Shown: one piece after another, positions 1 to 45,418 of the stretch
Position numbering within the stretch: the first letter of the stretch is position 1
Layout of the letters: every line of letters starts with the position of its first letter
Source: an uncultured Clostridia bacterium
GTDB taxonomy: Bacteria > Bacillota > Clostridia > Oscillospirales > Ruminococcaceae
Direction of reading: 5' to 3'
Assembly: GCA_947177735.1 (NCBI GenBank)
Contig: CAMWVP010000008.1
Coordinates: 1 to 45,418 of the forward strand
Length of the DNA: 45,418 nt
Made by a program: the position numbers and the translations under genes
The notes under the pieces: generated by a model
Seen by the model: the letters and a program-made list of their open reading frames with translations, nothing else
What the model was told of the DNA's origin: nothing
The model's database searches: none

Positions 1-84
1 CTATCTCTCAATATTTTTTTGTTTGTTTGTCCAATATCTATTGTAGCACAACACGCATTTTACCGCATAAAATAAAAACATTAC

Positions 85-113
85 TTGATTTTTTCGCCAA
101 AATATGTTAAAAT
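85..113 (+). promoter_or_regulatory. SigA-type promoter of the GtrA gene
   Basis: TTGATT at 85-90 and TAAAAT at 108-113 are separated by 17 bases. The predicted transcript begins near 120, just before the Shine-Dalgarno GGAGGG at 137-142. This places the true translation start of the next gene after position 142. Seen by eye; not tested. Confidence 0.7.
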
Positions 114-144
114 ATTAAAATATGAAAAAATATTATGGAGGGTG

Positions 145-714
145 TTGGATATAAAGATCAAGGGAATTGACATTAAAGATACCTTTGCAGCGCTTAAGAC
201 CAAGGACGGCAGGCGCGAGTTCTACCAAAAGCACAAGCAGATAATCCTGTATTTCGCATTCGGCATCGGCACGACGATCATCTCGATAGTGTCATACTAT
301 CTGTGCCGCGTGATCTTCCCAAACGCGGAAAGCGTGCCCGTATGGCTGGCGTGGATATTCAAGATAACATCCTATTTCGGGATAGAGAGCAACACCGCGC
401 TGCCTGTCATCGTTTCGTGGTTCCTGTCGGTGACGTTCGCGTTTCTGACCAACCGCGTGTACGTTTTCGGCAGCACCGCGAACACGGTCGGAAAGTTCCT
501 AGTGGAGGCGCTAAAGCTCTATGCCTCGCGCATTGCGACGCTGTTTGTCGATCTGCTGATAATGTTTCTGCTTGTCGATCTTCCGGGCATGCACAACAGT
601 ATCTACGAGTTCTGCGCGAAGGTGTTCTCTAATATTATCGTGCTGATACTGAACTATGTGCTGAGCAAGATCTTCGTGTTCAGAATGAAGAAGCAAAAAG
701 TCAAGAGGAAATGA
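145..714 (+). CDS. GtrA-like polytopic membrane protein
   Basis: Small membrane protein of the GtrA type, a family linked to moving lipid-linked sugars across the membrane for cell-surface polysaccharides. After a charged N-terminus it shows four hydrophobic segments, beginning near the sequence QIILYFAFGIG, then VIVSWFLSVTFAF, TLFVDLLIMFLL and IIVLILNYVLSKIFVF. The basic end RMKKQKVKRK suits a cytoplasmic tail. The start is uncertain. The frame is open from 85, but that lies in the promoter. The Shine-Dalgarno GGAGGG (137-142) sits only 2 bases before TTG at 145. An ATA codon at 151 is better spaced but is a rare start. No glycosyltransferase gene adjoins, so the substrate is unknown. It lies 22 bp before trmB and may be cotranscribed with it. 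Confidence 0.75.
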   Translation: MDIKIKGIDIKDTFAALKTKDGRREFYQKHKQIILYFAFGIGTTIISIVSYYLCRVIFPNAESVPVWLAWIFKITSYFGIESNTALPVIVSWFLSVTFAFLTNRVYVFGSTANTVGKFLVEALKLYASRIATLFVDLLIMFLLVDLPGMHNSIYEFCAKVFSNIIVLILNYVLSKIFVFRMKKQKVKRK

Positions 715-736
715 TTGTTGACGGAGAGATGAAATT

Positions 737-1426
737 ATGAGAATGAGAAGAAAGAAGAACCTCGACGAGCGTCTTGCCGCGTGCGCGCCCGTGCTGCTGT
801 ATATGCAGTGTCAGAACGAGCACGCGAACGATCCGCTCTCCGACGAGTTTTTTGTGAGCGCCGAAAAGACCTTCGGCAACTCCAACCCGCTCTACCTGGA
901 AATAGGGTGCGGAAAGGGAGGTTATGCGGTGGAGTTCGCCAAGCGCAATCCCGATATAAACCTTATCGCGATAGAGAAAACGCCGAACGTACTCGTGACG
1001 GGCGCGGAGGAGGAAATGAGGCTGCAATTGCCAAATCTTCGCTTCTGTATGGGGCAGGCGGAGTATCTTGATCATATGTTCCGTGAAAAGAGCGTTGACA
1101 GGCTGTTCCTGAATTTCAGCTGCCCGTTCCCCAAAAAACAGTACGCCAACCACCGCCTCACTCACAATCGGTTTCTCGAAATATACCGACGAGTGCTGAA
1201 AGACGGCGCGGAGATACATCAGAAAACCGATAATATGCACTTTTTCGAGTTCTCGATAGAGCAGTTTTCGCAATGCGGATTTCCTCTGAAAAATGTTTCG
1301 CTGGACTTACATAACAGCGGCTTTGAGGGAAACATAGTGACGGAATACGAAAAGAGGTTCAGCGACCTCGGACAACCAATTTACCGTCTTGAGGCGGTAA
1401 ACGGAGGGCTTGACAATGGAAAATGA
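737..1426 (+). CDS. trmB: tRNA (guanine-N7)-methyltransferase TrmB
   Basis: Cytoplasmic SAM-dependent enzyme that makes m7G46 in the variable loop of tRNAs. The SAM-binding loop LEIGCGKGG is at about residues 54-62, the acidic end of strand 2 at AIEK (78-81), and the family block NFSxPxPKK...RLTH at 126-143. At 229 residues it has normal length. One oddity: the usual FSDPWPKKRH reads FSCPFPKKQY here, so a conserved Asp is Cys129 and Trp is Phe131. The fold signature is otherwise intact, so I keep the assignment, with some doubt about activity. The start ATG follows GGAGAG. Its last 11 bases overlap the next gene, which suggests coupled translation. Confidence 0.88.
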   Translation: MRMRRKKNLDERLAACAPVLLYMQCQNEHANDPLSDEFFVSAEKTFGNSNPLYLEIGCGKGGYAVEFAKRNPDINLIAIEKTPNVLVTGAEEEMRLQLPNLRFCMGQAEYLDHMFREKSVDRLFLNFSCPFPKKQYANHRLTHNRFLEIYRRVLKDGAEIHQKTDNMHFFEFSIEQFSQCGFPLKNVSLDLHNSGFEGNIVTEYEKRFSDLGQPIYRLEAVNGGLDNGK

Positions 1427-1895
1427 ATTTTTGGTGTTTGATAATCTGCCGTTCAAGCTGACAGTCATCGAGGTGCTTATGTATGAACTGAAACTCCTCG
1501 GCGAGCCGTACAACGGTTCCGACGAGTTTTACGAGCGATACAAGTCGGATATTGACACGGTCTCCGATGAAACAGTGCTAGGCCGGCTGGAGGAGTATAT
1601 CGAGCGCGGCACAAAATTCTTCACGGAGCTTAAGATACCGCGTTCCCTTGCACCGAAAATACGCAATCTGTACACGGGCGAGGAGATGAACGTGTACGGC
1701 AACATCAATCCGCTTTGGCTGGATTTTGAGGAGTTCGATGACGGCGCAATGTTCGCCGTTACCGATATCAGCGAGCGCGAGATAAAGCAGTTCCCGAATC
1801 TGGAGGGTTTTACATTCAATATGTACCTTGATCCGCCCGAGGAGCTGCTTAGGAAATTAGAGGGTTGGGGTATTGAGATAAACCCGCAGGATTGA
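1416..1895 (+). CDS. Acidic soluble protein of unknown function
   Basis: A 159-residue acidic protein with no membrane segment or signal peptide. The ATG at 1416 is chosen because GGAGGG (1403-1408) lies 7 bases upstream; a TTG at 1410 in the same frame is less likely. The N-terminus (VFDNLPFKLTVIEVLMYEL) and the C-terminal helix (PPEELLRKLEGWGIEI), preceded by REIKQFPNLEGFTFNMY, recall small uncharacterised DUF proteins of gut Firmicutes such as DUF6892, but I cannot confirm this. It overlaps trmB by 11 bases and is followed after 4 bases by a GNAT gene, so the three are probably read together. No function is proposed. Confidence 0.7.
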   Translation: MENEFLVFDNLPFKLTVIEVLMYELKLLGEPYNGSDEFYERYKSDIDTVSDETVLGRLEEYIERGTKFFTELKIPRSLAPKIRNLYTGEEMNVYGNINPLWLDFEEFDDGAMFAVTDISEREIKQFPNLEGFTFNMYLDPPEELLRKLEGWGIEINPQD

Positions 1896-1899
1896 TGTT

Positions 1900-2430
1900 A
1901 TGGCAGAATACAGAGAGTTAAAATGTGCCGAAATCAACAGAGAGTTATTTTTGGGGTTTATCCGCCGACAGGTCGTCAACGATTGCTGGCGGCGCGTTGA
2001 CGGCGAATGGGTGATAAAAAGCGACCCGTTTGTTGACGACTGGAGTGAGGAAGACTACGCCTTTTTGGTGAAATGTCTGCGCAACACCGTTACAAGCGGC
2101 GGAGTGGTCTACGGAGCGTTTGATGGCGGTGTGCTTAAGGGCTTTGCGTCGGTCGAGCCGCAGTTATTCGGCGGCGAGCAGAAGTATCTTGATCTGTCGA
2201 GTATTCACGTTTCGGAGGATATGCGCGGCAGGGGAATAGGGCGCGGGCTGTTCACAAGGGCGTGCGACTGGGCGCGGGAGCACGGTGCGGAAAAGCTGTA
2301 CATCTCAGCGCATTCGGCGGTGGAATCGCAGGCGTTCTACAAGGCTATGGGCTGCGTTGAGGCGGAGGTTTACAATCAAGAGCACGTCCGCGCAGAGCCG
2401 TTTGACCGGCAGCTTGAACGGAGGTTATAG
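1900..2430 (+). CDS. GNAT-family N-acetyltransferase
   Basis: A 176-residue protein of the GNAT fold, which moves an acyl group from acyl-CoA to an amine. The acetyl-CoA pyrophosphate loop is visible as MRGRGIGRGLF (R/Q-x-x-G-x-G/A pattern) at about residues 108-118, after the strand LDLSSIHVSED. The closing motif HSAVESQAFYKAMGC (about 135-149) is also typical. Residues 35-60 are rich in Trp, Asp and Glu and probably line the acceptor pocket. The substrate cannot be read from sequence. There is no strong Shine-Dalgarno, and the start lies 4 bases after the previous stop, so translation is likely coupled. Confidence 0.85.
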   Translation: MAEYRELKCAEINRELFLGFIRRQVVNDCWRRVDGEWVIKSDPFVDDWSEEDYAFLVKCLRNTVTSGGVVYGAFDGGVLKGFASVEPQLFGGEQKYLDLSSIHVSEDMRGRGIGRGLFTRACDWAREHGAEKLYISAHSAVESQAFYKAMGCVEAEVYNQEHVRAEPFDRQLERRL

Positions 2431-2475
2431 AAGATTATCTTTGCTAATCGATATATTAGAGCTAAAAGGGAAATA

Positions 2476-2496
2476 ATAACCTTTACAAATGGTTAT
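2476..2496. promoter_or_regulatory. Inverted repeat before the hydrolase gene
   Basis: ATAACC (2476-2481) and GGTTAT (2491-2496) are exact inverted repeats around 9 bases, in an AT-rich 100-bp gap. This could be an operator or a weak hairpin. A TTTACA lies in the loop, but no well-spaced -10 box follows, so I do not call a promoter. Confidence 0.3.
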
Positions 2497-2530
2497 CATT
2501 ATATCAAATTATACAAAAAGGAGAATTTCC

Positions 2531-3544
2531 ATGAAGAAGATTACAGGCACATTTCCGAGCGCGAGCGGTCTTTGCAAAGTACATTTCTACATCTACACCC
2601 CCGAAAAGCCAAAGGCGCTGCTTATGCTGTCGCACGGAATGTGCGAATATATAGAGCGCTATGAGGACTTCGCGAGGTTCCTCTGCGACAACGACATCGC
2701 GTTCGCGGGAAACGACCATATCGGTCATGGCAACTCGATAACGGACGAGGATATGCTCGGATACTTCGGGCAGGAGCGCGGTTACGTCAATATGGTGCGC
2801 GACCTGCACCGTATGAAAACGCTGCTCGAAAAGAAGTTCCCCGGGATCCCTCATTTCCTTATGGGACACAGTATGGGAAGCTTTATGGCGAGGATATATC
2901 TCTCTAAATATTGCAGCGTGACCGTGCCGAATAACTATTGCGATACTTGCAGCAACGTTGACGAAGCGGTCTGCGCGGACTGCGGCAGATACAAAGTGCT
3001 TTCGGGCGGCGACTGCTGGAACGGCGCGATCATTATGGGCACCGCCGGCGGTATGACGGGCTCCGCGCCTCTGCGCCGCGCGATGGATCTTATTTCGCAT
3101 AATCACGGCGATCTGTACCGCCACAAGTTCGGAACAAGGGTCGTTTTCGGTATGTTCAACCTGCGCACCGAGAACCGCCGCACGCCCAACGACTGGCTGT
3201 CGCGCGACGACGCGAACGTTGACAAGTATTGTGCCGATCCCAAGTGCAATTTCACGTTTACGATAGCCGCCTACCGTGATCTGCTGAACGCGCTGATGTG
3301 CGCGAACAGCGAACCCGTTATCGAGAACACTCCGACCGACCTGCCGCTGCTGTTTCTGAGCGGAGGAATGGATCCCATCGGCGAGTACGGAAACGGCGTG
3401 CGGAGCGCCGTCGTTAAGTATCTGGAGCACGGCTGCGACGTAAATCTGCGCATCTACCGCGAAGCAAGGCACGAGCTTATTTTCGAGCTGAACCGCGACG
3501 AGGTAATGCGCGATATTCTGGAATTTCTTGTCAAGCGGATATGA
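2531..3544 (+). CDS. Alpha/beta hydrolase (monoacylglycerol lipase type) with a cysteine-knuckle insertion
   Basis: Serine hydrolase of the lysophospholipase/monoacylglycerol lipase group (Hydrolase_4), expected to cut ester bonds of small lipids in the cytoplasm. The oxyanion strand LLMLSHGMCEY precedes the nucleophile elbow GHSMGS (Ser114). The acid is likely Asp in SGGMDPIG and the base His in REARHELIFE near the C-terminus, so the triad is complete. Directly after the elbow helix sits an unusual stretch with C137-x2-C140-x7-C148-x2-C151 and nearby C128, resembling a small zinc knuckle. Most family members have a short cap there without cysteines. The ATG at 2531 is preceded by AAAGGAG; the frame is open upstream to 2489 but without a ribosome site. 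Length is 337 residues. Confidence 0.85.
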   Translation: MKKITGTFPSASGLCKVHFYIYTPEKPKALLMLSHGMCEYIERYEDFARFLCDNDIAFAGNDHIGHGNSITDEDMLGYFGQERGYVNMVRDLHRMKTLLEKKFPGIPHFLMGHSMGSFMARIYLSKYCSVTVPNNYCDTCSNVDEAVCADCGRYKVLSGGDCWNGAIIMGTAGGMTGSAPLRRAMDLISHNHGDLYRHKFGTRVVFGMFNLRTENRRTPNDWLSRDDANVDKYCADPKCNFTFTIAAYRDLLNALMCANSEPVIENTPTDLPLLFLSGGMDPIGEYGNGVRSAVVKYLEHGCDVNLRIYREARHELIFELNRDEVMRDILEFLVKRI

Positions 3545-3553
3545 CCGCGTATC

Positions 3554-3582
3554 TTGACAAATTCCGCCAAATATGGTACAAT
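3554..3582 (+). promoter_or_regulatory. SigA promoter of the purB operon
   Basis: TTGACA (3554-3559), 17-base spacer, TACAAT (3577-3582). Near-perfect consensus, 31 bases before the purB start. No PurBox or guanine riboswitch is visible between it and the gene. Confidence 0.85.
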
Positions 3583-3613
3583 ATAATGTAATATTTTATT
3601 AAAGGAGACCGTT

Positions 3614-5050
3614 ATGTCCAAAAATTACAATTCCTATGAGAGCCCGTTCTGCACACGCTACGCAAGCCCCGAAATGCAGTTCATCTTCTCGGCGGACAAG
3701 AAGTTCACAACGTGGCGAAAGCTCTGGGTAGCGCTCGCGAGAGCGGAGATGAAACTCGGACTGCCCGTTACCGAGGAGCAGGTACGGGAGCTTGAAGCAC
3801 ACATAGATGATATCAACTATGACGTTGCCGAGAAACGCGAGCGCGAGGTGCGCCACGACGTTATGAGCCACGTTTACGCCTACGGACAGCAGTGCCCCAA
3901 GGCGGCGGGCATAATCCATCTCGGCGCGACGTCCTGCTATGTCGGAGACAACACCGATATTATTATAATGCGCGACGCTCTGCGGCTCGTCAAGAAAAAG
4001 CTGCTGAACGTCGTCGACAATCTCGCGAAGTTCGCTGAGCAGTACAAGTCGATGCCCTGCCTTGCCTACACTCACCTCCAGCCGGCTCAGCCGACCACCG
4101 TCGGAAAGCGCGCCACGCTTTGGATAAACGAGCTTCTGATGGACTTAGAGGAGGTCGAGTACCGTATCGACAATCTCAAGCTGCTCGGTCAGAAAGGCAC
4201 TACGGGCACTCAGGCATCGTTTAAGGAGCTGTTCGGCGGCGACCTCGCCAAGATAAAGCGTCTTGAGGAGATGATCGCGGAGGAAATGGGCTTTACGGCG
4301 TGCGTTCCCGTAAGCGGTCAGACCTATTCGCGCAAAATAGATTCTCAGGTTCTGGCAACTCTTTCGGGGATCGCGCAGACATGCTCCAAGTTCAGCAACG
4401 ATATGCGCCTTCTCCAGAACTTCGAGGAGATGGCGGAGCCGTTCGAGAAGAACCAGATAGGCTCGTCCGCAATGCCGTACAAGCGCAATCCTATGCGCTC
4501 CGAGCGTATCACCTCGCTCGCGAGATACGTTATGATCGATTCGCTCAACCCAGCTTTCACGGCGGGAACGCAGTGGTTCGAGAGAACGCTCGACGACAGC
4601 GCAAACAAGCGCGTTTCCGTAGCGGAGGGATTTCTTGCGGTCGACGCGATACTGAACATAATGATGAACGTCACCGACGGCATCGAGGTTTATCCCGAGA
4701 TGATAAAGCGCCGCCTTATGGCGAAGTTACCGTTTATGGCGACGGAGAATATAATGATGAGAGCGGTGGAGAACGGCGGAAATCGTCAGGAGCTCCACGA
4801 GCGGCTGCGTGTACACTCGCAGGCGGCTGCGCTGCTGATAAAGCAGGGCGGCGAATGTGATCTGCCCGAGCGCATAGCGGGCGACTCCGCGTTCAAGGTG
4901 ACAAAGGACGAGATCGAGGAGCTGTTGGTGCCCGATCTGTACGTAGGCTGCGCTCCCGAGCAGACGGAGGAATTTCTGGCGGCGCTTGTAAAGCCGCTGC
5001 TCGAGAAGAATAAGGAGCTGCTCGGCGAAAAGGCGGAGCTCAGCGTTTGA
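3614..5050 (+). CDS. purB: Adenylosuccinate lyase
   Basis: Cytoplasmic purine enzyme that cleaves SAICAR to AICAR and adenylosuccinate to AMP, releasing fumarate. The fumarase/aspartase superfamily signature GSSAMPYKRNPMRSERI is present (about residues 288-304), with HDVMSHVYAYG (81-91) and THLQPAQPTT earlier. At 478 residues it matches the longer PurB form that resembles eukaryotic enzymes. AAAGGAG lies 8 bases before the ATG. It is first in a run with recJ and rel, all tightly spaced, under the promoter at 3554. Other pur genes are absent from the window. Confidence 0.95.
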   Translation: MSKNYNSYESPFCTRYASPEMQFIFSADKKFTTWRKLWVALARAEMKLGLPVTEEQVRELEAHIDDINYDVAEKREREVRHDVMSHVYAYGQQCPKAAGIIHLGATSCYVGDNTDIIIMRDALRLVKKKLLNVVDNLAKFAEQYKSMPCLAYTHLQPAQPTTVGKRATLWINELLMDLEEVEYRIDNLKLLGQKGTTGTQASFKELFGGDLAKIKRLEEMIAEEMGFTACVPVSGQTYSRKIDSQVLATLSGIAQTCSKFSNDMRLLQNFEEMAEPFEKNQIGSSAMPYKRNPMRSERITSLARYVMIDSLNPAFTAGTQWFERTLDDSANKRVSVAEGFLAVDAILNIMMNVTDGIEVYPEMIKRRLMAKLPFMATENIMMRAVENGGNRQELHERLRVHSQAAALLIKQGGECDLPERIAGDSAFKVTKDEIEELLVPDLYVGCAPEQTEEFLAALVKPLLEKNKELLGEKAELSV

Positions 5051-5067
5051 CGCGTTAAAGGAGCGAT

Positions 5068-7086
5068 ATGAAGAAGTGGACAGTGCCGAATACGGTTTCG
5101 GCGGCTAATAATGAGATAGTCGGCGAGTTCGGCGACTTTCTCGGCGGCATACTTGTGCGGCGCGGCATAGTGACCTTGGACGGCGCGAGGGCGTTCTTCG
5201 GCTGTGACAGCCTTTCCGATCCGCTGCTTATGAGCGATATGGCTCGGGCGGTGGAGATGGTTCGTGCGGCTATCGACGAGGACAAGCGGATAACCGTGTT
5301 CGGCGACTACGACTGCGACGGCGTATGCTCGACCGTTATGCTGTACAGCTATCTCGAGGCGCAGGGCGCGGAAGTGGACTTCTATATCCCGGACAGGAGC
5401 GAGGGCTTCGGAATGAGCGTCGAAGCGCTCGAAAAGATCGCCGCCAACGGCACGCAGCTCGTGATCACTGTTGACAACGGCATTTCCGCTCTCAAAGAGG
5501 CGGAGTTTCTCGAGAGCAAGGGGATCGAGCTGCTGATAACCGACCACCATCAGCCGAACGCGAGCTTGCCCGTGTGCGGAGCGTGTATCGACCCGAACCG
5601 CGCGGACGACCCGTCGCCGTTTAAAGACCTGTGCGGCGCGGGAGTGGTGCTGAAGCTGCTTATCGCGCTGGAGGAGGACGAGGAGTTCGTTCTGGACAGC
5701 TACGCCGATCTCGCGGCAGTCGCGACAGTCGGCGACGTTGTGCCTCTTAAGGGTGAGAACCGTTACATAGTTCAGCGTGGTCTGGAAAACATAAGAAACG
5801 AGCAGAACGCTGGCTTGACCGAGCTTATCCGCATAGCGAAGCGCCCCGTTGACAAGATTACCTCGACCGACCTTGCGTTCACGGTCTGTCCGAGAATAAA
5901 CGCCGCGGGAAGAATTGCCCATGCCGAAAAGGCGGCGCGGCTGCTGCTGTGCGAGGACGACGCGGATACCGCCAAGCGCATTGCTGAGGAGCTCGAGCTG
6001 CTCAACCGCAAGCGCAAGACCGAGGAGGACAAGATACTCGGGGACGTTAAACGGCAGCTCGCCGCCGAGCCGCGCATACTAAAGGAGCGCGTTATAGTGC
6101 TCGCGGGTGAGGGCTGGCATCACGGCGTTATCGGTATCGTCTGCTCGAAAATACTCGAAAAGTACGACAAGCCCGTCGTGATGATATCCGTCGAAAACGG
6201 CAGGGCGCGCGGTTCCGTGAGGAGCATTGAGGGCTTTTCGGCGCACAAGATGCTTACGGAATGCGCAGCGCCGCTGACGACCTACGGAGGACATCCGGGC
6301 GCGGGAGGCTTTTCGCTGCCCGCGGATAAGATAGACGAATTTGGAGAGCTTGTACGGCGGTTTTCACGCGAGTATTACCCGAAAATGCCGCTGCCCTCGG
6401 TGCACGCGGATATGGAGCTCACCTGCGCCGACCTTACGGCGGACAAGGTAAAGCTGCTGTCGCGGATAGAGCCGTTCGGCGAGCGCAACCCCGTGCCGAT
6501 GTTCCTTTTGAGAGGCTGCACGGTAAAGGCAAAGCGCGCGATGTCGGAGGGAAAATACACCTCGTTCGACGTCGAGTCGGGCAGGGCGTCGCTTCGGGTC
6601 GTCACGTTCAGGATACCGTTCGCCGGGTTCATTCCGAACGTCGGTGACACGATAGATATCTTAGCCACCGCCGAGCTGAACGAGTACAACGGCAAGGAGA
6701 GCGCGGAACTGCGGCTCGTTGACTACCGCCCCGCCGGCTTCAGCGAGGACAGGTTCATCGCCGCGAGCCGCGTGTACGAGGAAATATGCCGCGGCGAGGG
6801 CTGCGACAAGCGCCTTGCGCCGAGAGTTATCCCTCAAAGCCGCGAGGAGCTGATGAAGATATACGACCTCGTCAGAAGAAACGAGGGCAGGCGAACCGCC
6901 GAGGAGCTGGCGGTATTTGACGGAAGCGTCAATTATTGTATGCTCAGGGTAACGCTCGACGCGTTTGCCGAGGCAAAGATGATAGAGTACAACGACAACG
7001 GCGCGCCCGTGACGGTGCCCGCGGAAAAGCGCGATCTGTTCGCGGGCGGGCTGCTGTACGAGCTCAACAAACAGTTTGCGGAATAG
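5068..7086 (+). CDS. recJ: Single-stranded-DNA-specific 5'-3' exonuclease RecJ
   Basis: Degrades single-stranded DNA 5' to 3' in recombination and mismatch repair. It belongs to the DHH superfamily. Motif I VFGDYDCDGV has Asp80, Asp82 and Asp84; TVDNG is motif II; TDHHQ (Asp159-His160-His161) is motif III. The DHHA1 part has GRIAHAEKAARLLL, and the GGHPGAGGFSL block follows near residues 409-419. An OB-like domain comes next (about 450-570), with a variable C-terminal tail. At 672 residues it is shorter than the B. subtilis form but complete in core. AAAGGAG precedes the ATG, 17 bases after purB. In Firmicutes recJ commonly lies just before rel, as here. Confidence 0.95.
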   Translation: MKKWTVPNTVSAANNEIVGEFGDFLGGILVRRGIVTLDGARAFFGCDSLSDPLLMSDMARAVEMVRAAIDEDKRITVFGDYDCDGVCSTVMLYSYLEAQGAEVDFYIPDRSEGFGMSVEALEKIAANGTQLVITVDNGISALKEAEFLESKGIELLITDHHQPNASLPVCGACIDPNRADDPSPFKDLCGAGVVLKLLIALEEDEEFVLDSYADLAAVATVGDVVPLKGENRYIVQRGLENIRNEQNAGLTELIRIAKRPVDKITSTDLAFTVCPRINAAGRIAHAEKAARLLLCEDDADTAKRIAEELELLNRKRKTEEDKILGDVKRQLAAEPRILKERVIVLAGEGWHHGVIGIVCSKILEKYDKPVVMISVENGRARGSVRSIEGFSAHKMLTECAAPLTTYGGHPGAGGFSLPADKIDEFGELVRRFSREYYPKMPLPSVHADMELTCADLTADKVKLLSRIEPFGERNPVPMFLLRGCTVKAKRAMSEGKYTSFDVESGRASLRVVTFRIPFAGFIPNVGDTIDILATAELNEYNGKESAELRLVDYRPAGFSEDRFIAASRVYEEICRGEGCDKRLAPRVIPQSREELMKIYDLVRRNEGRRTAEELAVFDGSVNYCMLRVTLDAFAEAKMIEYNDNGAPVTVPAEKRDLFAGGLLYELNKQFAE

Positions 7087-7105
7087 ATCCCCGGGAGACC
7101 TTACG

Positions 7106-9280
7106 ATGGACACTATAACCATAGATGATTTAATGGAAAAGCTCGCCGCGTGCGATAAGCAGTATGACACGGAGAAGATAATGCGTGCCTACGAGCTTGC
7201 GGACTCGGCGCACGAGGGGCAGATGCGCTCCTCGGGAGAAAAATATATAACGCACCCGTTGTCCGTGGCGTCCATTCTGCTGGATTACTGTATGGACACG
7301 GATACGCTCTGCGCGGCGCTCATGCACGACGTGGTGGAGGATACCGAGACCTCGCTCGACGAGATACGCAGGAAGTTCGGCGAGGACGTTGCTCTTATGG
7401 TGGACGGCGTTACGAAGATAGGTCAGGTGCCGCTCAACACCAAGGAGGAGCAGCAGGCGGAGAATATCCGCAAGATACTCATGGCGATGAGCAAGGATAT
7501 CCGTGTTATCATCATCAAGCTCGCCGACAGGCTGCACAATATGCGCACACTGTTCGCGAGACCGCCCGAAAAGCAGCGCAAGACCTCGCTGGAGACGATG
7601 AACTTTTACGCTCCCATTGCTCATCGTCTCGGTATGAGCGACGTCAAGGAGGAGATGGAGAGTATCGCCATCCGCTATCTCGACCCATACGGCTGTAAGG
7701 AGATAGAGCGGCTGCTCGACGTTCACAAGGAAGAGCGCGACAGCTTTATCGACACGATCAGCGCGCGCATAAGAGAGCGCATAACCGATATCAAGCCCGA
7801 CCCTATTATCGAGGGCAGGGTGAAGTCTATCTTTAGTATCTACAAGAAAATGTACGTCAAGAACAAGCCTTTTGACGAGATATACGATATCTATGCCGTG
7901 AGAATCATCGTGCAGTCGGTCATCGAGTGCTACAATGTTCTCGGCGTTATCCATGATCTGTTCAGTCCGATGCCGTACCGCTTCAAGGACTACATCGCGA
8001 CTCCCAAGCCCAATCGTTATCAGTCACTGCACACGACCGTTATCGGCAAGGAGGGCATACCGTTCGAGGTGCAGATACGCACCATGGAGATGCACAACAC
8101 CGCGCAGTACGGTATCGCCGCGCACTGGAAGTACAAGGCGGGCTTAAAGGGCAGCGTCGCGGGCGAAAAGCGCTTCGACTGGATACGTCAGCTTCTCGAG
8201 CGTCAGCAGGAAGCGGACGACGTTGAGCAGATAACCGACGCTATCAAGAACGATCTCGCGCAGGACGAGGTGTACGTATTCTCGCCAAAGGGAGACATTT
8301 TCCCGCTGCCGCTAGGCGCGAACGTTATCGACTTCGCTTACGCCATTCATACCGAGGTCGGCAACAAGATGACGGGCGCAAAGGTCGGCGGACGTATGGT
8401 GCCGTTCGATTATCAGATCAAGACGGGCGATATTGTGGAAATATTTACCAGCGGCTCGCCCAACTACGGTCCCAACCGAAACTGGCTCGATATCGCCAAG
8501 ACCACGGAGGCTAAGGCGAAGATACGCTCGTGGTTCAAAAAGGAGCGCCGCGAGGAAAATATCGCCTGCGGAAAAGAGGAGCTCGAACGCGAGTTCAAGC
8601 GCAACGGAATACCGCTCGACGATGAAATTCTAAACGAGGCGGCGATGCGCGCGCACGTTGCGAATGTCGACGACCTGTACGCGAGCATCGGCTACGGCGG
8701 CGTTTCGATATCCAAGGTGATCCAGCGCATAAAGGAGCTTCAGCTGCGCACCCAGCGCGAGCAGAACGCCGTTCTGCCGACGGGCGAGGAGAACATCGAA
8801 GAGACCAATCGACGCGCCCGCCGAAAGGGCATTATCATCGAGGGCGTGGACAACTGCATGGTGAAGTTCGCTCAGTGCTGCAATCCACTGCCCGGCGACC
8901 CGATAATCGGCTTCGTTACGCGCGGCTTCGGCGTTTCGATACACAAGCAGGACTGCATAAACGTTATCAACAATATGGACAGCGAGGAGAACCGCGACCG
9001 CTGGATAAAGGCGTCGTGGGCGGGCGTTGACGACACGACCTACCGCGCGACCATCGACATTATCGCCGAGCAGAAGTCCTCAGTTATCGCCGATATTACC
9101 GCCGCGATCGCCGCTAATCATATCCCGATGCACGAGATGAATATGCACCGTCTGAAAAATGGCAACACCAACCTCCTGATAACCATCGAGATAGCCGGCG
9201 TCGAGCAGCTTGCGAACGTGATGCTGCGTCTCAAAAAGATACCCGGCGTTATCTCCGCGGACAGAACGGGAAAACAGTAA
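7106..9280 (+). CDS. rel: Bifunctional (p)ppGpp synthetase/hydrolase, Rel family
   Basis: Makes and degrades the stringent-response alarmone. The N-terminal HD hydrolase domain has HDVVEDT (His74, Asp75, Glu78, Asp79), so hydrolysis should be active. The synthetase domain shows RVKSIFSIYKKM, YDIYAVRII and EVQIRTMEMH, all intact. A TGS domain (DEVYVFSPKGDIFPLPLGA) follows near residue 390, then a zinc-finger-like CCNPLPGDPIIG region and a C-terminal ACT domain. At 724 residues it has the family length. The ATG at 7106 is chosen because GGGAG (7093-7097) is well placed; an upstream start at 7076 overlaps recJ. The GIY-YIG gene starts 4 bases after the stop. Confidence 0.95.
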   Translation: MDTITIDDLMEKLAACDKQYDTEKIMRAYELADSAHEGQMRSSGEKYITHPLSVASILLDYCMDTDTLCAALMHDVVEDTETSLDEIRRKFGEDVALMVDGVTKIGQVPLNTKEEQQAENIRKILMAMSKDIRVIIIKLADRLHNMRTLFARPPEKQRKTSLETMNFYAPIAHRLGMSDVKEEMESIAIRYLDPYGCKEIERLLDVHKEERDSFIDTISARIRERITDIKPDPIIEGRVKSIFSIYKKMYVKNKPFDEIYDIYAVRIIVQSVIECYNVLGVIHDLFSPMPYRFKDYIATPKPNRYQSLHTTVIGKEGIPFEVQIRTMEMHNTAQYGIAAHWKYKAGLKGSVAGEKRFDWIRQLLERQQEADDVEQITDAIKNDLAQDEVYVFSPKGDIFPLPLGANVIDFAYAIHTEVGNKMTGAKVGGRMVPFDYQIKTGDIVEIFTSGSPNYGPNRNWLDIAKTTEAKAKIRSWFKKERREENIACGKEELEREFKRNGIPLDDEILNEAAMRAHVANVDDLYASIGYGGVSISKVIQRIKELQLRTQREQNAVLPTGEENIEETNRRARRKGIIIEGVDNCMVKFAQCCNPLPGDPIIGFVTRGFGVSIHKQDCINVINNMDSEENRDRWIKASWAGVDDTTYRATIDIIAEQKSSVIADITAAIAANHIPMHEMNMHRLKNGNTNLLITIEIAGVEQLANVMLRLKKIPGVISADRTGKQ

Positions 9281-9284
9281 GAGA

Positions 9285-9788
9285 ATGGATATTTACCGGT
9301 ATCTGCTGCTCGGTGCGCTGTTGGTGCTTACGGTGCTGTGGCTGAGAGCGCGGAGCACTCCCAAGGCGAAAAACGCCCGTCTGCGCCGAAAGATACGGCG
9401 CGGCGGCTTTACGCCTTGGACGCGGTTCGAGGAAGAATGGATAATCGACGAAAAGTCGCGGACGGGGCATAAATATGCCGATTTTCCGGGCTGCTACGTG
9501 ATAATGATCTTCGACAAGCCCGTGCGGTTCAAGCGGTTTTACGGTTGGGAGAATATCTATATCGGGCAGTCGATAAACGTCTGTCAGCGCGTCCACAATC
9601 ACTTCAACGGTAAGGGCAAGGGCGATATCTACGCCGATATCAAGTACGGCAAGGAGGCGTATGTACGTATCGTTCCCGTCAAGGCAAAGCGCCTGAACGA
9701 TATGGAGACTGCGCTGATAGAGGCTTTTTCGGCTACTGAATCGTACAACAAGACAAAGGGTGGCGCTAAAGTCACAAAGATAAAGTGA
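9285..9788 (+). CDS. Membrane-anchored GIY-YIG nuclease-like protein
   Basis: A 167-residue protein with an N-terminal hydrophobic helix (YLLLGALLVLTVLWL, about residues 6-20), then a very basic segment, then a GIY-YIG domain. Visible domain elements are GCYVIMIF (the GIY strand, about 66), IYIGQSINVCQRVHNHF (the YIG strand and the Arg/His helix, about 88-104), the glutamate in METALIEAF and the closing YNKTKGG. All usual catalytic positions seem present. GIY-YIG domains cut or bind DNA, and a membrane-anchored form facing the cytoplasm is uncommon. It is read with rel (4-base gap). The role is unknown; DNA handling at the membrane is only a guess. Confidence 0.8.
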   Translation: MDIYRYLLLGALLVLTVLWLRARSTPKAKNARLRRKIRRGGFTPWTRFEEEWIIDEKSRTGHKYADFPGCYVIMIFDKPVRFKRFYGWENIYIGQSINVCQRVHNHFNGKGKGDIYADIKYGKEAYVRIVPVKAKRLNDMETALIEAFSATESYNKTKGGAKVTKIK

Positions 9789-9790
9789 GA

Positions 9791-9859
9791 AACTAATCAC
9801 CGTTAAAATACTTGACAGGATTTTCGCAAAGATGTCAAGTTTTTAATGGGTGATTAGTT
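9791..9859. repeat. Nested 69-bp palindrome between the GIY-YIG and hydrolase genes
   Basis: Outer arms AACTAATCACC (9791-9801) and GGTGATTAGTT (9849-9859) are perfect inverted repeats. Inner arms CTTGACA (9811-9817) and TGTCAAG (9833-9839) are also perfect, and the AT-rich stretches between are partly complementary. The whole gap between the two genes is thus one long stem. No second copy was noticed in the window. Confidence 0.65.
9811..9844 (+). terminator. Likely intrinsic terminator of the purB-recJ-rel-GIY run
   Basis: The 7-bp stem CTTGACA/TGTCAAG is followed at once by a T-run (9840-9844). The stem is AT-balanced with a 15-base loop, so it is moderate in strength on its own. The outer arms of the larger palindrome could reinforce it. 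Confidence 0.55.
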
Positions 9860-9872
9860 ATGAGGGAAATTT

Positions 9873-10496
9873 ATGGACAAAATAATGCAGATGCCGCTGG
9901 GAGCATTGGCGGCGAATTGTTACATCATCCCGGGCGACGACAACAAAGTGATAGCGGTCGATCCCGCTTCCGTTTCGGAGGTCATCGCAGTGTTGGATTC
10001 GCAGGAGGCGGAGCTCGGCGCGATCATCATCACGCACGGGCATTTCGACCATTTCGCGGGCGCTGCCGAGCTGAGCGGCAGGACGGGCGCGCCGATATAC
10101 GCTCCCGATCTTGACGCGGAGATGCTATCGAGCTCGGACAAGAGCTGGGCGTGGTTTATGCAGGGCACGCCGTTCGCGCCGGTAACGCCCGACAAGACGT
10201 TTACCGACGGCGAGGAGTTCACGGTGTGCGGAGTGACGTTCAGAGTGATGGCGGCTCCGGGACACACCGCGGGGAGCTGTCTGCTGTTCTGCGACAAGTA
10301 CGGCGTAGTGTTGAGCGGCGACGTGATCTTCCACAACAGCATAGGACGCACCGACGGCTACTCGGGCAGCGACAGGCAAATGGCGGAGAGCCTGGCAAGG
10401 ATCGCGGCTCTGCCGGGAAACCCGGGCATACTCAGCGGACACGGCGACGTGACCGATCTGGAGACCGAGAAAAGATGTAATCCGTATCTGAGATAA
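9873..10496 (+). CDS. Metallo-beta-lactamase-fold hydrolase, glyoxalase II-like
   Basis: Cytoplasmic zinc hydrolase of 207 residues. The metal motif THGHFDHFAG gives His55, His57, Asp59 and His60. The third-histidine motif APGHTAGSCLL lies near residue 130, the bridging Asp in VVLSGDVIF, and the last His in ILSGHGDVT. This matches the YcbL/glyoxalase II-like subgroup, which hydrolyses thioesters or related small molecules; the exact substrate is not readable. GAGGG lies 6 bases before the ATG. It follows the palindrome at 9791-9859 and precedes a promoter, so it is probably expressed alone or by read-through. Confidence 0.88.
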   Translation: MDKIMQMPLGALAANCYIIPGDDNKVIAVDPASVSEVIAVLDSQEAELGAIIITHGHFDHFAGAAELSGRTGAPIYAPDLDAEMLSSSDKSWAWFMQGTPFAPVTPDKTFTDGEEFTVCGVTFRVMAAPGHTAGSCLLFCDKYGVVLSGDVIFHNSIGRTDGYSGSDRQMAESLARIAALPGNPGILSGHGDVTDLETEKRCNPYLR

Positions 10497-10547
10497 TTCA
10501 CAAAGGTGTAAAAAAAGATTCCGAGAAACCAATGGTTTTTGGAGTTA

Positions 10548-10569
10548 TTTTACAAAAAATTTTGTAAAA
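10548..10569. promoter_or_regulatory. Perfect AT-rich inverted repeat upstream of a promoter
   Basis: TTTTACAAAA (10548-10557) and TTTTGTAAAA (10560-10569) are perfect inverted repeats with a 2-base centre. The site ends 12 bases before the -35 box of the next gene, a place where an activator or repressor could bind. It could also be part of the 3' end of the hydrolase transcript. Confidence 0.4.
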
Positions 10570-10581
10570 CTTTTCAAGCAC

Positions 10582-10610
10582 TTGACTTTTCCGGAAATAT
10601 GTTATATTAT
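10582..10610 (+). promoter_or_regulatory. SigA promoter of the small membrane protein gene
   Basis: TTGACT (10582-10587), 17-base spacer, TATTAT (10605-10610). A short GCGG/CCGC hairpin (10618-10634) lies in the leader before AGGAGG. Confidence 0.75.
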
Positions 10611-10658
10611 ATGGTAAGCGGGATGTGGCTCCGCAATAATATTTAGGAGGACTTCACA

Positions 10659-10991
10659 ATGAACGATTCATCTGAAAAGGGAATGGGCGTTCTGTGCTAC
10701 ATTCCGTTTATTTGCCTGATACCCGTAATCACCGGCAGCACGCCGTTCGTAAAGTATCACGCAAATCAAGGACTGGTGCTGTTTATCATGTCGCTTATCT
10801 TTGGCGCGGTCAGCACGATCTGCTCGCTGGTGCTCAGGATAATCCCGATATTGGGCGGTATCGTGTCCGGGATCATCAGCGGCGTTTTGGGACTGGTCGT
10901 GATCCTGTTTGTTATCTTCGGCATCGTCAACGTTGTAAACGGCGAGACAAAGCCGCTGCCCATTATCGGCGGAATCACTATCCTGAAGTGA
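10659..10991 (+). CDS. Small DUF4870/Tic20-like membrane protein
   Basis: A 110-residue protein with a soluble N-terminus (MNDSSEKGMGVLCYIP), the family-typical phrase VKYHANQGLVLFI and three or four hydrophobic helices, ending NGETKPLPIIGGITIL. This pattern matches the DUF4870/Tic20-like family of unknown function in bacteria. AGGAGG lies 10 bases before the ATG. It has its own promoter and terminator, so it is monocistronic. No partner gene is suggested by the surroundings. Confidence 0.8.
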   Translation: MNDSSEKGMGVLCYIPFICLIPVITGSTPFVKYHANQGLVLFIMSLIFGAVSTICSLVLRIIPILGGIVSGIISGVLGLVVILFVIFGIVNVVNGETKPLPIIGGITILK

Positions 10992-11023
10992 TCTTCAACG
11001 GAAAGTTCCGTATCGCAGACCCG

Positions 11024-11060
11024 AGAGGTGTTGAGCGTAAACGCTCGGCACCTCTTTTTT
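11024..11060 (+). terminator. Strong intrinsic terminator
   Basis: AGAGGTG (11024-11030) pairs with CACCTCT (11049-11055), with an inner GAGCGT/ACGCTC stem, followed by a T-run to 11060. It ends the DUF4870 transcript and isolates the clp gene. Confidence 0.92.
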
Positions 11061-11142
11061 CTGTGACATTTTATATACTCCGAATAAACGAACCAAATAT
11101 TCCCATAATAATTTTACAAATTAATCCGTCGGAGGTAGAAAA

Positions 11143-13458
11143 ATGGCAAATCAGAACATCACGCCCGGTTTTTCCGGCGAGGCAGCTGAAGCGCTCGGGA
11201 GCGCTATTACTATCGCGGGACAGATGGGGCATACCTATATCGGCAGCGAGCACCTGCTCTGCGCGCTCGCCAAGAACTCCGAGAGCGCTGCGGGAGTGCT
11301 CCTTGCGCGGCAGCAGGTACGCTTCCGCGACCTGATACTCCAGCTCAAGGACAGGGTCGGCATAGGGCAGAGCATTGAGCTGCACGAAAAGGATTTCTCG
11401 CCGCGGCTTAAAAAGCTGCTCGCGAACGCGCGTTCCTATGCGGTCTCCAGGAACGATAAGTACGTCGGCACCGAGCATATACTGTTAGCGCTCCTAACCG
11501 ACCGCGACTGCACGGCCTACGCCATTCTCAGCGAGCAGAGCTCCGACACCGTTCAGCGGCTCTACAGCGGAGTTTCCGCACGAAGCTTCGACGCGCCGCG
11601 CTTTGACGAACCGCCGAAAAAGCAAGAGCGCTCTCCCAAAAAGACCGAGAACGTCCGCGGCGAGTTCCCGATGCTGACCAAATACGGCAGAGAGCTGACA
11701 GCCGAGGCTCGCGAGGGCAAGCTCGACCCTGTTATCGGACGCGACACCGAGACAGAGCGCATGGTACAGATACTCCTGCGCCGCACCAAAAACAACCCGT
11801 GTCTTATCGGAGACGCGGGAGTCGGCAAGACAGCCGTTGCCGAGGGCTTCTCGCAGCGCGTAGCCCTCGGCAACGTGCCGCCCGAGCTCGCCGACAAGCG
11901 CGTTTTCGCTCTCGATCTCTCGGCAATGCTCGCGGGCGCAAAGTACCGCGGCGACTTTGAGGAGCGCTTAAAAGGCGTGCTTGACGAGGCAGTAGGCGAT
12001 CCGAGCGTTATATTGTTTATCGACGAGATCCATATGATCGTCGGCACGGGCGCTGCCGAGGGCGCTATCGACGCGGCAAGCATCTTAAAGCCCCTGCTCG
12101 CGCGCGGAAAGATATGCCTTATCGGAGCGACCACCACCGACGAGTACCGCCGCTTTATCGAGAAAGACAGCGCGTTGGAGCGCCGTTTTCAGCCGATCTG
12201 TGTCGAGCAGCCCGACGAGGCGGGAGCTGTCGGGATACTCAACGGACTGCGTCCTCGGCTCGAGGAGCACCACCGCGCCGTCATCACCGACGAGGCGATA
12301 AAGGCCGCCGTAAAGCTTTCGGAGCGTTATCTTAACGACAGGCGGCTGCCCGACAAGGCGATCGACCTCATCGACGAAGCTGCGGCGAGAGCGCGCACCG
12401 AGCGCGCTGTCGTAAAGCAAAAGCTGTTCGGCGGCAGCACAAAGCGCGAACGTGTGATCGTGGATGCCGAGGACGTTGCAAAAGCGGTATCGGCGATAAC
12501 GGGTATCCCCGCCGCGCGGCTCAGCGAGGACGAAAGCGAGCGGCTGTCAAACCTCGAGGGTCTGCTCCGAAAGCGCGTTATCGGGCAGGACAAAGCTGTC
12601 ACGTTGGTCGCGAACGCCGTCCGCAGGGGCAGAGCGGGCTTGAAGGACCCCGAGCGCCCCATCGGCTCTTTCCTGTTCCTCGGGCAGACCGGCGTAGGCA
12701 AGACGGAGCTCTCCAGAGCGCTTGCGGAGGGCGTTTTCGGAGACCCTCGGCGGCTGATAAGATTTGATATGTCCGAATTTATGGAGCGCCATTCGGTCAG
12801 CAAGCTGATAGGTTCGCCGCCCGGATATGTAGGCTACGGCGAGGAGGGCAGACTTGTAAAGGAGGTGCGCTCCCGTCCGTATTCTGTGGTGCTGTTCGAC
12901 GAGGTGGAAAAGGCTCACAGCGACGTTCTGAGTATTCTGCTGCAAATACTCGAGGACGGCAAGCTCACCGCCTCGGACGGCAGGACCGCCGATTTCAAGA
13001 ACACCATAATTATCCTTACGGGCAACATCGGCGCCGATGAGCTTGGGCGCAGCTATCTCGGCTTCGGCAGTGGAAAGGGCGGCAGTACGGACGTACTCAA
13101 AGCGCTCAAGGATCAGTTTCGCCCCGAGCTGCTCAACCGTATCGACAACGTTGTCGTGTTTGAGCGCCTGACCGCCGAGAATATGGAGGCGGTCTGCGCG
13201 AAAATGCTGGAGAACGTTTCCAAAAGAGCGCTTTCGCGCGGTATTGAGCTGTCGTTCGACAGTTCCGCCGCAAGGCGCATATGCGAGAGCGTCCGCGAGG
13301 AGGGAATGGGCGCGCGCCCGCTGCGCCGAAAGATAACCTCGGATATCGAGGATATGCTCTCAAAGCGCATCATAGCGGGTGAGCTGCCGCAAAACTGCCG
13401 CGCGGAGGTGTGCGTTGTAAACTCCGCGTTTGAGGTGCGCGTGCTGGTGGATAATTAG
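11143..13458 (+). CDS. clpC: Clp ATPase, ClpC/ClpA type, without the middle domain
   Basis: AAA+ unfoldase expected to feed proteins to ClpP. Two Clp_N repeats (residues 4-145) precede the first AAA domain with Walker A GDAGVGKT (about 223) and the second with GQTGVGKT (about 514). Sensor and arginine-finger regions look normal. In ClpC a coiled-coil middle domain (UVR motif) sits between DLIDEA and the next helix. Here only about 36 residues (411-447) fill that place, as in ClpA. The YLGFGSG loop (Leu639-Gly-Phe) matches the VGF-type ClpP contact. No ctsR, mcsA or mcsB is near, and I see no CtsR box. GGAGG precedes the ATG. The stop TAG lies on the edge of the palindrome at 13456. Confidence 0.9.
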   Translation: MANQNITPGFSGEAAEALGSAITIAGQMGHTYIGSEHLLCALAKNSESAAGVLLARQQVRFRDLILQLKDRVGIGQSIELHEKDFSPRLKKLLANARSYAVSRNDKYVGTEHILLALLTDRDCTAYAILSEQSSDTVQRLYSGVSARSFDAPRFDEPPKKQERSPKKTENVRGEFPMLTKYGRELTAEAREGKLDPVIGRDTETERMVQILLRRTKNNPCLIGDAGVGKTAVAEGFSQRVALGNVPPELADKRVFALDLSAMLAGAKYRGDFEERLKGVLDEAVGDPSVILFIDEIHMIVGTGAAEGAIDAASILKPLLARGKICLIGATTTDEYRRFIEKDSALERRFQPICVEQPDEAGAVGILNGLRPRLEEHHRAVITDEAIKAAVKLSERYLNDRRLPDKAIDLIDEAAARARTERAVVKQKLFGGSTKRERVIVDAEDVAKAVSAITGIPAARLSEDESERLSNLEGLLRKRVIGQDKAVTLVANAVRRGRAGLKDPERPIGSFLFLGQTGVGKTELSRALAEGVFGDPRRLIRFDMSEFMERHSVSKLIGSPPGYVGYGEEGRLVKEVRSRPYSVVLFDEVEKAHSDVLSILLQILEDGKLTASDGRTADFKNTIIILTGNIGADELGRSYLGFGSGKGGSTDVLKALKDQFRPELLNRIDNVVVFERLTAENMEAVCAKMLENVSKRALSRGIELSFDSSAARRICESVREEGMGARPLRRKITSDIEDMLSKRIIAGELPQNCRAEVCVVNSAFEVRVLVDN

Positions 13459-13632
13459 GGAAGCACTGAATAAATCACGCCTTCGGCTTGGCACGCATCT
13501 TGCTTGCATATTTTCCGTCATATTGCACAAGTTTTCCTTGTCGGGCGTCAGCCCGACTGCGTCAAATTTGCACAATCTGACGAAAAATCTGACTGCGCAA
13601 TATGCGCACCAGATTTAATCAATGCTTCCCTA
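13456..13632. repeat. MITE-like palindromic element of about 177 bp
   Basis: TAGGGAAGCA (13456-13465) and TGCTTCCCTA (13623-13632) are perfect 10-bp terminal inverted repeats, and the similarity runs on for about 20 bp (GAATAAATC against its near-complement GATTTAATC). The interior is a long imperfect palindrome with matched blocks CCGTCATATTG and its partner CAATCTGACG, centred on the perfect hairpin TCGGGCG/tca-shifted GCCCGA near 13538-13553. There is no open frame of note. It fills the gap between two convergent genes and may also act as a two-way terminator. A non-autonomous mobile element is the best reading. Confidence 0.75.
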
Positions 13633-13634
13633 GC

Positions 13635-14777
13635 TCACTCTCCGAGCGATGCGCGGCAGTTTTCCAGCATACTCTCGGCAAAAACCGCGTAGCCGCGCGC
13701 GGGGTCGCTGACAAGGACGTGCGTCACCGCGCCGATAAGCATACCGTTCTGCAATATGGGACTGCCGCTCATTCCGCGCACTATTCCGCCCGTTTTCTCA
13801 AGCAGCTCGTCGTCGGTGATCCTGATTACCATACCCTTTGAGCCGTTCAGGTCGAGCAGATTTATGCGCTCTATCTCGATGGAATACTCGCGGGGGGCTC
13901 CTCCGTCAACGGTCGTGAGCACGGTCGCCGCGCCCGTTTTGACCTCCTGACGGAACGCTACGGGCACCGTTTCACCCTCGACGGGTGCGGAGAGCCTGCC
14001 GAATACTCCGGCGGCGGTGTTGCCGGAAAGCTCGCCGATGTCGGAATTGGGGAGTATAGCGCCGCACAGCTCGCCCGCACAGCCCTCCTTGCCCTTGACG
14101 ACATCGTATATCTCAGCGGAGGTTATCTGTCCCGTGCGCAGCGGCACGGCGTCGCCCGTTGTCACGTCGCTGACCGCGTGTCCGAGACCGCCGAAAACGA
14201 GCGTATCGGGCTCAAGAAACGTCAGTGTGCCGATACCCGCGGCGCTGTCGCGCACCCACGCTCCTATCCTGAGCATATTCCCGACCCTCTCGGGAACAAG
14301 TCCGACAGACAGCTCGCTGCCGCAGCGCCTCAGTATTATCTCGGTATGCGCGGAGGAAAGCTGGACTGCCTCGCCTATTTCGGAATTGGTAAAAACTTCC
14401 TTTCCGTTTACGGATACTATCACATCGCCGGGCTTTATCCCCGCCCTGTCGGCAGGGGATTTCTCGGCGACTTCTATCACCATAACGCCGTCCGATCTGA
14501 CCTTTATGCCGAACGGAGTGCCGCAGGGAATAACGGACGGGCGCGGCTGCTCGGAAACGTCTGCCGTCTTTATAGGAAGCCCGCCGAGGTAATAGGAAAG
14601 CCCCTCGGAGGTTTGCCGCAGGATAACTGGAGAAAATCCCCCTCCCGCAAATTCGGAATTTGTCTCTACGTTTATATCGCAGGGGAGCGCGGTGTAGAAA
14701 AAGCCGAATACCGCCGCGAAAATCGCGGTCAGCACCGCCGCAGTCCCCGAAAAGATCTTTAATTGTTTTCGTATCAT
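13635..14777 (-). CDS. spoIVB: SpoIVB, sporulation serine protease
   Basis: Protease of family S55 that is secreted from the forespore and triggers pro-SigK processing in the mother cell. It has an N-terminal membrane anchor (about residues 8-30), a PDZ domain around EKSPADRAGIKPGDVIVSVNG (about 105-170) and the S55 domain. Catalytic residues are His200 in GGLGHAVSD and Ser337 in RGMSGSPIL, followed by IGAVTHVLV. At 380 residues it is slightly shorter than the B. subtilis form. The ATG at 14777 is chosen over a GTG at 14822 because the hydrophobic anchor then starts near residue 8; an AAAGG lies upstream at a longish spacing. It shows that the organism is a spore-former or descends from one. 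spo0A, often next door, is not here. Confidence 0.92.
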   Translation of the reverse strand: MIRKQLKIFSGTAAVLTAIFAAVFGFFYTALPCDINVETNSEFAGGGFSPVILRQTSEGLSYYLGGLPIKTADVSEQPRPSVIPCGTPFGIKVRSDGVMVIEVAEKSPADRAGIKPGDVIVSVNGKEVFTNSEIGEAVQLSSAHTEIILRRCGSELSVGLVPERVGNMLRIGAWVRDSAAGIGTLTFLEPDTLVFGGLGHAVSDVTTGDAVPLRTGQITSAEIYDVVKGKEGCAGELCGAILPNSDIGELSGNTAAGVFGRLSAPVEGETVPVAFRQEVKTGAATVLTTVDGGAPREYSIEIERINLLDLNGSKGMVIRITDDELLEKTGGIVRGMSGSPILQNGMLIGAVTHVLVSDPARGYAVFAESMLENCRASLGE

Positions 14778-14812
14778 CGTATGTTGACTGCCTTTCGTTT
14801 GTAGTTGTGTGT

Positions 14813-14833
14813 CTCCGCGCACGAAGCGCGGAG
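14813..14833. other. GC-rich hairpin upstream of spoIVB
   Basis: CTCCGCGC (14813-14820) and GCGCGGAG (14826-14833) form an 8-bp perfect stem with a 5-base loop, 36 bases upstream of the spoIVB start on the minus strand. On the plus strand a short T-run follows after 13 bases. The role is unclear: leader hairpin, or a weak terminator for plus-strand read-through. Between here and 14969 I see nothing else. Confidence 0.45.
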
Positions 14834-14969
14834 GATCACGGGTCTATTTTTTGCAGGAACGCCGTTCGATATCATAGGAAATATCGGACTGATAGCTTAA
14901 GTTTTGCCGCCAATTTTCGGCGATTTTGACGTAAAAAAACCGCCGAGCGGATTTACGGAAATAAACCCC

Positions 14970-14998
14970 TTGACATTTTCCCGAAAAAGCGGTATAAT
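14970..14998 (+). promoter_or_regulatory. Perfect SigA promoter of the RNase J operon
   Basis: TTGACA (14970-14975), 17-base spacer, TATAAT (14993-14998). Both boxes match consensus fully. It lies about 375 bases before the RNase J start, giving a leader of about 365 nt. Confidence 0.9.
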
Positions 14999-15005
14999 AA
15001 TAGAT

Positions 15006-15372
15006 ATGTATTTTCCTCAATATGGAAAAAAGTATTGTTAAATTTTGGAATTTTAGGGCGAGTTATAACAAGCCCTTTAATATAGCGGTCAAAAAGTTTT
15101 TTCAACATTATTTTATACCCGAAACGCGGACGTTATTAGTTTTGGGCGCTGTAAAATGTTTCCGGGATTACATAGGGCATTTTACGAAATTACATGAAAA
15201 TTGCGCAAAATCCTGAACAAATAGACGGGATAACTATGTCTCGGCTAAGAGCTCCTGTACAATGACGCAATTTGATCTAACTCGTTTTGACGCAAATTAT
15301 AATCAGTTTAGGGTAACTATGCAGAATTTGGGGAGAATTTTGTGAATTTTGCACAAAGAGAAAGGAAATTTT
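15006..15372 (+). other. Long structured leader of RNase J
   Basis: AT-rich untranslated stretch between a perfect promoter and the rnj start. It holds a GTAAAATG/CATTTTAC hairpin (15151-15158 with 15178-15185) and a small AGGGC/GCCCT hairpin (15055-15076). A paired set of direct repeats follows: GGGATAACTATG (15227-15238), TGACGCAA (15263-15270), TGACGCAA (15288-15295), GGGTAACTATG (15311-15321). A 64-codon open frame (15022-15216) has no Shine-Dalgarno and an unremarkable translation; I do not call it a gene. No known riboswitch class is recognised. The leader could serve feedback control by RNase J itself. Confidence 0.5.
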
Positions 15373-17331
15373 ATGGGATTATTGTCAAATAACAAATTGT
15401 TGACGGAAACAGAAAACATATCTAAGAAGCAGAGCAGACCCGCTGCCAAAGCGCCGACTCAGACCGTGCCGAAGAGCTCCTATCGTAACACGCCGCCCAT
15501 GTCGCCGAAGAAATACAGACATACGGGCGCGCCTGTGCTCACTAACAGCAAACAGCAGCCGATGCCCAAAACTCCCGTGCTGACTAACACCAGAGCGCCC
15601 GCGTCGCTCAAGACGCCCGTGCTCGGCAGGACGAATCCCCGTCCCGCGGAGAAAAAGCCGCGCGAAAGCCGCAGCACACCCGTAAAGTTTATGGCGCTCG
15701 GCGGGCTGAACGAGATCGGAAAGAATTTGTACGTATACGAGTGCTCAAACGATATGTTTATAGTGGACTGCGGTCTGGCGTTCCCCGATGAGGAAATGCT
15801 CGGCGTTGACCTTGTCGTGCCCGATTTCACCTACCTCGAGAAGAACAAGGAGCACTTCCGCGGCATCGTCATCACGCACGGTCATGAGGATCATATCGGC
15901 GCGCTGCCGTATCTGCTGAAAAAGATAAACGTGCCCATTTACGGCACTCGGCTGACGCTCGGTCTCGTCGAGGGGAAGCTGAAGGAGCACGGACTGCTGT
16001 CTCAGGCGTCGCTGAATGTCGTAGAGCCGCGCCAGAACGTTCGTATGGGCTGTATGTCGGTGGAGTTTATCAGGGTCAACCATTCGATTCCCGACAGCTG
16101 CGCGCTCGCTATACACACCCCCGCGGGAGTTATCGTACACACGGGCGACTTCAAGGTCGATTACACACCGATAGAGGGCGGCATAATCGACCTCGCGCGG
16201 TTCGGCGAGCTTGGAAATCGCGGAGTACTCGCGCTGATGAGCGAGAGCACCAACGTCGAGCGCTCCGGCTACACCAAGAGCGAGCGCTCGGTCGGCGAAA
16301 GCTTCAAGGGCTTGTTTGCCAAGGCGGAGGGCAAGCGCATCATAATCGCGACGTTCTCCAGCAATATCCACCGTATCCAGCAGATAATCGACGAGGCGGT
16401 CAAGCACGGACGACACGTCGCTGTTTCGGGCAGGAGTATGACGAACGTCATAGCGAAAGCTGTCGAGCTGAACTATATAAAGGTGCCTGACGGAACTATG
16501 ATCGATATTGAGGACGTAAACCGCTACGACCCGTCCGAGCTTGTCATAGCGACGACCGGCTCGCAGGGCGAGCCTCTGTCGGCGCTTTCCAGAATGTCGA
16601 GCGGCGATCACAGACAGGTCACCATAACGCCCAACGATTTCATAATCATCTCGGCGAATCCCATTCCCGGCAATGAGAAGCTTGTGACCAAGGTCGTCAA
16701 CGAGCTTATGAAGCAGGGCGCGGAGGTCATTTACGAGAGCATGTACGAGGTGCACGTCTCGGGTCACGCGTGCCAGGAAGAGCTGAAGATGATGATCTCG
16801 CTCACCAAGCCTAAGTTCTTCGTGCCGATCCACGGCGAGTATAAGCATATGAAGAAGCACGTCCAGCTCGCGACCGGCATGGGTATACCGGAGGACAATA
16901 CGTTTATAGCCGATCTCGGGGATGTCCTCGAGACGGACGGCGTGGAGATGAAGTTTACGGGCACAGTGCCGAGCGGCAAGGTGATGGTCGACGGCTTCGG
17001 CGTGGGCGACGTGGGAAGCGTGGTGCTCCGCGACAGAAAGCATCTCGCCGAGGACGGCGTAATGATAATCGTAGCCACGATGAACCGCGAGACGGGCAGC
17101 GTCGTCGCGGGTCCGGATATCGTGTCGAGAGGCTTTGTGTACGTCCGCGAGAGCGAAGAGCTGCTCGACGAGGCGAAGAAGCTGATGACACAGGTTATGG
17201 ACGACCTCCACGAGCGCAACGTCCGCGAGTGGGGCAATATCAAGAGCGCGATGCGCGACGCGCTCTCGGAGTTCATCTACAAGGAAACAAAGCGCAGTCC
17301 GATGATCCTGCCGATCATTATGGAGATTTGA
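15373..17331 (+). CDS. rnj: Ribonuclease J with a basic N-terminal extension
   Basis: Metallo-beta-lactamase/beta-CASP RNase with endonuclease and 5'-3' exonuclease activity, central to mRNA turnover in Firmicutes. The catalytic core starts near residue 104 (VKFMALGGLNEIGKN). The metal motif HGHEDHIG covers His169, His171, Asp173 and His174. The beta-CASP region contains ATTGSQGEPLSAL and the loop VSGHACQEELKMM, and a C-terminal domain follows. Residues 1-103 are an added disordered, Pro/Thr/Lys-rich tail with a repeated phrase (APVLTN at 53, TPVLTN at 67, TPVLG at 81), which most RNase J proteins lack. Total 652 residues. AAAGGA lies 6 bases before the ATG; an open frame from 15349 has a poorer start. 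gdpP follows after 12 bases. Confidence 0.94.
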   Translation: MGLLSNNKLLTETENISKKQSRPAAKAPTQTVPKSSYRNTPPMSPKKYRHTGAPVLTNSKQQPMPKTPVLTNTRAPASLKTPVLGRTNPRPAEKKPRESRSTPVKFMALGGLNEIGKNLYVYECSNDMFIVDCGLAFPDEEMLGVDLVVPDFTYLEKNKEHFRGIVITHGHEDHIGALPYLLKKINVPIYGTRLTLGLVEGKLKEHGLLSQASLNVVEPRQNVRMGCMSVEFIRVNHSIPDSCALAIHTPAGVIVHTGDFKVDYTPIEGGIIDLARFGELGNRGVLALMSESTNVERSGYTKSERSVGESFKGLFAKAEGKRIIIATFSSNIHRIQQIIDEAVKHGRHVAVSGRSMTNVIAKAVELNYIKVPDGTMIDIEDVNRYDPSELVIATTGSQGEPLSALSRMSSGDHRQVTITPNDFIIISANPIPGNEKLVTKVVNELMKQGAEVIYESMYEVHVSGHACQEELKMMISLTKPKFFVPIHGEYKHMKKHVQLATGMGIPEDNTFIADLGDVLETDGVEMKFTGTVPSGKVMVDGFGVGDVGSVVLRDRKHLAEDGVMIIVATMNRETGSVVAGPDIVSRGFVYVRESEELLDEAKKLMTQVMDDLHERNVREWGNIKSAMRDALSEFIYKETKRSPMILPIIMEI

Positions 17332-17343
17332 AAATAGTACACC

Positions 17344-19410
17344 ATGAGAAATTTTTATAAAAGCAATGTTCTTCTGGCAGCCGTAGTCACTTTGATAGTG
17401 ATGCTGATAGTGATTGACGTATATGTTTTCCGTCATGAGCCGCTGATGTTCTGGGTGTCGCTGCCGGTACTGCTGGGCGTTTCGGGTCTGGCGCTGGGCA
17501 AGCTGCTCCAGATACGTCAGAGCGAGTATTGGTATTTCGACCAGCTTTCGGCGGAGATACGCAGCACGGATTCGATGTCGCTCATCGGGTTCCCACTGCC
17601 GGTATGCGTCGTCGACGACGACAGCAGTGTCATCTGGAGCAACGACTGCTTCAACGAGACATTTTTCGTGCCCAGCGAGGACGAGAGCTCGATAACCGCG
17701 GTAACGGACGTGCCGCTCGAGCTTTTCGGCTCGGACGGCAGGGAGATAGGCTATTCCGACAGCTGGTTTAGGGTCTATTCGGTAGTGCACGACTTTACCG
17801 TCGACAGCAGAGGGGCGGGCAAGCCGCTGATCTTCGGAACGGACGACAACAGCGAGGCAGTGCGCGAAAGAATAACGATGCTTATCTTCCGCGATATCAC
17901 CGACCTCAGAAAGCTTCAGAAAACGCACGAGATGTCCAAGCCGGTGGTAATGGTCGTCATGGTCGACAACTACGAGGAGCTGCTCTCGGGCGCAAAAGAG
18001 AGCGAACGCGCGTATGTAACGATCCAGGTCGACAGGCTTATTGAGGAATACTTTGCCGAGAAAAAGGCGGTGCTCAAAAAGATAACGGGCGATAAATTCC
18101 TTATCGTGCTCGAGCAGCAGTACCTTAACGAGATGATAAAGGACAAGATGGCGCTTATCAATAAGGCGCATGAGATAATAGTGCGCGACAGAGCTGTCGT
18201 TACCCTGTCGATAGGTGTCGGCGCTACGGCTTCGTCGCTTGCCGAGGGAGAGCGTTTCGCGAGCGAGATGCTTGACAAGGCGCTCGAGCGCGGCGGAGAT
18301 CAGGCGCTGGTAAAAACCACCAACGGGTTTAACGCGTTCGGCGCGATCTCGCCCGGCAAGGAGCGCACTGGCAAGGTAAAGATACGCCTTGCCGCGGAGG
18401 AGATCAAGAGCCTTATAAGCACTGCGGATACTGTGTACATAATGGGACACAGCTTCGGCGACTTTGACAGCGCAGGCTCTGCGATAGGTCTCACCTGCGC
18501 GATACGCAGACTGGGCATCCCGGCGTACACCGTCGCGCGGTTCAGAGACAGCACAAGGACTAACGCAAAGGGGCTGTTCGACAGGTTCGTCGATTACGAT
18601 ACGCCCGTTGTTATCGAGCCCGAGGAGGCAAGGCAGTGGATTACGCCGAAATCGGTGCTGATAATCGTTGATACGCATATTACAAAGAAACTGGAGGACG
18701 CGGAGCTGTTCGAGCTCGCGCAGAAGAACCGCGTAGTCATCATCGACCACCACAGGCTCAGCGCGGGCGCGATAACGGAGTTTGCGGTGCGCTGCCATGA
18801 GAGCAACGCCTCGTCGGCCTGCGAGCTCGTCACGGAGCTTATCCAGTATTTCAGCAGCGAGGTGCTCATAAAGCCGCTTGAGGCGGAGGCGCTGCTCGCG
18901 GGTATTGCGCTTGATACAAAGGATTTCGTTATGCGGTCGGGAGTATCAACGTTCGAGGCAGCGGCGTACCTGAAAAAGCTCGGCGCGGACACGATAGCTG
19001 TCAAGAAGCTGTTCGACACGACCATCGAGAACAAGACCCGCAAGTCGCAGATCATCTCTTCGGCGAATATATACCGCGCGCGGTGCGCTATCGCTGTGGT
19101 CGAGGAGAGATTTGAGGGCATACGCGTGCTGTGTTCGCAGGCGGCGGACGAGATGCTGTATATACGCAACGTCGACGCGTCGTTCACGGTGTATCCCATC
19201 GAGAACGGCTGGAGCATAAGCGCCCGCTCTCTCGGAAAGATAAACGTGCAGGTACTGATGGAGAATCTGGGAAATAAGCTGGACGACGGCGGCGGTCACC
19301 AGTCGATGGCAGGCGCTCAGCTCTACGGCATAACCGCTGAGGAGGCTGTCGCAAGGCTGCACGAGGTCATTGACGATTACTTTACGACCGCACCGAAGGA
19401 TAAAGATTAG
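17344..19410 (+). CDS. gdpP: Cyclic-di-AMP phosphodiesterase GdpP
   Basis: Membrane enzyme that hydrolyses c-di-AMP and so sets wall and osmotic homeostasis. Two N-terminal helices (about residues 9-28 and 36-57) come first, then a PAS-like domain, a degenerate GGDEF domain (about 195-330) without a true GGDEF motif, and a DHH-DHHA1 catalytic module. Catalytic motifs are GHSFGDFD (His369, Asp373, Asp375), IIVDTH, and IIDHHR (Asp468-His469-His470). The DHHA1 signature [14 protein letters not shown] is near the end. At 688 residues it has family length. The gdpP-rplI-dnaB order is widely conserved in Firmicutes. The start lacks a close Shine-Dalgarno, so translation may depend on coupling with rnj. 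Confidence 0.93.
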
Positions 19411-19424
19411 GAGGAAGATCGGAT

Positions 19425-19874
19425 ATGAAAGTTATATTGTTGGAGGATGTAAAAGGCACGGGCAAAAAGGGCGAGATCCACGAGGTAAAGGACGGATACG
19501 CCATCAACTGCCTGATAAAGAAAGGGCTCGCGCAAGAGGCTAACGCGAAAAATCTTAACCTGCTGCAGGGTCAGAAGGACAGCGCTCAGCACAAGATAGA
19601 TGTTGAGATCGCCAACGCCAAGGACGTCGCGGGCAAGCTCGACGGCAAGACCGTGACCGTAAAGGCAAAGGCGGGTCAGAACGGCAGACTGTTTGGCACG
19701 GTCACCTCAAAGGAGGTCTCCGCGGCGATAAAGCAGTCGCTCGGGCTGGATGTTGACAAAAAGAAGATCAACATTGCGATGAAGATAGAGGGCTTCGGCG
19801 ACTACTCCGCGGAGGCAAGGCTGTACGCGGGAGTAACGGCGAAGTTTACGGTAAGCGTTAAGGACGAGGGCTGA
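19425..19874 (+). CDS. rplI: 50S ribosomal protein L9
   Basis: Binds 23S rRNA near the L1 stalk base and helps hold reading frame. The N-terminal domain [36 protein letters not shown] is the family signature, followed by the long connecting helix and the C-terminal domain ([12 protein letters not shown]). At 149 residues it is a standard length. A strong AGGAGG lies upstream. Next to gdpP and dnaB, as usual in this phylum. Confidence 0.97.
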
Positions 19875-19879
19875 ACGGA

Positions 19880-21262
19880 ATGGAAGAATACGATCTCACG
19901 GGGATAAATCTGCCCTTTGACAAGGTGGCGGAGGATGCCGTCATCGGCGCGGTCATCGGAAAAGGCGACCTTATAGGCGATATTGTCAACGTGCTGAAGC
20001 CGGAGCACTTTTTTGATGACAGAAACCGCGAGATATACCGGATAATGGTTCAGCTCTTTTCGAGCAACGACGTCATAAACAGCGTCACCGTCGGCGATAT
20101 GTGCGCGATGCACGGCGTATTCGCGCAGGCTGTGGACGCAAAGGCGTACCTGCTGAAGGCGCTGAACGACGTTCCGAGTATCTCGGCGATATCGAAGTAC
20201 GCGGAGATCGTGAGGGAAAAGGCTCTCAGGCGCAGCCTTATTTTCGCGTCAAAGGAGATAATCGACACGGCGAACACCTCTCCCGACACCGCAGACGCCG
20301 TGGTGGATTTCGCGGAGCAGAAAATATTCGATATCCGCTCCGGTACCGAAAGCAGCGATCTCACGCACATCTCCGGCGTCGTCTACGACAGGGTGCGTGC
20401 GTTCAGCGAGCTGGTATCGGAGACCGACAGAAACGGCGGAAAGCCCGCCATGAAAGGTTTGCCGACGGGATTCACCGAGGTCGATAAGAAGATTTTCGGT
20501 CTGAATAAGTCCGACCTGATAATTCTCGCGGCGCGTCCCGGTATGGGTAAAACGTCGTTCGCGATGAACGTTGCCGTAAACGTGGCTAAGCGTTTCCGCG
20601 ACAAGCAGATATGCGTGTTCAGTCTCGAGATGTCCAAGGAGCAGATCGTTTCAAGAATGCTGTGCTCCGAGGCTATGCTGTCGTCCGATGAGATGCAGAC
20701 GGGTCGCTCCAGTCCCGAGCATATGAACAACGTTATGACCGCCGCGGACGTACTCCAGCATCTGGAGATCTACATTGACGACACCCCCGGCTGCAACGTG
20801 ACCAATATCAAGTCGAAGCTGCGCCGCATGAAAAATCTCGGCGTCGTCATAATTGACTACTTGCAGCTGATGAGCAGCACCAACAATTATCGGGGAAACC
20901 GCGTTGTCGAGATGTCCGAGATAACGCGTAACCTCAAGATAATGGCCAAGGAGCTGAATATTCCCGTGATCGCGCTCTCGCAGCTCGCTCGCGGACCCGA
21001 GCAGCGCCCAGACAAGCGCCCGATGCTCTCCGATCTGCGTGATTCGGGTTCTATCGAGCAGGACGCGGATATCGTGCTGTTTCTGTACAGAAACTCCTAC
21101 TACGATAAGACCGACCCCAATCAGAACCTCTGCGAGTGCATTGTCGCCAAAAACCGTCACGGTGAGACGGGAACTGCCGACCTCGGCTGGGTCGGCGAGT
21201 GCACGAAGTTTACGAACGTTGAGGTTCGGCGCGAGCAGCCGAACGGCGGTTATGCGCAATGA
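19880..21262 (+). CDS. dnaB: Replicative DNA helicase DnaB
   Basis: Hexameric 5'-3' helicase that opens the fork and binds primase. The N-terminal DnaB domain (residues about 10-115) precedes the RecA-like domain with Walker A ARPGMGKT (218-225). VVIIDYLQLM is Walker B, and SQLARGPEQRPDKRPMLSDL and DSGSIEQDADIV are later helicase motifs. Length 460 is normal. No intein is present. It overlaps tilS by 4 bases (ATGA), so the two are translationally coupled. Confidence 0.96.
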   Translation: MEEYDLTGINLPFDKVAEDAVIGAVIGKGDLIGDIVNVLKPEHFFDDRNREIYRIMVQLFSSNDVINSVTVGDMCAMHGVFAQAVDAKAYLLKALNDVPSISAISKYAEIVREKALRRSLIFASKEIIDTANTSPDTADAVVDFAEQKIFDIRSGTESSDLTHISGVVYDRVRAFSELVSETDRNGGKPAMKGLPTGFTEVDKKIFGLNKSDLIILAARPGMGKTSFAMNVAVNVAKRFRDKQICVFSLEMSKEQIVSRMLCSEAMLSSDEMQTGRSSPEHMNNVMTAADVLQHLEIYIDDTPGCNVTNIKSKLRRMKNLGVVIIDYLQLMSSTNNYRGNRVVEMSEITRNLKIMAKELNIPVIALSQLARGPEQRPDKRPMLSDLRDSGSIEQDADIVLFLYRNSYYDKTDPNQNLCECIVAKNRHGETGTADLGWVGECTKFTNVEVRREQPNGGYAQ

Positions 21263-22263
21263 CGGAGTTTATTGACAAGGTTCGCCGCGCGGACGGCGAC
21301 TACGGTATGTTCGGCGGCAGGATATGCGCGGCGCTTTCGGGCGGCGCAGACAGCGTTTCGCTGCTGCTGGCGCTGAAAGAGCTGTCCGGGGAGCGCGGCT
21401 TTGAGCTTTACGCGTGCCATCTTAATCACGGACTGCGCGGCGAGGAGAGCGACCGCGACGAGCTTTTCTGCGCGGAGCTGTGCAACAGGCTCGGAGTGCC
21501 GCTGACGGCGAAAAAGGTCAGCGTCGCCGCGCTCGCCGAAAAGCACGAGAGCGTTGAGGAAACGGCGCGGAGAGTGCGCTACGGGTTCTTTTCGGAGACA
21601 CTGGGCGACCTCGGCGGGGCAGTCCTCGCGACCGCTCACACCGCCAATGACAACGCCGAAACAGTGCTGATAAATATGCTCCGCGGCACGGGGCTCGCGG
21701 GCTTGTGCGGCATACCGCCCGTGCGCGCTCTTGACGGCTTTCGGGTGGTCAGACCGCTTATCTACTGCACGCGCGCGGACGTGGAGGAATTTCTCGCCGC
21801 GAACGGACAGGACTATGTGACCGACCGCACCAATCTGTCCGAGGAGTACACGCGCAATAAGATTCGCCACAGATTGCTCTCGGAGATGCTGGAAATAAAC
21901 CCCTCGGTGTTGGAGGTTATTGGCAGGATGACCAAAAATCTCCGCGCGGACAACACGTTTCTCGAGGACGCGGCAGTAAAAGCGCTCGAGGAGAACCGTA
22001 CGGGGCGCGGCTGGAACGCCGCCGGGCTTGCCAGGCTGCCTTCTCCGATACGTTCGCGGGCAGTGCGGAGGATACTGACGGACGGCGGCATAGAGCCGTC
22101 CGCGCTGAGAATAAACACGGCTTCGGAGCTGCTTAGCAGGCGCTCGGCAAGATACAACCCATGCAAAGACCGCTTCTTCACGATATGCAAGGGCGTGTGC
22201 TTTGTCGAACACATCGAGCAGCATTACCGCGGCTTTAATGAGAAAAAAGGAAATGATTGGTAA
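21259..22263 (+). CDS. tilS: tRNA(Ile)-lysidine synthase TilS, short form
   Basis: Adds lysine to C34 of the CAU-anticodon tRNA-Ile so that it reads AUA. The PP-loop SGGADS starts at Ser27, and the conserved CHLNHGLRGEESDRDE and ATAHTANDNAETVL motifs follow. At 334 residues it ends soon after the middle helical domain, whereas E. coli and B. subtilis forms carry a further C-terminal tRNA-binding region; A. aeolicus has a similarly short enzyme. The stop looks genuine, as a gap and a promoter follow. The start ATG overlaps the dnaB stop. Confidence 0.9.
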   Translation: MTEFIDKVRRADGDYGMFGGRICAALSGGADSVSLLLALKELSGERGFELYACHLNHGLRGEESDRDELFCAELCNRLGVPLTAKKVSVAALAEKHESVEETARRVRYGFFSETLGDLGGAVLATAHTANDNAETVLINMLRGTGLAGLCGIPPVRALDGFRVVRPLIYCTRADVEEFLAANGQDYVTDRTNLSEEYTRNKIRHRLLSEMLEINPSVLEVIGRMTKNLRADNTFLEDAAVKALEENRTGRGWNAAGLARLPSPIRSRAVRRILTDGGIEPSALRINTASELLSRRSARYNPCKDRFFTICKGVCFVEHIEQHYRGFNEKKGNDW

Positions 22264-22285
22264 ATATCTCGAAAATTTCAGCAGA

Positions 22286-22318
22286 AATTCACGAAAATCA
22301 ATTGCAATTTTGTGAATT
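22286..22318. promoter_or_regulatory. Inverted repeat over the hpt promoter
   Basis: AATTCAC (22286-22292) and GTGAATT (22312-22318) are perfect 7-bp inverted repeats around 19 bases, and the inner part is also partly palindromic. It covers the -35 box and the spacer, a place typical for a repressor operator. The binding protein is unknown. Confidence 0.4.
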
Positions 22319-22330
22319 ATGTGCTATAAT
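22302..22330 (+). promoter_or_regulatory. SigA promoter of hpt-ftsH
   Basis: TTGCAA (22302-22307), 17-base spacer, TATAAT (22325-22330), then TAGGAGG before the hpt start. Confidence 0.85.
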
Positions 22331-22356
22331 GAATTTTGTGTAGGAGGAAAACATAA

Positions 22357-22887
22357 ATGAACAGACCCGAAAAGGTTGAGGAAGTTTTGTTCACTGAGGC
22401 GCAGCTGAAAGAAAAAGTTCGTCAGCTCGGCGGTGAGCTTACAAGGGAGTATGACGGAAAAAATCCGTTGTTCATTTGCCTTTTAAAGGGCGCGGCGGTG
22501 TTTTTCTCCGATCTGATACGCGAGGTGGAATGTCCGCTCGAGATCGATTTTTTCCGTGCGTCGAGCTATTCCGGCACGGCGACAACGGGCAGCGTGATCG
22601 CCGACGAGCGCACCGTACCCGATATCAAGGGTCGGGACGTGGTGCTGGTAGAGGACATTATTGACACCGCGAACACGCTCAGCAAGGTCAAGGAGATATT
22701 CCTCGCGAGGGAGCCGAAATCGCTGAAGATAGTCTGCCTGCTTGACAAGCCGTCAAGGCGCGAGGTGGAGGGCTTTACGGCGGACAGAAGCTGCTTTGAG
22801 ATCGAAGATTTGTTTGTGGTCGGCTACGGTCTTGATTGCGATCAGCGTTATCGAAATCTCCCGTACATTGGCGTTTATAAACCATAG
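22357..22887 (+). CDS. hpt: Hypoxanthine phosphoribosyltransferase
   Basis: Purine salvage enzyme that turns hypoxanthine or guanine plus PRPP into IMP or GMP. The PRPP-binding motif VLVEDIIDTANTL (Glu99, Asp100, Asp103, Thr104) and the flexible-loop region SSYSGTATTGS are intact, and the C-terminus VVGYGLDCDQRYRNLPYIG is the family hallmark. Length 176. In Firmicutes tilS-hpt-ftsH is a conserved order, and HprT with TilS can activate ftsH expression in Bacillus. TAGGAGG precedes the ATG. Confidence 0.96.
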   Translation: MNRPEKVEEVLFTEAQLKEKVRQLGGELTREYDGKNPLFICLLKGAAVFFSDLIREVECPLEIDFFRASSYSGTATTGSVIADERTVPDIKGRDVVLVEDIIDTANTLSKVKEIFLAREPKSLKIVCLLDKPSRREVEGFTADRSCFEIEDLFVVGYGLDCDQRYRNLPYIGVYKP

Positions 22888-22901
22888 TTTAATATATATT
22901 T

Positions 22902-22929
22902 TTCGGGCAAAGGAACATGCTCGCCCGAA
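22902..22929 (+). other. Intercistronic hairpin between hpt and ftsH
   Basis: TTCGGGC (22902-22908) pairs with GCCCGAA (22923-22929) around a 14-base loop. No T-run follows, and the ftsH ribosome site AGGAAAGG comes next, so it is more likely an mRNA-processing or stability element than a terminator. Confidence 0.5.
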
Positions 22930-22946
22930 CAGGAAAGGCGGTTTAA

Positions 22947-24959
22947 ATGAAGAAAAATAAGCTCCAGGGCGTTGTGATCTATTGCTTGATAGCGCTCCTG
23001 CTGATATTCGGACTGGTGTCCGTGCTCAATCTCGCGGGCGGCAGAAGCTCGGCTGCACAGCTCAAATACTCCGATGTCATCGCGGAGTTCGACAATCTGA
23101 ACGTTTCGTGGTTTGAGCTGGATCTGGGCAGCGGCAGACTGACCTACGTCCTCAAGGGCGGCGATATAAAGAACCAGCAGGACGTCAAGGTGTACTCCGT
23201 TCCGAATGTAAATATTTTCATAAACGATATCAACACGGGCTACACCAGCGGCGGAAAGATAGCCAATTACCGTCAGCGCTATAACGAGGCAAACCCCGAG
23301 GCTAAGCTTTACGAGAACTATATCCCGATCTCCGACAACACGTTCCTTACAAGCATTTTGCCGTATCTGCTGCTTGTCGGCGTGATGGTCATCTTTACGG
23401 TCATCGTGCTGCGTCAGACAACGGGCGGCGGCAAGATGAACACTTTCTCCCGCGCGAACGTCCGTCAGCAGACGGGCAAAAAGGTGACGTTCGAGGACGT
23501 TGCGGGCGCGGACGAGGAAAAGCAGGAGCTTGTTGAGATCGTCGATTACCTCAAGAACCCGGGCAAGTACCGCGAGATAGGCGCGAGAGTTCCCAAGGGC
23601 GTACTGCTCGTGGGTCCTCCCGGAACGGGTAAAACGCTTCTCGCCAAGGCTGTCGCGGGCGAGGCGGGCGCGCCTTTCTTCTCGATATCGGGTTCAGACT
23701 TCGTAGAGATGTATGTCGGCGTCGGCGCTTCGAGAGTGCGCGACCTGTTCGATCAGGCTAAGAAGCACACTCCCTCTATCATCTTCATAGACGAGATAGA
23801 CGCGGTCGGCAGACAGCGCGGCGCGGGTCTCGGCGGTGGTCATGACGAGCGCGAGCAGACCCTAAACCAGCTTCTCGTTGAGATGGACGGCTTTACCGAA
23901 AATGAAAACATCATCGTTATGGCGGCGACCAACCGCCGTGATATACTCGATCCCGCGCTGCTCCGTCCGGGACGCTTCGACAGACAGGTAGTCGTAAGCT
24001 ATCCCGATATCAAGGGGCGCGAGGAGATACTGAAAGTCCACACCAGAAACAAGAATATCGGTCCCGACGTTGACCTCAAGACCATTGCGGCGACGACCGC
24101 GGGCTTCACGGGCGCGGATCTGGAGAATCTTGTAAACGAGGCGGCGCTTCTTGCCGCGCGTAACAACCGCAAGGCCGTGACAAAGGCGGATATCGAGGAG
24201 GCGACTATCAAGGTGGTTGCGGGTCCCGAGAAGAAGAGCCGTATTGTCAGCCCCGAGGACAAGCGTATCACCGCTTACCACGAGGCGGGTCACGCCGTTA
24301 CGACGATGTTCTGCCCCACGCAGGACAAGGTTCATCAGGTGTCCATTATCCAGCGCGGCATGGCGGCGGGCTTTACCATGCACCTGCCCGAGAAGGATAA
24401 TTCTCATGTGACGAAAAAGCGCATGGAGGAGTCGATAATCGTGCTGCTTGGCGGACGCGCTGCCGAAAAGCTCATTCTCGATGATATCACTACGGGCGCT
24501 TCCAACGATATAGAGCGTGCGACCAACGTTGCGAGAGATATGGTAACGCGGTACGGATTTTCCGAAAAGCTCGGTCCGATACTCTACGGCAGCGAGAACG
24601 ACGAGGTGTTCCTCGGCAGAGATTACGGTCACGGTAAGAACTACTCCGAGAACGTCGCGAGCGAGATAGATGCTGAGATTCGCGAGCTTATCGAGACGGG
24701 CTATGAAAAGGCTAAGGATATCCTTACCGTTCACGGCGACCTGCTCGAGCGCTGCGCGCAGTATCTGATAAAGCATGAGAAGCTCGACGGTCCCGTTTTC
24801 TACAAGCTAATGGCGGGCGAGATCGATCTCGAGGGTAATCCGGTGGGAATTGACGAGGAAAAGCCTGCGGGTCTTGTTGAGGAAAAGTCCGCCGATGAGA
24901 ACGCGGAAACAACGGAAACAACGTCTGACGAAAAGCCCGAGGACAGCAGCGAAAACTAA
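22947..24959 (+). CDS. ftsH: ATP-dependent zinc metalloprotease FtsH
   Basis: Membrane AAA protease that removes damaged membrane proteins and short-lived regulators. There are two membrane helices (about residues 8-28 and 130-152) with an extracytoplasmic loop between. The AAA domain has Walker A GPPGTGKT (223-230), Walker [12 protein letters not shown] and the SRH region [17 protein letters not shown]. The zinc site is HEAGH (His445, Glu446, His449), with the third ligand expected in the helix after [12 protein letters not shown]. The acidic C-terminal tail (about 35 residues rich in Glu, Thr, Ser) is variable in the family. 670 residues, normal. Confidence 0.96.
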
Positions 24960-24968
24960 AACAAAAAT

Positions 24969-24999
24969 ATTCCGTCCTGTATAAACAGGGCGGAATTTT
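24969..24999 (+). terminator. Terminator or attenuator after ftsH
   Basis: ATTCCGTCCTG (24969-24979) pairs with CAGGGCGGAAT (24986-24996), 11 bp with one G-T pair and a 6-base loop. Only a short T-run (24996-24999) follows, so some read-through into the GNAT gene is likely. Confidence 0.7.
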
Positions 25000-25014
25000 G
25001 CGGAAAGGAATAAA

Positions 25015-25437
25015 ATGGCAATCGAGTATATAGACAAAGCTCCGACACTGGAGGAATACAAGGAAATGCGCCGCGCCGTAAATTTTATGGTGCTTTCGGA
25101 CAGGATAGCGAGCAACGCGCTGAACAACGCGTTTCACATCACGACCGTCCGCGATGACGGCAGGGCGATAGGGATGATACGCGTTCTGTCGGACGGCAGC
25201 TACGCAAACTTTATCACCGATGTGATGGTGATCCCCGAGTATCAGCACCGGGGCATCGGCAGGGAGATGATGCGCCGCACGATGGAGTATATGCGCTCTA
25301 CGCTGCTCCCGGGTGAAACGATCGTGCTCTACCTGATGTCCGCGACGGGCAAGGAGGAATTTTACAAGCAGTTCGGTTTCAGGGAGCGTCCAAACGAGGT
25401 CTGGGGCGCGGGTATGAGCCAGTGGATACACGGATAG
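25015..25437 (+). CDS. GNAT-family N-acetyltransferase
   Basis: A 140-residue GNAT protein of the short, single-domain type. The central strand ANFITDVMVIPEYQHRGIGREMMRRTMEYM shows the acetyl-CoA loop Q-x-R-G-I-G (about residues 79-84), and the end FYKQFGFRERP is the usual tail motif. The acceptor is unknown. It follows the ftsH terminator closely, with GGAAAGGA before the ATG, and has no promoter that I can see, so it probably relies on read-through. Confidence 0.85.
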   Translation: MAIEYIDKAPTLEEYKEMRRAVNFMVLSDRIASNALNNAFHITTVRDDGRAIGMIRVLSDGSYANFITDVMVIPEYQHRGIGREMMRRTMEYMRSTLLPGETIVLYLMSATGKEEFYKQFGFRERPNEVWGAGMSQWIHG

Positions 25438-25457
25438 CGCAAAGTGTGAAAAAAGCA

Positions 25458-25486
25458 TTGACAAATCCGCGCGAATATGGTATTAT
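25458..25486 (+). promoter_or_regulatory. SigA promoter of the zinc-ribbon membrane protein gene
   Basis: TTGACA (25458-25463), 17-base spacer, TATTAT (25481-25486). A GGGGC/GCCCC hairpin (25498-25510) sits in the leader, an arrangement like that before the gene at 10659. Confidence 0.85.
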
Positions 25487-25534
25487 ATAAACAGGCAGGG
25501 GCTAAGCCCCGAGAATACTTATGTGAGGTAAATT

Positions 25535-26032
25535 ATGGAAAGATTTTGCAGTAAATGCGGTACGTTGGTGCAGGGCGAGGGCAAGTTCTGTCCGTCCTGC
25601 GGAGCAGAGCTTGAAAGCGCTGTCGACCTCGGAAAGCCCGCGCCGTCCGTTGAGCCGATGCAGTCGACTCCGGCGCCGTCGGAAAACCTTTATACAAACA
25701 CGAATTCGGCACAGATGCCCGCCTATCCGCAGAGCTACAACAACAACAACAACAATAGCTACAATGCGAATACGCAGGAGATGACCGTCGGACAGTGGGT
25801 ACTGACGATATTCCTGTCGGGTCTGAGCATCGTGGGTCTGATACTTTTGTTTATCTGGGCGTTTGGCGACACGCCGCAGCCCAAAAAGAACTATGCGCGT
25901 GCGATGCTTATCTGGCAGGCTATCGCGTTGGGAATAAGTATCCTATATATCATCGGGCTTTTCTCGTGCGTATTTTCGGGGATCGGCTCGAGTGATTTTG
26001 GCGACATATTCCGCGAGATACAGTATTACTAA
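25535..26032 (+). CDS. Zinc-ribbon membrane protein
   Basis: A 165-residue protein. The N-terminal zinc ribbon FCSKCGTLV...KFCPSCGAEL supplies two CxxC pairs (Cys5/Cys8 and about Cys20/Cys23). A disordered Pro/Ser/Asn linker with a run of asparagines (about residues 70-75) follows, then two hydrophobic helices (about 90-110 and 125-150). Such zinc_ribbon_2 plus membrane proteins are common in gut Clostridia with no assigned role. It has its own promoter and terminator. Confidence 0.8.
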   Translation: MERFCSKCGTLVQGEGKFCPSCGAELESAVDLGKPAPSVEPMQSTPAPSENLYTNTNSAQMPAYPQSYNNNNNNSYNANTQEMTVGQWVLTIFLSGLSIVGLILLFIWAFGDTPQPKKNYARAMLIWQAIALGISILYIIGLFSCVFSGIGSSDFGDIFREIQYY

Positions 26033-26038
26033 GATCAT

Positions 26039-26070
26039 GCTGCCGAAACAACTTTTTCGGCAGCTTTTTT
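26039..26070 (+). terminator. Strong intrinsic terminator
   Basis: GCTGCCGAAA (26039-26048) pairs with TTTCGGCAGC (26055-26064), followed by six T (26065-26070). It begins 6 bases after the stop of the zinc-ribbon gene. Confidence 0.93.
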
Positions 26071-26080
26071 GGAGAACGTT

Positions 26081-26848
26081 ATGTGTAAAATATTGTCAAT
26101 AATCGTCAGAATTATCATCGCGGCAGGCGCTCTCGTAATGCTAGTCTGGGTAGACCTGAACTTCTTCACCGCCGGAACGATCATCGGCAGCGTCCTTTTC
26201 GGCGTGATATTTCTCTGCGCAGTTATGTGGAAGCAGCTGTGCAGGCTGATAAAGTGGCTTTGGGGCAAGCTCGCCGGCAGGATAGCGGTCATTGCCGTGG
26301 GCGGCATCGCGGGGGTCTGCGCGGTGCTGTGTATGATCTTCACGGTCAATATGGCGGCGTGTATGGACAAGCCGCTTGACGATACAAAGGCGGTTATAGT
26401 GCTGGGTTGTCAGGTCAAGGGAGATCAACCCAGCTCCATGCTCGCGTACAGGCTTGTCGCCGCCGCGGACGTGCTCGAGGAGCACCCCGAGGCGGTCTGT
26501 GTGGTGAGCGGCGGTCAGGGAAACGGCGAGGATATCACCGAGGCTGAGGCGATGCGGCGGTATCTTATCGAGCTCGGCATTGACGACAGCCGCATAATCA
26601 AGGAGGACAGGTCGGTCAGCACGCGCGAGAATATAAGGTTTTCGGCGGCGCTGCTTTCGGAGCGCGGGATAACCGACAATGTGGTGATAGTTACCAGCGA
26701 TTTCCACCAGTACCGCGCCGATATCTACGCGCGCAAAAACGGCTACAGGACGGTGGGACACCGCTCCTCGAAAACCCCCGCGCGGAACATCGCGAACTAT
26801 TGGATACGCGAGTGGGCGGCTATTATGGCGGTGCATCTGGGCTTGTAA
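26081..26848 (+). CDS. YdcF/SanA-type DUF218 membrane protein
   Basis: A 255-residue protein with three N-terminal membrane helices (about residues 4-24, 29-50 and 66-88) and a DUF218 domain. Domain marks are AVIVLGCQVKGDQPSSML, VSGGQGNGEDITEAEAM, the STRENIRFS motif and VTSDFHQYRA. The family (YdcF, SanA, ElyC) is linked to envelope integrity and undecaprenyl-phosphate use in other bacteria; its chemistry is unsettled. The ATG at 26081 follows GGAG (26071-26074). The gene begins just past the previous terminator with no clear promoter of its own. Confidence 0.82.
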   Translation: MCKILSIIVRIIIAAGALVMLVWVDLNFFTAGTIIGSVLFGVIFLCAVMWKQLCRLIKWLWGKLAGRIAVIAVGGIAGVCAVLCMIFTVNMAACMDKPLDDTKAVIVLGCQVKGDQPSSMLAYRLVAAADVLEEHPEAVCVVSGGQGNGEDITEAEAMRRYLIELGIDDSRIIKEDRSVSTRENIRFSAALLSERGITDNVVIVTSDFHQYRADIYARKNGYRTVGHRSSKTPARNIANYWIREWAAIMAVHLGL

Positions 26849-26915
26849 AAATGTCGGAAAACGGCTCTTAAACCCGGCAAAATTTGTTGAAAAAATGGGA
26901 AATTCGTACAGTGCC

Positions 26916-26944
26916 TTGACAAAATAAGGACATTGTGCTACAAT
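26916..26944 (+). promoter_or_regulatory. SigA promoter of the amino-acid ABC operon
   Basis: TTGACA (26916-26921), 17-base spacer, TACAAT (26939-26944). The leader of about 60 nt shows no riboswitch or T-box features. Confidence 0.88.
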
Positions 26945-27013
26945 ATGTAAGTTAAGTGAGAAAGCGGCGTTCTGCTTTACTCTGATAAACAGATAAAAGA
27001 AAGGTGAAAACAA

Positions 27014-27835
27014 ATGAAAAAGTTAATTGCGCTTATTATGGGCGCGGTAATGTGCCTGGGTCTTTGCGGATGTAACAGCAACGGCTCGGACGGCAATTCC
27101 GCATCCGGCAACAACACCGACTGGAACTACATCAAGAACAAGGGCGAGGCTATTATAGGAATTACATACTACGAGCCTATGAATTACCTTGACGAAAACG
27201 GCGAGCTTACGGGCTTTGAAACCGAGTTCACCAAGGCTGTATGCGAGAAGCTGGGTGTTACTCCGAAGTTCCAGGTCATCGACTGGAAGAAAAAGGAGAT
27301 CGAGCTTAAATCCAAGACGATCGACCTTATCTGGAACGGTCTTACCGTAACAGACGAACGCAGAGAGAACATGGCGTTTTCCACGACTTACCTCAAGAAT
27401 AGGCAGGTGGTTATAATCAAAAAGGATAACGCCGAAAAGTACACCGACACCAAGTCCATGGCGGGCGCGTCTGTCGCTTTTGAAGCCGGATCCGCGGGCG
27501 AGGACGCGGCAAACGCGGACGATACGCTTAAGGACTGCAAGCAGATAGGCTGCGACGCACAGAAGGATGCGGTTCTGGAAGTGAAAGCGGGCACTGCCGA
27601 GATAGGGATCGTTGACTACACGCTCGCGAGAAGCGCCGTAGACAGCGATGATTTCTCCGATCTTATGATACTCGAATCCGTTCAGCTTATGGACGAGGAT
27701 TACGCGGTAGGCGTCCGTCTTGAGGATACCGAGACCCTCGCGAAGATCAATCAGGCTATCGACGAGCTTGCAAAGGACGGCACTCTGCTTGATCTTGCAA
27801 AGAAGTACGGCGTCGACGATATTTACGCACTGTAA
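27014..27835 (+). CDS. Amino-acid ABC transporter substrate-binding lipoprotein
   Basis: Extracellular lipid-anchored receptor of the SBP_bac_3 family for polar amino acids. The lipoprotein signal ends at the lipobox LCGC (Cys20). The first domain (GEAIIGITYYEPMNYLDENGELTGFETEFTKAVCEKLG, in pieces from about residue 43) and the motif WNGLTVTDERRENMAFSTTY match the glutamine/cystine/arginine group. The ligand cannot be fixed from sequence. 273 residues. It is followed by permease and ATPase genes, completing the transporter, and by two hairpins that probably keep its mRNA more abundant than theirs. Confidence 0.92.
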   Translation: MKKLIALIMGAVMCLGLCGCNSNGSDGNSASGNNTDWNYIKNKGEAIIGITYYEPMNYLDENGELTGFETEFTKAVCEKLGVTPKFQVIDWKKKEIELKSKTIDLIWNGLTVTDERRENMAFSTTYLKNRQVVIIKKDNAEKYTDTKSMAGASVAFEAGSAGEDAANADDTLKDCKQIGCDAQKDAVLEVKAGTAEIGIVDYTLARSAVDSDDFSDLMILESVQLMDEDYAVGVRLEDTETLAKINQAIDELAKDGTLLDLAKKYGVDDIYAL

Positions 27836-27839
27836 TTAA

Positions 27840-27879
27840 AGAGCACGGCACGGTTTTGTAAATCACCGCGCCGTGCTCT
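27840..27879 (+). other. Intercistronic hairpin 1 after the binding-protein gene
   Basis: AGAGCACGGC (27840-27849) pairs perfectly with GCCGTGCTCT (27870-27879). No T-run follows. It is likely a partial terminator or 3'-end stabiliser that lets the receptor be made in excess. Confidence 0.7.
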
Positions 27880-27880
27880 A

Positions 27881-27932
27881 TACTTATCCCGCTTATCTGT
27901 CATTTTATTTGATGCTCCGAGTGGGATAAGTA
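27881..27932 (+). other. Intercistronic hairpin 2 before the permease gene
   Basis: TACTTATCCC (27881-27890) pairs perfectly with GGGATAAGTA (27923-27932) around a 32-base AT-rich loop. It starts 1 base after hairpin 1 and ends 25 bases before the permease start. Confidence 0.65.
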
Positions 27933-27957
27933 CGTACATAATGGAAAAGGAAAAAAT

Positions 27958-28605
27958 ATGAGTTTTCTTGAGGTTACAAAACAGCTTGCGAACGGCTTTG
28001 GCGTTACTGTCGTCATTTTTCTGATAACGCTTGTCGTATCGCTTCCGCTGGGACTGGTAATAACATTCGGCTCCATGTCGAAAATTCTGCCCGTAAAGTG
28101 GATAACAAAGACGTTTGTCTGGATAATCCGCGGTACTCCGCTTATGCTGCAAATAATTCTGATATTCTACGGACCCGGGCTGCTGTTCAAAATGCAGGCG
28201 CTGCCGCGTCTTACGGCGGTGCTTATCGCGTTTATCATCAACTATTCCTGCTATTTTTCGGAGATATACCGCGGCGGTATCGAGAGCATTCCCAAGGGAC
28301 AGTACGAGGCGGGTCAGGTGCTCGGTATGACGAAAACGCAGATATTCTTCAAGATAGTGCTGTTTCAGGTCATAAAGCGCATAGTGCCGCCGATGGGTAA
28401 CGAGATAATCACGCTCGTCAAGGATACCTCGCTGGCACGTGTAATTGCGGTGACGGAGCTTGTCAAGGCGGCTGAGGATATCGTAAGTATGAAGATGATC
28501 ATCTGGCCGCTGTTCTATATCGGCGCGTTCTATCTGGTGTTCTCGGCGCTGCTGACGGTGCTGCTCAATTACGTCGAGAAGAAGATGAACTATTACAGCG
28601 GCTGA
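27958..28605 (+). CDS. Amino-acid ABC transporter permease
   Basis: A 215-residue inner-membrane subunit of the HisM/GlnP type with about five helices. The family start TVVIFLITLVVSLPLG, the WIIRGTPLMLQ block and the EAA loop EAGQVLGMTKTQIFFKIVLFQ (in two halves, about residues 120-140) are clear. It contacts the ATPase encoded next, 12 bases downstream. As no second permease gene is present, it probably forms a homodimer. AAAAGG precedes the ATG. Confidence 0.93.
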   Translation: MSFLEVTKQLANGFGVTVVIFLITLVVSLPLGLVITFGSMSKILPVKWITKTFVWIIRGTPLMLQIILIFYGPGLLFKMQALPRLTAVLIAFIINYSCYFSEIYRGGIESIPKGQYEAGQVLGMTKTQIFFKIVLFQVIKRIVPPMGNEIITLVKDTSLARVIAVTELVKAAEDIVSMKMIIWPLFYIGAFYLVFSALLTVLLNYVEKKMNYYSG

Positions 28606-28617
28606 CGGAGGATAGAT

Positions 28618-29406
28618 ATGGATTTTTTAGAAGTAAACGGAATTCACAAATCCTTCGGAAAAACGGAGGTTTTAAAGGGCATTGATTTCTCGATGGAAAA
28701 GGGAGAGGTGCTTGCGATAATCGGCAGCTCGGGCAGCGGCAAGACGACGATGCTGCGCTGCCTGAATTTCCTCGAAACGCCCGACAAAGGGAGCATTTCG
28801 GTCAACGGAGATATGTTGTACAGCTCCGACGAGCCGCCCTACTCCGACACTCAGAAGCGTGAAAAGCGGCTGCATTTCGGGTTGGTGTTTCAGCAGTTCA
28901 ACCTGTTCCCGCAGTACAACGTACTTAAGAACGTCTCTCTGGCGCAGGAACTGAGACAGCTCAAGGGTAAAAAGTTCTCCGTAACGGAGAAAAGGGAAAT
29001 AATAAGGAATATTGACGACAATTCGCGGCGGCTGCTTGACACGGTCGGGCTTTCCGAAAAGGTGAATAATTACCCCTGCGAGCTTTCGGGCGGACAGCAG
29101 CAGCGTGTCGCTATCGCGCGTGCGTTGGCGCTGAACCCCGATATACTCTGCTTTGACGAACCGACCTCCGCGCTTGACCCCGAGCTTACGGGAGAAGTAC
29201 TGCGCGTTATCCGCGAACTGAAAACCTCCGACCGCACAATGATAGTAGTCACCCACGAGATGAATTTCGCGCGCGGAGTAGCCGACAAGGTCATCTTCAT
29301 GGCGGACGGCGTTATCGAGGAATACGGAACGCCCGACGAGGTGTTCGGCGCGCCCAAGAGCGAAAAGACCAAGAGCTTTCTGGAGAAGTCGCTGGAAAAT
29401 CCGTAA
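28618..29406 (+). CDS. Amino-acid ABC transporter ATP-binding protein
   Basis: A 262-residue ATPase of the GlnQ/HisP group. Walker A is GSSGSGKTT (about residue 37), the signature LSGGQQQRVAIARAL, Walker B ILCFDEPTSALDPE, and the switch His is in VVTHEMNFA. An insertion of about 20 residues (KGKKFSVTEKREIIRNI) lies between the Q-loop and the signature, longer than in GlnQ. It completes the transporter with the two genes before it. No terminator was seen right after it. Confidence 0.93.
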   Translation: MDFLEVNGIHKSFGKTEVLKGIDFSMEKGEVLAIIGSSGSGKTTMLRCLNFLETPDKGSISVNGDMLYSSDEPPYSDTQKREKRLHFGLVFQQFNLFPQYNVLKNVSLAQELRQLKGKKFSVTEKREIIRNIDDNSRRLLDTVGLSEKVNNYPCELSGGQQQRVAIARALALNPDILCFDEPTSALDPELTGEVLRVIRELKTSDRTMIVVTHEMNFARGVADKVIFMADGVIEEYGTPDEVFGAPKSEKTKSFLEKSLENP

Positions 29407-29439
29407 AATTTGTTTTGGAGAGCGGCAAGGTTTATGGAA

Positions 29440-29468
29440 TTGGTTTAACACCGTCCTGCGGCTGTAAT
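29440..29468 (+). promoter_or_regulatory. Possible promoter of the FtsX-type ABC operon
   Basis: TTGGTT (29440-29445), 17-base spacer, TGTAAT (29463-29468). Four of six and five of six bases match consensus. It would start a transcript about 35 bases before the permease ATG. Confidence 0.45.
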
Positions 29469-29510
29469 TTTAACCTCACCTATTTTTGTGTTATAAAGGC
29501 GGAAACATCA

Positions 29511-32330
29511 ATGAAAGCAAATTTATTTTTAATCCGAAAATATTGGCAGTGCCACAAATTTCAGTTTGTAAAAATCATCACGGCAATTATGTTCTTGACC
29601 GCTTTAGTGACCACGTCGCTGCTTATCGAGCGCACCGAGCTGCGGCGGGAGCTGCGGGATATTCAGTTCCGAAACGGCTTGGGCTCGATGGTTTACGGCG
29701 GGAATTTGAACGGAGGCAGATTTATACGCGATAAGCTGATCTCCGACGAGCAGCTTGAAATTCTCCGCGAGGACGAGCGCGTTGAGCGTGTCGGGAAAGC
29801 GGCGATCCTCGGGAAGATCGGAGACGAGCGGCGGCAGTACACCTGCGGCGCGTATTACGACGAAAACGCCCGCGAGCTCGAAAATTTAGAGCTCCTCGCG
29901 GGGCGTTTCCCCGAGAGCTCCGGAGAGGCTGCCATTCACGATTATATCGCGGAAAATCTGTTCTTCGAGTTCGAGCCGCAAAACGCCCTCGGGCGGGAGA
30001 TTACGCTCGATTTGTTCGACTTTGACGGAAACACCAACAAAACGGGCGCGAAAGTCGGCGAGCTTACAATCAAGATCGTCGGCGTAATAAAATCAAGCGC
30101 TAACCCGGGGCGCCCGGACAAGGAGTACTATCAGTTCTTCAATGACGGCGGCGCGGAGCTTTCAACACCGGTGGTTTATTTGTACCACGGCGACGTTCCG
30201 CTGAGCGAAAACTCGCAGACATACGCCTATATCGAGTACGCCGGCGCGGACGTTTACACCGAAGAGTTCTACGAGGAGCACGGGGCTTTCATGAGGGAGA
30301 TGCTCGAAAACGGCTTGATGATCGGGCAGAATATGGAGGCGCAGAGCGTTTCGTCGCTCGTAAATTTCGCGTACCAAAGCAGCGATATTTCCACGAAGAT
30401 CTACCCGTCCGACACGACAACCGCGATCCGATATTTCAGCCTGCTTGCGATCGTCATCTCGTCAATTGCGCTGTTCGGCGTGCTTTACCCGATAATTACC
30501 GAACGGGAAAAATCGCTTGAAACAATGCGAAATCTCGGAGCTTCAAAGCGCCGCAAGTATTTGATACTTTTCATGGAAGCTCTGATATTTCTGACAGTCG
30601 GAGTGCTTGTGGGATTTGTGCTTTCGGCGGGCGTTTACGAGCTGATCTTAGCGCTCCAAAAAAGCCTGCTCGGACTTCCCGCTCTGCGCGCGTATTCGGC
30701 GGAGTGGGGCGTTGAAAAAATCTCGGAGAATCCGTTTGTTACCGCGGTGATTTGCAGCGCGGCGGTGCTTGCTTTGGGCTATTTGATCTACTTCGCGAGC
30801 CATATAAAACGCGGCGCGAAAACACCGAAAAAGAACGCCAAGCCGCGGAGCCTCGGGCTGCTGCTGGGCAGAGTATCCGGCACGTTCTTCGCGAATTTCA
30901 CTCACGCGCTGCTTGTCGCGGCGGTGATCTTCACCTGCACGTTCGGGTATTGCTATTCGACGACGAACGGCAAGGGCAGCAGTCGGTGGTTCAGGAGCGA
31001 GGAATTTAACGGCGACAGCTTTTTCGCGGTCGGAAATCTCGACCTGCGCGAGATAGGCGCGGACGCTGTGATCTACAGCCTTAACAGCGGCGCGGGCAGC
31101 ATACGCGTCGACCGAAACACCGGCATAACTCCCGATGAGGCGCGGCAGCTCGGCGAAATTCCCGGAATAACCGACGTGCAGTGCTTCGCGAGAAGCGAAG
31201 GATTTACGCTCGTCTATCCGCAAGCCTCCGAAAACATTCCCGCGCCGCTTCTCGGAACGGAGCTTGAGTGGTATGAGGGCGCGGAACAGGTGCTCCCGAT
31301 CTTCGATTATTACTACTACGAAACCGTCGCGTTTTTCCTGAACGATGCGGTTATCTCATCGCTCAAAGATTATGTCACGGAGGGCGAAATCGGGCAATAC
31401 AAAAACGGCGTTGCGGAGATCATTTTCGAGGGAAAAGCCCCGAGCTTCAGCGTCGGTGAAGCGCTTCAAACGATCTCGATCGACAACCAATACACCGCCG
31501 ACGTGGATATTTTTGAGCGCGAGGCAATTGTTGAGGCGATTGTAACTCTTCCCGAAAGCGCCCGCGAAAGCCACCCCGCGATGTATGAACTTTTAGGGGA
31601 TTTGGACGTCAGAAATATAAGGTTCGCCGCCCCGCAGGCAAATACCGAGTTTATTTCGCCGCTGAAAAGCAATTACGATTACACGGTCGTCAAATACGCC
31701 GAAAACGCGGACGCTTCGCGGGTTTTCTCGCAGATAAAGCAGACCGTGTTGAGCGATCAGGCAATGATAATAAGCACGCTTGCCGGGGCGCGAAAGAGCT
31801 ATTCCGAAAACCTCGCCGCCCATTTTGCGAGCATTATCTCAATCATAGCGGTTATCTTTCTGATGATGACGGCGGGCTTTTACGCGATTATCCAGACGCG
31901 ACTCGAAAGTGCCGGAAAGAACTTTGCGACGCTCCGCGCGCTGGGAATGTCGCGAAAGGCGCACAAGAGGCTTTTCGCGCTGCACACTCTGCGAAATACC
32001 GTTTTCGGCTGCATAGGCGGGGCGGCGCTGTCCTACGCGGCGAAGTGGCTGCTCCGCCTGCGCGAGCAAAAATGCCTTCAAATGCTCGGCGGGGGTGACG
32101 GAGGCTATTCGGACCTCGGGCTGGACGAGCTCCAGAGGGCGTTCATCAACAACTCCGAGCACTATCTGCTGCTGGATTACGAAATGCAGTATGTCCCGAT
32201 AATCGGTTTTCTGTTGTTGTTAAGCGGAATTTTGCTGTTGTTATCCGCGGCGTTCGCGTTTGCGGTTTTTTCCAAAACAGACAAGGAAACTATTATGGAA
32301 CAAATTAATGAAAAGGAGCGCAGCTTATGA
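29511..32330 (+). CDS. FtsX/MacB-type ABC transporter permease
   Basis: A 939-residue permease with two FtsX-type modules. After a first membrane helix (about residues 20-38) comes a large extracytoplasmic domain (about 40-300), three helices (about 300-420, with LYPIITEREKSLETMRNLGASKRRK as the coupling region), a second helix and extracytoplasmic domain (about 465-765), and a final helix group with TLRALGMSRKAHKR. Such twin-module permeases move peptides or lipids, or sense antimicrobials, in Firmicutes; the substrate is unknown here. No two-component system adjoins. The ATG at 29511 follows AAGGCGG; an open frame from 29415 has no ribosome site. It overlaps its ATPase gene by 4 bases. Confidence 0.85.
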   Translation: MKANLFLIRKYWQCHKFQFVKIITAIMFLTALVTTSLLIERTELRRELRDIQFRNGLGSMVYGGNLNGGRFIRDKLISDEQLEILREDERVERVGKAAILGKIGDERRQYTCGAYYDENARELENLELLAGRFPESSGEAAIHDYIAENLFFEFEPQNALGREITLDLFDFDGNTNKTGAKVGELTIKIVGVIKSSANPGRPDKEYYQFFNDGGAELSTPVVYLYHGDVPLSENSQTYAYIEYAGADVYTEEFYEEHGAFMREMLENGLMIGQNMEAQSVSSLVNFAYQSSDISTKIYPSDTTTAIRYFSLLAIVISSIALFGVLYPIITEREKSLETMRNLGASKRRKYLILFMEALIFLTVGVLVGFVLSAGVYELILALQKSLLGLPALRAYSAEWGVEKISENPFVTAVICSAAVLALGYLIYFASHIKRGAKTPKKNAKPRSLGLLLGRVSGTFFANFTHALLVAAVIFTCTFGYCYSTTNGKGSSRWFRSEEFNGDSFFAVGNLDLREIGADAVIYSLNSGAGSIRVDRNTGITPDEARQLGEIPGITDVQCFARSEGFTLVYPQASENIPAPLLGTELEWYEGAEQVLPIFDYYYYETVAFFLNDAVISSLKDYVTEGEIGQYKNGVAEIIFEGKAPSFSVGEALQTISIDNQYTADVDIFEREAIVEAIVTLPESARESHPAMYELLGDLDVRNIRFAAPQANTEFISPLKSNYDYTVVKYAENADASRVFSQIKQTVLSDQAMIISTLAGARKSYSENLAAHFASIISIIAVIFLMMTAGFYAIIQTRLESAGKNFATLRALGMSRKAHKRLFALHTLRNTVFGCIGGAALSYAAKWLLRLREQKCLQMLGGGDGGYSDLGLDELQRAFINNSEHYLLLDYEMQYVPIIGFLLLLSGILLLLSAAFAFAVFSKTDKETIMEQINEKERSL

Positions 32331-32986
32331 TCGCAGTAAAAAATCTTACAAAAATTTATGGAAAAGACGATGCGGCGGTTCACGCCTTATCCGAGTGCAG
32401 CATTACTTTCGATCAAGGAAAATTCACCGCTATTATCGGAACGTCGGGCAGCGGGAAATCGACTCTGCTTCACCTGGCGGCGGGACTTGACACGGCTGAT
32501 ACGGGAGAAATATTTTATGACAGCACGAATATTCTTTCGCTGGGCGATGTGGAATTATCGCGGTTCAGGCTCAAAAACATCGGCGTTGTTTTCCAGTTCT
32601 TCAATCTGATACCCGAACTTACCGCGCGGGAAAATATTCTTCTACCGCTTATGCTTGATAAAACACCCGTTGATACGTCGTATTTCGAAATGCTTACCGA
32701 CAAGCTCGAAATTTCAAACAGACTGTCGCATTATCCCTCGCAGCTTTCGGGCGGTCAGCAGCAGCGGACGGCAATAGCCCGTGCGCTCATTCACAAACCG
32801 AGTATTTTGCTGTGTGACGAGCCAACCGGAAATCTAGACTCAAAATCCGGAGCCGAAGTTCTGAAGCTGCTCTCATCGCTTCAGAAGTCGCTCGGCTTGA
32901 CCATAGTTATGGTTACGCATGATGAAAAAATTGCCGCACAAGCCGATAAAATCGTGAGGATCGAGGACGGAAAAATATGCGGGTAG
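32327..32986 (+). CDS. ABC transporter ATP-binding protein, MacB/LolD type
   Basis: A 219-residue ATPase partner of the preceding permease. Walker A GTSGSGKST (about residue 36), Q-loop VVFQFFNLIPELTARENI, signature LSGGQQQRTAIARAL, Walker B ILLCDEPTGNLDSKS and the VMVTHDEKIA switch are all present. The pattern FFNLIPELTA and DEPTGNLD mark the MacB/LolD/BceA branch. Start ATG overlaps the permease stop (ATGA), so the two subunits are coupled. Its A/T use is visibly higher than in neighbouring housekeeping genes. Confidence 0.92.
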   Translation: MIAVKNLTKIYGKDDAAVHALSECSITFDQGKFTAIIGTSGSGKSTLLHLAAGLDTADTGEIFYDSTNILSLGDVELSRFRLKNIGVVFQFFNLIPELTARENILLPLMLDKTPVDTSYFEMLTDKLEISNRLSHYPSQLSGGQQQRTAIARALIHKPSILLCDEPTGNLDSKSGAEVLKLLSSLQKSLGLTIVMVTHDEKIAAQADKIVRIEDGKICG

Positions 32987-33019
32987 GACAGAGGCACCCG
33001 TGTTTGGATTAGCGGATCG

Positions 33020-33046
33020 AAGCCGCAGACGTTATATCTGCGGCTT
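33020..33046 (+). terminator. Hairpin after the ABC operon
   Basis: AAGCCGCAGA (33020-33029) pairs with TCTGCGGCTT (33037-33046), a perfect 10-bp stem with a 7-base loop. The downstream T-run is poor, so it is a weak or assisted terminator. Confidence 0.6.
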
Positions 33047-33076
33047 TGCTATGTTTGAAAATCATTACCGACAGTA

Positions 33077-33103
33077 AGACCTACGTCAAGCAACCAATCA
33101 TTG
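33077..33103. repeat. Direct repeat copy 1 flanking the HTH-methyltransferase gene
   Basis: A 27-bp unit matching copy 2 (34155-34181) at 22 positions, with a perfect core GTCAAGCAACC and a perfect AGACC edge. On the minus strand it keeps a TTGACG -35-like box, but the 17-base-distant -10 is poor. It lies just downstream of the gene stop. Confidence 0.6.
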
Positions 33104-33119
33104 TAATGCACGCCATTTT

Positions 33120-34121
33120 TTATTTTATTCCGATTCTCATTCTGTAACAAAAGCTTACTTTATTTCTACTCGTGTCAAAGCTCTCATATACGGCTTTTTG
33201 GAAATTCAGATAATCGTTTTCGATAAGCCCGGGGGAGTGCTTCAATATCGTCTGTAACCCTCCTTGACTTTGCGCCAGAGCTAAAAAACGTTCGATACTG
33301 CATTCCTCGCAATTGTCAAAAACTATTTCTCTGCAATATTTGAAAAAACCGCTCTCGATCATATTTTTCAGATGATCGTTTTTATCCCAGCGATGAAACG
33401 TTTCGCGGATATCCTTATTTTCCTCCTCGATAACTCTTACCTTGTTGAATAAATTCATATAAGCTATCTCGGCGTTTGCGTTGCAGACGGGAGGCCAGTC
33501 GCAGTCCACAGCAGCGAATATCCCGCCCTTTTTCAATATACGGTCGACCTCCGAAAGCGTATCGTGAGGGTTCATCCAGTGAAACGACTGCGAGCAGATC
33601 ACAACGTCCGCGCTGTCGTCGGGCAATCCGGTGTTATCGGAATATGCTTTTACAAAAGAAGCATTTCCGCTCGATTTTGCCTTGGCGATACTCAGCATAT
33701 CCTCGCTCGGCTCAATGCCAATGACCTTTCCGCATTTATTCTCCCAAGCCCTTGTTGATAAGCCCGTTCCACACCCCATATCCACAACGGTATCGGGAGT
33801 TTTTCCGAGGTAATCGGTTATTATCTCGATTGCGTGATCGGGTACGGCAGGACGGCTGTTCTCGTACACGTCGGCAAATCCGATAAACCTGTCGGCGTTT
33901 ATTTTGGCTGCCCGGTCGTCTGCTGTTTGAGCATTAGCAAGCAGGCGGTTAAGGGAAACGCCGAACATTTTGGATATCTGCTTCAGCGTTTCGATATTCG
34001 GGGTCGTTTCGCCGTTCTCCCAGCGCGAGACCGCCTGCCTTGTGACGTAAAGAGCCTGTGCCATTTCGTCCTGTGTCATATTGACATTCTGACGAATCTC
34101 TTTTATTATCTCGCCTATCAT
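33120..34121 (-). CDS. XRE-type HTH fused to a class I SAM methyltransferase
   Basis: A 333-residue fusion. Residues 1-65 form an HTH_3 DNA-binding domain (MTQDEMAQALYVTRQAVSRWE is split here as the recognition region), and residues about 80-190 a Methyltransf_11 domain with the SAM loop VVDMGCGTGLS, acidic IGIEPSE, and SQSFHWMN. The C-terminal third is of unknown fold. HTH-methyltransferase fusions are known in Clostridia, some near stress or transport genes, but substrates are undefined. The ATG at 34121 has GAGGTGAT close upstream and a perfect promoter. The gene sits between two direct repeats and is divergent from the RNA at 34235, whose promoter it might control. Confidence 0.87.
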   Translation of the reverse strand: MIGEIIKEIRQNVNMTQDEMAQALYVTRQAVSRWENGETTPNIETLKQISKMFGVSLNRLLANAQTADDRAAKINADRFIGFADVYENSRPAVPDHAIEIITDYLGKTPDTVVDMGCGTGLSTRAWENKCGKVIGIEPSEDMLSIAKAKSSGNASFVKAYSDNTGLPDDSADVVICSQSFHWMNPHDTLSEVDRILKKGGIFAAVDCDWPPVCNANAEIAYMNLFNKVRVIEEENKDIRETFHRWDKNDHLKNMIESGFFKYCREIVFDNCEECSIERFLALAQSQGGLQTILKHSPGLIENDYLNFQKAVYESFDTSRNKVSFCYRMRIGIK

Positions 34122-34138
34122 CTTATCACCTCATAAAT

Positions 34139-34167
34139 ATTATATCAAACAGGCAGACCCAAGTCAA
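34139..34167 (-). promoter_or_regulatory. SigA promoter of the HTH-methyltransferase gene
   Basis: On the minus strand TTGACT (34167-34162), 17-base spacer, TATAAT (34144-34139). The transcript would start about 12 bases before the ATG. Confidence 0.85.
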
Positions 34168-34181
34168 GCAACCGATTGTTG
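34155..34181. repeat. Direct repeat copy 2 and possible operator
   Basis: Partner of 33077-33103. It covers the -35 box of the minus-strand promoter. Inside and next to it, GCAAC (34168-34172) and GTTGC (34178-34182) form an inverted repeat with a 5-base centre, a plausible site for the HTH domain encoded by the adjoining gene. Confidence 0.55.
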
Positions 34182-34199
34182 CGGTAGAAGAGGCGTACT

Positions 34200-34228
34200 T
34201 TCACGAAATCCGCTGAGCGGCATAGAAT
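34200..34228 (+). promoter_or_regulatory. Promoter of the structured RNA
   Basis: TTCACG (34200-34205), 17-base spacer, TAGAAT (34223-34228). Transcription would begin near 34235. It is divergent from the minus-strand promoter, 32 bases away. Confidence 0.6.
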
Positions 34229-34234
34229 AAACAA

Positions 34235-34425
34235 GGGTAAGATCCACAGCCGTACCGTGAGGTGGCCGAAGTTCAGTCCGACAGGACTGAACCCCCGCAA
34301 TGTTTCTTAGAAACATTGCGATATGGTCCGTGAATAGCCGAGCGGGCAGAAGAGCAAGGATCTGCAGCGGCTGTTTGATATACCCAAAAAGCGGGCTGTT
34401 CCGATAGGAGCAGCCCGTGAATTTT
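34235..34425 (+). ncRNA. Structured non-coding RNA with predicted pseudoknot
   Basis: Between a promoter and an intrinsic terminator lies about 190 nt with no sensible open frame but strong structure. Hairpin A is GTTCAGTCC/GGACTGAAC (34271-34279 with 34284-34292, loop GACA). Hairpin B is GCAATGTTT/AAACATTGC (34297-34305 with 34311-34319). The ends pair as AGATCC/GGATCT (34240-34245 with 34358-34363) and ACAGCCG/CGGCTGT (34246-34252 with 34368-34374); these two helices cross, giving a pseudoknot or two exclusive states. It is not a tRNA, SRP RNA, RNase P, tmRNA or cobalamin riboswitch by motif. Size, compact fold and host phylum would suit the raiA-type RNA, but I cannot confirm that class from memory. 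No protein gene follows on this strand, so it is not a cis riboswitch. Confidence 0.65.
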
Positions 34426-34436
34426 ATTCTTTTTTA
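34392..34436. terminator. Bidirectional terminator of the RNA and of murD
   Basis: CGGGCTGTTCC (34392-34402) pairs with GGAGCAGCCCG (34407-34417), 11 bp with a GATA loop. On the plus strand a T-rich tail follows to 34436. On the minus strand a CTTTTTGGG tail follows (34391-34384). It therefore can end both convergent transcripts. Confidence 0.88.
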
Positions 34437-35749
34437 AGCGCGTTTACCAGCTGCTTGAAGTGCCGTCCGCGCTCCTCAAAGTTTCGGTAGAAGCCGTAGC
34501 TCGCCGACGCGGGCGAGAGCAGCACGCGTTTATGCGCGAATTCGCTTGCCATACGAACCGCCGCCTCCATGTCCTCAGCGAACATCAGGTTGACCATGGG
34601 GTTTGTGACGAGCTTTCCGATGCGCTTTCCGCTGTCGGGCAGCAGAATGACCGTCTCGACCACGCCCGTGTTCAGGAAATCGCCGAGAACGTTGTAGGAG
34701 ATGCCTCTGTCCATGCCTCCGAGGATAATGCAGTCCGCGCCGTCAAACGCGTTCACGGCGGCGATAGCAGCCTCGGGAACGGTGCAGATGCTGTCGTTGA
34801 TGTACTCCACTCCGTTTATCTCCGCGACAAATTCAAGGCGGTGCTCCAGTCCGTTGAACGACGGCAGCGAGTCGAGGCACTTTTGCAGGTCCGCGCCTGC
34901 TTTGACAGCCGCGGCGAGCGCCATAGCTATGTTGTAGATATTGTGCCGTCCGCACAGCCGCGTGCGTATCCTACCGGCAGGTATCTCCTCGCCGAAAAGC
35001 GTTATCGAGCCGCCGTCCGTCCACACGTCAGCCTGCTTGCCGAACGCCGCCGAATAGACGTTGCCCGCGCAGTCAAGCGGTAGAATGTCCGAGTTCGCAA
35101 CGGTGATGTCGTTTTCCTGCTGAAACCGCGCTATGTTGCGCTTTGCCTCGGCATAAGCCTCATAGCTTACATAGTGATCCAGATGTTCGGGGAACATATT
35201 CAGCATCACCGCGATATCGGGAGAGTGCTTTACGAATTCCAACTGATGGCAGCTCATCTCGCACACAGCCGTCATACCGCCGTCCAACTCGTCGAAGCGC
35301 TTCATCGGCGGCACTCCTATATTGCCTATCAGCATAGCGGGCAAACCGTTAGCCGCGAGAAAATGATGGATAAGAGAGGACACGGTGGACTTTCCCTTAG
35401 TACCCGTCACACCGATAATGCGGCAGGGTTTCGTTCTGAGCAGCAGCTCGGTCTGCGAGAGTATCTTAGCCTTAGCAGCGTCATCAAGACGATTCTTGAC
35501 GGCTACTCCCGGCGACTGCAGGATAATATCATACTCCGCGCACTCCTCAAGGTAGTGCGTGCCGCAGATGGCGGTAAGGTTGGGCATACGCAGATCGTAC
35601 ACATCGATGGGGTTCATATCGGCAATGGCTATCTCGGGGCAGCAGCGGAGCTTCCTCAAAATGTCCAGCCACACCTGTCCCTCGCGGCCGAAGCCGAGTA
35701 TTACGGGGCGCTTGCCCTCAAAGATCGGTTTTAATACGTCAAATTTCAT
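34424..35749 (-). CDS. murD: UDP-N-acetylmuramoyl-L-alanine--glutamate ligase (MurD family, possibly L-Glu-specific MurD2)
   Basis: Cytoplasmic ATP-dependent ligase that adds glutamate to UDP-MurNAc-L-Ala. The P-loop GVTGTKGKST lies at 113-122, the middle domain HLDHYVSYEAYAEAK marks the Mur ligase fold, and the C-terminal domain starts near LEHRLEFV, with NDSICT and ILGGMDRG. 441 residues, as usual. The ATG at 35749 is preceded by GGAGAG at 8 bases and overlaps murL by 11 bases; an upstream in-frame start at 35806 lies inside murL and has no ribosome site. Because murL precedes it, the ligase probably attaches L-glutamate, which MurL then epimerises. That is inference; a D-Glu-specific MurD cannot be excluded. 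Confidence 0.85.
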   Translation of the reverse strand: MKFDVLKPIFEGKRPVILGFGREGQVWLDILRKLRCCPEIAIADMNPIDVYDLRMPNLTAICGTHYLEECAEYDIILQSPGVAVKNRLDDAAKAKILSQTELLLRTKPCRIIGVTGTKGKSTVSSLIHHFLAANGLPAMLIGNIGVPPMKRFDELDGGMTAVCEMSCHQLEFVKHSPDIAVMLNMFPEHLDHYVSYEAYAEAKRNIARFQQENDITVANSDILPLDCAGNVYSAAFGKQADVWTDGGSITLFGEEIPAGRIRTRLCGRHNIYNIAMALAAAVKAGADLQKCLDSLPSFNGLEHRLEFVAEINGVEYINDSICTVPEAAIAAVNAFDGADCIILGGMDRGISYNVLGDFLNTGVVETVILLPDSGKRIGKLVTNPMVNLMFAEDMEAAVRMASEFAHKRVLLSPASASYGFYRNFEERGRHFKQLVNALKKE

Positions 35750-37064
35750 CTGTAATTCTCTCCAGTAACGGTAAAAATCGTTTCGGAACAAAATTGTTCC
35801 TGTCAAAGTAATTTGTCAAGCTGACGGGCTTGAACCCGGGGAATTTCTCCGCGAACCGTTTAAGCAGCACGGGCGGGCTCTCCGAGCGCCTGTCAAGCGC
35901 CATTTTCAGCGACAGCCGCACCTCGTCCTTCGTGCCCACGCACTCGAACGGCTTATCCTCGCCGTCCAGCATCAGCCCGTCGAGCATATCCGCGAGCTCG
36001 GACTTTTGCAGCATATTGCAGCCGAATATTTTCTCGAGCTCCTCGTCGTCCAGAAACGCCGCCAACAGGATGTACACATACAGGCACTTCGCGCATTCCC
36101 CGCACCAGACGTTCGTTTTCGAGCCGAGATTGCAGCTCTGAAACGCCCCGAAGTACTGCGGATATTTCACGAACTCCCGTGCTATCTGCCACTCCGACAG
36201 CGGGCGCAGCAGGCTGAAATATTCCGGGCAATCACCAAACGACATCGCGCAGTATTCGCGGAAATCGCGCTCAAACTCGGTGGATTTGCTGTACTGGTGA
36301 TTTATCCGTGCGCCCTCGACGTAGGTCTCGTTGGCGCTGCTTTCGTTGGATAGGGCGATGTACCTTTTCCCGAGAACACACGCGTGTAAAAGCGCCGAGA
36401 ACGCCACCACAGCCGAGAACGGCGTGTGCCCGTTGAGATAACCGCGCGAGTTCAGTTCGAGGAGCGTTTTGTCGATAGTCCGCGTCGGAGCGGCGATATT
36501 ATCGGGCGGCAGCCCTGCCGCCTCTACACAGCCGAGCGTTGCGCCGCGCGGATTGATGATGTACGGCGTGATGTCCTCGTCCGCCTGCTTCAGCAGCTCG
36601 AGCGTGACCACGCTGTCCTTGCCGCCGCCGACGGGAACGAGCGTTCCGCTGAGATCGGGCTTGCATATCGGCAATTCGGGCGGCTCGGGCGCTTCGATTG
36701 TCATAAAGCTGTCAAAGTCCGTCGTAATGCCGTTTCGGTAGAAAAACTCCCCAAGACCGTTAAAATACAGTTTTTTCCACCAGTTCTTCTGCCGCTCCGA
36801 AAGCCCTCCGCACCGCACCTCGACGGTCGGGCAGCAGGCGCATTTCCAGTACGAGACCAGCTCCGCCATTCCCAGCGAAAACGCTATCCGTTCAGCCTGC
36901 TCCCTGTCGAATTGATAGCTGCTCAGCTCAAGGTTGAACCGCCATTCGGGTCGGAAATGAAACTCATCGATCTGGAAGTGAAACCGAAGGCTTTTCCCGG
37001 AAAGCTCGAAGCTGTGGTATATAAATCTTGGGTGTTTTTTCCGCAATTCGTCAAATGTGCCCAT
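35739..37064 (-). CDS. murL: Probable UDP-MurNAc-L-Ala-L-Glu epimerase MurL
   Basis: A 441-residue cytoplasmic protein with a PP-loop-like ATP site PVGGGKDS (144-151) in the middle and a C-terminal cysteine group WCGECAKC followed by a helical region. The N-terminal 120 residues are unlike other PP-loop enzymes. This layout and the overlap with a MurD homologue match MurL, the ATP-dependent epimerase that turns the terminal L-Glu of UDP-MurNAc-L-Ala-L-Glu into D-Glu, first described in Xanthomonas. The family link is from memory and gene context, so the name is probable. GAGGAG lies before the ATG. Downstream of tmcAL by 44 bases, probably one operon. Confidence 0.7.
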   Translation of the reverse strand: MGTFDELRKKHPRFIYHSFELSGKSLRFHFQIDEFHFRPEWRFNLELSSYQFDREQAERIAFSLGMAELVSYWKCACCPTVEVRCGGLSERQKNWWKKLYFNGLGEFFYRNGITTDFDSFMTIEAPEPPELPICKPDLSGTLVPVGGGKDSVVTLELLKQADEDITPYIINPRGATLGCVEAAGLPPDNIAAPTRTIDKTLLELNSRGYLNGHTPFSAVVAFSALLHACVLGKRYIALSNESSANETYVEGARINHQYSKSTEFERDFREYCAMSFGDCPEYFSLLRPLSEWQIAREFVKYPQYFGAFQSCNLGSKTNVWCGECAKCLYVYILLAAFLDDEELEKIFGCNMLQKSELADMLDGLMLDGEDKPFECVGTKDEVRLSLKMALDRRSESPPVLLKRFAEKFPGFKPVSLTNYFDRNNFVPKRFLPLLERITDEI

Positions 37065-37108
37065 TTATACTCCTCTCGGTCGTAATATTTTGTGAATGAT
37101 CCACGAAA

Positions 37109-38263
37109 TTATCCATCGATAATAACCGGCGGTACGGTGAAGTCCGTTCCGCACGGTAACGGCTGCGCAAACGCCAGAGAATACAAATCGGTGCAGCGAG
37201 ACTCGAAATTGGCTTGACGAGCCGCCTCACGCGACGTTCCGGACAGCGCCTTGAGCGACGTGTCGATTGGTATGGAGCAGTTAGCCGCCGAAAGTATCTC
37301 CTTTCCGCGCTCGTTCATTCCGAGAACGCGCAGATACGCGGGCTTCTCGGCAGCGAAGCTCTTGTCAATGCCGAGGAACGCGCACATCACCGCGCGCCGT
37401 ATGCTCGACAGCGTGTATCGTTTAGCCTTTGCTAGGAAGTACAGCTCCGAGAGTGAGCGTGCCCCGCGGGCGGCTTTGTACAGCCGATCGCCGAGACCGC
37501 CGATGCAGTCGTAGGAGCGTTCGAAGTCCTCGGGACGCATCGTGCGGAGCTTCGCCAGTATCGCGCGCTCCAGCCGTGAAATGTCCGCCGACGGAGCGTC
37601 AACAACGGGTGCGAACGCCGAATACTCCTCTCCCGCGAGTATCTTCTTTCGTATCGCGGAGGCGCTCGCAAACGTTCCCACATCGTCGCTGTCATGCGCC
37701 GAGCCGAGCCGCTTTACGGTCATGGGCTCGATAGTGCTCGCGATGTCGTCGAGAGCGCTGAGATACTCGATGGCAAGGGTGTTGTTCGGCGAGGCGATAA
37801 GCTCCGCGACGTCGGGCGTGTAATACTCGAGCATCGCTTCGTTCAGCGCCGCGGGATAGCTCCTGCCGCGCTTGAGCAGCATACTGAATTCCTCGGTGTG
37901 GGCGGTGAACTCGACAGCCCGCGACGCCTCCTTAAGCGCCTCGATATCGCCGCTCTCGCTGCCGAACGACAGCACCTCAACGCAGCCGAGCGCCGAAATG
38001 AGCCCGACCGCTCCCCGCGCGAATCCCTCTGCCGACATAAGCGAATACCGCGACGGAAGCTCGATCACAAGGTCGACGCCGTTTTCGAGCGCAGTTCTCG
38101 CGCGGACATGCTTGGTGAACATCGCGGGGTCGCCGCGCTGCGTGAAGCTGCCGCTCATTACGGCGGCGATGTGCGTCACTCCCGCGGCTCTTGTCTGCTC
38201 GATCTGATATCTGTGACCGTTGTGGAACGGATTATACTCGCTTATTATGGCACCGATCTTCAT
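37109..38263 (-). CDS. tmcAL: tRNA(Met) cytidine acetate ligase TmcAL
   Basis: Makes N4-acetylcytidine at C34 of elongator tRNA-Met from acetate and ATP, improving AUG reading. The N-terminus GAIISEYNPFHNGHRYQI carries the nucleotidyltransferase HxGH motif (His14-Asn-Gly-His17). VMSGSFTQRGDPAMFTKHVRA and the SALDDIAST region are family marks (YlbM, COG1323). 384 residues, normal. GGGAGGAG precedes the ATG. It is first in a minus-strand operon with murL and murD and divergent from ackA. In many Clostridia ylbM lies by pta-ackA, so the pairing is a conserved remnant; pta is missing here. Confidence 0.93.
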   Translation of the reverse strand: MKIGAIISEYNPFHNGHRYQIEQTRAAGVTHIAAVMSGSFTQRGDPAMFTKHVRARTALENGVDLVIELPSRYSLMSAEGFARGAVGLISALGCVEVLSFGSESGDIEALKEASRAVEFTAHTEEFSMLLKRGRSYPAALNEAMLEYYTPDVAELIASPNNTLAIEYLSALDDIASTIEPMTVKRLGSAHDSDDVGTFASASAIRKKILAGEEYSAFAPVVDAPSADISRLERAILAKLRTMRPEDFERSYDCIGGLGDRLYKAARGARSLSELYFLAKAKRYTLSSIRRAVMCAFLGIDKSFAAEKPAYLRVLGMNERGKEILSAANCSIPIDTSLKALSGTSREAARQANFESRCTDLYSLAFAQPLPCGTDFTVPPVIIDG

Positions 38264-38318
38264 ATGCTCCTCCCAAATTTTTCCATTGTATTCTAAAAAT
38301 ATATGTACCTCTTGTTAT

Positions 38319-38347
38319 ATTTTACAACAATTTTTGTGGAAAATCAA
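38319..38347 (-). promoter_or_regulatory. SigA promoter of tmcAL-murL-murD
   Basis: On the minus strand TTGATT (38347-38342), 17-base spacer, TAAAAT (38324-38319). Leader of about 50 nt. Confidence 0.7.
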
Positions 38348-38366
38348 GAAAAATATTAAAAAATAC

Positions 38367-38395
38367 TTGATTTTTTTTGTGAAAAGGTTTACAAT
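38367..38395 (+). promoter_or_regulatory. SigA promoter of ackA
   Basis: TTGATT (38367-38372), 17-base spacer, TACAAT (38390-38395). It is back to back with the tmcAL promoter, with the two -35 boxes 19 bases apart, so regulation could be shared. Confidence 0.8.
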
Positions 38396-38438
38396 AATAA
38401 GTGGTTTAATATATTCTTTTACAGGAGGATTTGAAAAT

Positions 38439-39644
38439 ATGAAAATTCTGGTAATCAATGCGGGTAGTTCTTCACTGAAGTATCAGCTGCTGAACATGGA
38501 CGACGAGAGCGTTATCGCGAAGGGCAACTGCGACCGTATCGGTATCGACGGTCACATCAAGCACACTACGTTTGACGGGCGCACTGTCGACGAGGACTGT
38601 ACGTTCCCGACCCACACCGAGGCGTTTGAGAAGCTCGTCAAGGTGCTGACCGAGGGCGACGCGTCCGTGCTCAAGTCCATGGACGAGATCTCGGCTGTCG
38701 GTCACCGTATCGTACAGGGCGCGGAGATCTTTGACAAGACCACGCTTGTTACCGACGACGTCATCAAGCAGATCGATGATCTGGCTGAGCTCGCTCCCGT
38801 ACATAATCATCCGCACGCTCTGGCACTGTGGGCCTGCAAAAAGGTCATTTCCGAGAGCACACCGCAGGTTGCCGTTTTCGATACGGCATTCCACCAGACA
38901 ATGCCCGAAAAGGCGTTTATGTACGGTCTGCCCTATGAGTGCTATGAGAAGTTCCACGTAAGAAAGTACGGCTTCCACGGCACGTCTCACAGATTCGTTT
39001 CGCAGGCACTCGCGGACGCTATGGGCAAGGACATTAAGGACTTGAAGATCGTTTCGTGCCACCTCGGAAACGGTTCGTCCATCACGGCGGTCGACGGCGG
39101 CAAATCCATTGATACCTCCATGGGCTTCACTCCGCTCGACGGCGTTATCATGGGCACGCGCTGCGGCGCTATCGATGCTTCCGCGGTTACGTTCGTTGCC
39201 AAGAAGCTGGGGCTCAACGCAAACGAGATGAGCGATTATATGAACAAGAAGTCGGGTTTCCTCGGCGTTTCGGGAATCTCCAGCGACAATCGCGACATCA
39301 CTGCTGCCGCTCACGAGGGCGATAAGCGCGCTATTCTCGCGGGCGAGATGCTTCGTTACGAGATCAAAAAGTACATAGGTTCATACGCGGCTATCATGAA
39401 CGGTCTCGATGCTGTTCTGTTCACGGGCGGTATCGGCGAGAACTCCGACGACCTCCGCGCGGATGTCTGCCATGATATGGAATATCTCGGCATCAAGCTC
39501 GACGACAAGGCTAACGAGGGAATGCGCGGCAAGCTGATGAAGATTTCCGCTCCCGACAGCAAGGTCGAGGTCTGGGTAGTTCCCACCAACGAAGAGCTGC
39601 TTATCGCGCGCGATACCAAGGCGCTCGTTGAGTCGATGAAGTAA
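38439..39644 (+). CDS. ackA: Acetate kinase
   Basis: Interconverts acetyl phosphate plus ADP and acetate plus ATP, the energy-yielding last step of acetate fermentation. The start MKILVINAGSSSLKYQLL and the signature HRIVQGAEIF, the catalytic VAVFDTAFHQTMP, YGFHGTSHRF, and TGGIGENS motifs are complete. 401 residues, normal. AGGAGG (38423-38428) precedes the ATG. The frame is open further upstream to 38220 but that part overlaps the promoter. No pta is adjacent. A clear terminator follows. Confidence 0.97.
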   Translation: MKILVINAGSSSLKYQLLNMDDESVIAKGNCDRIGIDGHIKHTTFDGRTVDEDCTFPTHTEAFEKLVKVLTEGDASVLKSMDEISAVGHRIVQGAEIFDKTTLVTDDVIKQIDDLAELAPVHNHPHALALWACKKVISESTPQVAVFDTAFHQTMPEKAFMYGLPYECYEKFHVRKYGFHGTSHRFVSQALADAMGKDIKDLKIVSCHLGNGSSITAVDGGKSIDTSMGFTPLDGVIMGTRCGAIDASAVTFVAKKLGLNANEMSDYMNKKSGFLGVSGISSDNRDITAAAHEGDKRAILAGEMLRYEIKKYIGSYAAIMNGLDAVLFTGGIGENSDDLRADVCHDMEYLGIKLDDKANEGMRGKLMKISAPDSKVEVWVVPTNEELLIARDTKALVESMK

Positions 39645-39668
39645 TTAAGGTCATAAATGAATTTGACA

Positions 39669-39710
39669 GCGCCGTGCAGCCGTTCTGAGACTTGTACGGC
39701 GCCGTTTTTT
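39669..39710 (+). terminator. Terminator after ackA
   Basis: GCGCCGT (39669-39675) pairs with ACGGCGC (39696-39702), followed by CG and six T (39705-39710). The loop of 20 bases is long, so some read-through into the next gene is likely. Confidence 0.8.
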
Positions 39711-39723
39711 GAAGGGATAAAAA

Positions 39724-40779
39724 ATGAGAAAAAATATTGTTTTGGCAGCTCTGATGTCGCTGTGTCTGTTGTTTACGGGGTGCGGGAATGAGAACGTGCC
39801 ATTGGAGGGCTCGAGCGTGATAACGGACAGCTCCGCCGACAGCGGTTCGGATTCGGATAACGATACCCCTCCCGTTTCCGAGGGCGGCTTCCGCGTTGAC
39901 GGAACCAAGCTGCTTGACGCGAACGGCAACGAATTTGTAATGCGCGGAATCAATCACGCTCATGTGTGGTTCAGGGATCAACTCGAGACCGCGCTTGACG
40001 CTATCGCGGCTACGGGCTCCAATACCGTGCGTATTGTCCTTGCGGACGGCGATCAGTGGGAGAAAACCACCGCGGAGGACTTGGAGCGGACGATCGTCGA
40101 GTGCAATGAGCGCAAGATGATCGCGGTCGTGGAGGTTCACGACGCGTGCGGTATGGACGAGCGGAGCTATCTCGACAACGCGGTGGATTACTGGATAGAG
40201 ATGAAGGACGTTCTCGCGAAGTATCCCGACACGGCTATCCTCAACATCACCAACGAGTGGATAGGTCAGTGGGACGCCAAGGCATGGCGTGACGGCTACA
40301 CAGCCGCGATCCCAAAGCTGCGCGAGGCGGGGATCAAGAACACGATCATGGTCGACGCCGCGGGCTGGGGTCAGTACGGCGAGAGCATTCACAAATACGG
40401 CGCTGACGTTTTCAACTCCGACCCCGATAAGAACACGATGTTCTCAATCCATATGTACGGCTCCGCGGGGAAGAACAAGGCGACGATCGCCCGGAATCTC
40501 AAGGGCGTGACAGACCAGGATCTGTGCGTCATCGTCGGCGAGTTCGGTTATAACCACAGCGACGGTGACGTTGACGAGGCGTATATCATGCAGTACTGCG
40601 CCGAGAACGATATCGGCTATCTGGGCTGGTCGTGGAAAGGCAACGGCGGAGGCGTTGAGTATCTTGACCTCGCAGAGGATTGGGCGGGCGAAAAGCTCTC
40701 TCCCGATTGGGGCGAAGTTCTCATCAACGGCGAAAACGGCATAAAACAGACCGCAAAGGTGTGCACGATATTTGAATGA
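39724..40779 (+). CDS. Lipoprotein GH5 endo-beta-mannanase-like glycoside hydrolase
   Basis: Surface-anchored enzyme of glycoside hydrolase family 5, closest in pattern to subfamily 8 mannanases that cut beta-1,4-mannan. The lipoprotein signal ends FTGC (Cys20). A Ser/Asp-rich linker follows to about residue 56, then the catalytic barrel. The acid/base is Glu178 in ITNEWIGQWD and the nucleophile Glu273 in IVGEFGYNHSDG. AGWGQYGESI, SIHMYGSAG and LGWSWKGNGGG are subfamily-like blocks. There is no carbohydrate-binding module. It starts 13 bases after the ackA terminator with no promoter I trust. Substrate is by family inference. Confidence 0.88.
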   Translation: MRKNIVLAALMSLCLLFTGCGNENVPLEGSSVITDSSADSGSDSDNDTPPVSEGGFRVDGTKLLDANGNEFVMRGINHAHVWFRDQLETALDAIAATGSNTVRIVLADGDQWEKTTAEDLERTIVECNERKMIAVVEVHDACGMDERSYLDNAVDYWIEMKDVLAKYPDTAILNITNEWIGQWDAKAWRDGYTAAIPKLREAGIKNTIMVDAAGWGQYGESIHKYGADVFNSDPDKNTMFSIHMYGSAGKNKATIARNLKGVTDQDLCVIVGEFGYNHSDGDVDEAYIMQYCAENDIGYLGWSWKGNGGGVEYLDLAEDWAGEKLSPDWGEVLINGENGIKQTAKVCTIFE

Positions 40780-40785
40780 CGTACG

Positions 40786-40814
40786 GAACGTTGCCCGAAG
40801 GCGGCGTTCTTTTT
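40786..40814 (+). terminator. Terminator after the mannanase gene
   Basis: A 10-bp hairpin (40786-40795 with 40800-40809, loop CGAA, two G-T pairs) is followed by five T (40810-40814). Confidence 0.85.
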
Positions 40815-40932
40815 GCGTGATGACATTTTTACGTCGGCGCGGTTAGTACGCTTAATCGATTTTTCCCGCAATATCCGTTAAAATGCCAAAAAAAACCTGT
40901 CCAAATTCGGTAAAATTAAGATAAATAATATA

Positions 40933-40961
40933 TTGAAAGTTGGTGAAAATAATGTTATAAT
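40933..40961 (+). promoter_or_regulatory. SigA promoter of the mreBCD-PBP2 operon
   Basis: TTGAAA (40933-40938), 17-base spacer, TATAAT (40956-40961). Leader of about 65 nt before GGAGGA. Confidence 0.88.
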
Positions 40962-41032
40962 TTAACTTGGTATATAGTGTGTAGAGCAATTTACTTTATA
41001 TAACTAATCATTTTATCGGAGGACGTTTTGAT

Positions 41033-42052
41033 ATGTTTGGAATGAACAAGGACATCGGTATTGATCTTGGTACGGCTAATACGCTCGTTTATATGAGAGG
41101 AAAGGGAATTATAATCCGCGAGCCTTCGGTGGTCGCGGTGGATAAGAAAGCGAGTCAGGTGCGCTACGTCGGGCAGGAGGCTAAGGACGTTATAGGACGC
41201 ACCCCGGGCTCGATAGTTGCCGTTAGACCGCTTAAGGACGGCGTTATCGCGGATTTCGACATGACGTCGATAATGCTCGGTCAGTTTATCAAAAAAGCGC
41301 TCAAGGGCAGAAGCAAGGCGCGTGTAATAATTTGTATACCGTCGGGAGTTACCGCGGTAGAACGCAGAGCCGTTAAAGAGGCAGCGGAGCAGGCGGGCGC
41401 AAAGCGCGTATCCATTATCGAGGAGCCTATGGCGGCGGCTATCGGCGCGGGGCTGCCCGTAGCCGAGCCTATGGGAAGCATGATCGTCGATATCGGCGGC
41501 GGTACGAGCGAGGTGGCTATAATCTCCCTCGGCGGCATAGTTGCGGCGCGTTCCGTAAGAGTTGCGGGCGATGAGTTCGATACCGCGATAATCAACTACA
41601 TCAAGAAGAAATACAACCTCCTCATTGGCGAGAGGACTGCCGAGAATATCAAGACCGGTATCGGTTCGGCGTTCAAGACGGACGAGAACGAGCCCGTTAT
41701 GGACATCAAGGGCAGAAACCTGCTCAACGGTCTGCCCGAGAACATAACCATCACCTCCGAGGAGGTTCGCGAAGCGCTGACGGAGCCGTTGTCGCACGTT
41801 ATCGACGCTATCAAGACTACCCTCGAGAAATGTCCGCCCGAGCTCGCCGCAGACATCATCGAGAGCGGCATTATGCTTGCGGGCGGCGGTGCGCTGCTGC
41901 GCGGGCTTGACAAGCTCATACACGAGGAGACGGGTATGCCCGTCAAGATCGCCGAGAGACCTCTCGACTGTGTTGCGGACGGTACGGGCAAGGTTCTCGA
42001 GAACATCGACAAGCTTGAGGACGTTCTCAGCGAGGACGAGATGATCTACTGA
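41033..42052 (+). CDS. mreB: Rod shape-determining protein MreB
   Basis: Actin-like ATPase that guides side-wall synthesis under the membrane. The phosphate 1 motif [15 protein letters not shown], the SVVAV strand, [14 protein letters not shown], the phosphate 2 motif [16 protein letters not shown] and the adenosine motif [15 protein letters not shown] are intact. 339 residues, normal. GGAGGA precedes the ATG. First gene of the mreBCD-PBP2 cluster, which suggests a rod-shaped cell. Confidence 0.97.
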
Positions 42053-42054
42053 TA

Positions 42055-42107
42055 ATTATGACGATCAAGCGTTTCAACGAAATATCTCATAACAACTTTG
42101 TCATAAT
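42055..42107 (+). other. Hairpin between mreB and mreC
   Basis: ATTATGAC (42055-42062) pairs perfectly with GTCATAAT (42100-42107) around 37 bases. No T-run. It may tune the ratio of MreB to the downstream proteins. Confidence 0.45.
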
Positions 42108-42122
42108 GATTTGTGGTGGACT

Positions 42123-42986
42123 ATGAAGGATTTTTTTCACAGCGTTAAATTTAAGATACTGATCTGCATAGGTGCGCTGCTGCTGGGGCTTATGACCTAC
42201 GTTGCGGTGACGGTCGGAAAGGAAACGCCTCCCGAGCAGATAATCGGCACTCTGACATACCCCTTCGTGAGCATCGCCAACGGCATAGCGGACGGTGTTG
42301 GCGGCTTTATCGACAAGCTAGTCAATGCCGATAAATACAAGACCGAGAACGACGAGCTGAACGCGAAGCTTTCCGAGATGTACAAACAGACGATGGACTA
42401 TGAATCGCTTCAGAAAGAGAACGAGCGTCTACGCGAGATGCTCGAGCTCAAAAAGAAGCACGAGGACTATATGTTCTCCGAGCCGTGCGACATTATCGAG
42501 CGCAACGCGAACGACATCTACGGCGGCTTTACCATCAGCATTGGCGAGAACAGCGGGCTGTCGGAGAATGATCCCGTCATAACCTCGATAGGGCTTGTCG
42601 GCAGGGTGACCAAGACAGCGGCGAACTATGCGCGTGTGACGACTATAATCAGCCCCCAGGTAAACGTCGGCGTATACACGATGCGCGCCAAGACGACGGG
42701 CGTTATTGAAAACAACATAGAATCCGCCTCGAAAGGGCTGTGTCTGATGAGTGATATCCTCAAGGACGCCGATATCAAGGAGGGCGACGTCATCTTTACG
42801 TCGGGAAAGAGCGGACTGTTCCCCGCGGATATCATGGTGGGCACGGTCACCGAGGTCTACGACGACCCCAACGGTCTGTCCAAGCACGCGCTCATAGAGC
42901 CTGCCGAGGACGTCAAGAGCGTGACTATGGCGTTTGTCGTTACGGACTTCAGCGGCAAGGGCGTTCCTTTTGAAATTGGAGAATAA
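42123..42986 (+). CDS. mreC: Rod shape-determining protein MreC
   Basis: Bitopic membrane protein that links MreB to periplasmic-side PBP2. One helix (about residues 9-29) is followed by a coiled coil (ENDELNAKLSEMY to LREMLELKKKH, about 75-115) and two beta-barrel domains with the typical GLVGRV and VTSIGLVG phrases. 287 residues. The ATG at 42123 is preferred because GGTGG lies before it; a TTG at 42111 in frame is an alternative. mreD follows after 9 bases. Confidence 0.93.
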   Translation: MKDFFHSVKFKILICIGALLLGLMTYVAVTVGKETPPEQIIGTLTYPFVSIANGIADGVGGFIDKLVNADKYKTENDELNAKLSEMYKQTMDYESLQKENERLREMLELKKKHEDYMFSEPCDIIERNANDIYGGFTISIGENSGLSENDPVITSIGLVGRVTKTAANYARVTTIISPQVNVGVYTMRAKTTGVIENNIESASKGLCLMSDILKDADIKEGDVIFTSGKSGLFPADIMVGTVTEVYDDPNGLSKHALIEPAEDVKSVTMAFVVTDFSGKGVPFEIGE

Positions 42987-42995
42987 CATAACCTT

Positions 42996-43595
42996 ATGAA
43001 GAAAATATCGGGAAGCAAAGCGCGTTCGCGCAAAATGATGCTGCGCGGTTTTCTGCGCTGGTTTCTGTACGCGGCGGTTTTGCTTTTGTTTTATCTTTTC
43101 GAGACCAATCCGCTTATACGCGGTTATTGTCCGCTGCTGATAATCCCCCTCGCGACCGCCGTGGCAATGTACGAGGGAGACCTTGCGGCGGGTATTTTCG
43201 GAGTGTTCTGCGGGCTTATGCTCGATATGGCGAGCGGCGTTACCATCACGGGCTTTTCGGCGCTGTGGCTGCTGTGCGCGTGTCCGTTCATCTCCCTGCT
43301 GTCGCGGTTTCTGATAAAGGTGACTTTTTTCAGTCATTTTATAGTCACTGCCGCGGTTACGGTCGTAATGGGAGCTATGGACTTCCTTTTCGTCCACTGG
43401 ATGTGGGAGGGTGCGGGCAGCTCCATATCGTTCACGCGCAGCATCATTCCCGCGTACGGCGGAGCGATCTGCTTTGCTATCCCCGTCTATTTCCTCATTA
43501 CCCTTATCGTCAGCAAGCTTCGCCCCAAGGAGCAGCGCCGTCTCGAGGAGTCCGCGCAGAGCGCCGAGGAGGCGATTTACAAGGAGAAAGAATAG
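42996..43595 (+). CDS. mreD: Rod shape-determining protein MreD
   Basis: Polytopic membrane protein of 199 residues with five or six helices, part of the elongation complex. The phrase YLFETNPLIRGYCPLLIIPLA and the block EGDLAAGIFGVFCGLMLDM match the family. The N-terminus is basic (KKISGSKARSRKM), fitting a cytoplasmic end. Weak sequence conservation is normal for MreD; position between mreC and PBP2 supports the call. Confidence 0.88.
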   Translation: MKKISGSKARSRKMMLRGFLRWFLYAAVLLLFYLFETNPLIRGYCPLLIIPLATAVAMYEGDLAAGIFGVFCGLMLDMASGVTITGFSALWLLCACPFISLLSRFLIKVTFFSHFIVTAAVTVVMGAMDFLFVHWMWEGAGSSISFTRSIIPAYGGAICFAIPVYFLITLIVSKLRPKEQRRLEESAQSAEEAIYKEKE

Positions 43596-43674
43596 ACGGC
43601 GCGCGAGGAAAAGCCCGAACGAGCGCAGGGAGCGTTGTGATCCGACAGATCAATTGTTTTACAGGTGAGTTATA

Positions 43675-45354
43675 ATGTCAAAAGTTTCATCAATAGTGCG
43701 ATCTATAATTATGGCGACAATTGTCATCGTTATCTCGTTTATGTGCGGCATACGGCTGCTTAAGATACAGATCGTCGACGGCGCGGGGTATCTGAGCATG
43801 ACCAAGAACAAGGTCGCCGAGCAGGATATCGAGGCGGCGCGCGGTCAGATCGTCGACGCCAACGGCAAGGTGCTGAACACCAACAAGATAATTTACAATG
43901 TCAATTTTCAGTATTCCTCGCTTGTGGTCGGTTCTTCCCAGAAAGAGATCAACGAGGTGATATACCGCGTTCTGACTGTGCTTGAGAAGAACGGCGAGAA
44001 ATGGAACGATTCGCTCCCGATCAACAGAACGGAGCCTTACGCGTTCGACGAGGATCGCCCCTCGGCTGTCGAGAAGCTCAAGACAACGCTCAACGTAGGC
44101 GGCTACTCGACTGTTGAAAACTGCATTTACCAGCTTTACAAGCAGTACGACATCGATGAAAAGTACGGCGAGAAGATGCGCCGCTCCATCGCTGGAGTAC
44201 GGTATGAGATGGTGATGAAGGACTTTTCCGATTACAATACCAAATTCGTGCTGTCGAGCGACATCAAGGAGGACACCGTACTCGAGCTTAAAGAGCTGAG
44301 CGCGCTGATGAAGGGCGTTGACATCACCGAGAGCTGGGAGCGTCAGTATCTCGACGGAGGTATAGCGGCGCATCTGCGCGGCACTGTGGGCGCTATTTCG
44401 GCGGAGAAGTACGAAGAGCTCAGCGAAAGCGGCTACCTTCTAAACGACGTTATAGGGCTCGACGGCGTAGAACAGGCGCTTGAAAGCGAGCTTCGCGGTA
44501 CGCGGGGCGTGCGCACGATAACGCGAAACTCCGAGACAGGCAGCATTTCCGACGCGGTAACTGTCGCGCCCGTCGCGGGTCATTCCGTTATGCTTACGAT
44601 CGATTCCAACTTTCAGACGCTGCTCCAGGATCTGCTGAGATATCACATCGAGTATCTGAATTCGCCGTATTACACCGCAAAATACGACGCTACACTGCGC
44701 GGAAAGGGCTGCAAGTCGGGCGCTATCGTGGTGCTGGACGTCAAGACTGGCGGACTGCTTGGTGCGGCGACTTATCCGACCTATGACATAAACGACCTCA
44801 TCAACGACTATGAGGAGGTTTTGAACCGTCCGGACGGTCCTCTGTTCAACCGAGCGCTGTTCGGCGAATATCGTCCGGGCTCGACCTTCAAGACGATAAC
44901 CGCGACCGCCGGTATGGCGGATGGCGTTATCACGCCCGACGAGCGGATAGCCTGCTACGGTACGTACACCTATTACACGGGCTATACGCCCGGCTGTCTG
45001 GGATACGGGCATTCGGGCCCCATTCCCGTAAGAGAGGGGCTGCGCGTCTCCTGCAACGTCTTTTTCTATGAGACAGCGCGTCGGCTCGGCATTGACAGAC
45101 TCGCCTACTGGGCGGGGAGGTTCGGCGTGGGGAGAGATCTCGGATTTGAGCTGAATATGAACTACGGGCAGATGAGCTCGATGGAGCTGTTCGAGGAGAA
45201 TAACTACGAATGGTATCCCGGAAACGTTATACAGGCGGGCATCGGGCAGTGCGAGACCGCGCTCACGCCCATGCACCTCGCCGTGCAGGCGCTCACCATA
45301 GCCAACAACGGAGTGCGGCGGGGGCCGCCCCGCCGGCAGGCGGGCGGTAACTAA
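43675..45354 (+). pseudogene. mrdA: Penicillin-binding protein 2, C-terminus lost or corrupted
   Basis: Transpeptidase of the elongation complex. One N-terminal helix (about residues 8-26), a dimerisation domain (about 35-280) and a transpeptidase domain. STFK has the active Ser403 (to Lys406), and the second motif is SCN at 459-461. The third motif, KTG, is absent, because after LTIANNGVR (about residue 545) the frame runs into a GC-rich stretch and stops. A functional PBP2 would continue for perhaps 100-150 residues. The break lies about 100 bases from the window end, where composition changes sharply, so an assembly fault or contig-end chimera is more likely than a real pseudogene. GGTGAG precedes the ATG. 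Confidence 0.85.
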
Positions 45355-45418
45355 GATTTAAACGAAAAGCACAAAGACCAGGCTCGGGTAAAAAAAAGAA
45401 GCAGCCGCCGAACAGGAG
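45318..45418. other. Anomalous sequence at the window end
   Basis: After 45317 a run of G/C with self-complementary pieces (GCGGGG and CCCCGC around 45316-45333) is followed by AT-richer sequence with an eight-A run (45391-45398). It does not continue the PBP2 protein. I see no gene in it. Confidence 0.6.

Follow-up and report, generated by a model that had tools for sequence, protein, structure and literature searches.

The window analysed here, a stretch of 45,418 nucleotides from an uncultured Clostridia bacterium, raises the question of what is encoded by roughly 190 nt of its plus strand lying between two genes on the minus strand: a divergent gene with HTH_3 and Methyltransf_11 domains on the left (33120-34121) and the convergent MurD on the right (34424-35806; 294 bits against a cut-off of 212). 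Our comparisons indicate that 34234-34425 is very probably a real, conserved noncoding RNA gene, which is present as a single copy in most members of one gut Clostridia genus. The best reading, and a probable one, is a structured RNA of the mother cell that acts in trans late in sporulation. Kept as a single-copy structured RNA, together with a promoter of the sigma-K type, in most members of this genus of gut bacteria, which have sporulation genes, it offers a well-defined candidate for this stage and compartment.

Conservation of the RNA gene

Of 61 genomes searched at the DNA level, 14 gave matches, counting the window's own; all 14 belong to the same genus, and the matches lie mostly at either end of the stretch. 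With a first covariance model, built from an alignment of 14 sequences and containing two helices only, we found one copy each in 36 of the 43 genus genomes and in 26 of the 27 good ones; the weakest homologue (G012) scored 25.8 bits. The sporulation gene spoIVA is present in all 27 good genomes. The same model matched twice among 295 genomes of the order, both times inside the genus, and a second model built from all 36 homologues gave 14 matches among 396 genomes of the family. Seven of these 14 are genus members, and the seven weak matches in other genera (E 0.007-0.08) were rejected, since they look like simple terminators of the form CAGCCG...CGGCTGTTT or like unrelated or chance sequence. 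No convincing copy was therefore found outside the genus among the genomes sampled from the order and the family; since filtering was strict in both of these sampled searches and no more than 9-12 candidates were scored for each genome, diverged copies could have been missed. Moreover, an exact pattern matched 21 contigs in a species-level genome collection, 17 of which are Oscillospiraceae, Ruminococcaceae or Clostridia assemblies scoring 73-93 bits with the model. The remaining four, from other phyla (L191, L194, L198 and L202), are not matched by the covariance model and were discarded.

The RNA gene is predicted to run from 34234, a start deduced from the position of the -10 element, to 34425, an end deduced from the terminator and its T run. 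The intrinsic terminator hairpin, followed by a T-rich tail, occupies 34391-34418 of the plus strand; our scan counts 12 pairs in it, compared with the 11 bp first reported. It may be shared with the convergent MurD, as its reverse strand ends in five T. In the homologues a hairpin begins at most 60 nt past the core in 30 of 36 cases, and a T-rich tail stands behind it in 26 of 36. A folding energy of -93.9 kcal/mol was computed for 34230-34425, with a z of -9.7 relative to dinucleotide shuffles, and 34234-34388, with the terminator left out, has a z of -7.3. The length of the inner hairpin region, counted up to the GAAUAGCC motif, ranges from 12 to 100 nt over the 36 homologues and falls in all three classes modulo 3, so the stretch is unlikely to code, which agrees with the absence of a sensible reading frame noted earlier.

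With a single copy in each of 36 genomes out of 43, a promoter in 36 of 36 homologues, and the hairpin and tail counts given above, the preliminary description of a free-standing structured RNA gene is borne out. As it also stated, no protein gene follows the RNA on the same strand, MurD converging from the right, and with its own promoter and terminator the RNA should act in trans. An independent noncoding gene with promoter and terminator is also what a trans-acting small RNA of sporulation calls for.

Structure of the RNA

The core consists, in order, of GGGUA, an A-rich joint, ACAGCCG, a short strand, GGU, a hypervariable hairpin, CNNGAAUA, GCC, an optional hairpin, CGGCUGU, a joint and UACCC, with small departures among the homologues. 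All elements lie on the plus strand. In the outermost helix, P1, GGGUA (34235-34239) pairs with the nearly invariant UACCC (34381-34385), and with a transcript starting near 34234 P1 would therefore close the very 5' end of the RNA. Helix P2 joins ACAGCCG (34246-34252) to CGGCUGU (34368-34374), and a G-U or U-G pair is kept in four of its five departing cells. The pairing figures of these two helices, 97.2% of cells in the 36 homologues for P1 and 99.6% for P2, lean on the model because the alignment was fitted to both. Further inside, P4 is formed by GGU (34261-34263) and GCC (34337-34339); this pairing is possible in 36 of 36 homologues, with 100% of its cells paired. The hypervariable inner hairpin region H2 (34264-34328) has a GGC/GUC base (34264-34266 with 34326-34328; 95.4% paired) and is followed by a conserved bulge of 8 nt at 34329-34336, which reads CGUGAAUA here and CNNGAAUA in the consensus of the 36 aligned homologues. 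In the minimum-energy fold there is also a local hairpin, H3, at 34346-34365 (GCAGA...UCUGC, pairing 34346-34350 with 34361-34365). A stem of at least four pairs can form in this region in 18 of the 36 homologues, the remainder mostly having too short a segment.

The preliminary description had overlooked P1, P4 and the conserved bulge adjoining P4. The two perfect hairpins that it reported are both present in H2, but they are not the conserved part, since this region is hypervariable among relatives. Of its two crossing end helices, the one at 34246-34252 and 34368-34374 is P2 and is conserved, whereas for the one at 34240-34245 and 34358-34363 a crossing complementarity of 5 or 6 nt exists in 3 of 36 homologues, and its 3' strand lies in the local hairpin H3. 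With the crossing helix kept in so few homologues, the proposed pseudoknot had to be given up.

We also compared the rod, in which GGU and GCC pair, with an inner fold of two hairpins (CC/GG and GCC/GGC). Three homologues without the CC were left out, and the rod was better in 32 of the 33 that could be scored, so the two-hairpin fold was rejected. Of the 36 cores, folded without constraint, 25 have P2 in their best structure and 20 have P4; the mean fold z of all 36 is -2.8 (23 below -2, 13 not). Covariation is nearly absent because P1, P2 and P4 hardly vary: none of their pairs changes on both sides, and the variation seen in five pairs of P2 and P4 consists of single cells with G-U or U-G. 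Two-sided changes are limited to the base of H2 (two pairs, four cells). For the structure as a whole, 98.3% of cells are paired, compared with 97.7% in shuffles and 28-49% when the structure is slid; of 500 shuffles, 5 attained the covariation score and 38 the count of double-change pairs.

Promoter of the RNA

Directly 5' of the RNA, where the preliminary description had placed a promoter, a pattern match at 34203-34229 of the plus strand comprises a -35 element AC (34203-34204) and a -10 element GCATAGAAT (34220-34228), for which comparison of the homologues gives the consensus GCATAnAAT. The AC is found in 36 of 36 homologues, and the strict form AC-N14-16-GCATANAAT lies upstream in 35 of them. 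The loose form AC-N15-17-CATAnnnT is present in all 36, in 27 of 30 dpaA upstreams and in none of 30 spoIIIAA upstreams. The AC stands 26-31 nt ahead of the aligned start in 28 homologues and 64-96 nt ahead in seven; in the weakest homologue, G012, the promoter is loose and 43 nt ahead. According to published work, sigma-K promoters of Bacillus subtilis have a -35 element of 5 nt and a -10 element of 10 nt that are 14-16 nt apart (PMC517825), and dpaAB is sigma-K dependent in both Clostridioides difficile and B. subtilis (PMC3789822). By this comparison the promoter of the RNA is quite likely of the sigma-K type.

The dpaA control set contains 30 upstreams, taken from 39 genomes with a match of over 80 bits. 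The strict motif occurs in 22 of the 30 (19 of these within 70 nt of the start), while 0.035 were expected under mononucleotide shuffling, and the loose motif in 27, with 1.15 expected. In six of these upstreams (L079, L092, L102, L113, L118 and L135) the promoter layout was seen to be the same as that of the RNA. The dpaA matches are below the curated cut-off in 43 of 43 genomes, and the default-threshold search also matches 14 of 14 control genomes; with none of the 43 exceeding the cut-off, the family model underdetects DpaA in this genus. For the candidate in the window's genome the best-scoring family is DpsA (150 bits, likewise below the cut-off), and the assignment is backed by the adjacent gene, dpaB, which exceeds both curated cut-offs. 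As a further sigma-K control yabG was unusable, with one weak match in 43 genomes.

Searched with one spacing in 15 genomes, the strict pattern gave 73 matches, and its reversed control 50. Judged by position, the RNA accounts for 13 of the 73 and dpaA for 7, leaving 53 sites at about the background level. The strict promoter pattern is rare in the genome but not specific. A second strict match was seen at 48-74 of the window, upstream of a gene for a GtrA-family membrane protein (124-714 region).

The window's genome encodes one factor with GISQSYISR (sigma-E type, with Gln) and one with GISRSYISR (sigma-K type, with Arg); the latter supplies the sigma-K with an Arg that reads the C in the -35 element. 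Both kinds are also present in G020, G034 and G031, the Arg form of G031 being a C-terminal half, and in G065 the Arg form was likewise seen in a C-terminal half. The curated sigma-K cut-off was passed by none of the 43 genus genomes, and since all scores fall below it the name sigma-K rests on the Arg residue and the motif.

Some members of the genus, the window's genome among them, have a full-length sigK-like gene. In others a break near residue 110 divides it into two halves that lie far apart, for example C1:135462-135845 and C1:194209-194565 in G065, and several C-terminal halves were found on one contig in G015. This arrangement is reminiscent of the skin element.

Possible role

The promoter type is that of the last mother-cell sigma factor, so the RNA is probably made as the spore is finished; judging from the promoter, it would be expressed in the mother cell once sigma-K has been activated. 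The transcript would then fold into a closed rod composed of P1, P2, the inner stem, the CNNGAAUA bulge and the variable hairpin. The conserved bulge and inner loop may be presented to a partner, either a protein or an mRNA, during final spore maturation, and the likely contact surface would be the invariant ends together with the bulge beside GGU/GCC. We consider the chances that the RNA plays its trans-acting role through the bulge to be about even. As for mRNA partners, pairing of the RNA with the three mRNA starts tested was not above chance; the mean z was -0.47 for dpaA (26 loci), 0.50 for spoIVA (28) and 0.10 for spoIIIAA (26).

Another view, which we regard as somewhat unlikely, is that the RNA is not an antisense regulator and belongs to the ribonucleoprotein type, a structural or polymerase-directed sporulation RNA of the last mother-cell stage whose rod and bulge bind a protein. 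The partner might then be, for example, the sigma-K transcription machinery, a spore-coat factor or an RNA-decay factor.

Alternative promoter types

The promoter could instead serve a vegetative small RNA dependent on sigma-A, TAnAAT being its -10 element and a TTGACA-like sequence its -35, and a simple scan does give TTCACG-17-TAGAAT (9/12) at the RNA promoter. Among the 35 strict homologues, 15 match TTGACA in at least four of six positions at spacings of 16-18, and eight of them reach five, compared with 11% and 2% of random positions, respectively. TTGACA itself has AC at the corresponding place, and this likeness cannot separate sigma-A from sigma-K, because 21 of 22 dpaA upstreams also reach at least four of six. 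In fact, the base ahead of AC in the RNA promoters is C (21) or A (14) and never G, so that TTGAC does not occur: TTG precedes AC in none of the 35 strict homologues and in none of the 22 strict dpaA upstreams, which show the same traits ahead of AC. The third base of TAnAAT also argues against sigma-A, being A, G or C in the RNA set (24, 7 and 4) and never the T of TATAAT, which is found in 5 of 22 dpaA upstreams. In addition, 35 of 36 homologues retain GCA ahead of TAnAAT. A sigma-A-dependent RNA is hence an unlikely explanation, and the sequence comparisons make sigma-K much likelier, short of proof.

For sigma-E, which would place the RNA in the early mother cell, the control set was 30 spoIIIAA upstreams drawn from 36 genomes with a match. 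In three good genomes (G000, G016 and G029, the window's own among them) spoIIIAA was not found, and spoIVA and dpaA are present. A TTCTA -35 in the form TTCTA-N14-17-CATAnnnT, which was derived from the spoIIIAA set itself, occurs in 19 of the 30 spoIIIAA upstreams, in 0 of 36 RNA homologues and in 0 of 30 dpaA upstreams; CATAnnnT is absent altogether from 10 of the 30 spoIIIAA upstreams. The AC, in turn, is found in 36 of 36 RNA homologues and in 0 of 30 spoIIIAA upstreams. The loose ATA-N12-17-CATAnnnT, nearer to the sigma-E form of C. difficile, speaks for sigma-E in 2 of 36 RNA upstreams, and is seen in 8 of 30 for dpaA and 1 of 30 for spoIIIAA. We therefore think it very unlikely that the RNA depends on sigma-E. 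The AC motif is also missing from 30 of 30 spoIVA upstreams, a weak control, since in many loci a reading frame upstream seems to extend as far as spoIVA; spoIIIAA was used in its place.

The TTCTA upstream of spoIIIAA (L213-L242) differs from the ATA described for sigma-E in C. difficile, and is possibly the genus's own sigma-E form. This suggests that a -35 code for sigma-E and sigma-K, TTCTA with Gln and AC with Arg, is readable for uncultured Oscillospiraceae.

Genomic neighbourhood

The HTH-methyltransferase gene, which had been proposed to control the RNA, adjoins it in 3 of 36 loci, and this proposal was abandoned. MurD, in either orientation, is at most 1.5 kb away in 16 of 36 loci, a zinc-ribbon-like gene is near the RNA in 16 loci and a polyphosphate-kinase-like gene in 8 (names read from the sequences), some of the loci in these counts ending at contig ends. 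As the neighbours differ between loci, the RNA keeps its own promoter and terminator and not one neighbour gene.

Such varying flanks between species, and conserved ends that are inverted repeats, would also fit a cis-acting leader, a DNA element or a relic of a transposable element. This alternative has very little probability in our view, given that each genome holds one copy, that promoter and terminator are conserved along with the core, that MurD downstream in the window is convergent and not co-directional, and that phage and plasmid collections contain no match to the RNA.

A strong sigma-A-like promoter, TTGACT-17-TATAAT (11/12), was seen before the HTH-methyltransferase gene at 34139-34167 on the minus strand of the window.

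Relation to known RNAs

The Rfam and Infernal comparison suggested by the preliminary description gave no family, raiA included: Rfam 15 has no match at the gathering threshold over the whole window. Lax thresholds added three matches in 34000-34700 and two among the loci of ten homologues; none of these reaches gathering, and they were dismissed since they look like chance. The guess that the RNA is of the raiA/ModT type (RF03072) draws on features that both share, as raiA RNA is likewise free-standing, structured, about 200 nt long, found in Clostridia and linked to sporulation (PMC11706538), but it is extremely improbable, because raiA was not matched in 34000-34700 even at E up to 5, its model matched 0 of 43 genus genomes (and none of the control genomes either), PMC11706538 reports a sigma-A promoter for it in four clostridial species where ours is of the sigma-K type, and the proposed pseudoknot is not kept here.

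An earlier description of such an RNA was not found in the open-licence literature, and a term search of PMC11109978 was also empty. We therefore file the RNA as a putative new family of a known kind, the sporulation-controlled small RNAs, which would add a family absent from Rfam 15. As stated in the abstract of PMC9147052, by 2022 no small RNA had been experimentally confirmed as a regulator of late sporulation before the forespore one reported there. The same source describes CsfG and Bvs196 as sporulation small RNAs of the Bacillus forespore (sigma-F/sigma-G); like the present RNA they are conserved, and they are sporulation-specific, as the present RNA probably is, but by description they are set apart by another compartment and another promoter type. 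It also lists SurC as a sigma-K-controlled small RNA of B. subtilis. Judging by these descriptions, the sporulation-controlled small RNAs, with SurC reported as sigma-K dependent among them, would be the nearest kind; SurC is from Bacillus, whereas the present RNA was found only in one gut Oscillospiraceae genus among the genomes sampled.
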